Source: Serratia surfactantfaciens
Lineage (GTDB): Bacteria; Pseudomonadota; Gammaproteobacteria; Enterobacterales; Enterobacteriaceae
Assembly: GCF_001642805.2 (NCBI RefSeq)
Contig: NZ_CP016948.1
Span: forward strand, 2,790,001 to 2,854,000
Length of the DNA: 64,000 bases
Reading direction: 5' to 3'
Shown in pieces: positions 1-64,000 of this stretch (positions are counted from its first letter, which is position 1; the number at the start of each line of letters is the position of its first letter). The translations under genes were made by a program, and so were the position numbers. The notes under the pieces are model-generated. The model saw nothing but the letters and a program-made list of their open reading frames with translations, did not search any database and was not told where the DNA came from.

Positions 1-1007
1 GGTGCCTTGCCTTCCGAGGCCAGAGTGAACAGCATGCGGGTAGACGCGTACATACCCGAGTTACCGGCGGAAAGCACCGCCGTCAGGATCACCGCGTTCA
101 TCACCGCCGCCGCCGACAGCAGGCCGGCATGCTGGAACACCAGGGTGAACGGGCTGACGCTGATGTCTTTCACGTCATTGCGCAGCAGGCTCGGATCGGT
201 GTACGGAATGATCAGGCTGATGATCAGAATGGCGAAGATATAGAACAGCAGGATACGCCAGAACACCTGACGCACCGCGCGCGGGATGTTTTTGCCCGGG
301 TTTTCCGACTCGCCGGCCGCGATGCCGATAAGTTCGGTGCCCTGGAACGAGAAGCCGACGATCATCGCCACGCCGATCATCGCCGAGAAGCCGCCGGCGA
401 ACGGCGCGTCTCCTATCGTCCAGTTCTGCCAGCCGGCGTGTTCGCCGCCCTTCAGAATGCCGACGATCATCAGCACGCCGACGGCGATGAAGATAATCAC
501 GGTGCTGACCTTGATCAGCGCGAACCAGTATTCCGCCTCGCCGAACCCTTTCACCGAAATGTAGTTCAGCAGGAACATCAGGCCGAGGAACAGCGCGCTC
601 CAGATCCAACCCGGCGTGTCCGGGAACCAGTAACTCATCACCAACTGCGAGGCCACCAGGTCAACCGCGATGGTCACCGCCCAGTTGTACCAGTAGTTCC
701 AGCCCAGCGCGAAGCCGAAGCCTTCTTCCACGTATTTGGCGCCGTAGGTGGAGAATGAACCGGAGACCGGCATAAAGGCCGCCAGTTCGCCCAGGCTGGT
801 CATCAGGAAATACACCATCAAACCGATCAGAGCGTAAGACAACAGTGCCCCGCCGGGGCCTGCCTGAGAAACCGTGGCGCCCGAGGCGACGAACAGACCG
901 GTGCCGATGGAGCCGCCGATGGCGATCATGGTCAAATGCCGGGCTTTCAGCTCGCGGCGCAATCCGGGTGCTTGCTGCCCCGATGTTTTTATATCCTGCT
1001 GAGCCAT
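1..1007 (-). CDS. lysP: LysP lysine-specific permease (C-terminus cut by window edge)
   Basis: Inner-membrane lysine:proton symporter of the amino acid-polyamine-organocation (APC) superfamily. Reading leftward from the ATG at 1007, the protein opens with MAQQDIKTSG and then LKARHLTMIAIGGSIGTGLF, the classic first-helix signature of this family, followed by many hydrophobic segments. About 335 codons are present of the roughly 490 expected, and the frame is still open at position 1. Next to it on the same strand is a LysR regulator matching YeiE, the E. coli neighbour of lysP. In E. coli LysP also acts as co-sensor for CadC; nothing in this window tests that. Confidence 0.95.
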   Translation of the reverse strand, partial: MAQQDIKTSGQQAPGLRRELKARHLTMIAIGGSIGTGLFVASGATVSQAGPGGALLSYALIGLMVYFLMTSLGELAAFMPVSGSFSTYGAKYVEEGFGFALGWNYWYNWAVTIAVDLVASQLVMSYWFPDTPGWIWSALFLGLMFLLNYISVKGFGEAEYWFALIKVSTVIIFIAVGVLMIVGILKGGEHAGWQNWTIGDAPFAGGFSAMIGVAMIVGFSFQGTELIGIAAGESENPGKNIPRAVRQVFWRILLFYIFAILIISLIIPYTDPSLLRNDVKDISVSPFTLVFQHAGLLSAAAVMNAVILTAVLSAGNSGMYASTRMLFTLASEGKA

Positions 1008-1228
1008 TCGTTCCCTATCTATCTGCTCTTCGAAAAATGAGGGCGGATTGTAACAAATACCCGCCGGTGAACTAGCAACATTGCACTGATATAAGATAGC
1101 TTCATAATTCAGAGGCAATTATTAGCCGCGGCCCTTATGGCCTTACTTACTCTCATTAATGTGAGCGCGCGCAGATTTTTATGCTTTTTCAGGCCTGCGC
1201 GGCGATAGAAGGCGTGACGCGCTGCCGA

Positions 1229-2095
1229 TTACAGCGCGCAATAGCTGAGAAAACGCTGCAACGCGTTGGAGATGTGCTTTTGCCGATGGCGAATCAGGTA
1301 CAGGGTGCGACGCAGCGGCGGCAGCGGAAGCGGCAGTTCCACCAGCGCGCCGCTGGCAAGCTGTTCGGCCACCACCCGCCGCGACAGGCAGCTGATGCCG
1401 ATACCGTGCCGCACCGCGTGCTTGATCGCCTCGGAGTTGCCCAGCTCCATCACCAGCTGGAAATGTGGCAGATGCGCCAACAGCAGATGATCCAGCACCT
1501 CGCGAGTGCCCGAACCGCGCTCGCGCAGGATCCAGGGCGCATTGGCCAATGCCTCCAGCGTCGGCGGCTCGCGGGTCAGCGGGTTATCCGGCGCGGCGAA
1601 CACCACCAGCTCGTCCTCCAGCCACGGCTGCGTCACCAGCTCCGGCATATGGCAAGGCCCCTCGATCAATCCCAGATCGACGCGAAAATCCGCCACCGCC
1701 ACGATCACGTCCTGGCTGTTGCCGACATTCAGCTCCAGCGGCGCGGCCGGAAAATCCCGGCGGTAACGGGCGATCATCTCCGGCAGCATGTAGTTGCCGA
1801 TGGTGCTGCTGGCGGCGATGCGCAGCGCCCCGCCGTCATGGCGAAACAGCTGCTCGATCTCCCCCGCCTGTTCCAACAGCGCCAGCGCTTTGGGATACAG
1901 CAACCGGCCATGTTCGTTGATCACCAGCCGTTTGCCGACGCGATCGAACAGCTGCACGCCCAGCTGCCCCTCCAGATCCGCCAGTGCCGCGCTGACCGCC
2001 GACTGCGACAGCGCCAGCACCACCGAGGCCTGAGTGGTCGAACCGCTTTTCAGCACTTCGGTGAAGACTTCCAGTTGACGCAACGTGATATGCAT
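1229..2095 (-). CDS. yeiE: YeiE, LysR-family transcriptional regulator
   Basis: DNA-binding regulator of 288 aa, the usual LysR length. The N-terminal winged helix-turn-helix is clear ([18 protein letters not shown], then [15 protein letters not shown] at about residues 30-45), followed by a periplasmic-binding-type effector domain from about residue 90. An in-frame extension runs further upstream, but the ATG at 2095 matches the family start. It lies upstream of lysP in the same direction, as in E. coli. YeiE has been linked to iron and sulfite homeostasis in enterobacteria; which effector applies here cannot be read from sequence. Confidence 0.92.
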
Positions 2096-2199
2096 AGCTG
2101 TCCCGGTATTGAAAGAAGGTTCCGTCAGAGAACCAAAATATGATGTCGGCATGATGTGGGCGACCCGATCAGGCCATCCTGTTTACGGCCCGATCGGCG

Positions 2200-2397
2200 T
2201 TACTTGCCCAAAGCGACCAGCTGCGCCGCGGCGGCCAGCACCGCCTCGCGCGGCGTGCCGGTTTCGTCCCGCTGTATTAATTGCAGCATCGCCACCAGGC
2301 GATCGCGATCGACCGCTTTGTTCTCTTCAATCAAACGCCGCACCGCGCGGCCCACTTCCAGGTCTATCTGCTCTCTGCGTTGATCGTCGATATCCAT
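2200..2397 (-). CDS. Small helical protein, possible YmgB/AriR-family biofilm/acid regulator
   Basis: A 65-aa acidic, all-helical protein starting MDIDDQRREQ. The ATG at 2397 is chosen over an upstream in-frame start because an AGGAG motif sits 7 nt before it. The pattern (E..VGRAVRRLIEENKAVDRD followed by a second amphipathic helix ending in LVALGK) resembles the YmgB/AriR small-protein family of E. coli, which act in biofilm and acid-resistance control downstream of BluF/YcgE. It lies in the intergenic space between yeiE and yeiH and is not part of the E. coli locus. The family assignment rests on a remembered pattern only. Confidence 0.55.
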   Translation of the reverse strand: MDIDDQRREQIDLEVGRAVRRLIEENKAVDRDRLVAMLQLIQRDETGTPREAVLAAAAQLVALGK

Positions 2398-2591
2398 CGC
2401 CTGCTCCTGTTCAGTTGGAAAATTGACGGCGGCTCGCCGCGCCTCCCTCACCCTAGCCGCAATGCGGCTTTATGCCAATGTCTGAACGCATACCACTTAT
2501 TCAGATAGGTTATAAATATATAATCAATTTCTCTTTTATTCAGCCCAAACGTACTCTTAGCGGCAAGAAACAGACTGAAGGACTGACTTTT

Positions 2592-3665
2592 ATGGCGACT
2601 GATACCACTCACACTTATCCCGAGCGACGCTTTCCGCTGTTCGGCCTGCCGCGGCTGGTGCCGGGGCTGCTGCTGACCGGCGCGCTCACCGCGCTGGCCG
2701 TCTGGGCCGGCGATATTCCCTGGGTGGCGGAGCTGGGGCTGGGGGCGCTGACGCTGGCGATCCTGCTCGGCATTCTGGTGGGCAACACGCTGTATCCGCG
2801 CTGGCAAACCGCTTGCCACAGCGGCGTACAGCTGGCTAAACAGCGTCTGCTGCGTTTGGGCATTATCCTTTATGGCTTCCGGCTGACCTTTCAGCAGATC
2901 GCCGACGTGGGCGCCAGCGGCATCATCATCGACGCGCTGACCCTGACCACCACCTTCCTGCTGGCCTGTTGGCTCGGCAAAAAAGTGTTCGGCATCGACA
3001 GCCAGACCGCGATACTGATCGGCGCCGGCAGCAGCATTTGCGGCGCGGCGGCGGTGATGGCCACCGAGCCGGTGCTGAAGGCCGACTCCAGCAAAGTGGC
3101 GGTGGCGGTCTCGACCGTGGTGGTGTTCGGTACTCTGGCGATCTTCGCCTACCCGTGGCTGTATCAGTTGAATGAACACTTCCAGTGGCTGCCGTTCAGC
3201 CAGGAAACCTTCGGCATCTACGCCGGCTCCACCATTCACGAAGTGGCTCAGGTGGTCGCCGCCGGGCACGCCATCAGCCCTGACGCCGAAAACGCGGCGG
3301 TGATCGCCAAGATGATTCGCGTGATGATGCTGGCGCCGTTCCTGCTGCTGCTGTCGGGCTACATCAGCCGCGGCGGCGAAGGTAAGGCGGAAAAATCCGC
3401 CATCACCATTCCATGGTTCGCCGTGCTGTTTATCGCCGTCGCCGGGCTGAACTCCTTCAACCTGCTGCCGGCCACGCTGGTGCGTCACCTGATCACCGCC
3501 GACACCTGGATGCTGGCGATGGCGATGGCGGCGCTGGGGCTGACCACCCACATCAGCGCCGTGCGCCAGGCCGGGATGAAACCGATTCTGTTGGCTACGC
3601 TGCTGTTCGTCTGGCTGCTGGTCGGCGGCGCCGCGATAAATCAGCTGGTGCAACACTGGTTCTAA
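2592..3665 (+). CDS. yeiH: YeiH, UPF0324-family inner-membrane protein
   Basis: Polytopic membrane protein of 357 aa of the YeiH/UPF0324 family (putative sulfate/anion exporter; function unproven). The ATG at 2592 follows a GAAGGAC ribosome site; the longer open frame from 2472 is AT-rich leader and not typical of the family. About ten hydrophobic segments are visible, with family-typical motifs such as [16 protein letters not shown] and [14 protein letters not shown]. It is transcribed away from yeiE, its likely LysR regulator, which fits the divergent regulator-target layout of E. coli. A strong hairpin terminator follows at 3676. Confidence 0.9.
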
Positions 3666-3675
3666 TCTCCCCTTC

Positions 3676-3703
3676 TGCGGCCCGCTTCGGCGGGCCGCAT
3701 TTA
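3676..3703 (+). terminator. Rho-independent terminator of yeiH
   Basis: Perfect 10-bp GC stem (3676-3685 with 3690-3699) closed by a TTCG tetraloop and followed by a short T-rich stretch, between the yeiH stop and the nfo start. Confidence 0.8.
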
Positions 3704-3754
3704 TTCCGCCCGCCATCAATGCCATAATGTCACCGATAACACAGGAGAATGAAG

Positions 3755-4594
3755 ATGAAGTTTGTCGGTGCACATGTCAGCGCGTCAGGCGGCGTGGATC
3801 AAGCGGTTATCCGCGCGCACGAATTGGAGGCGACCGCGTTCGCCCTGTTCACCAAAAATCAGCGTCAATGGAAGGCCGCGCCGCTGGCCGCCGACGTGAT
3901 CGATAAGTTCAAGAGCGCCTGCGCCCAGTACGGCTTCGGGCCGGGGCAGATCCTGCCGCACGACAGCTACCTGATCAACCTTGGGCACCCGGTGGCCGAC
4001 GCGTTGGAAAAATCGCGCGAAGCGTTTATCGACGAGCTGCAGCGCTGCGAACAGCTGGGGCTGACGCTGCTGAACTTCCACCCAGGCAGCCACCTGCTGC
4101 AAATCGATGAAGACAAGTGCCTGGCGCGCATCGCCGAATCGATCAACATCGCGCTGGATAAAACCGCCGGCGTGACGGCCGTGATCGAGAACACCGCCGG
4201 TCAGGGCAGCAATCTGGGCTTCAAATTCGAACACCTGGCGGCGATCATCGACGGCGTGGAAGACAAAAGCCGCGTCGGCGTCTGCATCGATACCTGCCAC
4301 GCCTTCGCCGCCGGCTACGATCTGCGCACCGAAGAAGAGTGCGAGCGCACCTTTAAGCAGCTTGGCGACATCGTCGGTTTCAACTACCTGCGCGGCATGC
4401 ACCTGAACGACGCCAAGAGCGAGTTCAACAGCCGCGTCGATCGTCACCACAGCCTGGGGGAAGGCAACATCGGTAAAACGGTGTTCAGCTACATCATGCG
4501 CGATCCGCGTTTCGACAATATTCCGTTGATTCTGGAAACGGTAAACCCGGATATCTGGGCCGAAGAGATCGCCTGGCTGAAGGCGCAGCAGTAA
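3755..4594 (+). CDS. nfo: Endonuclease IV (AP endonuclease)
   Basis: Cleaves DNA 5' to abasic sites and 3'-blocking lesions in base excision repair; a three-zinc TIM-barrel enzyme. The protein is 279 aa, like the E. coli enzyme, and shows [13 protein letters not shown] at the start, [56 protein letters not shown] and [11 protein letters not shown], which carry the metal-binding His, Asp and Glu residues. The second of two ATGs (3755) is chosen because AGGAG lies 7 nt upstream of it. In E. coli nfo belongs to the SoxRS regulon; no soxbox was identified here. Confidence 0.97.
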
Positions 4595-4613
4595 CCCTCC
4601 CCTGGCCGCTCGC

Positions 4614-5207
4614 CTAAGCGCGGGCGGTTTCCTTCACCGCGTGCTCCGCCGCCAGCATGGCGCTGAACTGACGCAGCGTTTCTTCATCCAGGCCCGCAGC
4701 CCTGAACACCGCGGTGGTAAAGCTGACCGGCGACGATCCCGGCGCCGTAATGACCCGGTCATCCGCCACGGCGGCGGCGCTCGCAACGAAACGGCGCTGC
4801 CCGGTATAGCCCGCCACATGGCGCGTCAAAAACTCGGCATCGTTGGAGGTGTGCGCCCTGCCGTTCAACAGGCCGGCCCGCGCCAACGCCAGCGTTCCGC
4901 CGCAAATGCCCGCCACAGTCGCGCCGCGTTGCAGCTGCTCGTTGAGCAGCGCGCTGATATCCGGCGCCCGCTCGGTTTCCCACAGGGTGCCGCCGACCAC
5001 CACCAGCACCTCGGGGCACCAATCCGCCAATACGGCGACGCCGCGAGCCACTTCCACCGTCAACCCGCCCTGTGAGCGAAGCTTTCCGGCCTCCGGCGCA
5101 AAAAACGCCACATCCAAGCCATAAAACGGCCCGCCAACGCCGGCGATAAGCGCGTATTCCCAATCGGCGAAACCGGATGTCAGTACGATCGCCACTTTTT
5201 TAGCCAC
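4614..5207 (-). CDS. DJ-1/PfpI family protein
   Basis: Flavodoxin-like protein of the DJ-1/PfpI/GATase1 superfamily, about 197 aa. The conserved nucleophile-elbow cysteine lies in VAGICGGTLALA near residue 100, and the N-terminal strand KKVAIVLTSGFADWEYALI carries the acidic residue usual for the family. Members include glyoxalases, deglycases, chaperones and proteases, so a precise activity cannot be given. The GTG at 5207 is preferred: AAGGAG sits 8 nt before it and VAKKVAIVL starts the fold directly; a longer frame begins at 5273. It is inserted between nfo and fruA, absent at this spot in E. coli. Confidence 0.75.
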   Translation of the reverse strand: MAKKVAIVLTSGFADWEYALIAGVGGPFYGLDVAFFAPEAGKLRSQGGLTVEVARGVAVLADWCPEVLVVVGGTLWETERAPDISALLNEQLQRGATVAGICGGTLALARAGLLNGRAHTSNDAEFLTRHVAGYTGQRRFVASAAAVADDRVITAPGSSPVSFTTAVFRAAGLDEETLRQFSAMLAAEHAVKETARA

Positions 5208-5320
5208 TGATGAATCTCCTTGAGTCATTCCTTGTTCGCAGGAACAAAGTCGCGCTATCAGCGTAGAAAGCATTGTGATTTTTGGCTAGGGGTAAATCGT
5301 GCTAACCGACTAAGACACAA

Positions 5321-5352
5321 ACAAAAACGCGCAGCTCGAGGCTGCGCGTTTT
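5321..5352 (-). terminator. Terminator of the fru operon
   Basis: Perfect 12-bp stem (5324-5335 with 5341-5352) with a 5-nt loop. Read on the minus strand it ends in a T-rich tract just downstream of the fruA stop. Confidence 0.85.
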
Positions 5353-5368
5353 GCGGTATCGGCAAGGC

Positions 5369-7051
5369 TTACGCCGCGGCGGCTACCGGCGCTTCAGCAC
5401 GTTTCAGCAGGGCGTACGCCACCCCCGCCAGCAGCGTGCCTGCAGCGATCGCCACCAGGTACAACAGCACCGGCGAAATCGCGCCCGGGATCAGCAGCAC
5501 GAACAGCCCACCGTGCGGCGCCATCAGTTTGGCGCCGAAGGCCATCGACAGCGCGCCGGTCAGCGCCCCGCCGGCAATGCAGCACGGCAGCACGCGCATC
5601 GGATCGCGGGCGGCGAATGGAATCGCCCCTTCGGTAATAAAGCACAGCCCCAGCACCAACGCCGCCTTGCCGCCTTCCTGTTCGGATTTCGGGAACTTGC
5701 GGCGCGCCAGCAGCGTCGCCAGCCCCATCGCCAGCGGCGGTACCATGCCCGCCGCCATGATCGCCGCCATCGGCGCATACACCGAGGAGCTGAGCAGCGC
5801 GACGCCGAACGCGTAGGCCGCTTTGTTCACCGGGCCGCCCATGTCGGTGCACATCATGCCGCCGAGGATTGCGCCCAGCAGCACTGCGTTGGCGGTGCCC
5901 AGCGATTGCAGCCAATGGGTCAGGCCTTCCATGATCTTCGCCACCGGCGTGCCGACCACGTAAATCATGATAAGGCCGGTGATCAGGCTGGCAACCAGCG
6001 GAATGATCAGGATCGGCTTCAACGCTTCCATGCTTTGCGGCAGGCGCAGCTTGCTGCTGATCGCCTTGGCGACGTAACCCGCCAGGAAGCCGGCGATGAT
6101 ACCGCCGAGGAAACCGGCGCCGGTGCTCACCGCCAGCATGCCGCCGATCAGGCCCGGCGTCAGCCCCGGACGATCCGCGATGGAAAAGGCGATGAAACCG
6201 GCCAATACCGGCACCATCAGCGCGAAGGCGGAGCCGCCGCCGATCTGCATCAGCGCCGCCGCCAGCGTGCCTTTGACTTCAAACGCCTTGATGCCGAACA
6301 CGAACGACAGCGCGATGCACAACCCGCCTGCCACCACCATCGGCAGCATGTAAGACACGCCGGTCAGCAGGTGGCGATACGGGCCGTTGCCCTCTTTCTT
6401 TTTCGCCGCCGGCGCCGCGTTGCCGCGCTGCTGCGGCTGAAACACTTCCGCCTCGGCCTGCGCCTTGTCCAGCTCCTGGGCGGTTTTCTTCAGCGCCAGG
6501 CCGGTCGAAGTACGATACATCGGCTTACCGGCAAATTTGTCCAGATCCACTTCGATGTCCGCCGCGACGATCACCAAATCCGCCGCCGCCACTTCTTCCG
6601 GAGTGATAGCGTTGCCGGCACCCACGGAGCCGCGCGTTTCCACCTTCACCCACCAGCCGCGCTTCTTCGCTTCGCTTTCAATGGCTTCGGCCGCCATAAA
6701 GGTGTGCGCCACGCCGGTCGGGCAGGCGGTGATCGCCACGATGCGTTTTTGCCCGGCGGCTTTCACCGCCGCCGCCTGCGGCGCCTGATAGGTTTCAGCT
6801 TCGGCCTTGGCCCGTGCCAGAAAAGCCTCCGGTTCACGCACCGCCTGCTCTACCTCACCCACATACACCAATTTGCCGTTCAGCCCGGCGTCAGCAGGCG
6901 CAGTCTGCCCTGCCACCACCACCAGTTCGGCATCCTGCAGCGACTCGACCAGCGTCAGGCCGGTTTTGGCCGCGGCAGCCTCCAGCATGCGTTTCGCCAG
7001 GTGGCCACGGGCCTGCCCCAACGAACTGTCTACCATCAGCAGCGTTTTCAT
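5369..7051 (-). CDS. fruA: Fructose PTS permease, EIIBC component
   Basis: Inner-membrane EIIBC that imports fructose and phosphorylates it to fructose 1-phosphate. The 560 aa match the E. coli length. Order: a degenerate IIB' domain (about residues 1-95), a functional IIB with the phosphocysteine motif AITACPTGVAHTFMAAEAIE (about 110-125), an Ala/Lys linker, then the IIC membrane domain from about 230 with repeated hydrophobic helices and a GAIPFAARDP motif. It is the last gene of fruB-fruK-fruA, 11 bp after fruK, and is followed by a strong terminator. Confidence 0.97.
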   Translation of the reverse strand: MKTLLMVDSSLGQARGHLAKRMLEAAAAKTGLTLVESLQDAELVVVAGQTAPADAGLNGKLVYVGEVEQAVREPEAFLARAKAEAETYQAPQAAAVKAAGQKRIVAITACPTGVAHTFMAAEAIESEAKKRGWWVKVETRGSVGAGNAITPEEVAAADLVIVAADIEVDLDKFAGKPMYRTSTGLALKKTAQELDKAQAEAEVFQPQQRGNAAPAAKKKEGNGPYRHLLTGVSYMLPMVVAGGLCIALSFVFGIKAFEVKGTLAAALMQIGGGSAFALMVPVLAGFIAFSIADRPGLTPGLIGGMLAVSTGAGFLGGIIAGFLAGYVAKAISSKLRLPQSMEALKPILIIPLVASLITGLIMIYVVGTPVAKIMEGLTHWLQSLGTANAVLLGAILGGMMCTDMGGPVNKAAYAFGVALLSSSVYAPMAAIMAAGMVPPLAMGLATLLARRKFPKSEQEGGKAALVLGLCFITEGAIPFAARDPMRVLPCCIAGGALTGALSMAFGAKLMAPHGGLFVLLIPGAISPVLLYLVAIAAGTLLAGVAYALLKRAEAPVAAAA

Positions 7052-7062
7052 TCTGCCTCCTG

Positions 7063-8004
7063 CTATTGATTGAAAGGTTTCAGATCGACGCGCGCCATCA
7101 TCGCGGCCAACTGGGGACGATCGGTCACGCCGACGTTGCTCTGGCTGACCGCCAGCGCCGCTACTGCCGTGGCCAAACGCAGGGTGTGTTCGCTGGATTC
7201 GCGCATCAACAGGCCGTAAATCAGGCCGCCGACCATCGAATCGCCGGCACCCACGGTGCTGACCACCTCACAGGACGGCGGTTTGGCGATCCAGGCGCCG
7301 GAAGCGTTAACCCACAGCGCGCCTTCCGCACCGAGGGAGATCACCACGTGGGCGATGCCCTGCTCGCGCAGCGCATGCGCGGCCTCGACCACGTCCGCCA
7401 GCGCCGGCAGCGGGCGGCCGGCCCAGATTTCCAGCTCGCGGCGGTTCGGTTTGACCAACCACGGCGAGGCCTTCAGCCCGGCGACCAGCGCTTCGCGGCT
7501 GCTGTCGAAAATGATGCACGGGCACTTGGCGCGCAGCTGGGTCATCCAGTCGGTAAACGCATCGGGATCGACGCCGGCCGGCAGGCTGCCGCTCACCGCC
7601 ACCATATCGAACTGGCCCAGCCAGCTCAGCGAGTCGCTGACGAAACGATCCCAGTCCTGCGGCGTGACTTCAAAACCGGAGAAGTTAAAGTCGGTCACTT
7701 CGCCGTCTTTTTCCGTCAGCTTGACGTTGATACGGGTGCGGCCCGGCACCACCTGGAAGCGGTTGGCGATCCCCAGATCGCTGAACAGCAGCTGGAAACC
7801 GTCCTGATTGTCTTTGCCCAGGAAGCCGCCGACGGTGACGTCGATGCCTAAATCCTTCAACACCTTGGCGACGTTGATGCCCTTACCGGCAGCGTGCAGG
7901 CCGGCGGTTTTTACCCGGTTGACTTCCCCGCGCTCGATCTGCGGGCAGAAACCCACCAGATCGTACGCCGGGTTCAAGGTGATCGTTGCTACTCTTCTGC
8001 TCAT
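7063..8004 (-). CDS. fruK: 1-phosphofructokinase
   Basis: PfkB/ribokinase-family kinase converting fructose 1-phosphate to fructose 1,6-bisphosphate. The protein is 313 aa. The N-terminal family signature ([24 protein letters not shown] near residue 60) and the C-terminal anion-hole/catalytic base motif [13 protein letters not shown] (about residues 245-257) are intact. The start codon overlaps the end of fruB by 4 bp (ATGA), so the two are translationally coupled. Its substrate is the FruA product and is also the inducer that releases Cra. Confidence 0.97.
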
Positions 8005-9134
8005 GCTGCGCCCTCGCCCAGTCCTTCATTAATCGCTTCGCCGATCGCCTTCAGCGCGGCTTCAGCATCTTCTCCATTGGCGGTAAAGCGCAGGTGGTGC
8101 CCTTTCTTCACGCCCAGTGCCACCACCTTCATCAGGCTGCGCCCGTTGGCCGGCTTGCCGCTGCCGTCCAGGTTGGTGACGGTGATGTCACTGTTGAAAC
8201 TTTTAATCACGTTAACCAGCGCCGTGCCCGGCCGCGCGTGCAGACCGTGCTCGTTGCGGATCACGAACTCGGCGCTCAGCACGCTGCTCTCCTCGGCCAC
8301 TTCGCTGGTCAGCAGCGCCAGCACGCCGGCGGCATCCGCCTTCAGCAAGCGTTCAGCTTTATTGTCCAGCAGTAGATCGCTGAGGTAGTTGAGCACCGCC
8401 AGCGGCTGCGCGTCGGCGACCGACACCGTCAGCAGCAGCGCCACCGGCTCGCCGTCTTCCACGAAAGCCTGCGCCGGTCGGCTGACGGTGGCCGCGCTGG
8501 CCAGGTTGCCTTCAACGCTGTCGCTCAGCCAGATACCCTGCCCCAGGTTCAGCGGCTTACGGGTGATAACATCGCTGACGAACTGCGCATTGACCGCACC
8601 GACCTTTTGCAGCCGGCCGGCGTTCAGCGCCTGCAGCGTCATCAGGCTGTCGGCCGCGACGTCGAGCGCAATCAGCGAGACGTCGAACTGGAATTCGGCG
8701 CTCTGCTGCTCGCCCATCAACAGGCTGCGCAGCTCTTCCGCAGAGGTGGTTTTCGCCAACCGCTCCGCCACGCTGTCATCGCTCAGCACGTGGGTGAGCT
8801 GACGCAGCAGCGCCAAATGCTCGTCGGAACGGGCGGCGATGCCGATCGCTACATAGGCGGTCTGGCCTTCTCCCCAGGTGATGCCCTGCGGGAACTGAAA
8901 CACCTGCACGCCGGTTTTCAACACCAGATCACGGGTATCGGTGGTGCCGTGCGGAATGGCGATGCCGTTACCCAGATAGGTGGACGTCTGCAGTTCGCGC
9001 TGCAGCATGCCGTCTACATAGCCGGCGCTGACGCAGCCGGCTTCGGTCAGGGCGGCGGCCACCTGACGGATGGCCTCCTGCTTACCGGCAGCCGCGGCGC
9101 CCAGATGAATGTCTTGCGGTGACAACTGGAACAT
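8001..9134 (-). CDS. fruB: Fructose PTS diphosphoryl transfer protein (EIIA-M-HPr)
   Basis: Cytoplasmic phosphocarrier of 377 aa that passes phosphate from EI to FruA. N-terminal EIIA carries the active histidine in [13 protein letters not shown] (about residue 62); a central M domain follows; the C-terminal HPr-like (FPr) domain has its histidine in [14 protein letters not shown] and the regulatory serine region [12 protein letters not shown]. The start at 9134 has AGGAGA just upstream. First gene of the operon, directly behind two Cra-type operators. Confidence 0.96.
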
Positions 9135-9154
9135 GATTCTCCTCTCCTGCTGAA

Positions 9155-9170
9155 TTGAATCGTTTCAGCT
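9155..9170 (-). promoter_or_regulatory. Cra (FruR) operator, proximal
   Basis: TTGAATCGTTTCAGCT closely matches the Cra consensus built on TGAATCGTTTCA. It lies about 20 bp upstream of the fruB start, as in the E. coli fru operator pair. Confidence 0.75.
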
Positions 9171-9218
9171 TCATTGAGAAAAAGGAGCGCTATCCGCTGA
9201 CCACAAGCGGCGGGATAA

Positions 9219-9234
9219 CGCTGAAACGTTTCAA
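9219..9234 (-). promoter_or_regulatory. Cra (FruR) operator, distal
   Basis: CGCTGAAACGTTTCAA contains the perfect palindromic Cra core TGAAACGTTTCA. Together with the proximal site 64 bp away it predicts repression of fruBKA relieved by fructose 1-phosphate. Confidence 0.8.
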
Positions 9235-9382
9235 GGAGTGTGTGAGCAGCGCAAGGCGAAAGCAAGTTTTCTCCCTTTCGCCATTGCAGATTTTTGAGCT
9301 TACGCACACTTTCGCCGGCGCATTGGTCAGCGCCGGGGCAAAATGACATACTGGTGCTGAAACTTTGCTGACGGAGAAAAGC

Positions 9383-9805
9383 ATGAACGTAGTGACGGGC
9401 GTCGGGGTGATCATCGTCAACCCGCAAGGCGAGATTTTGTTGGGCAAACGCTGCGGTTCCCACGCGCCCTTTTGGTCGATTCCCGGCGGCCATCTGGAGG
9501 CCGGGGAGACCTTCGAGCAGTGCGCCCAGCGCGAAATCGCCGAAGAGACCGGCTTGCTCATCGATCCGCCGCGCTTCGTGGGCGTCAGCAACAATCTGCA
9601 GACCTGGCGCGCCGAAGGCAAACACACGGTGTCTATCTGCCTGCAGGTGGCCCACCCCGGCGGCGCAGCCGAGCTGAAAGAACCGGAGAAATGCGCCGAG
9701 TGGCGCTGGTGCGCGCCTGAAGCCCTGCCGGAACCCCATTTCGAAGCCAGCCGCACCGCTATCCGCCTGTGGCTGAGCGGCCAGGCCTACCTGCCAGCGG
9801 TCTGA
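9383..9805 (+). CDS. Nudix hydrolase (NUDT15/MTH2-like)
   Basis: Hydrolase of nucleoside diphosphates linked to another moiety, 140 aa. The Nudix box is complete: GGHLEAGETFEQCAQREIAE followed by ETG, with the REIAEE acidic cluster that binds magnesium. The start MNVVTGVGVIIVN and the LLGKRCGSHAPFWSIPGG segment resemble eukaryotic NUDT15 and bacterial dCTP/ADP-ribose pyrophosphatases; substrate unknown. The ATG at 9383 has GGAG 7 nt upstream. It is divergent from fruB and followed by a hairpin. Confidence 0.85.
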   Translation: MNVVTGVGVIIVNPQGEILLGKRCGSHAPFWSIPGGHLEAGETFEQCAQREIAEETGLLIDPPRFVGVSNNLQTWRAEGKHTVSICLQVAHPGGAAELKEPEKCAEWRWCAPEALPEPHFEASRTAIRLWLSGQAYLPAV

Positions 9806-9811
9806 TCCAAT

Positions 9812-9836
9812 GCGAGCGCGTGCTGCGCTCGCTTCC
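9812..9836 (+). terminator. Hairpin after the Nudix gene
   Basis: 8-bp stem GCGAGCGC/GCGCTCGC with a 5-nt loop just after the stop, followed by a T-poor tract; probable but weak terminator. Confidence 0.5.
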
Positions 9837-10038
9837 CCTGCCGCATCGCTCCACCGTTATATAAATTAGAATATAACGCTATTTTTTGCGATATACGCCA
9901 TTTTTTTGACTACGGATAACCCTATGGGGTTAACCCTCTTCTATCATTATCCCTGCAATCGACGTGGCATTCTGACCTCCGGTCGGCGGCCTTTTGGCAA
10001 GATTTTATTTTAAATTCATAATTATAAGCGGGTTTACC

Positions 10039-11199
10039 ATGAGCAAAAAACTGACTGGCTTTGAAAAAAAGCGTCGGTGGGGATGGCTATGGCTTTTGCT
10101 GCTGGGGATTATCCTCGGCGCGGCGCTGTTGGCCGGGACCGCCACCGTATTCCATAAAACCAGCGATACCGCCTTCTGCGTTTCCTGCCACACCATGCAA
10201 CAACCGTTGGCCGAATATCAGGGCAGCGTCCACTTCCAGAACACCAAGGGCATCCGCGCCGAGTGCGCCGACTGCCACGTGCCACACCAGCCGATCGATT
10301 ATCTGTGGACCAAAATCCGCGCGGTGAAAGACATTTACGGCGAGATGGTCGGCACCATCGATACGCCGGAGAAATACGAAGCGCACAAGCTGGCGATGGC
10401 GCAGTCAGTCTGGAAAACGCTGAAAGAGAACGACTCGGCCACCTGCCGCTCCTGCCACAGCTATGACGCCATGGATATCACCGCCCAGCGCCCTGAAGCG
10501 CGCCTGCAGCACCCGGTGGCGATCAAACAGGGCGAAACCTGCATCGATTGCCACAAGGGCGTGGCGCATATCCTGCCGGACATGAGCGGCGAAACCCAGG
10601 CCGGCGCCGCCGAGCTGGCGAAGGCCGCGGCGTTGACCGCACCGGACGCCACCACCCTCTACACCATCGCCACCGAGCCGTTCTTCCTCGGCGCCAACGA
10701 CAGCCATAACGCCGGCAACCTGATGCCGTCCACCGAAGTGCAGGTGGTCAAGCAGGATGGCGACAAAGTGCTGGCCACCGTCAGCGGCTGGCAGCAGGAC
10801 GGGGTCAGCGAAGTGTTCTACGCCGCGCAGGGCAAACGCATCCTCAGCGTGCTGCTGGGTGAAGACGCACGCCAACAGCTGAAGACCGCCGCCACCCAGA
10901 CCGATGCGGAAACCGGCCTGGTCTGGCATCAGGTTTCTCTGCAGGTGTGGCTGCCGCGCAAACAGTTGATTGACGATCAGCAAAAAATCTGGCGCTACGC
11001 CGCAGACATGATGTCGGCCAACTGCACCGGCTGCCACGGGCTGACCGCGCTCGATCGCTTCAACGCCAACCAATGGATCGGCGTCATCAAAGGCATGGCA
11101 CCGCGCACTTCGCTGACGCAGGAACAGCTGCGCGTGCTGACGCAATACGTACAAAAACACGCCAGCGACATGCCACCTGCCGCACCGGCCAAGCTTTAA
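10039..11199 (+). CDS. torY: Pentaheme c-type cytochrome of the TorC/TorY (NapC/NirT) family
   Basis: Membrane-anchored quinol-oxidising cytochrome that feeds electrons to the periplasmic TMAO reductase encoded next. The protein is 386 aa: one N-terminal transmembrane anchor (about residues 15-35), four CxxCH motifs in the NapC-like domain (CVSCH, CADCH, CRSCH, CIDCH), and a fifth (CTGCH) in the C-terminal domain that marks the TorC/TorY type. The ATG at 10039 is preferred over an upstream frame because MSKKLTGFEKKRR gives a normal positive-inside anchor. TorC and TorY cannot be separated with certainty; the partner looks TorZ-like. Confidence 0.85.
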   Translation: MSKKLTGFEKKRRWGWLWLLLLGIILGAALLAGTATVFHKTSDTAFCVSCHTMQQPLAEYQGSVHFQNTKGIRAECADCHVPHQPIDYLWTKIRAVKDIYGEMVGTIDTPEKYEAHKLAMAQSVWKTLKENDSATCRSCHSYDAMDITAQRPEARLQHPVAIKQGETCIDCHKGVAHILPDMSGETQAGAAELAKAAALTAPDATTLYTIATEPFFLGANDSHNAGNLMPSTEVQVVKQDGDKVLATVSGWQQDGVSEVFYAAQGKRILSVLLGEDARQQLKTAATQTDAETGLVWHQVSLQVWLPRKQLIDDQQKIWRYAADMMSANCTGCHGLTALDRFNANQWIGVIKGMAPRTSLTQEQLRVLTQYVQKHASDMPPAAPAKL

Positions 11200-11211
11200 G
11201 GGAGAAGCGCA

Positions 11212-13686
11212 ATGAGCAACCAACAACCGTTAACCATGAGCCGCCGCCGCTTCCTGACCGGCACCGCCGCGCTGGCCACCGCCCCGCTGCTGGCGGGCTT
11301 ATGGCCCAAAGCGGCGCTGGCGCAGGCCATCAGCGAAGCGCTGCCGCAGTTCATCGTCTTGCGTCAGGCGCAGAAAGGCATTCTGACCGGCGCTCACTGG
11401 GGCGCGTTTGAAGCCATCGTGCAAGACGGTAAGATGGTCGGCGTACAGCCGGTGCAGGACGATCCGTATCCGAATGAGCTGATCACCATGGCGCCTTATC
11501 AGGTGCACGCCGAGAACCGCATCAAATACCCGATGGTGCGCAAAAGCTGGCTGGAGGGCGGCCCCGGCAGCCGCACCGAACTGCGCGGCCGCGACGAGTG
11601 GGTGCGCGTCAGCTGGGACAAAGCGACCGAGCTGGTGTGCAATGAGATCGTTCGCCTGCAAAAAGATCACGGGCCGCAGTCGATCTATGCCGGTTCCTAC
11701 GGCTGGAAAAGCGTCGGCATGCTGCACAACAGCCGCACGCTGCTGCAGCGCCTGATGAACCTGACCGGTGGTTTCCTCGGCTACGCCGGCGACTACTCCA
11801 CCGGCGCGGCGCAGGTGATCATGTCGCACGTGGTCGGTTCGATGGAGGTCTACGAGCAGCAGACCGCCTGGCCGAACGTGATCGAGAACAGCGAGCTGGT
11901 GATCCTGTGGGGCTGCAACCCGATGGTCACGCTGAAAAACAGCTGGAACGTGCCGGATCACGTCGGCCAGACCGGCTTCGAGGCGCTGAAGAAGAAAGGC
12001 ACCCGGGTGATCAGCATCGATCCGGTGCACAGCGACAGCGCCAAGTTCGTCAATGCACAGTGGATCGCCCCGCGTCCTTATACCGACGGCGCGATGCTGA
12101 TCGGCATCGCCCACACGCTGCTGACCGAGAAGCTGCATAACCCGGACTTCTTGAAAACCTACACCGTCGGCTTCGACAAGTTCCAGGCCTACCTGCTGGG
12201 CGAGAGCGACGGCGTGGCGAAAACCGCCGAATGGGCGGCCGACATCAGCGGCGTCGATGCCGATACGCTGCGCGGACTGGCGCGCGAGATGGCGAAACAC
12301 CGCACCATGATCATGGGCGGCTGGGGCATTCAGCGCCAGCACCACGGCGAACAGCAGCACTGGCTGCTGGTGACGGTGGCGGCGATGCTCGGCCAGATCG
12401 GCCTGCCGGGCGGCGGCTTCGGCTTCAGCTACCACTATTCCTCCGGCGGCAGCCCGACCGCCAAAGGCGGCATCATCGCCGGCATCTCGGCCGGCAACGC
12501 GCCGAAGAACTCGCCGGCGCCGATCCCGGTGGCGCGCATCGCCGAATGCCTGAGCAATCCGGGCAAAACCATCGACTTCAACGGCGCCAAGGTCACCTAC
12601 CCCGAGGTGAAAATGGTGTATGTGGCGGGCGGCAACACCTTCCACCAGCATCAGGACACCAATAACCTGGTCAAAGCCTGGCAGCGGCCGGACACCATCG
12701 TGGTCAACGAGCCTTACTGGACCGCCACCGCCAAGCATGCCGACATCGTACTGCCGGCCACCACCAGCTACGAGCGCAACGATCTGGAGATGGGCGGCGA
12801 CTATTCGCAGCTCTACGTGTTCCCGATGCATCAATGCGTGCCGCCGCAGCACGAGTCGCGCAGCGACTTCGACATCTTCTCGGCGATGGCGGCCAGGCTG
12901 GGCGTGCAGGAAGCCTTCACCGAGGGCAAGGACGAAACCCAGTGGCTGAAAGGCATGTACGACGACATGAAGAACCAGGCGCGCGCCGCGCGGGTGGCGC
13001 TGCCGCCGTTCGATATGTTCTGGCAATCCAATAACTACGTGCGTTTCCCGGTGCCGGAGGCCAACACGCAGTGGGTGCGCTTTGCCGACTATCGCGACAA
13101 CCCGCTGCTGAACCCGCTGGGCACGCCGTCGGGCAAGATCGAGATCTACTCCGACGCCATCGCCAAAATGCATTATGCGGATTGCCCCGGCATCCCGACC
13201 TGGATGCCGCCGCACGAGTGGTATCGCGGGCCGGAAGCGGCCAAATATCCGCTGTCGCTCAATACCGCGCATCCGACCAACCGGCTGCATTCCCAGCTCG
13301 ACAACACGCCGCTGCGCGAGAAATACGCGGTGGCGGATCGTGAAGCGATCCTGATCCACCCGCAGGACGCGCAGCCGCGCGGCATCAGCGGCGGCGATCT
13401 GGTGCGGGCGTTCAACGATCGCGGCCAGATCCTGGTGGGCGCGGTGGTCAGCGAAGACGTGCGGCCCGGCGTGGTGCGCATCAGCGAAGGCGCCTGGTTC
13501 GATCCGGCCGATCCGGCGCAGCCCGGCTCGCTGTGCAAGAACGGCAACGTCAACTGCCTGACCTTCGACATCGGCTCTTCCAGCCTGGCGCAGGGCAACT
13601 GCGGGCAGATGGCACAGCTGCAGATCGAGAAGTATCAGGGGCCGGCGCTGAAAAACACCGCGCACGCGGTGCCACAAGGCGCCTGA
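11212..13686 (+). CDS. torZ: Periplasmic TMAO/S-N-oxide reductase, TorZ/TorA type
   Basis: Molybdopterin guanine dinucleotide enzyme reducing trimethylamine N-oxide and related N- and S-oxides in anaerobic respiration. The 824-aa protein begins with a Tat signal (MSRRRFLTG and a hydrophobic stretch ending ALAQA). The serine ligand region GDYSTGAAQVIM, VYEQQTAWP, GWGIQRQHHGEQQHW and MLGQIGLPGGGFGF are conserved. The residues around YGWKSVGMLHNSRTLLQRLM are closer to E. coli TorZ than to TorA, although many databases would name it TorA. It lies 12 bp after the cytochrome with a GGGAG site. No TorD chaperone gene is adjacent. Confidence 0.85.
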   Translation: MSNQQPLTMSRRRFLTGTAALATAPLLAGLWPKAALAQAISEALPQFIVLRQAQKGILTGAHWGAFEAIVQDGKMVGVQPVQDDPYPNELITMAPYQVHAENRIKYPMVRKSWLEGGPGSRTELRGRDEWVRVSWDKATELVCNEIVRLQKDHGPQSIYAGSYGWKSVGMLHNSRTLLQRLMNLTGGFLGYAGDYSTGAAQVIMSHVVGSMEVYEQQTAWPNVIENSELVILWGCNPMVTLKNSWNVPDHVGQTGFEALKKKGTRVISIDPVHSDSAKFVNAQWIAPRPYTDGAMLIGIAHTLLTEKLHNPDFLKTYTVGFDKFQAYLLGESDGVAKTAEWAADISGVDADTLRGLAREMAKHRTMIMGGWGIQRQHHGEQQHWLLVTVAAMLGQIGLPGGGFGFSYHYSSGGSPTAKGGIIAGISAGNAPKNSPAPIPVARIAECLSNPGKTIDFNGAKVTYPEVKMVYVAGGNTFHQHQDTNNLVKAWQRPDTIVVNEPYWTATAKHADIVLPATTSYERNDLEMGGDYSQLYVFPMHQCVPPQHESRSDFDIFSAMAARLGVQEAFTEGKDETQWLKGMYDDMKNQARAARVALPPFDMFWQSNNYVRFPVPEANTQWVRFADYRDNPLLNPLGTPSGKIEIYSDAIAKMHYADCPGIPTWMPPHEWYRGPEAAKYPLSLNTAHPTNRLHSQLDNTPLREKYAVADREAILIHPQDAQPRGISGGDLVRAFNDRGQILVGAVVSEDVRPGVVRISEGAWFDPADPAQPGSLCKNGNVNCLTFDIGSSSLAQGNCGQMAQLQIEKYQGPALKNTAHAVPQGA

Positions 13687-13703
13687 TTTATCGGCAAGTA
13701 TCA

Positions 13704-13726
13704 GGGGCGCGGTGCGCCCCTTTTTT
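13704..13726 (+). terminator. Terminator of the tor operon
   Basis: 7-bp stem GGGGCGC/GCGCCCC with a 3-nt loop followed by six T residues. Confidence 0.85.
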
Positions 13727-13841
13727 CTCGTCGCCGCGCGAAATATTCGCTTACCCTACGCCGCTGGATAGCGGTTTGCGTTTCTTTTCAACGGGCGTAT
13801 GATGCGCGCGACCTCCCTTTTTCGACGAATTCTCAACCGCC

Positions 13842-15017
13842 ATGCCGACTTCATCCGCAGTAACGCGACGCGCGCCCGACCTCACTTCGCTGGCCTTTTT
13901 GGCGGTGGCGTTCCTGACCGGCATCGCCGGCGCTTTGCAAACCCCGACGCTGAGTCTGTTTCTGGAAACCGAGGTCAAGGTGCGGCCAGCGCTGGTCGGG
14001 CTGTTCTTTACCGGAAGCGCGGTGATCGGCATTTTGGTCAGCCAGTTTCTCGCCGGCCGTTCGGATAAAAAAGGCGACCGCAAATCACTGATTTTCCTCT
14101 GCTGCATGCTGGGCGCGCTGGGGTTCACGCTGTTCGCCTGGAGCCGCAACTATTACCTGCTGCTGCTCGTCGGCGTACTGCTCACCAGCTTCGGTTCCAC
14201 CGCTAACCCGCAGATGTTTGCGCTGGCGCGCGAGCACGCCGATCGCTCCGGACGCGAGGCGGTGATGTTCACCTCCATCATGCGCGCCCAGGTCTCCCTC
14301 GCCTGGGTGATCGGTCCGCCGATCGCCTTTGCGCTGGCGCTGGGATTCGGCTTCAAAACCCTGTATCTGGCGGGCGCGGCGGCCTTTGTGCTGTGTGGCC
14401 TGCTGGTGTGGCAGCGGTTGCCTTCGATGCCGAAGGCCGTGGCGGCGGGCGCCCCGCTGGCCGCGCCGCGCCAACATCGCCGCGATTCGCTGCTGCTGTT
14501 CGCCGCCTGCACCCTGATGTGGACCGCCAACAGCATGTACCTGATCACGATGCCGCTGTATGTGGTGCACGAATTGCGGCTGCCGGAACGGCTGGCCGGG
14601 ATACTGATGGGCGCCGCCGCCGGGCTGGAGATCCCCATCATGCTGCTCGCCGGGCTGGCGGCGAAACGCTGCGGCAAGCGTTTCCTGATGCGCGTGGCGG
14701 TGGTCGCCGGCGTGCTGTTCTACGCTGGCCTGCTGTTTATCACCGGCAGCGGGCAACTCATCGCTCTGCAGCTGCTGAATGCGGCGTTTATCGGCGTGCT
14801 GGCGGGGATCGGCATGCTCTATTTCCAGGATTTGATGCCCGGTCAGGCCGGCACCGCCACCACGTTGTTCACCAATACCATCCGGGTGGGCTGGATCATT
14901 GCCGGCGCCCTCGCCGGCGCGGTGGCGGAAATCTGGCGCTATCATGCGGTGTTTTACGCCGCGCTGGCGATGGCGGCAGGGGCGACGCTGTGTCTGTGGA
15001 AGCTGAAGGAGGCTTAA
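13842..15017 (+). CDS. setB: Sugar efflux transporter, SetB type (MFS)
   Basis: Major facilitator exporter of 391 aa, the length of the SetA/B/C family that pumps out lactose, glucose and analogues. Twelve hydrophobic segments can be followed; the loop 2-3 motif appears as [11 protein letters not shown], and [13 protein letters not shown] and ARDQ-like helix 4-5 regions ([22 protein letters not shown]) fit the Set family. In E. coli setB lies next to the fru operon, the same neighbourhood as here, which supports SetB over SetA or SetC. The stop overlaps the end of the convergent yeiW by 4 bp. Confidence 0.88.
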
Positions 15018-15268
15018 GGCGCGGTGTCCGCTTCCAGCCTGGCGAGATAGATCAACGCCTGATCGCGGTGATCGTGGCACATGTCGCGGCTCGGCTGCAG
15101 GCTGCCGCACACCTTCGGCCGCAGCGGCGAATGAAACAGGCCGCAGCGCAGCTGTTCATCCAAATGAATGCAGCGGGTATTGGCGGGCTTGCCGTTCGGC
15201 ATGCCGGGGATCGGGCTGGATATTGACGGCGCGATACAGCAGGCGCCGCAGTCGCTGCGACAGTCCAT
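15014..15268 (-). CDS. yeiW: YeiW, small cysteine-cluster protein (UPF0153)
   Basis: Protein of 84 aa of the YkgJ/YcgN-like cysteine-cluster family, thought to bind zinc or iron. The cysteine pattern is C-x3-C-x2-CC near the N-terminus ([11 protein letters not shown]), then [18 protein letters not shown] and a late C in MCHDH. The ATG at 15268 is chosen because it begins directly with the cluster; an open frame extends upstream but codes for unlike sequence. It is convergent with setB and close to yeiP, as in E. coli. Confidence 0.85.
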
Positions 15269-15494
15269 CAGCGCTACTCCTGGTGGGCTGGGGAAAAGAA
15301 GCGCGACAATAGCAGCCGCGCGCGGCTGCTGCCAGCAGAATCCCTGCGGCTCGGCGATCTTTACACACTTCTCGCGGCGGCTTGGCGCCGGTTTATTTAG
15401 CCACGTGGCGAATAAACGCCCAAAACATCTCATTTTAAAGATAAAAACGCGTGAAACGTGCAATCCCCCTGCTTTACATGCGTCATACACCCAT

Positions 15495-15512
15495 GTACCA
15501 TTGAGCTAGTAC
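15495..15512 (+). promoter_or_regulatory. TrpR operator upstream of mtr
   Basis: GTACCATTGAGCTAGTAC matches 14 of 18 positions of the palindromic TrpR consensus GTACTAGTTAACTAGTAC and lies 25 bp before the mtr start. TrpR repression of mtr is established in E. coli. Confidence 0.8.
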
Positions 15513-15537
15513 AAAAGAACCTCTTTCAGGAGCACAC

Positions 15538-16782
15538 ATGTCTACGGACACCATCCAGAAGCTGGCCCGCCCTTCCGTCCTCGGCGGCGCGATGATCATT
15601 GCCGGTACCGCCGTTGGCGCCGGCATGTTTTCCATTCCGATCGTCACTTCCGGTGTCTGGTTCAGCGGCTCCGTCGCGCTGCTGGTGTATACCTGGGCCT
15701 GCATGTTGCTGTCCGGCCTGATGATCCTCGAAGCCACGCTGCACTACCCGAGCGGCGCCAGCTTCAACACCATGGTCAAGGATCTGCTGGGTAAAGGCTG
15801 GAACGCCGTGAATGGCCTGTCGGTGGCATTCGTGCTGTACATCCTGACCTACGCCTATATCTCCGCCGGCGGCTCGATCATCGCCCACACGCTGGAAGGC
15901 ATCGTCGGCGTCGGCCAGACTACCGCCGGCTTGGTGTTCGCACTGGTGGTGGCATTTATCGTCTGGCTCTCCACCCGCGCGGTCGATCGCCTCAGCACCA
16001 TTCTGATCGGCGGCATGGTGATCACCTTCGTGATGTCGGTGGGCGACATGTTCACCCACGTGCAGCCTGCGGTGCTGTTCAACAGCGGCGACGATCGGGC
16101 CAGCTATCTGCCTTACGCCCTGGCGGCGTTGCCTTACCTGCTGACCTCGTTCGGCTACCACGGCAACATTCCCGGGCTGGTGAAGTACTACCACAAGGAC
16201 AGCGGCTCCGTGGTGCGCAGCCTGGTGTACGGCACCCTGCTGGCATTGGCTATCTACATCCTGTGGCAGTATGTGATTCAGGGCAATATCGCGCGCGACG
16301 CCTTTAAGCAAGTGATCGCCGAAGGCGGCAATATCGGCAGCCTGCTCAAGCAAATGGGCAACGTCTCCAGCAGCCAGACCGTCAGCCAACTGCTGAACGC
16401 CTTCTCCTATATGGCGCTGGCCAGCTCGTTCCTCGGCGTGTCGCTGGGCCTGTTCGATTATCTGGCGGACTTCTGCAAGTTCAAGGACGACGCCGTCGGG
16501 CGCAGCAAGACCGCTCTGGTGACCTTCGTGCCGCCGACCCTGGCCGCGCTGCTGTTCCCGAACGGCTTCCTGTACGCCATCGGCTTCGCCGGGCTGGCGG
16601 CCACCATCTGGGCGGTGATCGTGCCGGCGCTGATGGCGCGCGCCAGCCGCCGCCGCTACCCGCAGGCGGGTTACCGCGCACCGGGCGGCCGCGCCGTGAT
16701 TCTGTTCGTCATCCTGTTCGGGCTGATCAACGCCGCCGCGCATATCCTGTCGCTGTTCGGCCTGCTGCCGGTCTTCCAGTAA
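15538..16782 (+). CDS. mtr: Tryptophan-specific permease Mtr
   Basis: High-affinity tryptophan/indole:proton symporter of the HAAAP family, 414 aa, identical in length to E. coli Mtr. Family motifs include GGAMIIAGTAVGAGMFS in helix 1, LYILTYAYISAGGSI in helix 3, SFGYHGNIPGLVKYY, SFLGVSLGLFDYLAD and FPNGFLYAIGFAGLAATIW; about eleven hydrophobic helices. A GGAGC ribosome site precedes the ATG. Control by TrpR is predicted from the operator at 15495. Confidence 0.95.
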   Translation: MSTDTIQKLARPSVLGGAMIIAGTAVGAGMFSIPIVTSGVWFSGSVALLVYTWACMLLSGLMILEATLHYPSGASFNTMVKDLLGKGWNAVNGLSVAFVLYILTYAYISAGGSIIAHTLEGIVGVGQTTAGLVFALVVAFIVWLSTRAVDRLSTILIGGMVITFVMSVGDMFTHVQPAVLFNSGDDRASYLPYALAALPYLLTSFGYHGNIPGLVKYYHKDSGSVVRSLVYGTLLALAIYILWQYVIQGNIARDAFKQVIAEGGNIGSLLKQMGNVSSSQTVSQLLNAFSYMALASSFLGVSLGLFDYLADFCKFKDDAVGRSKTALVTFVPPTLAALLFPNGFLYAIGFAGLAATIWAVIVPALMARASRRRYPQAGYRAPGGRAVILFVILFGLINAAAHILSLFGLLPVFQ

Positions 16783-16790
16783 TCCTTGAA

Positions 16791-16813
16791 GGGAGAGCGC
16801 CTGCTCTCCCTTT
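16791..16813 (+). terminator. Terminator of mtr
   Basis: 8-bp stem GGGAGAGC/GCTCTCCC with a 4-nt loop and a short T tract, 8 bp after the mtr stop. Confidence 0.75.
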
Positions 16814-16908
16814 CCTGCACTGTTTTTACGCCGGGCTCTTGCCTGAAATCGGCGGCGCGAGTACCTTGTCGCAACTTCTCTAATACTCTTCATTGCGGAT
16901 GAATTGAA

Positions 16909-17481
16909 ATGGCAAGAGCTAACGAAATTAAGCGCGGCATGGCGATCAGCTACAACGGCAAACTGCTGCTGGTAAAAGATATCGACGTGCAGAGCCCGAG
17001 CGCCCGTGGCGCCAGCACCCTGTACAAAATGCGCTTCTCCGACGTGCGCACCGGCCTGAAAGTGGAAGAACGCTTCAAGGGCGACGATATTCTGGACACC
17101 ATTTCCCTGTCGCGCCGCAAGGTGAACTTCTCCTATATCGACGGTGAAGAATACGTGTTCATGGACGACGAAGATTACACGCCGTACATCTTCAAGAAAG
17201 ACCAGATCGAAGATGAACTGCTGTTCATTCCGGAAGGCGGCCTGCCGGGCATGCAGGTGCTGACGCTGGATGGCCAGGTGCTGGCGCTGGAGCTGCCGCA
17301 AACCGTGGATATGGAAATCGTCGAGACCGCACCGGGCATCAAAGGCGCCTCCGCCAGCGCCCGCAACAAACCGGCCACCATGGCGACCGGTCTGGTGATC
17401 CACGTGCCGGAATACCTCAGCGCCGGCGACAAGATCCGCATTCATATCGCCGAACGCCGCTATATGAGCCGCGCCGACTAG
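16909..17481 (+). CDS. yeiP: Elongation factor P-like protein YeiP (EfpL)
   Basis: EF-P paralogue of 190 aa, the same length as E. coli YeiP, which helps ribosomes through difficult polyproline-type stalls. Three beta-barrel domains are visible: the N-terminal KOW-like domain ([26 protein letters not shown]), a loop SPSARGAS in place of the lysine-tipped loop of true EF-P, the central OB domain ([16 protein letters not shown]), and the C-terminal domain ending [14 protein letters not shown]. The loop tip has arginine rather than the modified lysine, as is typical of EfpL. A stable hairpin follows. Confidence 0.95.
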
Positions 17482-17490
17482 TCGCGCCTA

Positions 17491-17511
17491 CGGGGCCGAT
17501 GCTCGGCCCCG
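17491..17511 (+). terminator. Hairpin between convergent yeiP and uxuA
   Basis: 9-bp stem CGGGGCCGA/TCGGCCCCG with a 3-nt loop, 10 bp after yeiP and 13 bp from the uxuA stop; it can serve both genes although the T tract is poor. Confidence 0.65.
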
Positions 17512-17523
17512 TGTCACTTTCCG

Positions 17524-18714
17524 CTACGGCAATTCCGGGAAAAAGCGCCGCTTGAGCGCCAGCTCGACGCCGCGCAGCTCCGCCAGCCCTTTCAACCGCC
17601 CGATGGCCGAATAGCCCGGATTGGTTTTCTTTTTCAAATCGTCCAGCATCTGATGCCCATGATCGGGGCGCATCGGGATCGGCCGCCGATCGCCCGCCCG
17701 TTGCCGCCGCAACTCTTCGGTCAGGATCGCTTCGATCACCGCCACCATGTCCACATCGCCCTGCAGGTGCGCCCCTTCATGGAAGCTTTTCGGGTTTTCC
17801 TCGCGGCAGGTGGCGCGCAGATGGGTGAAATGAATGCGATCGCCGAAGGTTTCAATCATCCGCACCAGATCGTTGTCGGCGCGCACGCCGTATGAACCGG
17901 TACACATCGTGAAACCGTTATGAGGGCTGTCGACGGTCTGTTTCAGCCACTGCATGTCTTCTAGGGTGGAAACGATGCGCGGCAGGCCGAGGATCGGCCG
18001 CGGCGGATCGTCGGGGTGCACTGCCAGCCGGATGCCGGCCTCTTCCGCCACCGGCACGATGGCGCGCAGAAAGACCGCCATGTTTTCGCGCAGCCGCGCC
18101 TTGTCGATGCCGTCATATTCCGCCAACCGCCGGCGGAACTGCTCCAACGTATAGCCTTCTTCCGCTCCCGGCAGCCCGGCGATAATGTTGCCGGTCAGCC
18201 GGTTTTTTTCCTCCTCGCTCATGGCGGCGAAATAGGCCGCCGCCTGACTGCGCTCCTCTGACGTATAGTCCGCCTCGGCACCGGTGCGCTGCAGGATATG
18301 CAGCTCGAACGCGGCGAAGGCGGTCTGATCGAAACGCAGCGCTTTGGAACCGTCCGGCAGCGGATAGGCCAGATCGGTGCGCGTCCAGTCGAGGATCGGC
18401 ATGAAGTTGTAGCAGACGGTGTCGATGCCGCAGGCCGCCAGGTTGCGCAGCGTCTGTTGATAGTTGACGATATGCCGCCGCCAGTCGCCGCTGTGGGTTT
18501 TGATCTCCTCATGCACCGGTACGCTTTCCACCACCGACCACACCAGCCCCTTTTCCGCCAGCAGCGCCTGCCGCGCGCGGATCTCGTCGATCGGCCAGAC
18601 CTCGCCGTTCGCGATATGGTGCAGCGCCGTCACCACCCCGGTCGCCCCGGCCTGACGTACGTCGTCCAAAGAGACCGGATCGTTCGGGCCATACCAACGC
18701 CATGTTTGTTCCAT
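17524..18714 (-). CDS. uxuA: Mannonate dehydratase
   Basis: Dehydrates D-mannonate to 2-keto-3-deoxygluconate in glucuronate catabolism. The protein is 396 aa, matching the usual length. It opens [26 protein letters not shown] and carries the conserved [63 protein letters not shown] and [11 protein letters not shown] segments that hold the metal-binding and catalytic residues. AAGGA precedes the ATG. It diverges from yeiQ over 293 bp with a UxuR-like site; in E. coli uxuA sits with uxuB at a different locus. Confidence 0.95.
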
Positions 18715-18745
18715 GTTTTATCCTTATGCCTGTCTCGCACCGCAA

Positions 18746-18763
18746 TGCTGTTATACCAGTTTA
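18746..18763 (-). promoter_or_regulatory. UxuR/ExuR-like operator between uxuA and yeiQ
   Basis: Read on the minus strand, AAACTGGTATAACAG matches 12 of 15 positions of the hexuronate-regulator consensus AAATTGGTATACCAATTT. It lies about 30-50 bp upstream of the uxuA start. No uxuR/exuR gene is in the window. Confidence 0.5.
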
Positions 18764-19007
18764 ATTTAGATGTCAGCTATCTTTACCTTACTCTTTCGCC
18801 CTCCACTGTCAAAACCGAACCCTTGATTGGTTGATCCACTTCACGAATCTGGCTTATTTTGGACAGGCCAATTTATTTGACTGGCTGACAGCTCTACACT
18901 GGCCGCAGTTTTATATCGTCAGCGCGCCCTTGTTGATAGGGCGACAAACTGGTCCGCTAACTTGACGCAAGGGGCCAACCAGCTGTCTTACAGGCTTTGG
19001 AGATGAG

Positions 19008-20480
19008 ATGAAAACGATCGCCAACACCCCGCTGCCGGGCGCCGTCCGGCAACCGAGCTATGACCGCCGAGCCCTGCGCAGCCGCATCGTGCACCTTGGT
19101 TTCGGTGCGTTCCACCGCGCGCATCAGGCGCTGCTGACCGATCGGGTGCTGAACGCCCAAGGCGGCGACTGGGGCATTTGCGAGATCAGTCTGTCCGGCG
19201 GCGTACCGCTGTTTGAGGCGCTGCGACAGCAGGATCATCTGTACAGCGTGCTGGAGAAAGGCGCGGACGGTCATCAGGCCATCGTGATCGGCGCGGTGCG
19301 TGAGAGCCTGCACCGCAAGCTGGAGGGCATCGCCGCGGTGCTGGAGAAGCTGGCCGAACCGCAGGTGGCGATCGTCTCGATGACCATTACCGAAAAAGGC
19401 TACTGCATCGAGCCCGGCAACGGGCGACTGGATCGGCAGCATCCGGGGATCGTCGCCGATCTGGCGTGGCCGCATCAGCCGCAGACCGTGCCCGGCATTT
19501 TGGTGGAAGCGCTGCGGCTGCGGCGCGAACGCGGCCTGCCCGCCTTCTCCCTGCTCTCCTGCGACAATATTCCGGAGAACGGCCATGTGCTGCGCCGGGC
19601 GGTGCTCGATCTGGCGCAGGCGCGGGATCCGTCGCTCGCCGATTGGATCGCCAGCGCCGCTACCTTCCCCTGCACCATGGTGGATCGCATCGTGCCGGCC
19701 GCCACGCCGGCCACGCTGGATGAGATCGCCGCCGCGCTGGGCGGCGTGCGCGACGAATGCGCCATCGCCTGCGAGCCCTTCATTCAATGGGTGGTGGAAG
19801 ACCACTTCGCCGCCGGACGCCCGGCGTGGGAGTTGGCCGGCGCCCAGTTGGTCAGCGATGTGCTGCCGTTTGAACACATGAAGCTGCGCATGCTGAACGG
19901 CAGCCACTCGTTCCTGGCTTACCTAGGCTACCTGGGCGGCTACCGCTATATCAACGAGTGCATGGCGGATGAGCACTACCGCCGCGCCGCCCTGCGGTTG
20001 ATGCTGGATGAACAGGCGCCAACGCTGAGCGTCACCGGCATCAGCCTGCCCGACTATGCCGCACAGCTTATCGCGCGTTTCAGCAATCCGGCGCTGCAAC
20101 ACCTCACCTGGCAGATCGCCATGGACGGCACGCAGAAGCTGCCGCAGCGCCTGCTGGATGCCGTGTGCTGGCATCTGCGGCACGGCGGCGACTATAGCGG
20201 GCTGGCGTTGGGCGTGGCGGGCTGGATGCGTTACATCGGCGGCGTCGATGACGCCGGTGAGCCGATCGACATTCGCGATCCGCTGGCAGACATGCTGCTG
20301 CAGACGGTTGCCGCAACGCCGGACGATCGACGGCGCGTAGCGGCGCTGTTGGCGTTGAAATCGGTATTCGGCGAAACGCTGGCGGCGCATGCGGCGTTTA
20401 GCGAAGCGGTGACGCAAGCCTATTTATCGCTGCGCGATCGCGGTGCGCGTGAAACGGTGAAGGAGTGGGTGATGCGGTGA
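19008..20480 (+). CDS. yeiQ: YeiQ, fructuronate reductase/mannonate oxidoreductase family
   Basis: NAD-dependent polyol dehydrogenase of the mannitol dehydrogenase/UxuB family, 490 aa. The N-terminal nucleotide-binding part shows RSRIVHLGFGAFHRAHQALL; the middle has SCDNIPENGHVL and TFPCTMVDRIVPAATP; the catalytic region has MLNGSHSFLAYLGYLGG with the family lysine nearby (MKLRM) and WQIAMDGTQKLPQR. The stretch ALLTDRVLNAQGGDWGICEI agrees with E. coli YeiQ rather than UxuB, and position between yeiP and yeiR is that of yeiQ. With uxuA diverging next door it can supply the UxuB step (D-fructuronate to D-mannonate). Confidence 0.88.
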   Translation: MKTIANTPLPGAVRQPSYDRRALRSRIVHLGFGAFHRAHQALLTDRVLNAQGGDWGICEISLSGGVPLFEALRQQDHLYSVLEKGADGHQAIVIGAVRESLHRKLEGIAAVLEKLAEPQVAIVSMTITEKGYCIEPGNGRLDRQHPGIVADLAWPHQPQTVPGILVEALRLRRERGLPAFSLLSCDNIPENGHVLRRAVLDLAQARDPSLADWIASAATFPCTMVDRIVPAATPATLDEIAAALGGVRDECAIACEPFIQWVVEDHFAAGRPAWELAGAQLVSDVLPFEHMKLRMLNGSHSFLAYLGYLGGYRYINECMADEHYRRAALRLMLDEQAPTLSVTGISLPDYAAQLIARFSNPALQHLTWQIAMDGTQKLPQRLLDAVCWHLRHGGDYSGLALGVAGWMRYIGGVDDAGEPIDIRDPLADMLLQTVAATPDDRRRVAALLALKSVFGETLAAHAAFSEAVTQAYLSLRDRGARETVKEWVMR

Positions 20481-20504
20481 GGAGCCTGCAGAGCCGAGAA
20501 TAAC

Positions 20505-20534
20505 CATGCCGGCGTAACGTTACGCCGGCATGGC
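20505..20534. terminator. Perfect 30-bp palindrome between yeiQ and the fimbrial-like gene
   Basis: The arms 20505-20519 and 20520-20534 are perfect reverse complements (CCATGCCGGCGTAAC and its complement). It lies between two convergent genes, so a bidirectional terminator is the simplest reading, but neither side has a clean T tract. Confidence 0.55.
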
Positions 20535-20542
20535 GGAACGAC

Positions 20543-20851
20543 TTAACGATAAACGACCGTCATAACAGCGAGTTTCTTCTGTTGGTCTACCCACTTCATT
20601 TCGGTTGTGCCTAGATTTAGCGGAAGTTCTTTGCGTGTAGTATCAAAACCTGACAACGCTTGCTGGGCCTGATAATGCTGGCCGTTGCGGTAACATTGCG
20701 TATTCGCCTTAGAATCTGCAATATTGACCGTGCAAGGACTTTCAACGATAGAACCGACGAAGCGAATTACCCCGCCGGCCACTCCTGCATGACTCACTGC
20801 CGTCCATGAAAACAACATTCCTACGATCAAAAATAACCGAAAGATATTCAT
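20543..20851 (-). CDS. Small secreted fimbrial-like protein
   Basis: 102 aa with a clear Sec signal peptide (MNIFRLFLIVGMLFSWTAVSHA, cleavage near residue 22). The mature part begins like a type 1 pilin (GGVIRFVGSIVESPCTVNI) and has two cysteines about 14 residues apart, but at roughly 80 residues it is half the size of a FimA pilin and lacks most of the usual C-terminal strands, though it does end in tyrosine-rich VMTVVYR. No chaperone or usher gene is nearby. It may be a degenerate pilin or a separate small secreted family. It interrupts the yeiQ-yeiR adjacency of E. coli. Confidence 0.7.
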   Translation of the reverse strand: MNIFRLFLIVGMLFSWTAVSHAGVAGGVIRFVGSIVESPCTVNIADSKANTQCYRNGQHYQAQQALSGFDTTRKELPLNLGTTEMKWVDQQKKLAVMTVVYR

Positions 20852-21169
20852 GGCAACCTCATTTCTAGTTAAGCCAATTTAACCATAGAGGATCTTGTTC
20901 GGAATAATCGCAAGGAAAGGGGCAGGATTTGATCGTTAATCGCGTCATTAACAATGTAAAAACAAGCTACTAACAAAAGTTAACCGTATCTAATACAGGG
21001 TTTTATCTAAGAACTTTCTTGTTCTGAAAAGTGGATTTTGTCGGTTGAAAAGCGCAGGGTGACGTGCAAAATTTGAGAGATAGAGCACAAATTAAATCGC
21101 AGCGGCCTTGCCAATCCGGCAGCGTAACTCATTTATTAAGCAAGTTAATTTTTGCACCTGGAATTATTA
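20852..21169. other. Intergenic region, fimbrial-like gene to yeiR
   Basis: AT-rich 318 bp holding the divergent promoters of the two flanking genes. I see no convincing open frame, hairpin or named operator in it. Confidence 0.5.
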
Positions 21170-22144
21170 ATGACCAAAACCAATCTGATTACCGGCTTCC
21201 TCGGCAGCGGTAAAACCACCACCATCCGCCATTTGCTGGCTCATAAACCCGAGCATGAGCGCTGGGCGGTATTGGTCAATGAATTCGGCGAAATCGGCAT
21301 CGACGGCGCGCTGCTGGCGGACAGCGGCGCGGTGCTCAAAGAGATCCCCGGCGGCTGTATGTGCTGCGTCAACGGCCTGCCGATGCAGGTGGGTTTGAAT
21401 ATGTTGTTGCAGCAGGCCAAACCGGACCGGCTGCTGATCGAGCCAACCGGGCTTGGGCATCCGAAACAAATCCTGTCGCTGCTGACCCAGGAGAGCTATG
21501 CCGGCTGGATCGATCTGCAGGCGACGCTGTGCCTGCTGGACGCGCGCCAGCTCAGCCAACCGCGCTACCGCGACAACGAAAACTTCCGCGATCAGCTGGC
21601 CGCAGCCGACATTATTTTGGCCAGCAAAAGCGATACCTATCAGGCAGAAGATCGGCTGGCGCTAACAGCCTGGACGGCGCAGGATCCGCTGCAGCGGCCC
21701 TGCTACGCTATCGCGCAAGGCGAGGCGGATGTCGGGCTGTTGTCACTTCCGCGCACGAATCGTACAGAATTGCCGGACGCGCAGCATCATCATGGGCAGG
21801 CGAAAACGCAGGGATTGGCGGCGCTGCGGCTACCGGAAAACGCCCGCTGGCGGCGGGCGTTGAACGAAGGGCAAGGCTTCACCAGCTGCGGCTGGATTTT
21901 TGACGGCGAAACCCGGTTCGACACCGTCGGTTTTATGGAGTGGGTGCGGCTGGCACCGGTCGAACGTGCCAAAGGCGTGGTGCGCATCCCCGAAGGCACG
22001 CTGCTGATCAACCGCCAGGGCCAGGATCTCAACATCGAAACTCGTCCGGCCGCCCCGCTCGATAGCCGCATTGAGCTGATCCACAGCGAAAATGCCGATT
22101 GGAACGCCCTGCAATCCGCCTTGTTTAAGATTCGTTTAAGTTAA
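21170..22144 (+). CDS. yeiR: YeiR, COG0523 zinc-binding GTPase
   Basis: G3E-family P-loop GTPase/metallochaperone, 324 aa. Walker A is GFLGSGKTTTIRH; the COG0523 metal motif is GGCMCCVNG (CxCC); switch and base-specificity motifs include EFGEIGIDGALL, EPTGLGHP and ASKSD. E. coli YeiR binds zinc and hydrolyses GTP. The ATG at 21170 gives the family N-terminus MTKTNLITGF; a short upstream extension is possible but has no support. The C-terminal CobW_C domain ends SALFKIRLS. Followed by a terminator and lpxT. Confidence 0.92.
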   Translation: MTKTNLITGFLGSGKTTTIRHLLAHKPEHERWAVLVNEFGEIGIDGALLADSGAVLKEIPGGCMCCVNGLPMQVGLNMLLQQAKPDRLLIEPTGLGHPKQILSLLTQESYAGWIDLQATLCLLDARQLSQPRYRDNENFRDQLAAADIILASKSDTYQAEDRLALTAWTAQDPLQRPCYAIAQGEADVGLLSLPRTNRTELPDAQHHHGQAKTQGLAALRLPENARWRRALNEGQGFTSCGWIFDGETRFDTVGFMEWVRLAPVERAKGVVRIPEGTLLINRQGQDLNIETRPAAPLDSRIELIHSENADWNALQSALFKIRLS

Positions 22145-22162
22145 ATCTCGTACCGTTGCCCC

Positions 22163-22191
22163 CCCGGTTGTCGCAGGGCAGCCGGGTTTTG
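22163..22191 (+). terminator. Terminator of yeiR
   Basis: 8-bp stem (22163-22170 with 22179-22186, one G-T pair) with an 8-nt loop followed by TTTTG. Confidence 0.7.
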
Positions 22192-22222
22192 TTTCATTTT
22201 CATTTTTTCAACAGGTTATGTC

Positions 22223-22933
22223 ATGACACGCCGCAATTTACCCTTCATTCTCTTCTTCAACTTACTGGGCGTTGCGCTGTTTCTGTCCTGGTTCCTGCCG
22301 GCCAACCACGGCGGCTGGTTTACCCTGGACTCGGCGATCTTCTTCTTCTTTAACCGCCATCTGGCCACCGACCCGTCATTTTTGCACTTGGTCGCCATCA
22401 CCAATAACCGGGCGTTCGATGTGATTTCGCTGCTCGCCATGGGCCTGCTGTACCTGTACTTCTACCTGAAGCAGGACGCCGCCGGCCGCCGCCGCCTGGT
22501 GATCACCGGCGTGGTGATGCTGCTGACCGCTGTGGTGCTGAACCAACTGGGTCACCTGCTGCCGGTGAAACATCCGAGCCCAACCCTGACCTTCGACAAT
22601 ATCAATCGCGTTAGCGAGCTGACCGGTATCCCCACCAAGGACGCTTCCGGCGACAGTTTCCCCGGCGACCACGGCATGATGCTGATTATTTTTTCCTGCT
22701 TTATGCTGCGCTATTTCGGCCGCAGCGCCTTTGCCATCGCCTTGCTGATTACGCTGGTCTTTTCATTGCCGCGCGTGATGATTGGCGCCCACTGGTTTAC
22801 CGACATCGCCGTCGGTTCGCTCTCCGTGGTGCTGGTTGGCGCCAGCTGGGTGTTGATGACGCCTTGCAGCGACTGGATTATCGATCGGTTGAATCGCCTG
22901 TTGCCCGGCAAACACCGCCCCGGCCAACCATAA
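22223..22933 (+). CDS. lpxT: LpxT, lipid A 1-diphosphate synthase
   Basis: Inner-membrane PAP2-family enzyme that moves phosphate from undecaprenyl pyrophosphate to the 1-position of lipid A. The protein is 236 aa with about six membrane helices. The three phosphatase signatures are recognisable: VKHPSPTL (KxxxxxxRP-like region), SFPGDHGMM (PSGH-like motif with catalytic histidine), and PRVMIGAHWFTDI (SRxxxxxHxxxD-like). Located between yeiR and mepS as in E. coli (former name yeiU). Start MTRRNLPF is the family start. Confidence 0.92.
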   Translation: MTRRNLPFILFFNLLGVALFLSWFLPANHGGWFTLDSAIFFFFNRHLATDPSFLHLVAITNNRAFDVISLLAMGLLYLYFYLKQDAAGRRRLVITGVVMLLTAVVLNQLGHLLPVKHPSPTLTFDNINRVSELTGIPTKDASGDSFPGDHGMMLIIFSCFMLRYFGRSAFAIALLITLVFSLPRVMIGAHWFTDIAVGSLSVVLVGASWVLMTPCSDWIIDRLNRLLPGKHRPGQP

Positions 22934-23343
22934 CTTGCGTCTATGACTCATGCCGGGAGGTCCACGCCTCCCGTGCTCTCCCCCCGCGCAGCGCGCAAAA
23001 TTTCACCGCCGCCCGTTAACGCTTTTACAACCTGATTTCACGCCAGATTCATACATCGGACAATTGGCGTTTTTTATATGAAGATTTACATTATGTTACA
23101 TCACAAATTCATATAAAAAAGACGGGAAAAAGGCTCGCAATCCCCTATCTGTTCCGGTAATCTCGGATGCGTTTGTGCCTGGTTTAAGTTGAATCAGTAT
23201 GGAATCCGGTAAAAATGTGCGTTCCCGCACGTTTTCAGCGGTAACTGATTGTCGATGCAGCAGGTGCAGATTAGGCTCGTTCCGTTTGGCATTTTTCAGG
23301 TAGCGACTTTCGTCGTTAAGGACTTCAAGGGAAAACAACAACA
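22934..23343. other. Long intergenic/leader region of mepS
   Basis: 410 bp without a credible gene. It contains AT-rich promoter-like sequence around 23080-23110 and the presumed long untranslated leader of mepS. An 82-codon frame on the minus strand (23096-23344) looks like a shadow. Confidence 0.5.
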
Positions 23344-23919
23344 ATGGTCAAATCTCAACCGTTTCTGAGATATTTTTTGCGGGCGATCCCTGCAATTGCC
23401 GCTGCGGTTATGCTGTCAGCGTGCAGCTCGACTCACACTTCGAACTTGAATAACGCACAAACTGAGATGCGTGCAGTTAATGACAAAGACGGTCTTTTAC
23501 TGCAAGCCTCTCAGGATGAATTCGAAGCGATGGTCCGCAACGTTGACGTCAAGTCAAAGATTATGGATCAGTACGCGGACTGGAAAGGCGTTCGCTACCG
23601 CTTAGGCGGTGACACCAAGCGCGGCATCGATTGCTCGGCGTTTGTACAGCGTACCTTCCGCGAACAGTTCGGCATGGATTTACCGCGTTCGACCTATGAA
23701 CAGGAAGATCTCGGCAAGAAAATCCAGCGCACCAAGCTGCGCGCCGGCGATTTGGTGCTGTTCCGCGCCGGTTCCACCGGGCGCCATGTCGGCATCTATT
23801 TAGGCAACGATCAGTTCGTTCACGCCTCCACCAGCAGTGGTGTCATGATTTCCAAGCTGACCGATAACTACTGGGACAAACGTTATCGAGAAGCGCGTCG
23901 GGTGCTGACCAGCGGCTGA
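23344..23919 (+). CDS. mepS: MepS (Spr), murein DD-endopeptidase lipoprotein
   Basis: Outer-membrane lipoprotein of 191 aa that cuts D-Ala-mDAP cross-links to allow peptidoglycan growth. The signal ends in a lipobox (AVMLSACSS, lipidated Cys at about residue 28). The NlpC/P60 domain carries the catalytic cysteine in [13 protein letters not shown], histidine in GRHVGIYLG and a third polar residue in QFVHAST. The start [11 protein letters not shown] equals the E. coli one. In E. coli its level is set by NlpI/Prc proteolysis. Terminator follows. Confidence 0.96.
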
Positions 23920-23963
23920 CGGCGCCATGCCTTGAAGTTTCTGAAGACCAAACGAGCGATAAG

Positions 23964-23986
23964 CGCCGCCTACGGGCGGCGTTTTT
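23964..23986 (+). terminator. Terminator of mepS
   Basis: 7-bp stem CGCCGCC/GGCGGCG with a 4-nt loop followed by five T residues. Confidence 0.85.
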
Positions 23987-24016
23987 ATTGCTGTCGAACC
24001 GCCGAATCACCGGGGT

Positions 24017-24244
24017 TTGGCCGGGTATTATCGTTACCTTCCCCGCCAAGCCGCCGCCACCCACCATTATTTTGATAAACTGTTGGCAGGAAATCGCGCC
24101 GGCGAGGAGAAACTCGCCTATTATCGTCAGATGACGGCAACGGCACCCCGGCGTTATTTAAAACGTTACCGCTTAAAATATGCGCAATATATTTATCAGC
24201 GACGCTTCGCATTTAAACGGCGCCGTCGGCTGGGTACAGGATAG
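24017..24244 (+). CDS. Possible small basic protein, unrecognised
   Basis: An open frame of 75 codons (TTG start; an internal ATG lies at 24131) between mepS and pdeN. The product would be strikingly rich in Tyr and Arg (PRRYLKRYRLKYAQYIYQRR, then a run of arginines), with no signal peptide or membrane helix. I do not recognise it. It lacks a good ribosome site, so it may be non-coding; it is listed because it is a long frame in an otherwise empty stretch and has plausible codon choice. Confidence 0.25.
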   Translation: MAGYYRYLPRQAAATHHYFDKLLAGNRAGEEKLAYYRQMTATAPRRYLKRYRLKYAQYIYQRRFAFKRRRRLGTG

Positions 24245-24254
24245 AAAGGCAAAA

Positions 24255-24341
24255 ATGAAAAAAAAGCCGTTGGCACAATCCATTAAATGGCTGCGCAATA
24301 ACCCTGACGCCCTGATGCAGAGGACTCGATTATGGGCTTGA
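24255..24341 (+). CDS. Putative 28-aa upstream peptide overlapping pdeN
   Basis: ATG at 24255 with AAAGG 6 nt upstream opens a 28-codon frame (MKKKPLAQSIKWLRNNPDAL...) whose TGA overlaps the pdeN start by 10 bp. The lysine-rich amphipathic peptide could be a leader that couples translation to pdeN. No homologue is known to me. Confidence 0.4.
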   Translation: MKKKPLAQSIKWLRNNPDALMQRTRLWA

Positions 24342-25918
24342 AAAGGGCTTTCGCCCGCAGCGTGTCGCTTCGGCAGCGCAGTCTGGCTAAGAGCTGCGTC
24401 GCCGCCCTGGTCTTTTTTACGCTATTTACCGCGGTCACGCTTTCTTTGATCAACCACCAACGCACGCAATATCAGCATAAGGTTGAAGCTCGCACCAGGC
24501 AGTTCTCGCTGGATTATATTTCGCACCTGACGGCGGTCATGCAAAAAATGATGCCGTTGCTGGACAAGCCTTGCCTCTCCAGCCAGTCGGACATTACCTA
24601 TCAGGCGGCCTTCACCAGCGGCGTGCGCACCTTCCTGTTAGTGAAGGAAGGTTACGCCTATTGCTCATCCGCCACCGGCGACATGATGTTGCCGATGAAA
24701 AATCTGTATCAGGATATCGACTGGACTCTGCCTCTGGATATGAAATTGCAGCAGGGCACGCCGATTGTGCCGAACAAACCGGCGGTGGCGGTTTGGCTGC
24801 GGCATCCCGGCGAGCCGGCTACCGGTATTCTCGCGACGCTGGACATCGATCTGATGCCTTATCTGCTGTTCACCTCGCATGACGAACAGGCGCCGGGCAT
24901 CGCCATCGTGATGGGCCAGCGCGCCCTGACCACTTTCAGCCCGAACCTGATGCCGGTCGATCAGCTGCCGAAAGGCAAGGCGGATTACCTGACGCTGCCC
25001 AATCTGCCGTTGACCATTATGTTCTACAACGAAAAATTGACGCCTAATGACATCCGCCTGACGCTGCTGGGCAGCCTGGTGCTGTCTCTGATGATCGGCG
25101 TGCTCTGCTATTACATGCTGCTGCTGCGGCAAAGCCCGGAGCGCGCGCTGCTGCGCGGCATCAAGCGCAATGAGTTCTTTGTCGAATACCAACCGGTGTT
25201 TCATACCGGCAGCAACAGCATCGGCGGACTGGAAGCGCTGATTCGCTGGCAGCATCCTATCGAAGGGCGCATTCCGCCGGATATCTTTATCCCTTATGCC
25301 GAAAGCAACGGGCTGATCGTGCCGCTCACCCGCCACCTGTTCAGACTGATCGCCGAAGATGCGCCGCAGCTGGCCAAAGCCTTGCCGCAAGGCGGCAAGC
25401 TCGGCCTCAATATCTCCCCCTCCCACCTCAGCGCGCCATCCTTCCACCAGGACGTGTATGAACTGCTGGCGCAGTTGCCGTGCAACTACTTTACGCTGGT
25501 GTTTGAAATTACCGAACGCGGCATGGTGGAAGAAGAGAGCGCGCTGGCGGAATTCGACTGGTTGCATAAGCAGGGCATCGAGATCGCGGTAGACGACTTC
25601 GGCACCGGCCACAGTGCGCTTATTTATCTTGAACGTTTCACCATGGATTACCTGAAGATCGATCGCGGCTTCGTCAATACCATCGGCCAGGATACGGTCA
25701 CTGCACCGGTGCTGGATGCCGTGATTTCGCTGGCGAGAAAGCTGAAAATGCTGACGGTGGCCGAAGGCGTGGAAACCGCCGAGCAAATGCAGTTCTTGCA
25801 GGAACACGGCGTCAACTTCATGCAGGGTTATTACTTCAGCAGGCCCTTGAGCCTCGACAATTTCGTCGCTTACTGCAAGGCGCATCAGGTCTTTGATTAT
25901 CAGGAAAAAAATAGTTAA
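24332..25918 (+). CDS. pdeN: PdeN (Rtn), membrane c-di-GMP phosphodiesterase with CSS domain
   Basis: Hydrolyses cyclic di-GMP. The 528-aa protein has an N-terminal helix (about 25-45), a periplasmic CSS domain with the diagnostic AYCSSATG motif (about 110), a second helix (about 245-265) and a cytoplasmic EAL domain. The EAL signature is EALIRWQHP, with NISPSHL, FEITERG, VDDFGTGHSALIYL, DYLKIDRGFV and VAEGVET, so it should be active. AGAGGA precedes the ATG. In CSS-type enzymes the disulfide state (DsbA/DsbB) controls activity. Located between mepS and yejA as in E. coli. Confidence 0.93.
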   Translation: MGLKRAFARSVSLRQRSLAKSCVAALVFFTLFTAVTLSLINHQRTQYQHKVEARTRQFSLDYISHLTAVMQKMMPLLDKPCLSSQSDITYQAAFTSGVRTFLLVKEGYAYCSSATGDMMLPMKNLYQDIDWTLPLDMKLQQGTPIVPNKPAVAVWLRHPGEPATGILATLDIDLMPYLLFTSHDEQAPGIAIVMGQRALTTFSPNLMPVDQLPKGKADYLTLPNLPLTIMFYNEKLTPNDIRLTLLGSLVLSLMIGVLCYYMLLLRQSPERALLRGIKRNEFFVEYQPVFHTGSNSIGGLEALIRWQHPIEGRIPPDIFIPYAESNGLIVPLTRHLFRLIAEDAPQLAKALPQGGKLGLNISPSHLSAPSFHQDVYELLAQLPCNYFTLVFEITERGMVEEESALAEFDWLHKQGIEIAVDDFGTGHSALIYLERFTMDYLKIDRGFVNTIGQDTVTAPVLDAVISLARKLKMLTVAEGVETAEQMQFLQEHGVNFMQGYYFSRPLSLDNFVAYCKAHQVFDYQEKNS

Positions 25919-26007
25919 TCTTTAAGCATCTTTACCCTGCGTCTCCCCGAAGAATGTTATGCTGGGCGCAGGTTGTACTTCATTCCACAGCAGGAGCTTA
26001 CCGTCTG

Positions 26008-27816
26008 ATGTCCGTGCGCATTTTCGCAGCTTTGGTGCTTTCGACACTGAGCTTCGGTCTGCAGGCCGAGGCCCTCAATGAAAGCTACGCTTTCGCCCTT
26101 CTCGGTGAACCGAAATACGCCACCGACTTCAGCCATTTCGACTACGTCAATCCGGCTGCGCCCAAAGGCGGCGACGTGCGGCTGGCGGCCATCGGCACCT
26201 ACGACAATTTCAACCGCTTCGCCACCCGCGGCGTGCCCGGCGAGCGCACGATGGAGCTGTACGATACGCTGTTCACCAACTCCGACGACGAACCCGGCAG
26301 CTATTACCCGTTGATTGCCGAATCGGCCCGTTTCCCGGCCGACATGCGCTGGATGGAATTGGATATTAACGCCCGCGCCCGCTTCCAGGACGGCAGCCCG
26401 ATCACCGCCGCCGACGTGGCCTTCACCTTCAACAAATTCATGGCCGAGGGCGTGCCGCAGTTTCGTGCTTTCTACAAAGGCGTTACGGTCAAGGCAATTT
26501 CCCGGCTGACGGTGCGCATCGAGCTGCCTAAGGCGAATCGGGATCAAATCCTCAGCCTGCTCAGCCTGCGAGTATTGCCGGAAAGCTTCTGGAAAAACCA
26601 TAAGCTCAATGAGCCGCTCAACACCCCACCACTCGCCAGCGGCCCATATAAAATCAGCGATTACCGCCTCGGCCAGTACATCACCTACCAGCGGGTGCGC
26701 GACTACTGGGCAGCCAACTTGCCGGTGAATCGCGGCCGTTACAACTTCGACAGCATTCGCTACGATTATTACCTGGACGATAAAGTGGCGCTGGAAGCCT
26801 TCAAGGCCGGGGCTTACGATTTCCGCATCGAGCCGTCGCCCAAGAGCTGGGCCACCCAGTATCAGGGCGGCAACTTCGCGCGCAACTACATCATCAAACA
26901 GGATGAGACCAATCAGGCGGCGCAGAATACCCGCTGGCTGGCGTTCAACCTGCAAAAGCCGCTGTTTTCCGATCGCCGGGTACGGGAAGCGATCGGTTTG
27001 GCTTTCGACTTCAACTGGATGAACAAGGCGCTGTATTACAACGCCTATCAGCGCACCGACAGCTATTTCCAAAATACCGCCTACGCTGCCCGCGGCTACC
27101 CGGACGCCGACGAATTGGCCTTGCTGGCGCCGCTTAAGGGCCAGGTGCCGCCGGAAGTGTTTACCAGCATCTACCAACCGCCCTCTTCCGACGGCAGCGG
27201 TAACGACCGGCAAAATCTGCTGAAGGCGACCCAACTGCTGAAAGAGGCCGGCTGGGTGGTCAAAAACCAAAAGCTGGTCAACGCCAAAACCGGCCAGCCG
27301 TTCACCTTTGAACTGATGCTGCTGAGCGGCAGCAACTTCCAGTATGTGCTGCCGTTCCGCCATAACTTGCAGCGGCTGGGCATCGAGATGCAGATCCGCG
27401 AGGTCGACGCTTCGCAGTACACCCGCCGCATGCGCGAACGCGATTTCGACATGATGTCAACGGTATATATGGCGATGCCGTTCCCCAGCGCCGATCTGCA
27501 AATCCTGTGGGATTCACAGTACATCGATTCCAGTTACAACACGGCCGGCGTCAAAGATCCGGCGGTCGACAGCCTGGTCAGACAAATCGCCGCCCATCAG
27601 GGCGACGAAAAAGCCCTGCTGCCGCTCGGTCGCGCGCTGGATCGGGTGCTGACCTGGAATCGCTATATGCTGCCAATGTGGTACTCCAGCCACGATCGCT
27701 ACGCCTATTGGGACAAGTTCTCCACGCCGCCGATCCGCCCGGCCTATGCGATCGGATTCGACAACTGGTGGTACGACGTCAACAAGGCGGCACGTTTACC
27801 GGCTCAACGGCAATAA
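26008..27816 (+). CDS. yejA: YejA, periplasmic oligopeptide-binding protein
   Basis: Solute-binding protein of the YejABEF importer, SBP_bac_5 family, 602 aa. Start at 26008 gives a signal peptide MSVRIFAALVLSTLSFGLQAEA; the frame upstream is not coding-like. Family motifs include AAPKGGDVRLAAIGTYDNFN, DVAFTFNKFM, LASGPYKISDY and WWYDVNKAARLP near the end. YejABEF brings in peptides, including the Trojan-horse antibiotic microcin C in E. coli. First gene of the operon; 9 bp to yejB. Confidence 0.94.
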   Translation: MSVRIFAALVLSTLSFGLQAEALNESYAFALLGEPKYATDFSHFDYVNPAAPKGGDVRLAAIGTYDNFNRFATRGVPGERTMELYDTLFTNSDDEPGSYYPLIAESARFPADMRWMELDINARARFQDGSPITAADVAFTFNKFMAEGVPQFRAFYKGVTVKAISRLTVRIELPKANRDQILSLLSLRVLPESFWKNHKLNEPLNTPPLASGPYKISDYRLGQYITYQRVRDYWAANLPVNRGRYNFDSIRYDYYLDDKVALEAFKAGAYDFRIEPSPKSWATQYQGGNFARNYIIKQDETNQAAQNTRWLAFNLQKPLFSDRRVREAIGLAFDFNWMNKALYYNAYQRTDSYFQNTAYAARGYPDADELALLAPLKGQVPPEVFTSIYQPPSSDGSGNDRQNLLKATQLLKEAGWVVKNQKLVNAKTGQPFTFELMLLSGSNFQYVLPFRHNLQRLGIEMQIREVDASQYTRRMRERDFDMMSTVYMAMPFPSADLQILWDSQYIDSSYNTAGVKDPAVDSLVRQIAAHQGDEKALLPLGRALDRVLTWNRYMLPMWYSSHDRYAYWDKFSTPPIRPAYAIGFDNWWYDVNKAARLPAQRQ

Positions 27817-27825
27817 GGAGTCGGA

Positions 27826-28920
27826 ATGGCAGCCTATCTGATACGCAGACTGTTACTGGTGATCCCCACGCTGTGGGCGATCATCACCATCAACTTTTTT
27901 ATCGTGCAAATCGCCCCCGGCGGCCCGGTCGATCAGGCCATCGCCGCCATCGAACTGGGTCAGGGCAGCGGTTTTGGCAGCGGCGGCGTGAATGAAGGCC
28001 TGGGCCATGCTCGGGCCGGCGTTCCCGCCGCAACTGAAGGCCAATATCGCGGTTCGCGCGGCTTGGATCCGGAGGTGATCGCCGAGATCACTAAGCGTTA
28101 CGGCTTCGACAAACCGCTGCACGAGCGCTACTTCACCATGCTGTGGAACTATATGCGCTTCGACTTCGGCGACAGCCTGTTTCGCGGCGCTTCAGTGATG
28201 CAGCTGATCGGCCAGAGCCTGCCGGTCTCCATCACGCTGGGCCTGTGGAGCACGCTGATCATCTATCTGGTGTCGATCCCGCTCGGCATCCGCAAGGCCG
28301 TCCACAACGGCAGCGCGTTCGATACCTGGAGCAGCACGCTGATTATCATCGGCTACGCCATTCCGGCTTTTCTGTTCGCCATTCTGATGATCGTGCTGTT
28401 CGCCGGCGGCAGCTACCTGGACTGGTTCCCGCTGCGCGGCCTGGTGTCGAGCAACTTCGACACCCTCTCGTGGCCGGCGAAGATCGCCGACTACCTGTGG
28501 CACATCACGCTGCCGGTGCTGGCGACGGTGATCGGCGGTTTCGCCACCCTGACCATGCTGACCAAGAACTCATTCCTCGACGAGATCCGTAAACAATACG
28601 TCACCACCGCCCGTGCCAAGGGGCTGGACGAGAAAAAAATCCTCTACCGCCACGTGTTCCGCAACGCCATGCTGCTGGTGATCGCCGGTTTTCCGGCCAC
28701 CTTTATCAGCATGTTCTTCACCGGCTCGCTGCTGATCGAAGTGATGTTCTCGCTCAACGGCCTGGGGCTGCTGGGCTACGATGCCACACTGCAGCGCGAC
28801 TACCCGGTGATGTTCGGCACGCTGTATATCTTCACCCTGATCGGCCTGCTGTTGAATATCCTCAGCGATATCACCTACACCCTGGTCGATCCGCGCATTG
28901 ACTTCGAGGCCCGCCAATGA
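27826..28920 (+). CDS. yejB: YejB, ABC importer permease
   Basis: Inner-membrane permease of 364 aa, DppB/OppB type. Starts [19 protein letters not shown]; six hydrophobic segments; the EAA loop that contacts the ATPase is [22 protein letters not shown] soluble insertion around residues 45-80 is usual for YejB. Stop overlaps the yejE start by 4 bp (ATGA). Confidence 0.95.
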
Positions 28921-29942
28921 GCCGCCTTAGCCCGATCAACCAGGCACGCTGGGCGCGTTTTCGCCGCAACCGCCGCGGTTACTGGTCGCTGTGGATCTTC
29001 TTGGTGCTGTTCACCCTCAGCCTGGCCGCCGATCTGATCGCCAACGACAAACCGCTGTTGGTGCGTTATGAAGGCCGGCTGTATCTGCCGTTTATGATCA
29101 ACTACAGCGAAACCGCGTTCGGCGGCGAGCTGAGTACCGAAGCCGACTATCAGGATCCGTTCGTGCAGCGGCAGATCGAACGGCACGGCTGGGCGGTTTG
29201 GGCGCCGATCCGCTTCAGTTACGACACCATCAATTTCGCCACCGAGGTGCCCTTCCCCTCGCCGCCTTCGCGCCACAATCTGCTCGGCACCGACAGCAAC
29301 GGCGGCGACGTGCTCGCTCGTGTGCTGTACGGCTTTCGCATTTCGATGCTGTTCGGCCTGGCGCTGACGCTGTTTTCCAGCCTGATCGGCGTGTGCGTCG
29401 GCGCGACGCAGGGATATTACGGCGGGCGCTTCGATCTGTGGGGGCAACGCTTTATCGAAGTGTGGTCGGGCATGCCGACGTTGTTTCTGATCATTCTGCT
29501 GTCGAGCATCGTTCAGCCCAATTTCTGGTGGCTGCTAGGCATCACTATCCTGTTCGGCTGGATGAGCCTGGTGGGCGTGGTGCGCGCCGAGTTTCTGCGC
29601 ACTCGCAACTATGACTATATCCGCGCCGCGCGCGCCATGGGCGTGTCGGATCGGGTCATCATGTCCCGCCATATGCTGCCCAACGCCATGGTGGCAACGC
29701 TGACCTTCCTGCCGTTTATCCTCTGCGGCTCGATCACCACCCTGACGTCGCTCGATTTTCTCGGCTTCGGCCTGCCGATAGGTTCGCCGTCGCTCGGCGA
29801 ACTGCTGCTGCAAGGCAAAAACAATCTGCAGGCGCCGTGGCTCGGCATCACCGCCTTCCTGGTATTGGCGGTACTGCTGTCGTTATTAATCTTTATCGGC
29901 GAAGCGGTGCGCGACGCCTTTGACCCCAGCAAGGCGCATTGA
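28917..29942 (+). CDS. yejE: YejE, ABC importer permease
   Basis: Second permease, 341 aa, DppC/OppC type. A helix at about residues 22-42 is followed by a long periplasmic segment and then the transmembrane core after the [19 protein letters not shown] motif; the EAA loop is [20 protein letters not shown]. Translationally coupled to yejB and 1 bp from yejF. Confidence 0.95.
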
Positions 29943-29943
29943 T

Positions 29944-31545
29944 ATGGCCACTCCTCTGCTCGCTATCCAGGATCTCAGCATCGCCTTCCGCCAGGGCGAC
30001 AGCCTCACGCCGGTAGTCAATGAACTGTCGCTGCAAATAGCGCCGGCGGAAACGCTGGCGTTGGTGGGAGAATCCGGCTCCGGCAAAAGCGTCACCGCCC
30101 TGTCGATACTGCGCCTGCTGCCCGCGCCGCCGGTGGTCTATCCTGCCGGCGATATCCTGTTTAACGGCGACTCGTTGCTGCATGCGCCGGAAGCGGCGCT
30201 GCGCAAGGTGCGCGGCAACCATATCGCGATGATCTTTCAGGAGCCGATGGTGTCACTCAACCCGCTGCACACCATCGAAAAGCAACTGGCGGAAGTGCTG
30301 ATGCTGCACCGCGGCCTGCGGCGCGAGGCCGCGCGCGCCGAGATCGTCGAGTGTCTGGAGCGCGTCGGCATCCGCCAGGCCAAGAGCCGATTGCAGGACT
30401 ACCCGCATCAGCTGTCCGGCGGCGAACGCCAGCGGGTGATGATCGCCATGGCGGTATTGACCCGCCCGAAACTGCTGATTGCCGACGAGCCCACCACCGC
30501 ACTCGACGTGACTATCCAGGCGCAGATCCTGACGCTGCTGCAAGAATTGAAACAAGAAATGGGCATGGGGCTGCTGTTCATCACTCATAACCTGAATATC
30601 GTGCGCCGCCTGGCGGACAACGTGGCGGTGATGCGCCAGGGGCGCTGCGTGGAGCAAAACGGCCGCGCACAGCTGTTCAGCCGGCCGCAGCATCCCTACA
30701 CGCAGCAGCTGCTGGCCGCCGAAGACGTCGGTGAACCGCTGCCGCTGCCCACCGCGCGCCCCGGCGACGAGCGGCCGCTGCTCAAGGTGGAAGGTCTGCA
30801 GGTACGCTTCCCCATCCGGCGCGGCCTGCTGCGCCGCACGGTGGATTATCACTATGCGCTGAAATCGTTGAGCTTTGAGTTGCGCGCCGGGGAAAGCGTG
30901 GGGCTGGTGGGGGAATCCGGATCGGGTAAAAGCACCACCGGGTTGGCGCTATTGCGTCTGCTGGCCTCGCAGGGCGCCATCTGGTTCGACGGCGAACCGT
31001 TGCACCCGCTCACGATGAAGCAGATGTTGCCCTACCGCAGCCGGATGCAAATCGTCTTCCAGGATCCCTACTCCGCCCTGAACCCGCGCCTGAACGTGCA
31101 GCAGATCATCGCTGAAGGGTTGGAAGTGCACCAGCGGCTTAGCGCCGAGCAGCGGGAGCAGCGCGTGATCGAGGTGTTGCAGGAGGTCGGCCTGGATCCG
31201 CAGCTGCGCCATCGTTACCCTACCGAGTTTTCCGGCGGTCAGCGCCAGCGTATCGCCATCGCGCGCGCGCTGATCCTGCAGCCGCAGCTGCTGATCCTCG
31301 ACGAGCCGACCTCTTCACTGGATAAATCGGTGCAGGCGCAGATCCTGACGCTGCTGAAATCGCTGCAGCAACGCCACCGGCTGGCTTATCTGTTCATCAG
31401 CCATGACCTGCAGGTGGTGCGTTCGCTGTGCCACCAGGTCATCGTGCTGCGACAGGGGGAAGTGGTTGAGCAAGGGGACTGCCGGGCCATTTTCGCGGCG
31501 CCTGCAGCCGACTATACCCGACAACTGCTGCAGTTGGCGGATTAG
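29944..31545 (+). CDS. yejF: YejF, duplicated ABC importer ATPase
   Basis: Two ATPase modules in one 533-aa chain. Module 1: Walker [12 protein letters not shown] (about 40), signature LSGGERQR, Walker [13 protein letters not shown]. Module 2: Walker [12 protein letters not shown], signature FSGGQRQR, Walker [13 protein letters not shown]. Each is followed by an H-loop (FITHNL, FISHDL). The ATG at 29944 gives [15 protein letters not shown]; the upstream frame overlaps yejE. Last gene of yejABEF. Confidence 0.96.
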
Positions 31546-31553
31546 CGGCGAAG

Positions 31554-31898
31554 TCAGAAGGGGTATTGTGCGCTAAGCGGTTCGGCGATGGCGGCGCCGA
31601 CGTTTTTCAGGCGGCACATCGTCGCGCTCTCGTCGCTGCGCTGTACGAACAGGCAAGGTTCCCCTTCCCATTCGACGATCGCGCAGTCGACCTGAATCTC
31701 CTGCAACGACAGATTAAGCTGTTGCATCACCTGCCAGGCCTCGGCGCCTTCATGGCTGAGCAACTTCAGCCCAATCAGGTTGTTATCCTCGTCTATTCCG
31801 TTAAACGGAAGCGGTTCGACCTTCACGCCGGTGAAACCGGATAGCCAACGATAACTTTGCGGCAAGCGATGCACTACCGAAAGTTGGATACTCTCCAC
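31554..31898 (-). CDS. yejG: YejG family protein
   Basis: Small cytoplasmic protein of 114 aa matching E. coli YejG in length and pattern: [18 protein letters not shown] at the start, [12 protein letters not shown] in the middle and [13 protein letters not shown] near the end. Function is not established in what I know of the family. Convergent with yejF, 8 bp apart, same place as in E. coli. Confidence 0.88.
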
Positions 31899-32492
31899 AT
31901 GAAATCCCTAGTTTGAAAAGGTGAAACACGTTTACCTGACAGGGTAACTAAGTTATAGCCGTTGACTCCCGACTCTGCCGCGCACAAATGTTATTTAAAT
32001 GTAAATTTTGCCGCAAGCCATTAACATTACCCCGTGCGAGCCGATGCCGTGCCATTTTCTGGCGCGCCGTGCGGTGTTATTTCACGGCATTTTGCGACTC
32101 AGCTCGCATTTTTGCGTTATATGTAACCCTTTCCCGCCGCGATCTCAACTCTTTTTTCTTGCAATGCGACTACTTTTTCGTCGCCATATTTTTACATTGA
32201 GGAAACATTTCCCCTGTCTAATTAGCGCACACCATGGCGCTAATAGGTTGATTTACATTGCCCCTAATACAAATCACCCACTTCAGCCAGCCGGTAGAAC
32301 GCCGCGCCGCCCGGCCGATATCGGGCGGCGCGACAGCGGTTATTTTTAACAAAAAGCACACAGGTGAGAAAATGGCCAATTGATTAGCTAGCGTATATTT
32401 AGCAACAAAATTTTCATTGCCGGTTGCACGATGAAATGGCAGGGCGCAACCTCATGATGAAACGGGGCTGCGCGCCCCGCTCCCGGAGAACG
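31899..32492. other. Intergenic region, yejG to bcr
   Basis: 594 bp without a convincing gene. The bcr-proximal end (about 32464-32480) has a CGGGGC/GCCCCG hairpin that could terminate bcr on the minus strand. The middle is alternately T-rich and GC-rich; a frame at 32008-32349 has non-coding-like composition. The length leaves room for a small RNA, but I see no specific evidence. Confidence 0.4.
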
Positions 32493-33689
32493 TCAGACCG
32501 CGCGATCGCGCGGCCGGCTGGCGTACAGGTAGAACAGCACCGCCACAATGCTGCACAGCGCCATCGAAGTGACCATAGGCCAGGCGCTTTTGCCTGGCGC
32601 CATCGACAGCACCGCGCCCACCAGCGCGCCGATGCTGAAACGCAGCGTGCCGGCCAGGGAAGAGGCGGTGCCCGCCATATGCGGAAAATCGTCCAGGATC
32701 ACCGCCATGGCGTTGGATGAGATCATCGCGATGCACCCCAGATAGACCGCAACGCCGATCACCAGCGCCCAGAAACCCAGCCCGATGGCGCTCACCGCCA
32801 GCAGCCACAGCCCCATCGCCAGCTGCACCAACAGCCCCAGTTTGAACATCTTGACCGCGCCGAATCGCCGCACGTTGCGGCTGTTGATCAGCGTCGTCAG
32901 GAACAGGAAGACGATGTTCAGCGCAAAGTAGTAACCGAAGTGCTGCGGCGAAACGTGGTTCAGTTCAATGTAGACGAACGGCCCGGCGCTGAGGAACGAG
33001 AACATGCCGGCGAACGAGAAGGCGCTGGCCAGCATGTAGCTCAGCACCCGCTTGTGTCGGAACAGCGAACCGAAGTTGCCCAGCGTGGTGCGCAGGTGGA
33101 AGCGCTGTCGCCGCTCTTTCGGCAACGTCTCCTTGATGAACAAGGCCACCAGCAGTGAACCGATCAACGCCGCGGCGCCCATGGTCCAGAAGATGGCGTG
33201 CCAGCTGAACCACAGCAGCAGCGCACCACCGATCATCGGTGCCAGCAGCGGCGCGATGGTCATCACCAGAATGACGAACGACATCATGCGCGAAAACTCG
33301 TCCTTGGTGAACATGTCGCGCATCAAGGCGTTGATCACCACGCTGGCGGCGGCGGCGGCCAGGCCGTGCAGGAAACGCAGCCCGATCAGCTGATCGATCG
33401 ACTGCGCCATGGCGCAGGCGCAACCGGCGATGGCGAAGATCAGCGTCCCCCACAGGATCACCGGTTTGCGGCCGATGCTGTCCGACATCGGCCCATAGAA
33501 CAGCTGACCGAAGGCGAAGCCGAGCATATAAGCGCTGAGCGTCATCTGCACGCTGCCAGATTCGACGCCAAACTGGGCGGCGATCACCGGCATACTGGGC
33601 AGGTACATGTCGATGGCCAACGGCATCAACATGGACAACAGGCCCAGAATGAAAATCAAACCGAGATGAGAGGTTCGGTTCTGTTGCAC
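32493..33689 (-). CDS. bcr: Bcr/CflA drug-efflux transporter
   Basis: MFS drug:proton antiporter (bicyclomycin, sulfonamide and dipeptide export in E. coli), 398 aa, 12 hydrophobic segments. Motifs: [15 protein letters not shown] in helix 1, [17 protein letters not shown] (loop 2-3), [23 protein letters not shown] and [17 protein letters not shown]. The GTG at 33689 is the likely start, giving [18 protein letters not shown], with AAGGAG 9 nt upstream; the TTG at 33716 overlaps that ribosome site. 38 bp downstream of rsuA, same order as E. coli. Confidence 0.92.
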
Positions 33690-33727
33690 GTTCCACGACT
33701 CCTTAATCGGCCGCAATCAATGATCGT

Positions 33728-34444
33728 TTATCCGCCCTGCAGGTGCGGCGCGCCCACGCTGGCGATCTCTTCTTCGGTCAGAGGGCGGTATTCCCCCGGC
33801 GCCAGGTCGTCATCCAGCACGATGCCGCCGATGCGCTCACGGTGCAACTCGATCACCCGGTTGCCAACGGCGGCGAACATCCGCTTCACCTGATGGTAGC
33901 GCCCTTCGCTGATGGTCAGACGCACCACATGCTCGTCAACCTGCTCCAGCGTCGCCGGCCGCGTCAGATCTTTCTCGTTGTGCAGTTGCACCCCTTCGGC
34001 GAAACGTTGCGCGGTGTCTTCCGCCAGCGGGTGCTCCAGCGTCACCAGATAGGTTTTCTCGCAGTGGTGACGCGGCGACGTGACGCGGTGCGACCACTGG
34101 CCGTCGTCGGTCATCAGCACCAGCCCGGTGGTATCGATGTCCAGCCGCCCGGCGGCGTGCAGTTTGTACGCGACCGGCTCATCGAGGAAATACAGCACCG
34201 TCGGATGATCGGGATCGTCGGTGGAGCAAACGTAGCCCTGCGGTTTGTTGAGCATGAAATAGCGCGGGCCGTTCTGCTGCTGCAGCGGGTTGCCATCGAA
34301 CGCCACCTCTTGCTCCGGGGTCAGTTTGAGCGCCCCGCTCTTCGCTATTTCACCGTCCACGGTAACGCGTTTAGCCCGAAGTTCGCGCGCTACCAGCGCA
34401 CGGCTGATGCCTAACTGCTGAGATAAAAACTTGTCCAGTCGCAT
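33728..34444 (-). CDS. rsuA: 16S rRNA pseudouridine(516) synthase RsuA
   Basis: Converts U516 of 16S rRNA to pseudouridine. 238 aa: N-terminal S4 RNA-binding domain ([23 protein letters not shown]), then the RsuA catalytic domain with the nucleophilic aspartate in [17 protein letters not shown], the CEKTYLV motif and [18 protein letters not shown]. The ATG at 34444 is the family start; a further upstream frame is intergenic. Upstream of bcr, divergent from radD. Confidence 0.95.
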
Positions 34445-34764
34445 GGGATCTGCTTTGCCTGTCGTTGTTATGATCGCATTGATCGTATTGCCAAAATATG
34501 ACGCCCCCGCCGTTGCACCGGGTGCAAATGGCAGGTTCAAGGGGGAAATCGCGTGGGGGAACAGCGATTGCTGTCGCACGAGTATAGCGACACAACGCGT
34601 TGCCCGACAGGGGTAATTTTCACGCCTCTCGCACCGCGCGCGCCGGGAAGGCATAATAATAGAAATTTTTCGGCCGCCCAGCGCGTAAAATGTCACGATT
34701 TCTGTGGGAACAGCGGTGACAAAACCGGCACCCGGCGGCCCATTCCAACCTACGGCGTTCATTT
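34445..34764. other. Divergent promoter region, rsuA and radD
   Basis: 320 bp between two divergent genes. An open frame extends rsuA upstream through most of it, but its composition is not like the mature protein. No named operator recognised. Confidence 0.45.
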
Positions 34765-36522
34765 ATGGCCTTTACCCTACGCCCCTACCAACTGGAAGCG
34801 GTCGAAGCCACCATTAACCATTTCCGGCGGCATCCCGAACCGGCGCTGATCGTGCTGCCGACCGGCGCCGGCAAAAGCCTGGTGATCGCCGAGCTGGCGA
34901 AGCGCGCCCGCGGGCGGGTGCTGGTGTTGGCGCACGTCAAGGAGCTGGTGGCGCAAAACCACGCCAAATACTGCGCCTACGGCCTGGAGGCGGACATCTT
35001 CGCCGCCGGCCTGCAGCAAAAAGAGAGCGCCGGCAAGGTGGTGTTCGGCAGCGTGCAGTCGGTGGCGCGCAACCTGCCGTTGTTCGACGGCGCCTTTTCG
35101 CTGGTGATTGTCGATGAATGCCATCGCATCAGCGACGACGACGACAGCCAGTACCAGCAAATCATTCAGCACTTGCAGAAAACCAACCCGCAATTGCGGT
35201 TGCTGGGGCTGACCGCCACCCCCTACCGGCTGGGCAAGGGCTGGATTTACCAATATCACTACCACGGTTTCACCCGCGGCGACGGCGCCAGCCTGTTTCG
35301 CGACTGCATCTACGAGCTGCCGCTGCGCTATATGATTAAACACGGCTTTCTGGTGCCGCCGGAGCGGCTGGACATGCCGATCGTGCAGTACGATTTCAGC
35401 CGGCTGGAGGCCAGGAGCAACGGCCTGTTCAGCGAAGCGGACCTGAACCGCGAGCTGAAGCGGCAAAACCGCGTCACGCCGCACATCATCAGCCAGATCG
35501 TGGAGTACGCCGAAGATCGTAAAGGGGTGATGATTTTCGCCGCCACCGTCGAGCACGCCCGCGAGATCCACGACCTGCTGCCGAACGGCGAAGCCGCGCT
35601 GGTCAGCGCCGAAACGCCGCCCGCCGAGCGCGATGCGCTGATCGAGGCGTTCAAACAGCAGCAGTTGCGCTACCTGGTCAACGTGGCGGTGTTGACCACC
35701 GGCTTCGATGCGCCGCACGTCGATCTGATCGCCATCCTGCGCCCGACCGAGTCCGTCAGCCTGTACCAGCAGATCGTCGGACGCGGGCTGCGTTTGGCGC
35801 CCGGCAAAGAGGATTGTCTGATCCTCGACTATGCCGGCAACCCGCACGACCTGTTCACGCCGGAGGTCGGCGTCAGCAAGCCGCACGGCGACAGCCAACC
35901 GGTGCAGGTGTTCTGCCCGGCCTGCGGCTTCGCCAACCTGTTCTGGGGCAAGTGCACCGAAAACGGCGACATCATCGAGCACTACGGCCGCCGCTGTCAG
36001 GGCTGGCTGGAGGACGACGACGGCCGCCGCGAGCAGTGCGACTACCGCTTTCGGTTCAAGAGCTGCCCGCACTGCGGCGCGGAGAACGACATCGCCGCGC
36101 GCCGCTGCCATCAGTGCCAGGAAGTGTTGGTCGATCCCGACGATATGCTGAAAGCGGCGCTGAAGCTGAAAGACGCGCTGGTGCTGCGCTGCGGCGGTAT
36201 GGAGCTACAGAGCGGCCGCGACGACAAGGGCGAATGGCTGAAGGCCACCTATTACGATGAGGACGGCACCAGCACCAGCGAGCGCTTCCGCCTGCAGACG
36301 CCGGCGCAGCGCAAAGCGTTCGAGATGCTGTTCCTGCGCCCGCACCAGCGCGCGCCGGGCGTGCCGTTCGCCTGGCACACCGCCGCCGACGTGCTGGCGC
36401 AACAACAGGCGCTGCGCCATCCGGATTTCGTGGTGGCGCGCAAACGCGGGCAGTTTTGGCAGGTGCGCGAGAAAGTGTTCGATTATCAAGGCCGTTTTCG
36501 CCGCGCCAATCAATTGGCCTGA
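34765..36522 (+). CDS. radD: RadD (YejH), superfamily 2 DNA repair ATPase
   Basis: DNA-damage tolerance ATPase of the SF2 helicase family, 585 aa. Q-motif [13 protein letters not shown]; Walker [16 protein letters not shown]-type box [11 protein letters not shown]-like motif [12 protein letters not shown]-terminal RecA domain with [10 protein letters not shown] and QIVGRGLR. A zinc-binding region follows ([30 protein letters not shown], about residues 388-455). In E. coli RadD helps RecA-mediated strand exchange and handles branched intermediates. Same location as E. coli yejH. Confidence 0.94.
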
Positions 36523-36684
36523 GCGAACTGTCCCCAATCTGGGCAGGTTTTCATTGCCCTGCGGATGGCTTTCCGTTAAAATGCCGCGCGCTTTACCTGG
36601 GCCTGCCCAGCGTTAAAGCGGGTTTCCGAACTTGCTACTTGGGTCGCCTGTAGCAGGGTAAATTTTCTTTTAAGAGAAAAAACA

Positions 36685-36969
36685 ATGTTCACTATCAATG
36701 TAGAAGTACGTAAAGACCAGGGTAAAGGTGCGAGCCGCCGCCTGCGTGCAGCAAACAAATTCCCAGCTATCGTTTACGGTGGCAAAGAAGCTGCAGTTTC
36801 CATCGAATTGGACCATGATTCTGTTAAGAACATGGAAGCTAAACCAGAATTCTACAGCGAAGCAGTAACTCTGGTTATCGACGGTAAAGAAACCAAAGTT
36901 AAGGTTCAGGCTGTACAGCGTCACCCGTTCAAGCCAAAACTGGCTCACATCGACTTCGTTCGCGTTTAA
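36685..36969 (+). CDS. rplY: 50S ribosomal protein L25
   Basis: 5S rRNA-binding protein of 94 aa, short TL5/CTC-type as in Enterobacterales ([50 protein letters not shown]). Codon choice is visibly more biased than in its neighbours, as for a highly expressed gene. The 163-bp leader (36523-36684) contains pairable segments (GGGCCTGCCCAG; CTTGCTAC...GTAGCAGGG) and a purine-rich AAGAGAAAA before the ATG; autogenous control through the leader is known for E. coli rplY. Confidence 0.96.
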
Positions 36970-37008
36970 TCGCTACGTTTTCGAACCTTTCGGGACGCCG
37001 AAATAAAG

Positions 37009-37032
37009 AACGCCGCAATTGCGGCGTTTTTT
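37009..37032 (+). terminator. Terminator between rplY and yejK
   Basis: Palindromic stem AACGCCGCAA/TTGCGGCGTT followed by a T run. Convergent placement lets it serve both genes. Confidence 0.88.
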
Positions 37033-37053
37033 ATTGTCTGCGATTCGGCAAGC

Positions 37054-38061
37054 TTACTTGCCGCTGCCGGTCCGGCGCTGCAGCTGATCGCGCAGGTTCG
37101 GCGGCGTGCCTTTGATGGTCAGCGTGTCGGTAGCCGCATCCCAGAAAATGCGCTCGCCAAGCAGCATGGCGTCGAAGTTCAGGCTGATGCCGCCGCCGCT
37201 GCCGGCGAATTTGGTCAGCTGGCGCAAAGTGCCGCGATCCGCCGGGAAGCTCTCTTCCAGCTCATACCCTTGCTCGCTGGAAAACTGCATGAAGTCTTTC
37301 TCGCCGACCGGCGACAGCTCCTGCGACAACGCCTGCAGTTCGATCTCTTCGCCTGCCTGCAACTGTTCGTTGCAGTAGCTGTAAACTTGCTGGCGCACCG
37401 ACTGGCGCTCATTCTTGTCCAGCTGCGCATCGGCACAGTAGTCGTCTACCGCCTGCAGCAGCCCGCGGTTTTGCGCCTTGGTGTCCAACCCTTCGGACGC
37501 CGCCAGGAAATCCATAAAGAAGTCAGCAACCTTGCGGCCCACGCGCCCGCGCAGGAAGGTCAGATAGCGGGTCGATTCCGGGTTGGTTTCCCACTCGGTC
37601 AGATCGATGCGCGCGACGATATCGGCGTTGTTGATATCCAGATAGTGCGTGGTGTTGATATCCAGCTCTTCGTTGACGCGCATGCTGTTGCGGCTGTTCA
37701 GCACCGCGATCAGCAGATACTCCACCGCCAGATAACGGTATTGACCGAACAGCACCACGCCGCCTTCAGCGAACGGATACTTCGCCAGTTCGTCGCGCAG
37801 GCGACCGGTTGCCGCACGGCTGAAGGCCAGAAAGTCCTTATCGTCCTTGCGGCAGGTGCGCAGCGCCTCCGCCAGCTCGCTGCCTTCGTTGAACAGGCCT
37901 AAAGCCTTGCTCTTGGCGCTGTAAACGCGATGCAGTTCCGCCATCATTTCTTCCACCGCCGCGTTGTTGGGCAGCAAGGAATCGCGCAGCACCACGTCCA
38001 GCGTTTGCTCGTCGCGTTTCACCAATTGATGCAGAGCGATCTGGTCGATATCCAGACTCAT
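37054..38061 (-). CDS. yejK: Nucleoid-associated protein YejK (NdpA)
   Basis: DNA-associated protein of 335 aa, exactly the E. coli length. [30 protein letters not shown] at the start, then [14 protein letters not shown] and [21 protein letters not shown] segments typical of the NdpA family. E. coli YejK interacts with topoisomerase IV and modulates its activity. Convergent with rplY and divergent from yejL. Confidence 0.94.
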
Positions 38062-38271
38062 GGTAAATCCTCCTGTTCTTTAGGCGCGTATTCAAACACT
38101 GAAGGCCCCGCCCTGCAATACTAAAAACCGCGGCAAACCGGAAAGGCGCGGCGATGAGCCGCCTCGCCGCCGACTATCGCGGATCCGAATGACAGGAAGT
38201 GATAAAAGAGCGGAAAATCACTGTCCTATACGGTAAGATAGAGCACTTTGCAGATTACTAAGCGCAATTTT

Positions 38272-38499
38272 ATGCCACAATCATCCCGTTACAGTGACGA
38301 ACACGTTGAACAACTGCTCTCAGAGCTGGTCAATGTTCTGGAAAAACACCATACCCCCACCGATCTTTCCCTGATGGTGCTGGGCAACATGGTCACTAAT
38401 TTGATCAACACCAGCGTTGCCCCCGCGCAGCGGAAAACCCTGGCGAGATCGTTCGCGGAAGCCCTGCAGGCTTCTGTCCGTGAAGATAAAGCGCATTAA
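38272..38499 (+). CDS. yejL: YejL family protein (DUF1414)
   Basis: Small alpha-helical protein of 75 aa, [20 protein letters not shown] onward, ending [11 protein letters not shown]. The ATG at 38272 is the family start. Function unknown. It lies 9 bp before yejM, with which it forms a likely operon conserved in E. coli. Confidence 0.93.
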
Positions 38500-38508
38500 T
38501 ATTGACTT

Positions 38509-40290
38509 ATGGTGACAAACCGTCAGCGTTATCGTGAAAAAGTCTCCCAGATGATCAGCTGGGGGCACTGGTTCGCCTTATTCAACATCCTGCTCGCCCT
38601 TGGGTTGGGCAGCCGCTACCTGTTTGTCACCGACTGGCCCGCTTCCCTGCTGGGCCGGGTCTATGCTCTGGTCAGCCTGCTGGGGCATTTCAGCTTTATC
38701 GTGTTCGCCGGCTATTTGCTGGTGATCTTCCCGCTCACCTTCGTGGTGATGTCGCAGCGGCTGTTGCGATTTATTTCCGCCGCGTTGGCCACCGCCGGGC
38801 TCACGCTGTTGCTGGTCGACAGCGAGGTGTTCTCTCATTTCCACCTGCACCTCAATCCGGTGGTGTGGGATCTGGTGGTCAACCCGGACCAAAGCGAGCT
38901 GTCGCGCGATTGGCAGCTGATGTTTATCTGCGTGCCAGTGATCTTCCTGGTGGAGATGCTGTTCGGCACCTGGAGCTGGCAGAAGCTGCGCAGCCTGAAC
39001 CGACGCCGATTCGGCAAGCCGCTGGCGGCGCTGTTTATCAGCGCCTTTTTCGCTTCGCACCTGATTTACATCTGGGCCGACGCCAACTTCTATCGCCCGA
39101 TCACCATGCAGCGGGCCAACCTGCCGCTCTCGTACCCGATGACCGCGCGCAAATTCCTCGAGAAACACGGCCTGCTCGACCAGCAAGAATATGAGCGCCG
39201 CCTGGTGCAACAGGGCAATCCGGAAGCGGTGGCGGTCGAGTATCCGCTCAGCGATCTCAGCTACAGCGATAAGGGTAGCGGCTATAACCTGCTGATGATC
39301 GTGGTGGACGGCATTCGCGCCAAAGACATGGCGCAGGACATGCCAACGTTGACGCGTTTCGCCCAGGAAAACGTGCGTTTCAGCGATCACTATAGCTCGG
39401 GAAACCACGCCGACACCGGGCTGTTCGGCCTGTTCTACGGCATTTCTCCGACCTATCTGGACAGCGTGCTCGCCGGCCGCAAACCGTCGGCGCTGATCAA
39501 CGCGCTCGGCGATCAGGGCTACCAACTGGGGCTGTTCTCGTCCGACGGCTTCAACGCCAGCCTGTACCGTCAGGCTCTGTTGACCGACTTCTCGCTGCCG
39601 ACGCCGGCGCCGCAAAGCGACGCGCAGACCACGCAGCAGTGGCAACGTTGGCTGACGGATCAGGGCGATAAAGAGCCATGGTTCTCTTATATCAACTTCA
39701 GCGGCGCTGAGCCGGCCGAAGGCGACAAAACTCCGGCGCCGGCCGACTTTATCCAGCGCTATCGCAGCGGCGCGCAAGACGTGGACGCTCAGATAGCCCA
39801 GGTTCTGGACACTCTGAAACAACGCGGCCTGCTGGATAAAACCGTGGTGGTGATCACCGCCGAGCACGGCGTCGAGTTCAACGACAGCGGCAAAGGGCAA
39901 TGGGGCGCCGGCACCGCCTTCAATCAGGCACAGCTGCAGGTGCCGCTGGTGATCCACTGGCCGGGTACGCCGGCGCAGACCATCAACAAGCTGACCGGCC
40001 ATAACGACGTGATGCGTACCCTGATGCAACGGTTGCTGCACGTGAAGACCACGCCGAAAGACTATTCGCAGGGCGAGGATCTGTTCACCGCTCAGCGCCG
40101 CAACAACTGGATTGCCACCGGTGACAACAACCAGCTGGTGATCACCACGCCGACGCAGACGCTGATGCTGGACAACAGCGGCAACTATCGCGTCTACGAT
40201 CAGAATGGCGAGGAAATAAAAGACGAGAAACCGCAGCTTGCTCTGCTGCTGCAGGTGCTGACCGATGTAAAACGCTTTATCGCCAACTAA
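38509..40290 (+). CDS. yejM: YejM (PbgA/LapC), inner-membrane regulator of LPS synthesis
   Basis: Inner-membrane protein with five N-terminal helices (about residues 20-190) and a periplasmic sulfatase/phosphatase-like domain, 593 aa. The periplasmic part shows LLMIVVDGIRAKDM, FSDHYSSGNHADTGLFGLFYG and VVVITAEHGVEFND from the alkaline-phosphatase fold. It senses periplasmic-leaflet LPS and restrains LapB/FtsH turnover of LpxC; it is essential in E. coli. Directly upstream of tRNA-Pro as in E. coli. Confidence 0.95.
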   Translation: MVTNRQRYREKVSQMISWGHWFALFNILLALGLGSRYLFVTDWPASLLGRVYALVSLLGHFSFIVFAGYLLVIFPLTFVVMSQRLLRFISAALATAGLTLLLVDSEVFSHFHLHLNPVVWDLVVNPDQSELSRDWQLMFICVPVIFLVEMLFGTWSWQKLRSLNRRRFGKPLAALFISAFFASHLIYIWADANFYRPITMQRANLPLSYPMTARKFLEKHGLLDQQEYERRLVQQGNPEAVAVEYPLSDLSYSDKGSGYNLLMIVVDGIRAKDMAQDMPTLTRFAQENVRFSDHYSSGNHADTGLFGLFYGISPTYLDSVLAGRKPSALINALGDQGYQLGLFSSDGFNASLYRQALLTDFSLPTPAPQSDAQTTQQWQRWLTDQGDKEPWFSYINFSGAEPAEGDKTPAPADFIQRYRSGAQDVDAQIAQVLDTLKQRGLLDKTVVVITAEHGVEFNDSGKGQWGAGTAFNQAQLQVPLVIHWPGTPAQTINKLTGHNDVMRTLMQRLLHVKTTPKDYSQGEDLFTAQRRNNWIATGDNNQLVITTPTQTLMLDNSGNYRVYDQNGEEIKDEKPQLALLLQVLTDVKRFIAN

Positions 40291-40325
40291 CTGCTTAAAA
40301 CTAAAGCAATCAAGTGGCGAGGCGC

Positions 40326-40356
40326 TTGCATTAACATCGGGAATCGGTAGTATGAT
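40326..40356 (+). promoter_or_regulatory. Candidate promoter of tRNA-Pro
   Basis: TTGCAT (40326-40331) and TATGAT (40351-40356) are separated by 19 bp, longer than ideal; they sit 13 bp before the mature tRNA, so transcription would begin very near it. Confidence 0.35.
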
Positions 40357-40368
40357 TTTTCATAGCGT

Positions 40369-40445
40369 CGGCATGTAGCGCAGCCTGGTAGCGCACCGTC
40401 ATGGGGTGTCGGGGGTCGGAGGTTCGAATCCTCTCATGCCGACCA
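40369..40445 (+). tRNA. proL: tRNA-Pro (anticodon GGG)
   Basis: 77-nt tRNA with encoded CCA. Acceptor CGGCATG pairs with CATGCCG; D-loop AGCCTGGTAGC; anticodon stem-loop around TCATGGGGTGTC with GGG; T-loop GGTTCGAATCC. Same gene position (after yejM) as E. coli proL. Its last 19 nt are repeated downstream. Confidence 0.97.
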
Positions 40446-40864
40446 AATTTAAGAAAACCTGCTGTTACAGCAGGTTTTTTTTCGTCTGCACGCTGAGAGG
40501 ATGAGAATCTCCGAAGGAGGTTTGAGCCGAGCGTAGTGAGACCACGTTGCTTTAGCAACGGCCCGCAGGGCAAGCATCGAAGATGCACATAATCCTCTCA
40601 TGCCGACCAAATTTAAGAAAACCTGCTGTTACAACAGGTTTTTTTTCGTCTGCACGCTGAGAGGATGAGAATCTCCGAAGGAGGTTTGAGCCGAACGTAG
40701 TGAGACCACGTTGCTTTAGCAACGGCCCGCAGGGCAAGCATCGAAGATGCGCATAATCCTCTCATGCCGACCAAATTCAAGAAAACCTGCTGTTACAGCA
40801 GGTTTTTTTTCGTCTGCACGCTGAGAGGATGAGAATCTCCGAAGGAGGTTTGAGCCGAACGTAG
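40427..40864 (+). repeat. RtT-like 164-bp tandem repeats starting in the tRNA 3' end
   Basis: Units begin at 40427, 40591 and 40755, exactly 164 bp apart. Each starts with the same 19 bp as the last 19 nt of tRNA-Pro (AATCCTCTCATGCCGACCA), then the terminator hairpin, then a conserved segment including GAGGATGAGAATCTCCGAAG and hairpin TTGCTTTAGCAA. Units 1 and 2 are full; unit 3 is cut at 40864 (110 bp). Only a few substitutions separate the copies. This is the arrangement of the E. coli tyrT/rtT repeats (about 178 bp, also starting in the last 19 bp of the tRNA), so small stable RNAs processed from the tRNA transcript are likely. Confidence 0.85.
40456..40482 (+). terminator. Terminator of the tRNA-Pro transcript (repeat unit 1)
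   Basis: Stem AACCTGCTG/CAGCAGGTT with a TTA loop and eight T residues, 10 nt after the tRNA. Copies recur at 40620 (one stem mismatch) and 40784 in the following repeats. Confidence 0.9.
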
Positions 40865-40944
40865 ACAGAGCGCGAGGCCCCTCCGTAGCATAATGAGTGC
40901 GAATTCCCTTTTGTTACTTTTAAGCCTCCCTTTAAGGCGGTTGC

Positions 40945-41127
40945 CTAACTTAATTCATTCATTTTTGTACGCGCGCTGAAGCAAATGATAAATATGAATA
41001 CAATGCCTACCAACTGCGGCCAAATTGCGCCACAAAGGAAATCGTCCCCTATATGCTTGCTGAGATCGAGGCATGTGTAAGTCGTAGCCCCAGAGAACCA
41101 AGCTTTTATCCAAAAAGTTTTCTTCAT
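40945..41127 (-). CDS. Small membrane protein, unrecognised
   Basis: 60 aa, starting MKKTFWIKAWFSGATTYTCL, with one strong transmembrane segment near the C-terminus (IWPQLVGIVFIFIICF) and a possible second near the start. AGGGA lies about 8 nt before the ATG. It is divergent from the microcin gene 150 bp away. It might be a further immunity or regulatory protein of the island, but nothing beyond size and location supports this. Confidence 0.45.
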   Translation of the reverse strand: MKKTFWIKAWFSGATTYTCLDLSKHIGDDFLCGAIWPQLVGIVFIFIICFSARTKMNELS

Positions 41128-41280
41128 GGGATGTCCCTATTCCAAAACATTTTAATATGTCACATAACAGAGTAAGCAGTCATTAATATAAACATTGATT
41201 CGATTGTGGAAAAGAGCTAATTATAAAGAGCCTTACGAAGGCTTACATAGTATCAATCAAATAATCAAAAGGAGTTGTTT

Positions 41281-41655
41281 ATGAAAGTTATTGATTCTTC
41301 AATGCTAAATTTCGTTTCTGGCGCAGGGAATTTTGCGGATAACCGTAGCAGTAACGGCAAGGTCAACAATAATAATGGGGGCTGTGGTGCTTCAACTAAC
41401 TATGGTGGCCAGGCTAATGGTTTTGTTAGCAACTCTTCAGCCGGCATGAGCAAGGATTGTGCTATAGCACTAGGATTGGCAGCGGCAGGTGGCGTTATCG
41501 GCGGACTTATATCGCAAGGCGCCAGGGCTGTTATTGGTGGTGTAGTGGGATCTTCGATTGGCTCCTTTGGAGCATGCATTGGTGGAAGCAACAACAATGG
41601 TTCTCAAAACGCCTCTAAAAGCGGAGGTTATAACGGGGGTACCTGTTCCTGGTAA
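41281..41655 (+). CDS. Putative class II microcin precursor
   Basis: Secreted antibacterial peptide precursor of 124 aa by inference. The leader MKVIDSSMLNFVSGA is 15 residues and ends in GA, like colicin V (15, GG) and microcin E492 (15, GA), so cleavage by the C39 exporter after GA is predicted, giving about 109 residues. The mature part has an Asn/Gly/Ser-rich N-terminus, a long Ala/Gly/Ile-rich hydrophobic core (GLAAAGGVIGGLI...IGGVVGSSIG), and an Asn/Gly/Ser tail ending GGTCSW. Four cysteines could form two disulfides. The tail lacks the serine-rich siderophore signature. AAGGAG lies 7 nt before the ATG; a TTG start at 41275 is less likely. Confidence 0.8.
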   Translation: MKVIDSSMLNFVSGAGNFADNRSSNGKVNNNNGGCGASTNYGGQANGFVSNSSAGMSKDCAIALGLAAAGGVIGGLISQGARAVIGGVVGSSIGSFGACIGGSNNNGSQNASKSGGYNGGTCSW

Positions 41656-41722
41656 TTACACACGAAATACTAACAGTGCTTATAAAAATCTTGCATGGTG
41701 TTTTTTGAAAGGAGGAAAGGAA

Positions 41723-41959
41723 ATGAAAAATCCATTTGTTGTTTTTGCTTTTGTTTTTATAATGATTTCATTATCGCAAAGTGTTTTTCACACTCTTGGA
41801 ATAACAAGTTACAACGGGCTTTTAAATATCAACTTACCTAAAGATCTCGCTCTGAGCATTATAATTATCTCTGTTCCAATAGGGATTTTTGCAATCATGT
41901 ATGGGATCTATTCATCTGTTAAATGGTTCGCTAAAACGTGGAATAAATCTGGAGGGTAA
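41723..41959 (+). CDS. Putative microcin immunity protein
   Basis: 78-aa protein beginning MKNPFVVFAFVFIMISL, with two transmembrane helices (about residues 4-24 and 42-65) separated by a short polar loop, and a basic C-terminus (VKWFAKTWNKSGG). GGAGG/AAAGG precedes the ATG. Immediate downstream position from the microcin gene and the two-helix design fit the immunity proteins of colicin V (Cvi) and microcin E492 type. No sequence family recognised; role is inferred from context. Confidence 0.65.
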   Translation: MKNPFVVFAFVFIMISLSQSVFHTLGITSYNGLLNINLPKDLALSIIIISVPIGIFAIMYGIYSSVKWFAKTWNKSGG

Positions 41960-41974
41960 CAGATTACTCCCTAT

Positions 41975-42004
41975 GCGATAGCGGAGGATCCCCCCCCCTA
42001 TCGC
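41975..42004. terminator. Hairpin with C9 tract between convergent operons
   Basis: GCGATAG (41975-41981) pairs with CTATCGC (41998-42004) around a loop that includes nine consecutive C. Located between the immunity gene and the convergent exporter gene; a bidirectional terminator is likely. Confidence 0.55.
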
Positions 42005-42018
42005 TGGTGTATTATTAT

Positions 42019-44118
42019 TTAATCCAACCTAATCACTCTATCTGCCGACGCTATCGTAGTTTCACGGTGAGCAATGATGATCCGCGTAATTTTTAGTTTT
42101 TTGATCGCCTGATTCACCTTCGCTTCACTGTCCTTGTCCAGCGCACTGGTCGCCTCATCCAGGAACAAAATCGCCGGTTTCTTGTAAATGGCTCGGGCAA
42201 TAAACAGGCGTTGCTTCTGCCCACCGGACAACCCTTCCCCCAGTTCGCCGATCAGGGTTTCGTACCCCATCGGCATGCGCATGATCACCTCATGCAGATA
42301 GCTGGCTCGGGCACAGACCTCCATCCAGGCATCATCCATCTCGTCCGCGAACCCGCAGATATTTTCCCGGATCGAGCCGGAGAACAGCTTGTCGTCCTGC
42401 ATCACGCAGGCGATCATCTTGTGATAGTTGTTGATGCCGAGCTGCCGGATATCGACGCCGTTCACCTCAACCCGCCCTGAATCCGGGGGAAACAGCCCGC
42501 ACAGCACCTTCATCAGCGTGGTCTTGCCAGCCCCGGATGGGCCCACGATGGCCACACTCTCTCCCGGCGCAACAGAGATATTTAGAGCATCGAAGACCGC
42601 CGGTGACTGGCTGTCGTATCGATAGCTCAGGGCATGGGTGGACAATCCCATTGGTTGCATTTTCGAGATATATGGGAGGTCGGGCTTGCGATCTTCCCGT
42701 GGATGCAGGGCGATATCGGCAATGCGTTCGTTATGCAGGCTCATCATGCGCAGCTGCAGCAAAAATTCCGTCAGCGACCCTATGCGGTCGGAGAACTGCC
42801 CCCGAAAGGCGCCGAACGCGACGAACATACCGAGGGTCATCTGATTATCGATCACCAGACGGGTCCCCAGCCACAGTATGACGACCTGGTCACAGGCCGC
42901 CACGAAGGTGTTGATCCCGCCAAACAGCATATCCATTTTGGTGATCCGGATACCGGTATTGATGGTGTCGATTTCAAGATTGAGCCAGTGGGCGATACGG
43001 CACTCCGCCATGCCCTGCATCTTGACGGTGGCGATACCGTACAGCGTCTCCATAAAATAGGAACCGGCGCGGGCATTTCTCACCAGCGCTTCTTCGGACA
43101 GCTGGCGATAATACCCGTAGGTCAACAGGCGCATCAGCACATAGAGCGCGGTGAACGCGATCACCACCCAGGTCAACCAGCCCCCATACAGCACCATCAT
43201 CACCAGCACGCCAATCACCATGATGCCGTCCATGATGGCGCCGACAATACTGGAGGTGAAGGTGCTGCGCAGCGTATCCAGTGAGCCGAAGCGCGACTGA
43301 ATGTCACCCAGCTTACGCCGTTCAAAGTAACCGAGCGGCAGGCGCAACAGGTGAGTAAACAGCCCGGATTGCCACTGCACGTTGATGAGCGTCGACATGA
43401 CCAGTCCGGCCCAGGCGCGCACCATGCCAATGGCGGCCCGCAACAGAATGAACAGCATCAGCCCAACGCAGATGAGCGTCAGCAACCCGCGGTCCCCGGC
43501 GGGAATAGCGTGATCCATCACCAGCTGCGTGCCGATGGGCACCACCAGGTTGATGGTTTCGAACACCAGAGACAGACAAAAGATTTTGCCAAGCGCCCCC
43601 TTGAGACCGTGTACGCTGCCAATCAGCGTACGCAGGTGAATGCGGTGGCGAACGCTGTCGGCGGTAAAGGCGCTGCCGGGCCAGGCCTCAAGCGCTACGC
43701 CGGTGAAACTGTGCGACAGCTCCGCCAGGCTGACCGCCCGCCGCCCGCGCGCCGGATCGTGCAGCACCGCGCGGTGACCTTTGACGCTAACCAGCACCAC
43801 GAAATGGTTGAACTCCCAGTGCAGAATGCAGGGCAGTTTCAGCGCGCCAAGTTCGTCCAGATCCAGCGACAAGGGGCGAGTGCTCAACCCCAGCTGTTCG
43901 GCGATACCGATCAGCCCAACCAGCGTTGCACCGCGGGTTGACAGGTTGAACTGCCGGCGCAGCGCGATCAGGTCGATGTTTTTGCCGTAATAACCGCAGA
44001 TCATCGCCAAACAGGCCAGCCCGCATTCCGACGACTCGGTCTGGTGCACCATCGGAACCCGGTGGCGCAGCCGCAGATCCAGCTGGCTGACCCGTTGTTT
44101 GAATGTTGGCTTATTCAT
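42019..44118 (-). CDS. cvaB: CvaB-type microcin exporter (C39 peptidase + ABC ATPase)
   Basis: Peptidase-containing ABC transporter of 699 aa that removes double-glycine leaders and exports the microcin with CvaA and TolC. The N-terminal C39 domain has the catalytic cysteine in [14 protein letters not shown] (about residue 32), histidine in [10 protein letters not shown] and aspartate in LHDPARG. A six-helix region follows, then Walker [12 protein letters not shown] (about 530), signature LSGGQKQR, Walker [14 protein letters not shown] and H-loop AHRE. Length and motifs match colicin V CvaB (698 aa) closely. Start overlaps the end of the upstream adaptor gene by 8 bp. Higher GC than the microcin genes. 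Confidence 0.92.
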
Positions 44119-45385
44119 TGACCGGCCCCGTTGCGCTGTGTTTCATGTCGTAGAACGGCGACAGCATCCATTGATAAACCAGCCTTTTCTCCAGAAACAG
44201 AGTGCTTTGCGCTTTCATGCCGTTTTCCAGGCTCAGACGCTTGCCGTCATAGGCAATGGTCTGTTTTTCCGGAATGACGATCACCTTGTAGTAAGGCACA
44301 GCGGCGGTCAGCGCCGCTTTGGGCGCCCCCTGATAGGTCAGCATTTCCTGCGGTGAGGCCGGGGCTTTGGAAATGACGGATACCGTACCGGCAAACTGGC
44401 CGAACTTCTCCGCCGGAAAGGCGTCATAACGCACATTGACCCGATCACCGGCAGCAATGTAAGGGATGGCGTCGTTAGGTACCCACAGCACCAGAGCATA
44501 GCGATCGATGTCGTGGGGGAGTACCTGCAGCAGACTGTCGCCGACGTTCACCATCTGGCCAACCGTGACGCTCAGCGAATCGATGCGGCCGCCGGCCAGC
44601 GCGCGAACGATAATATCGCCAGTGGCATCGATGTTTTGCCGCTCCTTTTGCAGCTCGTAGCGCTGCAGCTCCATCTGGTAGATCTGGTTGTCAAATTCAG
44701 CGGCCTGGGTATGGATCTGGCTTTCCAGCGCGGTGATCTGCAGCGCATTCTGTTCGTTCTGGCCGGAAAGCCCCAGCAGGTTGTTCTGCTGCTGGTAATA
44801 CAACGCCACCTGGTTGGTGAGCTGATCCTTGTTGATCAGCCCCTTGGTCTGATAGTGCCGGTAGTTCTCCATGTTCTCCTTCATGATGCGTATCCCTTCC
44901 TGGGCGCGCTGGAGGATATCGGTGGAGCGGGTAAATGCGGCGGTATATTGCGCCTTCTGTTTTTCCAACATAGTCAGCGTGGCCTGCTTGCTGCTTTCCA
45001 GCCGGCTGATGATTTGCGCAATGCGCGCCAGCTGGCCATCGATATCCCGCTGCTGGTTATCGCTGACCACTCCGCTGCGGGTGCTTTTGCTGACGTCAAT
45101 CTGGTAAATGGCCGCCCCGGCGGCGATCCGTTGCCCTTCGGTGACAAATTGTTTGATCACTACCCCTTGAACCGTGGAGTAAACGTTCGCGGCGCGGGGA
45201 TAGGTGCTGATCTCACCGGTCACGTTGACCCGCCGGGTATAGGTACCGGCGAGCACGAAGGTGAGAAAAGCAATGAGAAAAAACAGGCACAGCCCCGCAG
45301 TGAACCAAGCGGGAATACCGGGCAACAGCAATGCCCGGCCGCGCCATTTCAATTTTTGGTTACCGATCGCTTCCTGGCGAAACAC
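44111..45385 (-). CDS. cvaA: CvaA/HlyD-type periplasmic adaptor of the microcin exporter
   Basis: Membrane-fusion protein of 424 aa linking the ABC exporter to TolC. One N-terminal helix (about residues 25-47, [21 protein letters not shown]), a lipoyl-like half-motif ([16 protein letters not shown]), a long coiled-coil region (about 110-250), then the second lipoyl half and beta-barrel ([27 protein letters not shown]). The GTG at 45385 has AAGGAAG upstream. Order adaptor-exporter with a small overlap equals cvaA-cvaB. No TolC gene is present, so the chromosomal one must serve. Confidence 0.9.
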
Positions 45386-45914
45386 CGTTTTTCTTCCTTA
45401 AAAAAATAAGGGCCGTTGGCTCTTGCCCTATTATGTCGTTAACAATTCGCTAAATATCAGGCTTGCTGTGAGCCAGCGCTCGATACATAGTTGAATGTGA
45501 TATCGCAAATAACCCCGTCAGTTTACTGAGCGAATCTTGCCCGTTTTTATGCGCAGGGCCTAACTGTTTTTATTTTTTCCAGATATTTCTTGCTCCTCAT
45601 CAAATTGTCTCGGCGTCCAAATTCCCGTTACCGTGCCTTAGTGGGTATGCAGTTGCATCCAGTAAAACTCAATCCCTGCAAAGGCTTACTCCTATTTTTT
45701 GATGGCAAACCCAAATAGCAAACCATTGCACCGGAGAACTAAGATTTCATCGAAATAGTTAATTCATTGAACACCTTTATACTTAACTGAATAATACTTC
45801 GCGATAGTTATTCATCATTAATTTAAACTTGACCCGTCCAATAAAAAGCGTTAATCGTAACAAGCTTTAAACATGGTTGCACAAGATAACGTCAACAAGT
45901 AAAAGGAATTATTT
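45386..45914. other. AT-rich non-coding region upstream of cvaA and the second leader gene
   Basis: 529 bp, markedly AT-rich, holding the divergent promoters of cvaA and the short leader gene. No frame with convincing start and ribosome site was seen. GTTAATCGTAACAAGC and several TTAA-rich boxes occur but match no operator I can name confidently; a Fur box was looked for and not found. Confidence 0.45.
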
Positions 45915-46055
45915 ATGAAAACCATTGATTCTTCAATGCTGGATTACATTGCTGGTGGCCGTGGCAATAATGGCAACGGCCGTGTTGACAACGACAGGTA
46001 GAATAGTCATTCTGGCAGTAAAAAACTGCAAGAATTCAATAGGCGGTTCTTGTAA
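45915..46055 (+). pseudogene. Broken second microcin gene with conserved leader
   Basis: AAAGGA then ATG at 45915 encodes MKTIDSSMLDYIAGG, a 15-residue double-glycine leader sharing MK-IDSSML with the first microcin. Only 13 more residues follow (RGNNGNGRVDNDR) before TAG at 45999. Reading through gives 17 further codons to TAA at 46053. The Asn/Gly composition and VDND resemble the N-terminus of the first mature microcin (KVNNNN), but the hydrophobic core is absent. It is probably a deletion relic, although a 13-residue exported peptide cannot be excluded. Confidence 0.6.
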
Positions 46056-46110
46056 GGTTTGACTTTACCTTCAAGAGCATAACATTACAATATCAGACAG
46101 GACTAAAACG

Positions 46111-46317
46111 GTGACAAAGATTATCAATTCATTAATTGTCTTTTTATCCATCCTGGCCGGTTCTTTTTTTCTGAGTGGCGCCGGGGTAATAGGTTACCAA
46201 CCGTGGTTTTCTGCACCCGAGAATTTGTCAAAACTTGTGATTATCGTTGTCACCTACTGCTCCTTTGTTTACGCCGCATTAAGTATTTATAGAAAACTTA
46301 AAAAACAAACCCCATAA
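46111..46317 (+). CDS. Second immunity-like two-TM protein
   Basis: 68 aa from a GTG start (CAGGA about 8 nt upstream), MTKIINSLIVFLSILAGSFF. Two hydrophobic helices (about 5-28 and 40-58) and a basic tail (YRKLKKQTP). Layout matches the 78-aa protein after the first microcin: helix, Gly/Tyr-containing loop, P-x-(N/D)-L, helix, IY + basic tail. It follows the broken leader gene, so it looks like the retained immunity gene of a lost microcin. Confidence 0.55.
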   Translation: MTKIINSLIVFLSILAGSFFLSGAGVIGYQPWFSAPENLSKLVIIVVTYCSFVYAALSIYRKLKKQTP

Positions 46318-46411
46318 AAAAGCCATAACACAGGCATGACGTTCAGTTTTGGGTTAAAGAATAGAATTAACTATAAATTAACCCTCGCTAATTCAGTTTT
46401 TCGCCTGCCGT

Positions 46412-49400
46412 TTACGCGGGCAGTTTAACGATCGCCGCCGGGATGCCCTGCCGCACCGCCGCGCCGGTCACCCAATCCAGCCAGGTGTTCGGCACTTCGC
46501 GCGTCGGATCGGCAAACCCCAGATCGTTGAGGTTGATGCCGGCGGCGATGCGCTCATCCATCGCCAGCGGCTCACCGTCCAGATAGTGTTGGCTGGCCCC
46601 CATCTCGCGGTGGCCGTAGCCGTGTTCAACCGCAATCACGCCGGGCATCACGCCCGCCAGTAAACTGATCTGCGCCTCCCGGCTGCCGCCCGGCGTGCTG
46701 ATGCACACCCGGTCGCCGTGTTGAATGCCGAAATGCGCCCCATCCGCCGGGTTTAACGCCACCAGGTTCACCGGTTTCACGTCGTGCAGGCGCCGGATCA
46801 CCGCAGTGGAGCTGCTCATCACATTGGATTTGAAGGACATCAGGCGCAGCGGCCACTGCCGTTGCGGGTAGAGTTCTTCCACCGCGCGGCCATCCGACAA
46901 ACGCGCCGGATAGCAGGTTGGGCAGCCGCTGAAACGCTCGCCGGTGATCGCATGCCGGTGCTTCGCCACTTCCGCGTTCCAGATCTGCAGCGGTTTCTCC
47001 CAGCGATTGCCCACGCTGCCGTCGCGGCGGCCGCTGTCATGAGCGGCGAACCGGCCGCCGCGGCTGTAGATAAACGCTACGCGGTCGATTTCATCGGCGC
47101 GCAGCGTCTGCGCCAGCTGCGGCAACAAGCGATCGACGCCGCTTAGCGCCAGCTCTTCCGCCCTCGCAGCCGGCACCGGCGCCTTGCCTGCAAACGCGAC
47201 GTTGGCGGCGGCGCGCAGATAATAATCCTCGGCGCGGTTGAGCGGCAGCAGCCCTCCCTGGCCGTCGCCGATCGCCCGATCGCCGAAGCCCGGCAACGCC
47301 AGGCGTTTGGCGACGGCGATGCAAAACGCCTCCATGGAGATCGGTTGCCCTTGCGCCGTTTTAGCGGTCGCCGGCGTCACTATCGGCCAGCGCGCGGTGG
47401 TGGCCTTGCTGGCGACGCCGCCCCAGGGAGCGCTAAATCCCCAACTCTCAAAGTTATGGGTATCCGGGATGATATAGTCGGCCAATGCCGTCGTTTCATT
47501 GATAAACGCATCGATAGCGATAAACAGCGGCAAACGCGCCGGATCTTTGAGCCGTTCCTCCGCCACGCCGCGCAAACCGGCGATACCGTACAAGGGATTG
47601 GTCATGTTCGAGATCCAGGCTTTCAGCCCGTAGGGATACCCCGCCAACGCCGAGGTCAGCAGCTCGGTCAACTGCCCGGCGACGAACGGATACCAGGGCG
47701 CTTTGGCCGGCCAGGGCGAAATGCCCGCCGCCACTTTTTCGCGATATTCGTCCGAGGCTTCATAGGCAGCCTTGCTGCGCGCAATATTCAGCCCCTTTGG
47801 TTTCACCAGACCGGGAAACTCAGCCAGGTTATAGCGTGGCCCTTCGGCGAAGCCGTTAAATTTACCGCCGCCGACGAACACCCCGCCCGCCAGGCTCAGA
47901 TTGCCGATCAGCACATTGAGCATCATCACCGACCAGGTATTATAAAACCCGTTTGCCGCCATCATCCCGCCATGAGCGATCACCGCCGCCTTGCGCCCAT
48001 GGGCGGTAAAAGCCTCGGCCAGCGCCGCAATGCGCGCCACCGGCACGCCGCATTCTCGGCTGTACGCCTCTGGCGAAAGTTTGTCGGCAGCCTCTTTCAA
48101 ACACTGAAAGCCGCTCTTCACCGCCACCTGCGCACCGTCGTGCAGCGTCACCCTGCGCGTTACCCACAGCTCGGCACTGTCGCACGTCTCGGCCGCCACC
48201 AGCTCGCCCGCACCGTTGACCACCAGCGGCGATGCCAACCCTGCGCCGTTCAGATGGGCGAGCGTCAGATGTTGGCCCGCCAACGGGTGCTCGCTCTCGG
48301 CGATCACCAGATGCGTGGCGTTGGTCCAGCTCTTCTCGCCGGCGCGTTGCATGGCAGCCTCTGACGGGATGGCGAGATAGTCGGCTTGATAGCGCCGGTT
48401 GTCGAGGATCCAACGGATCATCGCCATCGCAAGCGCCGAGTCGGTGCCCGGCAACACCGGGATCCAATGACCATGATCGTCCGCCAACGTAGTGGTCAGC
48501 GGCAGCGCCGGCGCCACCACCGCATAGCGGAACTCGCTGCGCAGCCTGGCGCTAGCCAGTTGCCGGGCCTGGCGCTTGAAAGGGTTGCCGGACTGCGCCG
48601 GTGAGGTGCCCATAAACAACGCGAATTCGACCTGTTCCCAGTCTGGTTTCACGTGCGGGTTCTTATCCAGATCGTTCATCAACGCACCGGAGCCGGCGCG
48701 GTAGGCCAGCCCGCAGTAAGCGCCGTGCGCGCCGAAATTCTTGCTGCCAAAGCTGTTCTGGGCGAAGCGCCGCAGGAAGCTGTCGCGCCCGTCGTCACCG
48801 GCGTTGGTCACCAGCAGCTGATTGGCTTTCGGCCCCAGCCCCGGCTGCCGGGCGTCGATCGGCGTTTCCAGATCGCGGATCGCCCGCAGACCGTCCACCG
48901 GTCCTTCGCCGAACAGATCGCCGCCCTCCACCACTTCCTCGATCAGCTGCTCAAAACTGATGCGCTGCCACTTGCCTTCGCCGCGTTTGCCGACGCGCTT
49001 CATCGGCTCCAGTACGCGCAGCGGACTGTAAAGGCCCTCCAGCAGCGTGGCGCCGCGCGCACAGGCGGTGGAACGGGCATCGAGACCGCTTTCGCCACCC
49101 AGCTGCGCCAGCGCTTCCTGCAGCGGCAAGGCGGAATCGACGTGCTGCTCCTGAGACAGCGGATGATAAGGGTTGCCGGCAATGCGCAGCACCCGGTCGG
49201 TCTGCCGATCCACCCTCACCCGCACGCCGCACTGCGTCCAGCAGCCGAAACATTGGGTCATCGAGATGGCCTGCTGCGGATTGCTTTGCCATTCCGGCGC
49301 CGCCCGCCCTTCGGGCGGCAGAGAGTTACTGTTGATGCGATCCCGCGTCACGCGCCCAGAGGTGCCGTGGATCAAGCCGTCGATCGCCCGTTTGGCGACC

Positions 49401-49483
49401 TCGCGATAACTCAGGCCAAAGGCGGACAACCCGCCGAAGGCCAGGCCCACTTTCAACCACTGACGCCGGGTGAGTTTAGCCAT
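46412..49483 (-). CDS. ttrA: Tetrathionate reductase subunit A (TtrA)
   Basis: Catalytic molybdopterin subunit reducing tetrathionate to thiosulfate, 1023 aa, like Salmonella TtrA. The ATG at 49483 starts MAKLTRRQWLKVGLAFGG, a Tat-type signal (TRRQWLK). The 4Fe-4S site is CFGCWTQCGV with a further cysteine in TACARGAT. The C-terminal molydopterin dinucleotide-binding region runs from VKPNLVAL-like VKPVNLVALNPADGAHFGI to the end. Last gene of ttrB-ttrC-ttrA with an 8-bp overlap with ttrC. Confidence 0.94.
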   Translation of the reverse strand: MAKLTRRQWLKVGLAFGGLSAFGLSYREVAKRAIDGLIHGTSGRVTRDRINSNSLPPEGRAAPEWQSNPQQAISMTQCFGCWTQCGVRVRVDRQTDRVLRIAGNPYHPLSQEQHVDSALPLQEALAQLGGESGLDARSTACARGATLLEGLYSPLRVLEPMKRVGKRGEGKWQRISFEQLIEEVVEGGDLFGEGPVDGLRAIRDLETPIDARQPGLGPKANQLLVTNAGDDGRDSFLRRFAQNSFGSKNFGAHGAYCGLAYRAGSGALMNDLDKNPHVKPDWEQVEFALFMGTSPAQSGNPFKRQARQLASARLRSEFRYAVVAPALPLTTTLADDHGHWIPVLPGTDSALAMAMIRWILDNRRYQADYLAIPSEAAMQRAGEKSWTNATHLVIAESEHPLAGQHLTLAHLNGAGLASPLVVNGAGELVAAETCDSAELWVTRRVTLHDGAQVAVKSGFQCLKEAADKLSPEAYSRECGVPVARIAALAEAFTAHGRKAAVIAHGGMMAANGFYNTWSVMMLNVLIGNLSLAGGVFVGGGKFNGFAEGPRYNLAEFPGLVKPKGLNIARSKAAYEASDEYREKVAAGISPWPAKAPWYPFVAGQLTELLTSALAGYPYGLKAWISNMTNPLYGIAGLRGVAEERLKDPARLPLFIAIDAFINETTALADYIIPDTHNFESWGFSAPWGGVASKATTARWPIVTPATAKTAQGQPISMEAFCIAVAKRLALPGFGDRAIGDGQGGLLPLNRAEDYYLRAAANVAFAGKAPVPAARAEELALSGVDRLLPQLAQTLRADEIDRVAFIYSRGGRFAAHDSGRRDGSVGNRWEKPLQIWNAEVAKHRHAITGERFSGCPTCYPARLSDGRAVEELYPQRQWPLRLMSFKSNVMSSSTAVIRRLHDVKPVNLVALNPADGAHFGIQHGDRVCISTPGGSREAQISLLAGVMPGVIAVEHGYGHREMGASQHYLDGEPLAMDERIAAGINLNDLGFADPTREVPNTWLDWVTGAAVRQGIPAAIVKLPA

Positions 49484-50501
49484 GTTGTTTTCTCCGCAGT
49501 AAAAACGCCTGTGCTTCACGCACCATGATCATTAACGCCAGCCACAACCCAAAGGTGCCGACGATCGCCAGCAAGCCATCGGTGCCCAGCGGCAGGCTGT
49601 AGGGGGAAGAAGACGCGTTGTATTTCGGGATGGTTTGCACCTCGATCAACAGCGTCCAGCGCATCAGCCAACTCAGCCCCAGAGCACCGGCCACCAGCAG
49701 CGGCGCACCGCCGCGCGGCAAGCGCCGATAGGCGCCCCAGGCGGCGCCCCCCAGCGTCAGCCCCCATAACGCGATCCATCCGGCGGCATAATGGCGCGCT
49801 ATCGCCTGCGTCCGCAGCCAGTGGCGTACCGCCGCGCCGGATAACGTATCGCCGCACACCCACAACAGAATCGCCCCGCCGAGCAGCAACAGCGTCAGCA
49901 GCATTCCGCGCGCCAGCGGCGCCTGCAGACCGGGCCGTTCGCGTATCGCCAGCAGCAACAAGGCCAAGAGCGCCTGCAGCGCACTGAGCAACATGACGAT
50001 AGGAAATCCGTAGCTGAACCAGATCGGGCGGGCGCGCACGACGGAAACCTCTCGCCCGGTGTACAGCAGCAGGCCGATAGCCACCAGCGCGCAGGCGGGC
50101 GCAATCCCGCGCAGCAGCGCAACCGGTCGGCCCGTCAGCCGCGTGAATTCGAGCGCGAGAAACCACAGGCCGATCAGCAGGGTAAACAGCGGCAAAAACA
50201 GCGCGCCCCACGGCATCCACGACCAGGGCGTCGGATAGGCATAGAAATGCCAGAAGCGGGCGGTTTGATGCAGGTCTGCGGTCAGCGCCAGCGGCGCGGT
50301 GATGGCGCACGTCAGCCCGATAAACAGCGTCACGCGCTCCAGGTGTGCGGCATTCTCTCCACCGCGCCAGCGCCATGCGCAGGCCAGCAGCGCGGCGCAG
50401 GCGGCGATGCCGATAAAGAAGAAATATTGCACGGCCCACGGCAGCCAGCTAACCGCCTGCGGTTGGCTCAACACTTCTGCGATCGTCAGTTGGCGACTCA
50501 T
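49476..50501 (-). CDS. ttrC: Tetrathionate reductase subunit C (TtrC)
   Basis: Integral membrane quinol dehydrogenase of the NrfD family, 341 aa from the ATG at 50501 (MSRQLTIAEVLSQPQAVSWL). About nine hydrophobic helices. It anchors TtrA/TtrB and passes quinol electrons to TtrB. Its start overlaps the ttrB stop by 4 bp (ATGA) and its end overlaps ttrA, so the three subunits are translationally coupled. Confidence 0.92.
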   Translation of the reverse strand: MSRQLTIAEVLSQPQAVSWLPWAVQYFFFIGIAACAALLACAWRWRGGENAAHLERVTLFIGLTCAITAPLALTADLHQTARFWHFYAYPTPWSWMPWGALFLPLFTLLIGLWFLALEFTRLTGRPVALLRGIAPACALVAIGLLLYTGREVSVVRARPIWFSYGFPIVMLLSALQALLALLLLAIRERPGLQAPLARGMLLTLLLLGGAILLWVCGDTLSGAAVRHWLRTQAIARHYAAGWIALWGLTLGGAAWGAYRRLPRGGAPLLVAGALGLSWLMRWTLLIEVQTIPKYNASSSPYSLPLGTDGLLAIVGTFGLWLALMIMVREAQAFLLRRKQHG

Positions 50502-51235
50502 CGTCTCTCTCCCCATAAGGCGACCTGCGCCCGCCCCGGCAGCGGCGTAACGAAGGCTTCATCCAGCCCCAGATAAAACACGTGGGGCGCGGTGTGGTTT
50601 TCCGGCTTGAGAACGTTGATCTCGGCCTCATGGCGCCGCAGCATCTTGCTCAACGTGCTGTGCGGATCGCGCATGTCGCCGATGATCCGTGCGCCGCCCA
50701 CGCATGACTCCACGCACGCCGGCAGCAATCCCGCCTCCAGCCGGTGCACGCAGAAGGTGCATTTGTCCGCCGTTTGGGTGGCGTGATTGATAAAGCGGGC
50801 GTCGTACGGACAGGCCTGCACGCAATAGGCGCATCCCACGCAGCGTGTGTTGTCGACAACCACGATCCCGTCCTCGCGCTGGAAGGTGGCCTGTACCGGG
50901 CATACCGGCACGCATGGCGGGTTGTCGCAGTGGTTGCACAGCCTGGGCAGCAGCACGTTGGTCGCCACCTCTTCCCCTTCGAGGCTGACCTGGTACTGGT
51001 TTACCGTGGTGCGGAACTCGCCGTGCGGCGTCTGGTTTTCAATGGCGCAGCTGACGGTACAGGCCTGGCACCCGACGCAGCGCCGCAGATCGATCAGCAT
51101 CGCGTAGCGGCGGCGAGCATCCCCCTCGCGCCGCGCCGGTGCCAACGTCAGCCCGGCCTCCGCCACGGGGACCAGCGAAGCCCCCGCCGTCAATACGCCC
51201 AGCCGTTGCAAAAACTGCCGTTTACTGAAGTCCAT
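50498..51235 (-). CDS. ttrB: Tetrathionate reductase subunit B (TtrB)
   Basis: Periplasmic four-cluster ferredoxin, 245 aa. The ATG at 51235 starts MDFSKRQFLQRLGVLTAG, a Tat-like signal (KRQFLQR). Cysteine groups for four 4Fe-4S clusters are intact: CVGCQACTVSCAIEN, CNHCDNPPCVPVCP, CVGCAYCVQACPYD and CTFCVHRLEAGLLPACVESC. Electrons pass from TtrC through it to TtrA. First gene of the structural operon; divergent from ttrS. Confidence 0.95.
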   Translation of the reverse strand: MDFSKRQFLQRLGVLTAGASLVPVAEAGLTLAPARREGDARRRYAMLIDLRRCVGCQACTVSCAIENQTPHGEFRTTVNQYQVSLEGEEVATNVLLPRLCNHCDNPPCVPVCPVQATFQREDGIVVVDNTRCVGCAYCVQACPYDARFINHATQTADKCTFCVHRLEAGLLPACVESCVGGARIIGDMRDPHSTLSKMLRRHEAEINVLKPENHTAPHVFYLGLDEAFVTPLPGRAQVALWGERR

Positions 51236-51373
51236 CCGTTTCTCCCACGCCCAGGGCGTCACCCCGATCACGCTATTGACGCCCGTTAGATGAATAAACA
51301 ATGTCGATGATTTACAGTGTAAAAATGGCATCGAAGGCGCTCTATTGTGGTTAACCACATACCGGACCCAACG

Positions 51374-51387
51374 TTGATCTAAAACAA
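51374..51387. promoter_or_regulatory. FNR-like site between ttrB and ttrS
   Basis: TTGATCTAAAACAA matches the FNR consensus TTGAT-N4-ATCAA at 9 of 10 specified bases. Position between the divergent operons fits the known anaerobic, FNR-dependent control of ttr genes in Salmonella. Confidence 0.6.
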
Positions 51388-51420
51388 GTGGCGGCAGATA
51401 AATCGCCATCAGGAGGGGCC

Positions 51421-53181
51421 GTGAGGGTCGTGTTATTACTGCTGTTTTGTCTCGGCTGGGGGGCAGCGGCGCAGGCGAAGGAATGGTCGGTCGGCGTGCT
51501 GGCGATGCGAGGCGATGCGGCGACCGTGCGCGACTGGCAACCGCTGATCGACCAGCTCAACGACAGCGTCAGCGGTGAGCGCTTCCGCCTGCGGCCGCTC
51601 GATCTGGCGCAGATGCGCGAGGCGGTCAATCAGGGCAGCGTGCAGTTCGTGGTCACCAATCCGGCGCAGTTCGTGCAATTGAACAGCCACTATCATCTGC
51701 GCTGGCTGGCGTCGTTGCGCGCCGCCAACGGCGATCGGGAAACGGGCAACATCATCGGCAGCGTGATTCTGGTGCGGCGCGACAGTGACGTCACGACGCC
51801 GCAGGCGCTGATGGGCAAAACGGTGGGCGCCATCGATCCGCAGGCCTTCGGCGGCTATCTGACCGGTTATAAGGCGCTCAGCGATGCCGGCATGCGGCCC
51901 GAGCGCGATTTCCACCTGCGTTTTACCGGCTTCCCTGCCGATGCCCTGCTCTATCTGCTGCGCGAACGCGCCATTCAGGCCGCCATCGTCCCGGTTTGCC
52001 TGCTGGAGAAAATGGATCGGGAAGGCCTGCTCAACCAGGCGGATTTTCGCCCGCTGCTGCAACAGGCCACGTCAGTTGACTGCGTCACCAGCACGCCGCT
52101 TTACCCCAACTGGTCGTTCGCCGCCCTGCCCGGCCTGGATAATCCGCTGGTGGATGCGGTGGCGAGAGCGTTGCTGACCGCACCGCCGCAGTCTCCCTTC
52201 CTGTGGGGGGCGCCGGCCTCGACCAGCGAGGTGGAAGCCTTATTGCGCGCCGTCAATCAACACCCGGAACAGCGGCTGCTGTGGCTGGATATCAAGAGCT
52301 GGCTGATCCAGCATCAGACAGCCGTCGGCCTGTCGCTCACGGTGCTGGCGCTGTTGATCGTCAACCATATCTGGATAGCGCTGCTGGTACGCCGCCGCGG
52401 GCGACAATTGCTTCATGCCGGAGAGCAACTGCGCCGACAGGAACAGGCGCTGGAAAATGCCAGGCAGCTGAGCGTGCTGGGGGAGATGGCCTCCGGCTTT
52501 GCGCATGAGCTCAACCAGCCGCTGGCGGCCATTCGCCACTATGCGCAGGGGTGCCTCATCCAACTGCGCAAAACGGACGCCGGCCATCCGCTGCTGGCAC
52601 CGCTGGAAAATATCGACCGGCAGGCGCAGCGCGGTGGCGAAACGATCCATAACCTGCGCCAGTGGGTGCAGCCCCCCACCGAGACGGCAGGCAAGGCGCA
52701 CTGGCGCCCCATCGCGGTGAATGAAACCGCCGAGCGGGTGTGGGCGCTGCTGCGCCTGACGCAGCGCTATCCCGACCTGAAGTTGTTCATTAACGTGGCG
52801 CCTTCGCTAACGCTAACCCTGCCGCCGGCGCTACTGGAACAGCTGCTGGCGAACCTGCTGCTGAATGCGGCGCAGGCCGGTGCCAACGCCATCTGGCTTT
52901 CCGCCGACGAGAACGACCGGGCGCTCGATTTGCATTTGCAGGACAACGCGGGTGGGATGAGCGCAGTCGGGCTGGAGCAGGCTTTCCGCCCCTTCAACAC
53001 CACCAAAGCCGGCGGCATGGGGCTGGGGCTGGCTATTTGCCGCCGCCTGGTCCGCTATGGCGGCGGCGAGATCCTGTTAGCTAACCGCCCCGCTCCCGAC
53101 AGCCGCAATGGGCTGTGCGTCACCCTGCATTTCCTATTTAACGATGAGGAAAACCATGTCGCTAATTCATCTGGTAGATGA
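51421..53181 (+). CDS. ttrS: Tetrathionate sensor histidine kinase TtrS
   Basis: Membrane sensor of the TtrSR pair. From the GTG at 51421 (AGGAGG just upstream) the 586-aa protein has a signal-like helix, a PhnD-type periplasmic ligand-binding domain (about residues 20-290), one transmembrane helix (AVGLSLTVLALLIVNHIWIALLV), then the kinase core: H-box EMASGFAHELNQPLAAIRHY, N-box LLANLLLNAAQAG, G-boxes DNAGGMS and GGMGLGLAICRRL. It should detect tetrathionate and phosphorylate TtrR. Overlaps ttrR by 26 bp. Confidence 0.92.
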   Translation: MRVVLLLLFCLGWGAAAQAKEWSVGVLAMRGDAATVRDWQPLIDQLNDSVSGERFRLRPLDLAQMREAVNQGSVQFVVTNPAQFVQLNSHYHLRWLASLRAANGDRETGNIIGSVILVRRDSDVTTPQALMGKTVGAIDPQAFGGYLTGYKALSDAGMRPERDFHLRFTGFPADALLYLLRERAIQAAIVPVCLLEKMDREGLLNQADFRPLLQQATSVDCVTSTPLYPNWSFAALPGLDNPLVDAVARALLTAPPQSPFLWGAPASTSEVEALLRAVNQHPEQRLLWLDIKSWLIQHQTAVGLSLTVLALLIVNHIWIALLVRRRGRQLLHAGEQLRRQEQALENARQLSVLGEMASGFAHELNQPLAAIRHYAQGCLIQLRKTDAGHPLLAPLENIDRQAQRGGETIHNLRQWVQPPTETAGKAHWRPIAVNETAERVWALLRLTQRYPDLKLFINVAPSLTLTLPPALLEQLLANLLLNAAQAGANAIWLSADENDRALDLHLQDNAGGMSAVGLEQAFRPFNTTKAGGMGLGLAICRRLVRYGGGEILLANRPAPDSRNGLCVTLHFLFNDEENHVANSSGR

Positions 53182-53755
53182 TGACGTCGCCGTCACCGAC
53201 GCCTGCCATTTTTTATTGACCAACCTCGGCCATTGCGCCCACTGCTGGAATGACAGCACCGACTTTTTGGCGCAGGCTGACCTGTTGCAGACCGGAATCG
53301 TGTTGCTGGATATGCGAATGCCGAAGCTCGACGGTCACCAGACCTACGCTGAACTGCGCCGCCGCGGCAGCACGCTGGCGGTGGTGTTCCTGTCCGGCCA
53401 TGGCGACGTACCGATGGCGGTAGAACAGATGAAGTACGGCGCAGTGGACTTCCTGCAAAAACCGATCGCCGCAGAGCCGTTGATCGCCGCCCTAGCACGG
53501 GCGCAGCAAGTCTCCGCCGAGACCCAACAGCGCCATGAAACTTTTGGCCGCTACCGCACGCTCACGCCGAAAGAGCGTGAGATCGCGCATCTGGTGGTGC
53601 GCGGCATGATGAACCGGGAAATGGCGGAACGGCTGAATATCGCGCTGCGCACCGTGGAGGTCCATCGCGCAAAAGTGATGGAGAAAATGCAGGCCGCCAG
53701 CCTGGCAGAATTGGTGATTCAGCTGCAAACTTTACCGCTCACGATTCAAGAATAA
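53156..53755 (+). CDS. ttrR: Response regulator TtrR
   Basis: 199-aa LuxR/FixJ-type regulator. Receiver domain with acidic pair IHLVDDDVAVTD, phospho-acceptor aspartate in GIVLLDMRMPKLDG (about residue 54), VVFLSGHGDV and the lysine in DFLQKPI; C-terminal helix-turn-helix with LTPKEREIAHLVVRGMMNREMAERLNIALRTVEVHRAKVMEK. The ATG at 53156 is the start (MSLIHLVDDD) with GAGGA upstream. It should activate ttrBCA. Confidence 0.94.
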   Translation: MSLIHLVDDDVAVTDACHFLLTNLGHCAHCWNDSTDFLAQADLLQTGIVLLDMRMPKLDGHQTYAELRRRGSTLAVVFLSGHGDVPMAVEQMKYGAVDFLQKPIAAEPLIAALARAQQVSAETQQRHETFGRYRTLTPKEREIAHLVVRGMMNREMAERLNIALRTVEVHRAKVMEKMQAASLAELVIQLQTLPLTIQE

Positions 53756-54092
53756 ACGCAGAAGCCCCGCATAAAACTAGCCCTGAGTCCCTCCGCACCT
53801 GATTGACACAGCGCGAACCAGGCAATATATTCATTAAGATAATTAATGAATTGTAGCCAGATCGCCCCAGTCCGACGAACGGGCCATCAATGCCCCTGCA
53901 CAACCCCCGCGTGGCGCTTTTGCCTTCTGGGAACCTGAGAGGTAAAGAGGACGTTTTATATTTCGAATGAAGAGAAATGCGGGCATATAACATCGCCTGT
54001 ACACGATGACGCCACTGTCGGGTCGGCTCGTGTACGCGGCAACCAGTATGGATAGTTAATAACAAAAAATATGGACTGAATAAGGAACAAAG
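53756..54092. other. Non-coding stretch at the start of the low-GC accessory cluster
   Basis: 337 bp between ttrR and the transporter gene. GC-mixed at first, then AT-rich; contains ATTAAGATAATTAATGAATT (53832 region) and promoter-like sequence before 54093. No gene recognised. It may hold a junction between core and acquired DNA. Confidence 0.4.
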
Positions 54093-54755
54093 ATGCAAGG
54101 AAATCTCAAACTCTATGGTCTTTTTGTTGGCCTGACCGTAACCATAATGATCACCTGCGACACCCTGGTTTATAAAGTTTTTGATATCTATGGTTTTAAA
54201 ATAACCGCTAGCGGCATTGTATTCTCCCTGTGTTTTCTGATATCTACGTTGCTTACCGAGGTTTACGGCTATAAATTATCAGTAAGAGCAATATGGATCA
54301 TGGTGTTCTGCCAAAGTTTATATGTCATCATACTTAACCTCTCCGCTGTCATCCAGCCAGAAAATAACGCTATAGCGACTCACTATAACGCTTTATACCA
54401 TGAATTTTGGCGCGTCATGATAGGCACCTGGGTATCCGTTCCCGTCTCATATTTTGTTAATGGCTTCATCATTTCAAAGATGAAAATTATCTTCTCCGGC
54501 AAATACTTCTTCATTCGCTATATTGCAGGCTCCATGTCTACGCAGGCCGCGTTGTTGCTGACGGCCTATCCGATTAGCCTTTCGGGCAAATACACCTTTA
54601 TGGAACTGGTTAATATCATAAGCACCACCTGGTCTTATAAGGTGGTCGTCTCCATTGTATTGCTGCCGCTCGCTATCATCCTGGTAGAATGGGTTAAGAA
54701 AATAGAAAACACCGATCATTATGATTGGGGCGCATCATACAATCCTTTTAAATAA
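54093..54755 (+). CDS. YhhQ/VUT-family (DUF165) transporter
   Basis: 220-aa membrane protein with about six helices, resembling the VUT/YhhQ family that imports queuosine precursors (preQ0, preQ1, queuine). Visible family-like features: an N-terminal helix ending in ITCDTLVYKVFDIYGF, LISTLLTEVYGYKLS (acidic residue in helix), and SYFVNGFIISKMK before a later amphipathic helix. It is AT-rich, has AAGGA before the ATG, and is 17 bp from the next gene, suggesting one operon. Substrate unproven; the family call is from pattern only. Confidence 0.65.
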   Translation: MQGNLKLYGLFVGLTVTIMITCDTLVYKVFDIYGFKITASGIVFSLCFLISTLLTEVYGYKLSVRAIWIMVFCQSLYVIILNLSAVIQPENNAIATHYNALYHEFWRVMIGTWVSVPVSYFVNGFIISKMKIIFSGKYFFIRYIAGSMSTQAALLLTAYPISLSGKYTFMELVNIISTTWSYKVVVSIVLLPLAIILVEWVKKIENTDHYDWGASYNPFK

Positions 54756-54772
54756 TTTCAGTAAGGTAGAGC

Positions 54773-55504
54773 ATGAAAGCAATTCAGATTAGTGACATAC
54801 ACATTATGCCTAATGAAAGCGCGCTGGCCTCTAAGCACCTGGCTAATTTCGAAAAGGCCATTGATTTTATTAATGCCAATGCCGATCAAATAAAGGCAGA
54901 CTTGATCATTGTAACAGGTGATATCTCTCATGATGGTGACATTCCCTCATATGAGCGTTTCTTTAACGTAATGAGCCGCGTTTCATTACCTTTTTATTTA
55001 TTCCCAGGCAACCACGACAGTAAAAAAAATCTGAGTGATGTAGCCCGCCAACAGGGCGGTAACTATGATATAAATTCTTTTGAAGATGACGAGTGGCGCA
55101 TGCTTAGCATCGACTCGGTTGTTGACAATGAAGATTTTGGCTGGGTGTCGAAACAAGCGTTAGAAACGCTTGAAGAAGCCATAATATCCAGTGAAAATAA
55201 AAAGATAGCTATTTTCTTGCACCATCACCCGCTTCCTGTCGGCACCCCCATTGTCGATAGTTGTATGTTAAACAATGCCGGCGAACTTTTGAGCCTCTGT
55301 CAACGATTGAACGTTAAGTTTATTGGTTCAGGCCATGCGCATACGCTATTTCAACGGAAAATGGGAGACACCCTGGTCTCGGTTTCCCCTGCAATTTGCT
55401 CGCAATGGAAAAACGGCACAAGCGAAGTCAGCAGCATAGACAATACGGCTTTCAGCGTGATTACGTTCGATGAGCATATTCACGTCGAGCCATGGTTCAT
55501 TTAA
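54773..55504 (+). CDS. Calcineurin-like metallophosphoesterase, CpdA type
   Basis: 243 aa with all five metallophosphoesterase blocks in order: SDIHIM (D-x-H), VTGDISHDGD, PGNHDSKK, FLHHHPLP and GSGHAHTLF. This set is typical of class III cyclic-nucleotide phosphodiesterases and related enzymes (CpdA, GpdQ) that use two metal ions. No signal peptide, so cytoplasmic. Co-transcribed with the transporter gene upstream. Substrate may be a cyclic nucleotide, a nucleotide or a phosphodiester; the pairing with a YhhQ-like transporter is unusual. Confidence 0.75.
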   Translation: MKAIQISDIHIMPNESALASKHLANFEKAIDFINANADQIKADLIIVTGDISHDGDIPSYERFFNVMSRVSLPFYLFPGNHDSKKNLSDVARQQGGNYDINSFEDDEWRMLSIDSVVDNEDFGWVSKQALETLEEAIISSENKKIAIFLHHHPLPVGTPIVDSCMLNNAGELLSLCQRLNVKFIGSGHAHTLFQRKMGDTLVSVSPAICSQWKNGTSEVSSIDNTAFSVITFDEHIHVEPWFI

Positions 55505-55985
55505 TCAACGTCAGTATCGTTTTTTTAGGCTTGTCACTTTGCTTTGCGTTTTGCAAGGAGGCGGAGATTTCTCTGCCTTCTTTCACTCCGGCATAAAATG
55601 CTATTTTTGTCGCATCTAAAGACTCGGTTTTATCGACCAGCTCACGATTTCTTAAAAAATCCTTTCCTGATATGGATATTGAATCAGCACCGTTTTTCAA
55701 CGTCCACATACAGTTCCTTTTCTCTTCATGAATCGACAGTTTGGCTGAGGCAATTTTTATTTTAGACTCCGTTTCGGCGATGAAAGCAATGTCTTTAGGG
55801 TTAACATGCCTTAGAAAGTCGCCCTCAACAAGCTGCCCCCAGTTTTTTTTCACGAAGGTATGGGTGCCAAACTCTTTGAAAAGCCAATACCCCTCGGCGG
55901 TTCGCGTCACGCTGCGATCTAAAGTGTACAGATAACTTGGAGAGTATATTCTCCTTAACTTGCGGACTATTTTAAACAAATCCAT
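55497..55985 (-). CDS. Unrecognised 162-aa protein
   Basis: Soluble, mixed-charge protein starting MDLFKIVRKLRRIYSPSYLY, with no signal peptide, membrane helix or motif I recognise. It has a lysine-rich C-terminus (KQSDKPKKTILTLIK). Its ATG abuts the TAA of the XRE regulator upstream (TAAATG), so the two are one operon. Its end overlaps the convergent phosphoesterase gene by 8 bp. AT-rich like its neighbours. Confidence 0.6.
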   Translation of the reverse strand: MDLFKIVRKLRRIYSPSYLYTLDRSVTRTAEGYWLFKEFGTHTFVKKNWGQLVEGDFLRHVNPKDIAFIAETESKIKIASAKLSIHEEKRNCMWTLKNGADSISISGKDFLRNRELVDKTESLDATKIAFYAGVKEGREISASLQNAKQSDKPKKTILTLIK

Positions 55986-56600
55986 TTATTTCAGCCTCTT
56001 TATCGTTTTCAATAAAACACCGATAATCGCGTAATCGCTGTAGGACTTCACACTGCTGTCTGAATCTAATGAGATGTTTGTAAACTGCAAGTCGTCATGA
56101 GAAACAAAGACCCTTCTTAAGCATATTGGGTAGTTTTTTAGCTTAACCAGGACGATATCCCCATCACAAAATGGTTCCTGAAGGGAGATGACACAATAGG
56201 TTCCACGATCCCATTCAGGTGACAACGAGTTATTCGTTATCTCCACCACAAACAGCGAATCGTCCGTAATGTCATCCACTTCTGTCGTGTAGGTATCTGA
56301 TGTTGTCATCGCCTGATCCAGGAAACGCTCTATATCGCTGTAGCTAATGAGCGGTAGCGATCTAACGTTGTGATTGGCCTCTCCCGAGACTCGTAAGTCC
56401 TTGTCAGTCAGCTCCCCAACTTTCACGCTGAAAAATTCACCAATTGACGAGAGCGTAGAGATCGTCGGATTCCCGATGCCCTTTCTCAGGTTGTTGATAG
56501 TGGCAATACCGATCCCTGTTTCGATACTCAGTCTGCTGGCGTCAATCCCATGCATGCGCATGAGATAAGTTAGGTTTTCCCCTATCATTTTCAATGACAT
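55986..56600 (-). CDS. XRE-family repressor with S24-like C-terminal domain
   Basis: 204-aa regulator. The helix-turn-helix occupies about residues 5-55 (LTYLMRMHGIDASRLSIETGIGIATINNLRKGIGNPT). The C-terminal part resembles the LexA/CI S24 fold: ITNNSLSPEWDRGTYCVI carries a serine at the usual nucleophile place and CDGDIVLVKLKN follows, but the general-base lysine position reads LRRVF, with Arg. The start at 56600 is preferred (AGAAAG upstream); an ATG at 56639 gives 13 more residues. Together with the 162-aa gene it forms a likely self-regulated operon. Confidence 0.7.
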   Translation of the reverse strand: MSLKMIGENLTYLMRMHGIDASRLSIETGIGIATINNLRKGIGNPTISTLSSIGEFFSVKVGELTDKDLRVSGEANHNVRSLPLISYSDIERFLDQAMTTSDTYTTEVDDITDDSLFVVEITNNSLSPEWDRGTYCVISLQEPFCDGDIVLVKLKNYPICLRRVFVSHDDLQFTNISLDSDSSVKSYSDYAIIGVLLKTIKRLK

Positions 56601-56659
56601 ACCACTTTCTTCTGATATTTTAATGTTGTTTTGTTGCATTATAATGTTTTAAACCTATA

Positions 56660-56676
56660 CTTTAGCGTTGTTAAAG
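56660..56676. promoter_or_regulatory. Candidate operator upstream of the XRE gene
   Basis: CTTTA-N7-TAAAG inverted repeat, 17 bp, about 60 bp from the repressor start in an AT-rich promoter region; likely a site for the XRE regulator itself. Confidence 0.35.
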
Positions 56677-57013
56677 TTAATTTAAAATATTAAACCACTC
56701 CAAGGGACGTGATGACAATGGTACAGGTCGAATTACATGCAAATTAAAAAATAATTATTTGTAATGTAAATCATTTATTAAATAAGCGTTCTTACAGAAG
56801 CAAGATAGGCCACCACAACAATAATTCAAATTCCTTATGTAACCGCTTTATCTAGTCTGCATCCCATACTGCGACGAGCGTTTTGCAAGCGTGACGCCAA
56901 TAACTCACATACCAACGCATCAAACATTAGCAGTGCTGTTAAAACGCAAGAAGCCTCTTCACCGTATTTACGCCACGGCAGACGAGGGAAACACCAAAAA
57001 CGGCGACCAGAAA

Positions 57014-57060
57014 GGTGGCGTCGGGCCTCCAACACCAGGGAGCGCCAGTCCGACGCCACC
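57014..57060. repeat. 11-bp inverted repeat
   Basis: GGTGGCGTCGG (57014-57024) is the perfect reverse complement of CCGACGCCACC (57050-57060), with a smaller CTCC/GGAG pairing inside the 25-nt loop. It should form a stable stem in RNA of either strand; no T tract follows. Confidence 0.6.
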
Positions 57061-57267
57061 ACCTTATGTATTGAATGAGAGAGAAATGCGCTCAGCGGGT
57101 AATGGCGATAATCTTCTGAAGATTCGACAGGCGATTACGGGTGGGGAAAAATGCGGACCATCGGCCTGGCCGGCTCAACGGCAAATTCTGCCGCCCGGCA
57201 TGTAAAGATGAATGCCCATGCAAAATTCCGCATCCCCTCTTGCCAACTCTCACTCCTCAGGCCAAAA

Positions 57268-57287
57268 TACTGTACATTAAATCAGTA
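57268..57287 (+). promoter_or_regulatory. LexA (SOS) box upstream of dinI
   Basis: TACTGTACATTAAATCAGTA has the perfect CTG-N10-CAG core of the LexA operator and full TACTG/CAGTA ends, 14 bp before the dinI start. Confidence 0.9.
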
Positions 57288-57301
57288 TTTACAGGTGGGT
57301 C

Positions 57302-57544
57302 ATGTTTGTAGAATTGGTGTACGACAAACGCAACGTCGCTGGGCTGCCCAACGCCGCCGAGATTATTCGCAGCGAACTGGAGAAACGCGTGCATGCGCTG
57401 TTCCCGGAAGCGGAAGTGCGCGTGAAGCCGATGCAGGCCAACGGCCTGAACTCCGACGCCAGCAAAAGCGATCGCGAAAAGCTGAACCGGATGTTGGAAG
57501 AGATGTTCGAAGAAGCGGATCAGTGGCTGGTCACTGATATTTGA
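57302..57544 (+). CDS. dinI: DinI-like SOS protein
   Basis: 80-aa DinI/ImpC-family protein: MFVELVYDKRNVAGLPNAAE, then EVRVKPMQANGL and an acidic C-terminal helix (EEMFEEADQW) that in E. coli DinI binds RecA and stabilises or inhibits its filaments. The LexA box directly upstream shows SOS control. It faces the tail-fibre genes, a placement common at the tail end of lambda-like prophages, so this is likely a prophage copy rather than the chromosomal dinI. Confidence 0.9.
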   Translation: MFVELVYDKRNVAGLPNAAEIIRSELEKRVHALFPEAEVRVKPMQANGLNSDASKSDREKLNRMLEEMFEEADQWLVTDI

Positions 57545-57630
57545 CGGGCAGTAACGCTATTGACTCCCACTCAGCGGGAAGTTTGCCTGGCGGGAACGGG
57601 CCGCGTGTTTGCCCGAGCCTCTCGGTGATA

Positions 57631-57678
57631 ATGCCGGTGCCGATGCAATAGGCGACCAAAACCCTACTGCACCGGCAT
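57631..57678. terminator. Hairpin between convergent dinI and tail-fibre gene
   Basis: 10-bp perfect arms ATGCCGGTGC (57631-57640) and GCACCGGCAT (57669-57678) with a 28-nt loop and a short T tract on the plus side. Confidence 0.5.
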
Positions 57679-57699
57679 TTTACCTGGTATCCACGTTAT

Positions 57700-59436
57700 T
57701 TATGAAGCCGCGTTGGTTTCCGATGACCCGTCATCGTTTGATACCAGCGCCTCCGGCGGCAACACTTCCACCACTTCACGCACCGGCATGGCGAGGCGCA
57801 GATCGATCCAGCGCCCTTCAGGGATATCCATCGCTTCGCCGGCCACAACCGTCGCGGTATCGATGTCAAAACGACGTTTGCTGATTTTCACCGTAATAAC
57901 ACCGTCGCTGTCGGTGGCGGTTTCCACAAAGCACAGGCGGTTGCCGTTCACGTCCTGCGGTACTTCGATGGTCCAGCCCTCCTTTGCCAACCCCAGCGAA
58001 CCTTTCAGTTGATAAACGCCGGTGGAGATTCGCTCAGCACTTACCCCGTCTGCCTCACCGTTAACCGCTACGCAACCGGCCAGAGCAAAGCCACCTTCCA
58101 GATAATCAGCCTGCATATGCTCAGGCGCAGCAGACAATCTGGCGATCGGTGAGGCTTTCTTGATAAAGCCGTTGGCATCAACGGTAGTGTTTGATGTCCC
58201 CCAAAGGATGTTGCTTTTGACAATGCCAGCCGTTAATCCTGTTCCGTTGCAGGTCATCGTGTTTACATTACCGTTGTTATAATCCACAGCAATAACCGCA
58301 CTCACGTCACCGCACATTAAATGAATCGATGAACCGTCTGGAGGCATACCTATTTTTGAACCACCTCCAACACGAAATATTTCACTACCGTGCCCTCTCA
58401 ATGTTTTCATTAACGTCACTTGAGACTCAACATCGACACCACTAATTCTCGGCCCGCCGGCCCCGCCAAAACCATTAGAAAACGCTTTAGCTACGCTTTC
58501 ATAATCCGGCAACTGCTTTTTATTATCCCAAACAGGGATTTTATACTCGATAAAATCCATTGTTCCTACTGGAGAAACACTCATTTTTTTAAAAGAAACA
58601 TTAACTTTTGCCAATTGACCTGGAGAGCGAGAATCAACAACCATATATGTGGCGGAGGTAACAAATGCGTTCACTAATATATAAATATCAAACGTATTAC
58701 GTGCGCTTTCTATCATTGCTGCACTACCTAATATGGGACGAGTGCCAGTTGTATAGAGCGTAATCGATGCGGCCCCCTTCACGTTTGTGTCAACCGCCCT
58801 ATTTCCATATCTGAATATGAGTCTCTGGCTACATGTCTGATCCGAGTTTCCGTTGTAACCGGACCCACCATTGAAATCAAAAACGACGGTATCTCCATGC
58901 TGATCCGTAACTACTGTACCTAATTGGTACCACCACACCCCCACTCCCTGAGATGGCATAGCATATCGAGTTTTACCCCATAGTGTTGACACAATCCGAT
59001 CGTCAATGCTATTCGCCAACTGATCAACAATCTTTGCTGCATTGTTTTCACTGTTTTTTGCTGCAACAGCCGATTTCGCTGATTTATCTGCTGATAACGC
59101 AGCCTCTGCGCGTAGGCGATCGACGGTTTGCACAATCTCCGGCGTGATATCGCTTTTTCCAGGTCGGCTCAGGAAATCATTGAGCGTGCCGGGCAGGGAA
59201 TCGTTATAAACCTCGATAGCACCCACTCGCTCCGGCTGTGCGCCGTATACAGAGATAATGACCTCGTAAGCGCCCGCCTCTACGGGTAGGGAATATTTAC
59301 CGCTATCATCCGTCACTGATTGTGATTTAGCCAGACTCAGGACCGTTGATGAGGTTCTGACTGCGCGCAGGGTAATGGTTACGCCGGAGCGAGGATCGCC
59401 GTAAGGGCCTTTTAATACGCCGCTGATTAATGTCAT
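57700..59436 (-). CDS. Prophage tail-fibre protein with Stf-type N-terminal domain
   Basis: 578 aa. The N-terminus matches the lambda Stf/prophage tail-fibre N-terminal domain: ISGVLKGPYGDPRSGVTITL, KYSLPVEAGAYEVII, YNDSLPGTLNDFL, then an alpha-helical Ala/Lys/Ser stalk (SADKSAKSAVAAKN). The receptor-side two thirds is unlike Stf; the central part (roughly 58150-59050) is visibly AT-richer than the ends, suggesting exchange of the receptor-binding module. The C-terminus is Glu/Ser rich. Starts 4 bp inside the end of the neighbouring fibre gene (ATGA). Confidence 0.82.
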   Translation of the reverse strand: MTLISGVLKGPYGDPRSGVTITLRAVRTSSTVLSLAKSQSVTDDSGKYSLPVEAGAYEVIISVYGAQPERVGAIEVYNDSLPGTLNDFLSRPGKSDITPEIVQTVDRLRAEAALSADKSAKSAVAAKNSENNAAKIVDQLANSIDDRIVSTLWGKTRYAMPSQGVGVWWYQLGTVVTDQHGDTVVFDFNGGSGYNGNSDQTCSQRLIFRYGNRAVDTNVKGAASITLYTTGTRPILGSAAMIESARNTFDIYILVNAFVTSATYMVVDSRSPGQLAKVNVSFKKMSVSPVGTMDFIEYKIPVWDNKKQLPDYESVAKAFSNGFGGAGGPRISGVDVESQVTLMKTLRGHGSEIFRVGGGSKIGMPPDGSSIHLMCGDVSAVIAVDYNNGNVNTMTCNGTGLTAGIVKSNILWGTSNTTVDANGFIKKASPIARLSAAPEHMQADYLEGGFALAGCVAVNGEADGVSAERISTGVYQLKGSLGLAKEGWTIEVPQDVNGNRLCFVETATDSDGVITVKISKRRFDIDTATVVAGEAMDIPEGRWIDLRLAMPVREVVEVLPPEALVSNDDGSSETNAAS

Positions 59437-60593
59437 TGTACTTTCTCCATAAGTTCTTTGATTAATTCATCCTGGCGATCGATTCTATCCAGAGCCTGAT
59501 TCAGCGCAGCCAGGGCCACATATCCCAGCGTTGAATAATCGACGGATTTTACTCGAGTAACAGTTTCGCCGTTTTGCAATTGTAAAGAACCGCCTTCAGC
59601 AACAACCTGGGGAAGTTTCTTTTCAATTTCTTGTGCGATACCACCAATAAAGGGTTTACCATCTCGCTTGCCAGTATAGAGTTTTAGACCACGAATGAGT
59701 GTTATAGGGTCTTCAATTTCTTCTACTTCAGTTTTAATTCTAAGGTCTGAGCCGGTCACCCAATTTCCGGTTAAGTTATTAAAGTCCCCGTTATTCTGTA
59801 GACGGACCTCATGCCAGACATTGGCGTAATCCTTAAATGAAATCGCACCATAATCAGTTACCCCAATTTCACGACGACAAAACATTTGCATGGCAGTGAC
59901 AACGCCACCTGCAGTTGTCATGACCGATAGTAATGTCGGGCCATCTACAGTTCCGGTAGATCTGGTAAAAGTCTTTTCAGCACGGACATTAGACGATCCC
60001 GTATCACCAGAGTTCAAATGAATGCCATTTCGCCCCATCATGGTATCATCAAATGTCGTTGACTTGCGAAAGCGTGAATATCCACCCACATCAAGATTTG
60101 CCGTTTGTCCTGTCACCACAGAGCCCTGTAAAGACAGTGAACCTTTAATCTCTTGGGCAGTAGCAACCGTCTTATCTAATTTATTATTAAGCGAAGCCGT
60201 AATACTGTTCCAGGCCGGGCCACTATAGGTGCCACCGTCCGGCAGCTTAACGGTAATATTTCCGTTGCCGCTGAAGACCTGCTGCCAGTTCTCCTTATCG
60301 AGGTTCAGCCCGCGCAGGGCTTTCGCCGTTTCGGCGGCCAGTTGGGCGGTGATGGCATTCATCGCATCGCGCGGTACGGCATACCATGCTGCGCCCGCCT
60401 GCGTTGGGCCGTCATAGGCTTTAACCAGTGTTACCTGAGTGGCGTTATCAATCGTTTTTACCGGCAGCGTATAGGTGACGCCACCGACGGTGCTGACAAT
60501 AAAGTCACCGGCTTTCAGTTCGGTATTAAAGGCCGTTCCGGTTCCTTTCACTATAGTTGAATTATTCGTTAGGGTTAGAGTGCCTGCTGGCAT
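59433..60593 (-). CDS. Tail-fibre/spike protein with C-terminal S74 chaperone domain
   Basis: 386 aa. The N-terminus (MPAGTLTLTNNSTIVKGTGTAF) is a beta-rich phage fibre anchor; the middle is receptor-binding-like; the C-terminus (about residues 280-386) is an intramolecular chaperone of peptidase family S74, with the self-cleavage region TGSDLRIKTEVEEI and GGIAQEIEKKLPQVV, followed by a coiled-coil end. The chaperone trimerises the fibre and then cuts itself off before the Ser of SDLRIK. Overlaps the next fibre gene by 4 bp. Confidence 0.85.
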   Translation of the reverse strand: MPAGTLTLTNNSTIVKGTGTAFNTELKAGDFIVSTVGGVTYTLPVKTIDNATQVTLVKAYDGPTQAGAAWYAVPRDAMNAITAQLAAETAKALRGLNLDKENWQQVFSGNGNITVKLPDGGTYSGPAWNSITASLNNKLDKTVATAQEIKGSLSLQGSVVTGQTANLDVGGYSRFRKSTTFDDTMMGRNGIHLNSGDTGSSNVRAEKTFTRSTGTVDGPTLLSVMTTAGGVVTAMQMFCRREIGVTDYGAISFKDYANVWHEVRLQNNGDFNNLTGNWVTGSDLRIKTEVEEIEDPITLIRGLKLYTGKRDGKPFIGGIAQEIEKKLPQVVAEGGSLQLQNGETVTRVKSVDYSTLGYVALAALNQALDRIDRQDELIKELMEKVQ

Positions 60594-60718
60594 AATACTC
60601 TCCTGAGTTTTGATAATAAAAATAAGAAGGTATCAGGATTACGTTCTTGTCTAGCAAGGTTTATACTTATACCAACCAATGTGATATTTTCTACGAATGC
60701 CTATTTTATTTTCTTGAC

Positions 60719-61351
60719 TTATCTATTTATAAATGTAGCAATGGGAAACTTCAAATAGCCTCGTCCAGAAAATCTCTCCGAATATGTCTGAGTCCGATAT
60801 TTTAGCCACGTCAGTTGAAGTTCCATCCCAGTCCATCGGACTAAAATACCTGCATTTTGTGCAGAAATCTCGCTTTCAAATGAGTCAGCTGGCATACAAT
60901 TGATTGGAAACCACGGGCTAAAACTAGATGGTAATGACTGTATCCCTTTGTCTACTGCACTAGTTACTTCAACTATGCTCCGTACTCGTGGCATATCACT
61001 AGCTGATTTTGCGGTCCATATAAGCTCAGAGTCAGCGGAGAACACATCTAAATATCCGGACTGCATTGCGATATTATGCGATGTAGCAATAAGCTCAACA
61101 CCTCCCGCCGTGAAGTATTTAGCGCCTGGCCAGCACCAAGCGCCCGGGGATAGCCGAGCCCAATACAGCAACCCAACCGAAAGCTCATTAATAGCTAAGT
61201 AGCTTAATTTATGAAGATCACCAAATATAGTATCCCCCCATAAATCAGGCGGGTAAAATTTTGGCACCTTGTGCTCAGCAACAAGAGTATGTTTATACTC
61301 ACTGTCTATTATCAGTGAGCCATCTGTGTTGTAAATTTGAAAATTAGACAT
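60719..61351 (-). CDS. Phage tail-associated protein, unrecognised (possible DUF6453 type)
   Basis: 210 aa, MSNFQIYNTDGSLIIDSEYK onward, beta-rich with many aromatic residues and no membrane segment. Proteins of this size and start (MSN-Q-YN-DG) sit right after J in many enterobacterial siphophages. AT-rich. Its ATG overlaps the stop of the preceding gene by 1 bp (TAATG). Role unknown, perhaps a tail-tip or fibre accessory. Confidence 0.6.
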   Translation of the reverse strand: MSNFQIYNTDGSLIIDSEYKHTLVAEHKVPKFYPPDLWGDTIFGDLHKLSYLAINELSVGLLYWARLSPGAWCWPGAKYFTAGGVELIATSHNIAMQSGYLDVFSADSELIWTAKSASDMPRVRSIVEVTSAVDKGIQSLPSSFSPWFPINCMPADSFESEISAQNAGILVRWTGMELQLTWLKYRTQTYSERFSGRGYLKFPIATFINR

Positions 61352-61668
61352 TATCGAACCTCATAAATGTAGACAGTATAATATTTATCATATCCGTCCG
61401 TTACAGAGCTTATTAACCACACACCTCCATCTCTTGTGCAGGCTGTAACCCCATCAAATACAATGTCCCCATGAAAAAATGGTCCAGCTCTAACAATAGC
61501 TGCAAAATGCCTATCCGAGGTCACACCTGGGTAACTAATATTAACTGCTGCCTGATTTTTGGGCAGCGTTGCATCAATAGAGGCAAAAAATCTAGTGCTA
61601 CAATCACCCAGATCGACTGTAATGTTTCCATTACTATCCCAGCATTGTAATCCATTACCCATTACCAA
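61351..61668 (-). CDS. Small phage tail-associated protein
   Basis: 105 aa, MVMGNGLQCWDSNGNITVDLGD onward, beta-rich, two-strand repeats ending KYYTVYIYEVR. It overlaps the J stop by 7 bp and the next gene by 1 bp, so the set is translated as one unit. No function recognised; location suggests a tail-tip component. Confidence 0.6.
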   Translation of the reverse strand: MVMGNGLQCWDSNGNITVDLGDCSTRFFASIDATLPKNQAAVNISYPGVTSDRHFAAIVRAGPFFHGDIVFDGVTACTRDGGVWLISSVTDGYDKYYTVYIYEVR

Positions 61669-64000
61669 AGCCCCATTCTGACGCGTAGTACATTATTACT
61701 GTCAAATATCTGAATGAGTGTACTAGTAATCAACATTCTGCCTCCTCCAGCCACGCCATTTATCTCAAAGCTGCCTGTTTTATCTAATCGCCACCCTTGT
61801 GAGCCCACAACATAGTTATTCGACTGGATATAGTTACCAATCTTGGCATTACTGATTGTTCCATCCTGGATAAAGGCATTATTCATAAACACCTGCCCAT
61901 CCACCACAGCAAACGGTGAATACTGATTGCTGTTATTGCCGCTCATCAGCACGAACTGGTTGGCGTTAAAGCCGACGCGGGTGGTGACCGGCCTGCCGTT
62001 TTCCGCCAATACCGCGATCGACATGCCGGCGTTGTAGAAGGTGCCGTTCACCCGCACGCCCGCTTTCAGCGTATGGATGGCCGTGGCGCCGTCGGCGTCT
62101 ACCGTCGCCGTCAGTTTATCTTCCAGCACCGCCGCGACGTCATCAATCTGCGCCTGCACCTGGGTTTTCATCTCAGCCAGTCCGCGATCGACCTCCGCGA
62201 TGGTGGTTTTCACCACCATGATATCGGCGCGCACCGTGCCGTACTGTGCCCACTGGTGTTCCACCGTCGCGTTGTTGGCCAGCGCATTCTGCAAGATAGC
62301 GTCGATGTTGGTGTCGATATCGCCCACCAGCCGCTCGCCGTCTTTCGCGGTCAGGAGATCGTCGCCGATGTTCTCGAGATAATCGCCGGCGTCCGCGTTC
62401 GCCTGCCCAGCGGTCCAGCCTGTCCAGTCGCCCTGATTGCCGGTGCGGTCTTGCAACCGCGCGCGGAACCAAAACTCTTGCCCCGCCTTCAACCCGGTCA
62501 TGGCGTGGGTGTGCAGCGGGTACGGGATATCGGCCAGCAGCATCGCGTTATTCCCGGCCGCGTTGTCCGCATACTGGATTTCGGTTTTCAGCGTATCTTC
62601 GGCGCCGGTAGGGAACGCCCAGTCGAGCTGGATGCCCCACAGCAAAGGCGATGCCTTGAAGCCGACCGGCATCGGCGGCTTACCCTCTTTGCCCTTGAGG
62701 TAGGTTTCCATCGAGGTCGCCCAGATGGACGACACATTGCTGGCGTTGATGGCCCGCACCCGCACCCGATAACGACCGGCGTAAATGCCCGGCACTTCAA
62801 AGCCGAGCGCCGAGGTGCGCGGCACCGCCACCCAGTTACCGTTATCTTTGCGCCATTCCGCCTCATAGGCGATGGCATTTTCAACCGCGCCCCAGTCGGC
62901 GCGCAGGGTGGTAATGGCAATACCCTGGCTCACCGAGGAGTAGCTGTCGATGGTGATGTTTTTCGGCGGTGCCTGCACGCCGGGCGGTATGATGGAAATC
63001 GGGCGATCGTCGATACGCGCGCCGGTATCGATGCGGGCGTACTTATTCGGATCGTGTTCCGCGGCGTTGACGCTATAGGTGTTGTCGCCGTTATCGGCGA
63101 TGCCCACCACACGGTAAAGCTGCACCGCCAGGTCGTCCGCGTCGATGGACCAGGCCGCCTCCGGCGCCGGCGCCTCGCTGTAGGCGGTGGTGACGGTCAC
63201 CACGCATTCATTCACCGCCTGCACGGTGCGCGCCTGCGCTTTACCTGAAGGCAGGTTAACGATAAGACGATCGCCAACTTTAGCGCCCGGCTTTCTGTCC
63301 AGCGTCAGTTTACGGCCGTCCACGCCGCTGAGGCGCCCGCCAATCACCCGCCCGGCCAGCATCTGGTCCGCCACGCCAACGATATGCCCCGGCATGGGGA
63401 TCATACCGTCCAACCCCACGGAGAAACTGACCGTACGATCCTTGCTGTTGGTCAACAGCGCCCAGCGGCCGCGGCGGTTCGCTTCGCTCGGCGTGGTGCA
63501 GCCGATGGCCGTCAGTTCGGTCTGGTTCACGTCGTAGCGGCGTACCAAATCGGTGTCGAATACCGCCTCTATCGCATCGGCGTAATGGTTGCCCGGATCG
63601 GACCAGCTGACCATCGCGGTACTGTAGCGAGTGCGTTCGCTGGCGGACGAGTAGGTAAACTTGCCGTCGATAACGTTGGCGCGGGTGTAAGTAAAGTCCA
63701 TATCGCGCGGCATGTCCGCCAGGGCGACCATTTGGTTTTGCCCCCAATAGGTCATGCCGCGGAAGATGCCGGCCAAATCGCTCAGCACCGTCCAGGCCTC
63801 TTCCCGCGACTGCAGATAAACGTTGCAGGTAAAGCGCGGCTCCATGCCTTCGCCGCCGCGCCCGTCCGGCACCAGCTGATCGCAATACTGCGCGATGCGA
63901 TACAGCTCGGACTCGGAGACCTGGGAAGCGTCGATGCGATCGCCGAGGCCAAAACGCTCGGCCAAAATAATGTCGTAAAACACCCACGCCGGGTTATCGC
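61662..64000 (-). CDS. Host-specificity protein J (tail tip), N-terminus beyond window
   Basis: Central tail-tip protein that binds the host receptor. The frame is open through position 64000 (upstream residues DNPAWVFYDIILAERFGLG), so the start lies outside; about 778 residues are visible. Features in order: the J core (IDASQVSESELYRIAQYCDQ; EEAWTVLSDLAGIFRGMTYW), two fibronectin type III-like modules (around visible residues 345-530), a helical DUF1983-like segment (GTVRADIMVVKTTIAEVDRG), and a C-terminal beta domain ending RVRMGLW. The last 80 or so codons are AT-richer, fitting exchange of the receptor tip. Confidence 0.9.
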   Translation of the reverse strand, partial: DNPAWVFYDIILAERFGLGDRIDASQVSESELYRIAQYCDQLVPDGRGGEGMEPRFTCNVYLQSREEAWTVLSDLAGIFRGMTYWGQNQMVALADMPRDMDFTYTRANVIDGKFTYSSASERTRYSTAMVSWSDPGNHYADAIEAVFDTDLVRRYDVNQTELTAIGCTTPSEANRRGRWALLTNSKDRTVSFSVGLDGMIPMPGHIVGVADQMLAGRVIGGRLSGVDGRKLTLDRKPGAKVGDRLIVNLPSGKAQARTVQAVNECVVTVTTAYSEAPAPEAAWSIDADDLAVQLYRVVGIADNGDNTYSVNAAEHDPNKYARIDTGARIDDRPISIIPPGVQAPPKNITIDSYSSVSQGIAITTLRADWGAVENAIAYEAEWRKDNGNWVAVPRTSALGFEVPGIYAGRYRVRVRAINASNVSSIWATSMETYLKGKEGKPPMPVGFKASPLLWGIQLDWAFPTGAEDTLKTEIQYADNAAGNNAMLLADIPYPLHTHAMTGLKAGQEFWFRARLQDRTGNQGDWTGWTAGQANADAGDYLENIGDDLLTAKDGERLVGDIDTNIDAILQNALANNATVEHQWAQYGTVRADIMVVKTTIAEVDRGLAEMKTQVQAQIDDVAAVLEDKLTATVDADGATAIHTLKAGVRVNGTFYNAGMSIAVLAENGRPVTTRVGFNANQFVLMSGNNSNQYSPFAVVDGQVFMNNAFIQDGTISNAKIGNYIQSNNYVVGSQGWRLDKTGSFEINGVAGGGRMLITSTLIQIFDSNNVLRVRMGLW

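Follow-up and report, generated by a model that had tools for sequence, protein, structure and literature searches.

Class II microcins have been described in large numbers from Serratia marcescens. A survey of 1,621 S. marcescens assemblies by Parker et al. (2026; PMC13101503) found class II microcins in 96% of them, 93 unique ones in total; in the available part of that article, none of the 93 carries a canonical class IIb tail, and 17 of the 40 tested are antibacterial. In Escherichia coli, McpM, the precursor of MccPDI (plasmid pCH110, LC567091.1; L033 5875-6237), has cysteines at positions 57, 90, 109 and 118, in agreement with the accessible text of PMC5311971. According to the same text, function depends on C57 and C90 but not on C109 and C118, and removal of residues 19-36 leaves a product that is still secreted but with reduced activity, the amounts not having been normalised. 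Hybrids of H47-like and PDI-like domains have been described in Erwinia and Pantoea, three of six with extra N-terminal sequence (Morton et al. 2026; PMC13174018, as excerpted), so modular microcin hybrids as such are already known. Further background is given in the available portions of Cole et al. 2022 (PMC9746304) and of a 2019 review (PMC6795089).

Here, we describe a microcin gene from a 64,000-nt stretch (the window) of the Serratia surfactantfaciens genome, which is a single contig of 5.12 Mb. Much of the comparison is with plasmid pSERAS01 of S. marcescens AS-1 (NZ_AP019010.1; precursor at L003 6001-6381). The first-pass annotation had proposed a 124-aa ORF at 41281-41655 with a 15-aa leader ending in GA, a 109-aa mature region and cysteines in the contexts GGCGAS, KDCAIA, GACIGG and GGTCSW; translation confirms all of this and places the cysteines at residues 35, 60, 99 and 122. 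An AGGAG motif, read by eye, lies just 5′ of the ATG at 41281, and the start in the mechanical ORF list is a TTG six bases before that ATG. Judged from its sequence, the product of this apparently mosaic gene is probably a class II microcin of the class IIa type, which carries no siderophore, and is predicted to kill rivals. The features of the locus are as follows.

41281..41655, + strand: microcin precursor gene, 124 aa plus stop (reading frame and homologues)
41281..41325, + strand: double-glycine-type leader MKVIDSSMLNFVSGA, codons 1-15 (identical to the pSERAS01 leader; putative cleavage at its end)
41326..41391, + strand: N-terminal arm spanning codons 16-37; contains Cys35 and, at 36-37, a second GA (arm type as in pSERAS01, p14VA2 and G001)
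41392..41433, + strand: linker STNYGGQANGFVSN over codons 38-51, the proposed site of exchange (linker identity and diverged flanks)
41434..41580, + strand: hydrophobic core rich in Gly and Ala, containing Cys60 and Cys99 (homology to the G016 and G018 cores; MccPDI-type profile match)
41581..41652, + strand: C-terminal tail QNASK..YNGGTCSW, which includes Cys122 and may serve in uptake (similarity to the G016 and G018 tails)
41723..41959, + strand: 78-aa candidate immunity protein with a strongly hydrophobic segment beginning near residue 41
42019..44118, - strand: C39-peptidase ABC exporter, CvaB/MchF type
44111..45385, - strand: HlyD-family adaptor, CvaA-like
45915..46001, + strand: second microcin reduced to a core-less remnant of 28 aa, leader and arm (full-length relative at G005 locus L013)
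46111..46317, + strand: immunity-like membrane protein, GTG start, 68 aa (47% identical to the protein beside that full-length relative)

Linked exporter, adaptor and immunity-like genes had been claimed as well, and all three are adjacent. A C39 exporter with an HlyD-type adaptor nearby is one mark of a class II microcin; another, according to the available part of PMC5311971, is a leader of 15-19 aa ending in GA or GG, which the precursor has. The exporter is 72-75% identical to plasmid proteins annotated CvaB or MchF. The gene for the 78-aa protein starts 67 nt after the precursor gene. Relatives of this hydrophobic protein stand beside homologous cores in S. proteamaculans CCUG 14510 (G018; 35% identity), S. 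plymuthica NBRC 102599 (G016; 30%) and S. inhibens S40 (G005; 29%), which supports its putative role in immunity. Profile comparison with the McpI group gives a probability of 8.4 directly, with a score above all 40 shuffles, and probabilities of 80.6 and 82.4 via the pSERAS01 protein. Neither the precursor nor the 78-aa protein matches a Pfam or NCBIfam family at E ≤ 1. The genome has two further C39-type exporters. One, CvaB-like (55%; L030 7439-11287, G000:C1 about 2.584-2.588 Mb), is accompanied by its own 119-aa, cysteine-free precursor with a GA leader and lies near genes that look fimbrial by eye; the third (36% identity; L031 4440-9839, G000:C1 about 130.4-135.8 kb) has a radical-SAM protein and an HlyD-like adaptor as neighbours, also recognised by eye, and is probably an unrelated modified-peptide system.

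The microcin unit sits behind tRNA-Pro (40369-40445). An oxidoreductase gene that ends at 46412 here is 561 nt from the query start in three relatives versus 6316 nt in the window, implying an insertion of about 5.7-5.75 kb, and the precursor, candidate immunity gene, exporter and adaptor all fall within it. DNA held in common with two plasmids typed as conjugative suggests a plasmid source; outside the exporter and adaptor genes, the insert contains no ORF of integrase size. The view that tRNA-Pro marks a hot spot for microcins was unsupported: none of 20 stretches taken from behind it showed an exporter match of at least 35% identity. Nine of the 20 have the downstream oxidoreductase gene, four of them at a short distance (561 nt in three, 1052 nt in one); the gap holds metabolic genes in four and an integrase island in one, functions being assigned by eye from translations. 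In the remaining 11 stretches, one just 389 bases long, the gene was not found. The segment at 40427-40918 contains three tandem 164-nt repeats after tRNA-Pro(ggg), and two stretches in it match the Rfam RtT RNA (RF00391; 81 bits, gathering threshold 45). Elsewhere in the window, a low-G+C region at 54093-61351 encodes a prophage tail fibre and a repressor of the S24 type.

Homologues of the core were found in other Serratia. Intact copies in S. plymuthica and S. proteamaculans align over their full length at 55% and 52% identity, and the copy in S. inhibens carries a stop. Over codons 1-51, comparison with pSERAS01 gives a pN/pS of 0.14 (8 silent and 4 replacement differences); from codon 38 to the end, pN/pS is 0.37 against the S. 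plymuthica gene and 0.30 against the S. proteamaculans gene. Silent differences exceed replacement differences per site in all five pairs tested, the immunity gene included (pN/pS 0.14-0.52). Given two full-length relatives and this excess of silent differences, the precursor ORF is not a chance reading frame. A search with the precursor (P0001) found matches at E ≤ 0.01 in 9 of 30 Serratia genomes, its own included, of which five have other cores only. A profile built from three precursor rows hit 3 of the 198 family genomes: its own, that of S. proteamaculans, which supplied a row of the profile, and G060, whose core is of the pSERAS01 type. No relative turned up in a scan of viral_contigs.

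The mosaic can be seen at the DNA level. By blastn, the window matches pSERAS01 at 81% over 40944..41432 (+), up to codon 51, and the match resumes at 42015-45496, through exporter and adaptor, at 90%; the core, tail and immunity stretch in between has no such match. In 12-codon blocks, identity to pSERAS01 is 83-100% up to codon 48 and 33-69% thereafter. For the S. plymuthica gene, identity is 31-47% as far as codon 36, rises to 83% over codons 37-48 and drops to 42-67% beyond. At the protein level, core and tail match S. plymuthica and S. proteamaculans; the exporters of those two strains are only 40-41% identical to that of the window. The switch falls in the linker STNYGGQANGFV, where 36 of 36 nt, the first of codons 38-51, are identical in the window, pSERAS01 and G060; linker identity is 86% to S. 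plymuthica and 56%, that is, diverged, to S. proteamaculans. Upstream of the linker, identity with the window drops to 62% (G060) and 33% (S. plymuthica); downstream, ungapped identity drops to 36-37% (pSERAS01, G060). Labelling arms A1, A2 and B and cores X and Y, the window combines A1 with X, pSERAS01 A1 with Y, G060 A2 with Y and S. plymuthica B with X; S. proteamaculans has core X with its diverged linker. These combinations look like three arms joined to two cores around one linker.

It is possible, if tentative, that Serratia and its relatives shuffle two cassettes, one of leader, N-terminal arm and exporter and the other of core, tail and immunity gene, by recombining within a conserved linker of 36-41 nt, and that the gene described here is a product caught in this process, whose Cys35 could pair with the lone tail Cys122 and so tie arm to tail. 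Mantel tests bear on this idea, in sets that are small and whose rows are partly kin by descent. Across 16 precursors, exporter similarity correlates with leader (r 0.53) and N-terminal arm (r 0.40; p 0.0005 for both) and does not correlate with core (r 0.07, p 0.23). Over 22 precursors, which include six unrelated ones omitted from the smaller set, the corresponding values are 0.35 for leader, 0.32 for arm and 0.05 for core. Not everything fits two cassettes: arm also correlates with core (r 0.50, p 0.0005 for 16; 0.47 for 22), leader does so too (r 0.32, p 0.0015; 0.31), and among the 16 precursors tail correlates with exporter (r 0.30, p 0.007; 0.17, p 0.12 for 22). Our caution reflects these correlations, which were counted against a clean rule. 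Seventeen plasmid regions around exporters were taken, 15 with a precursor and two (L039, L042) without; even with L003, L004 and L033 added, they cover only a small fraction of the plasmid records that have an exporter match, which number 917. L035 and L038, repeats of L034 and L037, were left out of the Mantel test, and eight trailing residues were removed from the SmJSRIV precursor.

The stricter idea that the N-terminal arm is specific to its exporter was weakened, since exporters 92-94% identical adjoin unrelated precursors (L034, L036, L041), and further by the NANSN arm, which occurs with two very different exporters, and by the correlation of arm with core. In three plasmid regions (L034/L035 1195-3146; L049 927-2772), a CvaB-type exporter stands beside a small protein that, by annotation or by domain match, has a TcdA/TcdB-type glycosyltransferase domain (PF12919, E 2.6e-29, for L034 only). 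These regions also encode a Gly/Ser/Asn-rich peptide with a double-glycine leader, a possible glycosylated microcin system. In the available parts of the microcin literature searched, exchange of arm and core at a linker was not found, which is not proof of its absence.

Two microcin loci in this genome have lost their cores. One is the 28-aa remnant at 45915, accompanied in another frame by a tail-like remnant ending ..NCKNSIGGSCKV. The other, L002 (G000:C1:1345792), encodes 41 aa versus 114-116 aa in its four closest relatives and has lost its core in frame relative to G029, G009 and G013. Its 72-aa immunity-like neighbour is 97-100% identical across five genomes, at 97-99% in the four relatives, and those four have a full-length microcin there. 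We considered that core-less peptides might be a functional class of mini-microcins and rejected this for L002, given the full-length gene in four of five genomes and the in-frame loss. Immunity-like genes of the L002 type occur at 18 places in 15 of 30 genomes: 13 beside a full-length precursor, two beside a truncated one and three with none recognised. On a simple reading, immunity would have been kept at these loci after loss of the toxin: the weapon gone, the shield retained. At L118 1990-2091 (G021), a microcin ends after the N-terminal arm (33 aa), beside an immunity-like match with one stop.

How the gene should be classified depends on its tail, core and cysteines. The first-pass annotation was right that the siderophore-linked tail of class IIb is absent: the tail ends ..ASKSGGYNGGTCSW, and a look for siderophore-attachment genes at 40900-46400 found no ORF longer than 150 aa besides those of exporter and adaptor. 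By analogy with class II microcins in general, the tail is the putative uptake part. Within the core, the most hydrophobic 19-residue segments begin at residues 60 and 83; structure prediction from three sequences was uninformative (mean pLDDT 37). A core profile of three sequences matches a nine-member MccPDI-type group (probability 94.2, E 1.1e-7, score 42), none of 40 column shuffles scoring as high (maximum 18.4), and the alignment pairs C60, C99 and C122 with C57, C90 and C118. The same profile reaches a probability of 88 over 29 columns against a one-cysteine group and 0.07 against an unrelated peptide group; because the one-cysteine group matches too, part of the signal may be common glycine-rich composition. 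We suggest with moderate confidence that the core would work like that of MccPDI. The claim of novelty was not supported as stated, as class II microcins of S. marcescens are already published (PMC13101503, in its available part) and profile comparison makes the core a distant relative of MccPDI. Set beside the published SM001-SM080 by description only, the locus is ordinary in kind, with good support as a microcin locus, and the mosaic is its notable part.

The proposal of two disulfides from the four cysteines also fared poorly. Codon 35 is TGT in the window and CGT (Arg) in pSERAS01, and both intact core homologues have three cysteines. Residues 16-124 have a calculated average mass of 10211.9 when reduced, 10209.9 with a single disulfide and 10207.9 with two. 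In a tally by hand of 31 family precursors, 20 have two cysteines in the core and two in the tail (one of these with a fifth), five have two and one, four have a single cysteine, and two are irregular, namely a Rahnella gene and the window gene with two in the core, one in the tail and one in the arm. A cysteine in residues 16-45 occurs in 3 of the 31. The fourth cysteine therefore looks like a gain in the window gene, and a pair of disulfides is not an inherited feature. A bond from C35 in the arm to C122 in the tail is possible but speculative.

Could the gene instead encode a genuine homologue of MccPDI that has two leaders, is cleaved both after residue 15 and at GA36-37, and acts through OmpF? 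The core profile match, the C60/C99 pairing and the position of this GA near G35/A36 of McpM would fit such an assignment, but a GA between residues 21 and 48 is seen in just 8 of 31 precursors, two of them McpM and the product of the window gene, the exporter is of the CvaB type and 39% identical to that of MccPDI, and the third cysteine of McpM is absent. MccPDI/MccS membership calls for detectable pairwise homology, for two cysteines in each of core and tail and, in action, for killing that depends on OmpF and on proximity; BLASTP of the precursor against McpM is not significant (E=50), and the window gene has the pattern given above. Pairwise homology, cysteine pattern and exporter type having all been checked without agreement, the gene is not filed as MccPDI, and we consider true homology unlikely.

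A decayed or silent microcin, intact in appearance and no longer used, would resemble the two core-less remnants of the same genome. A simple scan yielded no convincing promoter ahead of 41281, with 10 sites in the region versus 5.8 ± 2.8 in shuffles and none on the + strand at 40900-41281, and codon 35 differs from the pSERAS01 arm. The frame, ribosome site, immunity gene, exporter and adaptor are nevertheless all open, and the low pN/pS over the stretch common with pSERAS01 also argues against disuse; we regard silence as improbable. More doubtful still, and in our view highly improbable, is a secreted double-glycine peptide that does not kill, such as a signal, with the 78-aa protein as sensor or helper. 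C39 exporters do process signal peptides too, but a mature part of 109 aa in which two stretches are hydrophobic fits a membrane-active toxin, and the scanned proteins of the insert include no recognised kinase or regulator. Relatives in kind are antibacterial, as far as the available text of PMC13101503 and PMC5311971 goes.

If the gene encodes an active class II microcin, the C39 domain would cut after Ala15 during export through the exporter, the adaptor and TolC of the host. The tail would then bind an outer-membrane receptor of a related bacterium, and the glycine-rich core would enter and damage the inner membrane, with C60 and C99 bridged as proposed for C57 and C90 of McpM. The 78-aa membrane protein would shield the producer. 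The mosaic itself may have arisen by recombination in the common linker, in which case a strain could change its killing specificity and keep its secretion machinery by swapping core and immunity gene. The mosaic may help to predict which leaders pair with which exporters, which would be useful in heterologous secretion screens, and it would offer a natural test of the role of the N-terminal arm.

Finally, the locus can be set against the known systems. The S. marcescens microcins SM001-SM080 come from the same genus, often several per genome, and in the example shown in the available part of PMC13101503 exporter and adaptor run in the opposite direction, as they do in the window. Like McpM, the window precursor has a glycine-rich core with two cysteines, a C-terminal GGTC and a double-glycine-type leader; unlike McpM, with which its pairwise similarity is non-significant, it lacks the third cysteine, has the extra Cys35 and is served by another type of exporter. 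In the Erwinia and Pantoea hybrids, the join described in the available text of PMC13174018 lies between core and uptake tail, whereas here it lies between N-terminal arm and core, at the common linker, and keeps leader and exporter on one side. The pSERAS01 precursor has the leader, N-terminal arm, linker and exporter (92.5%) of the window gene but another core, tail and immunity gene, with Arg35 and with cysteines at 64, 97, 115 and 124.
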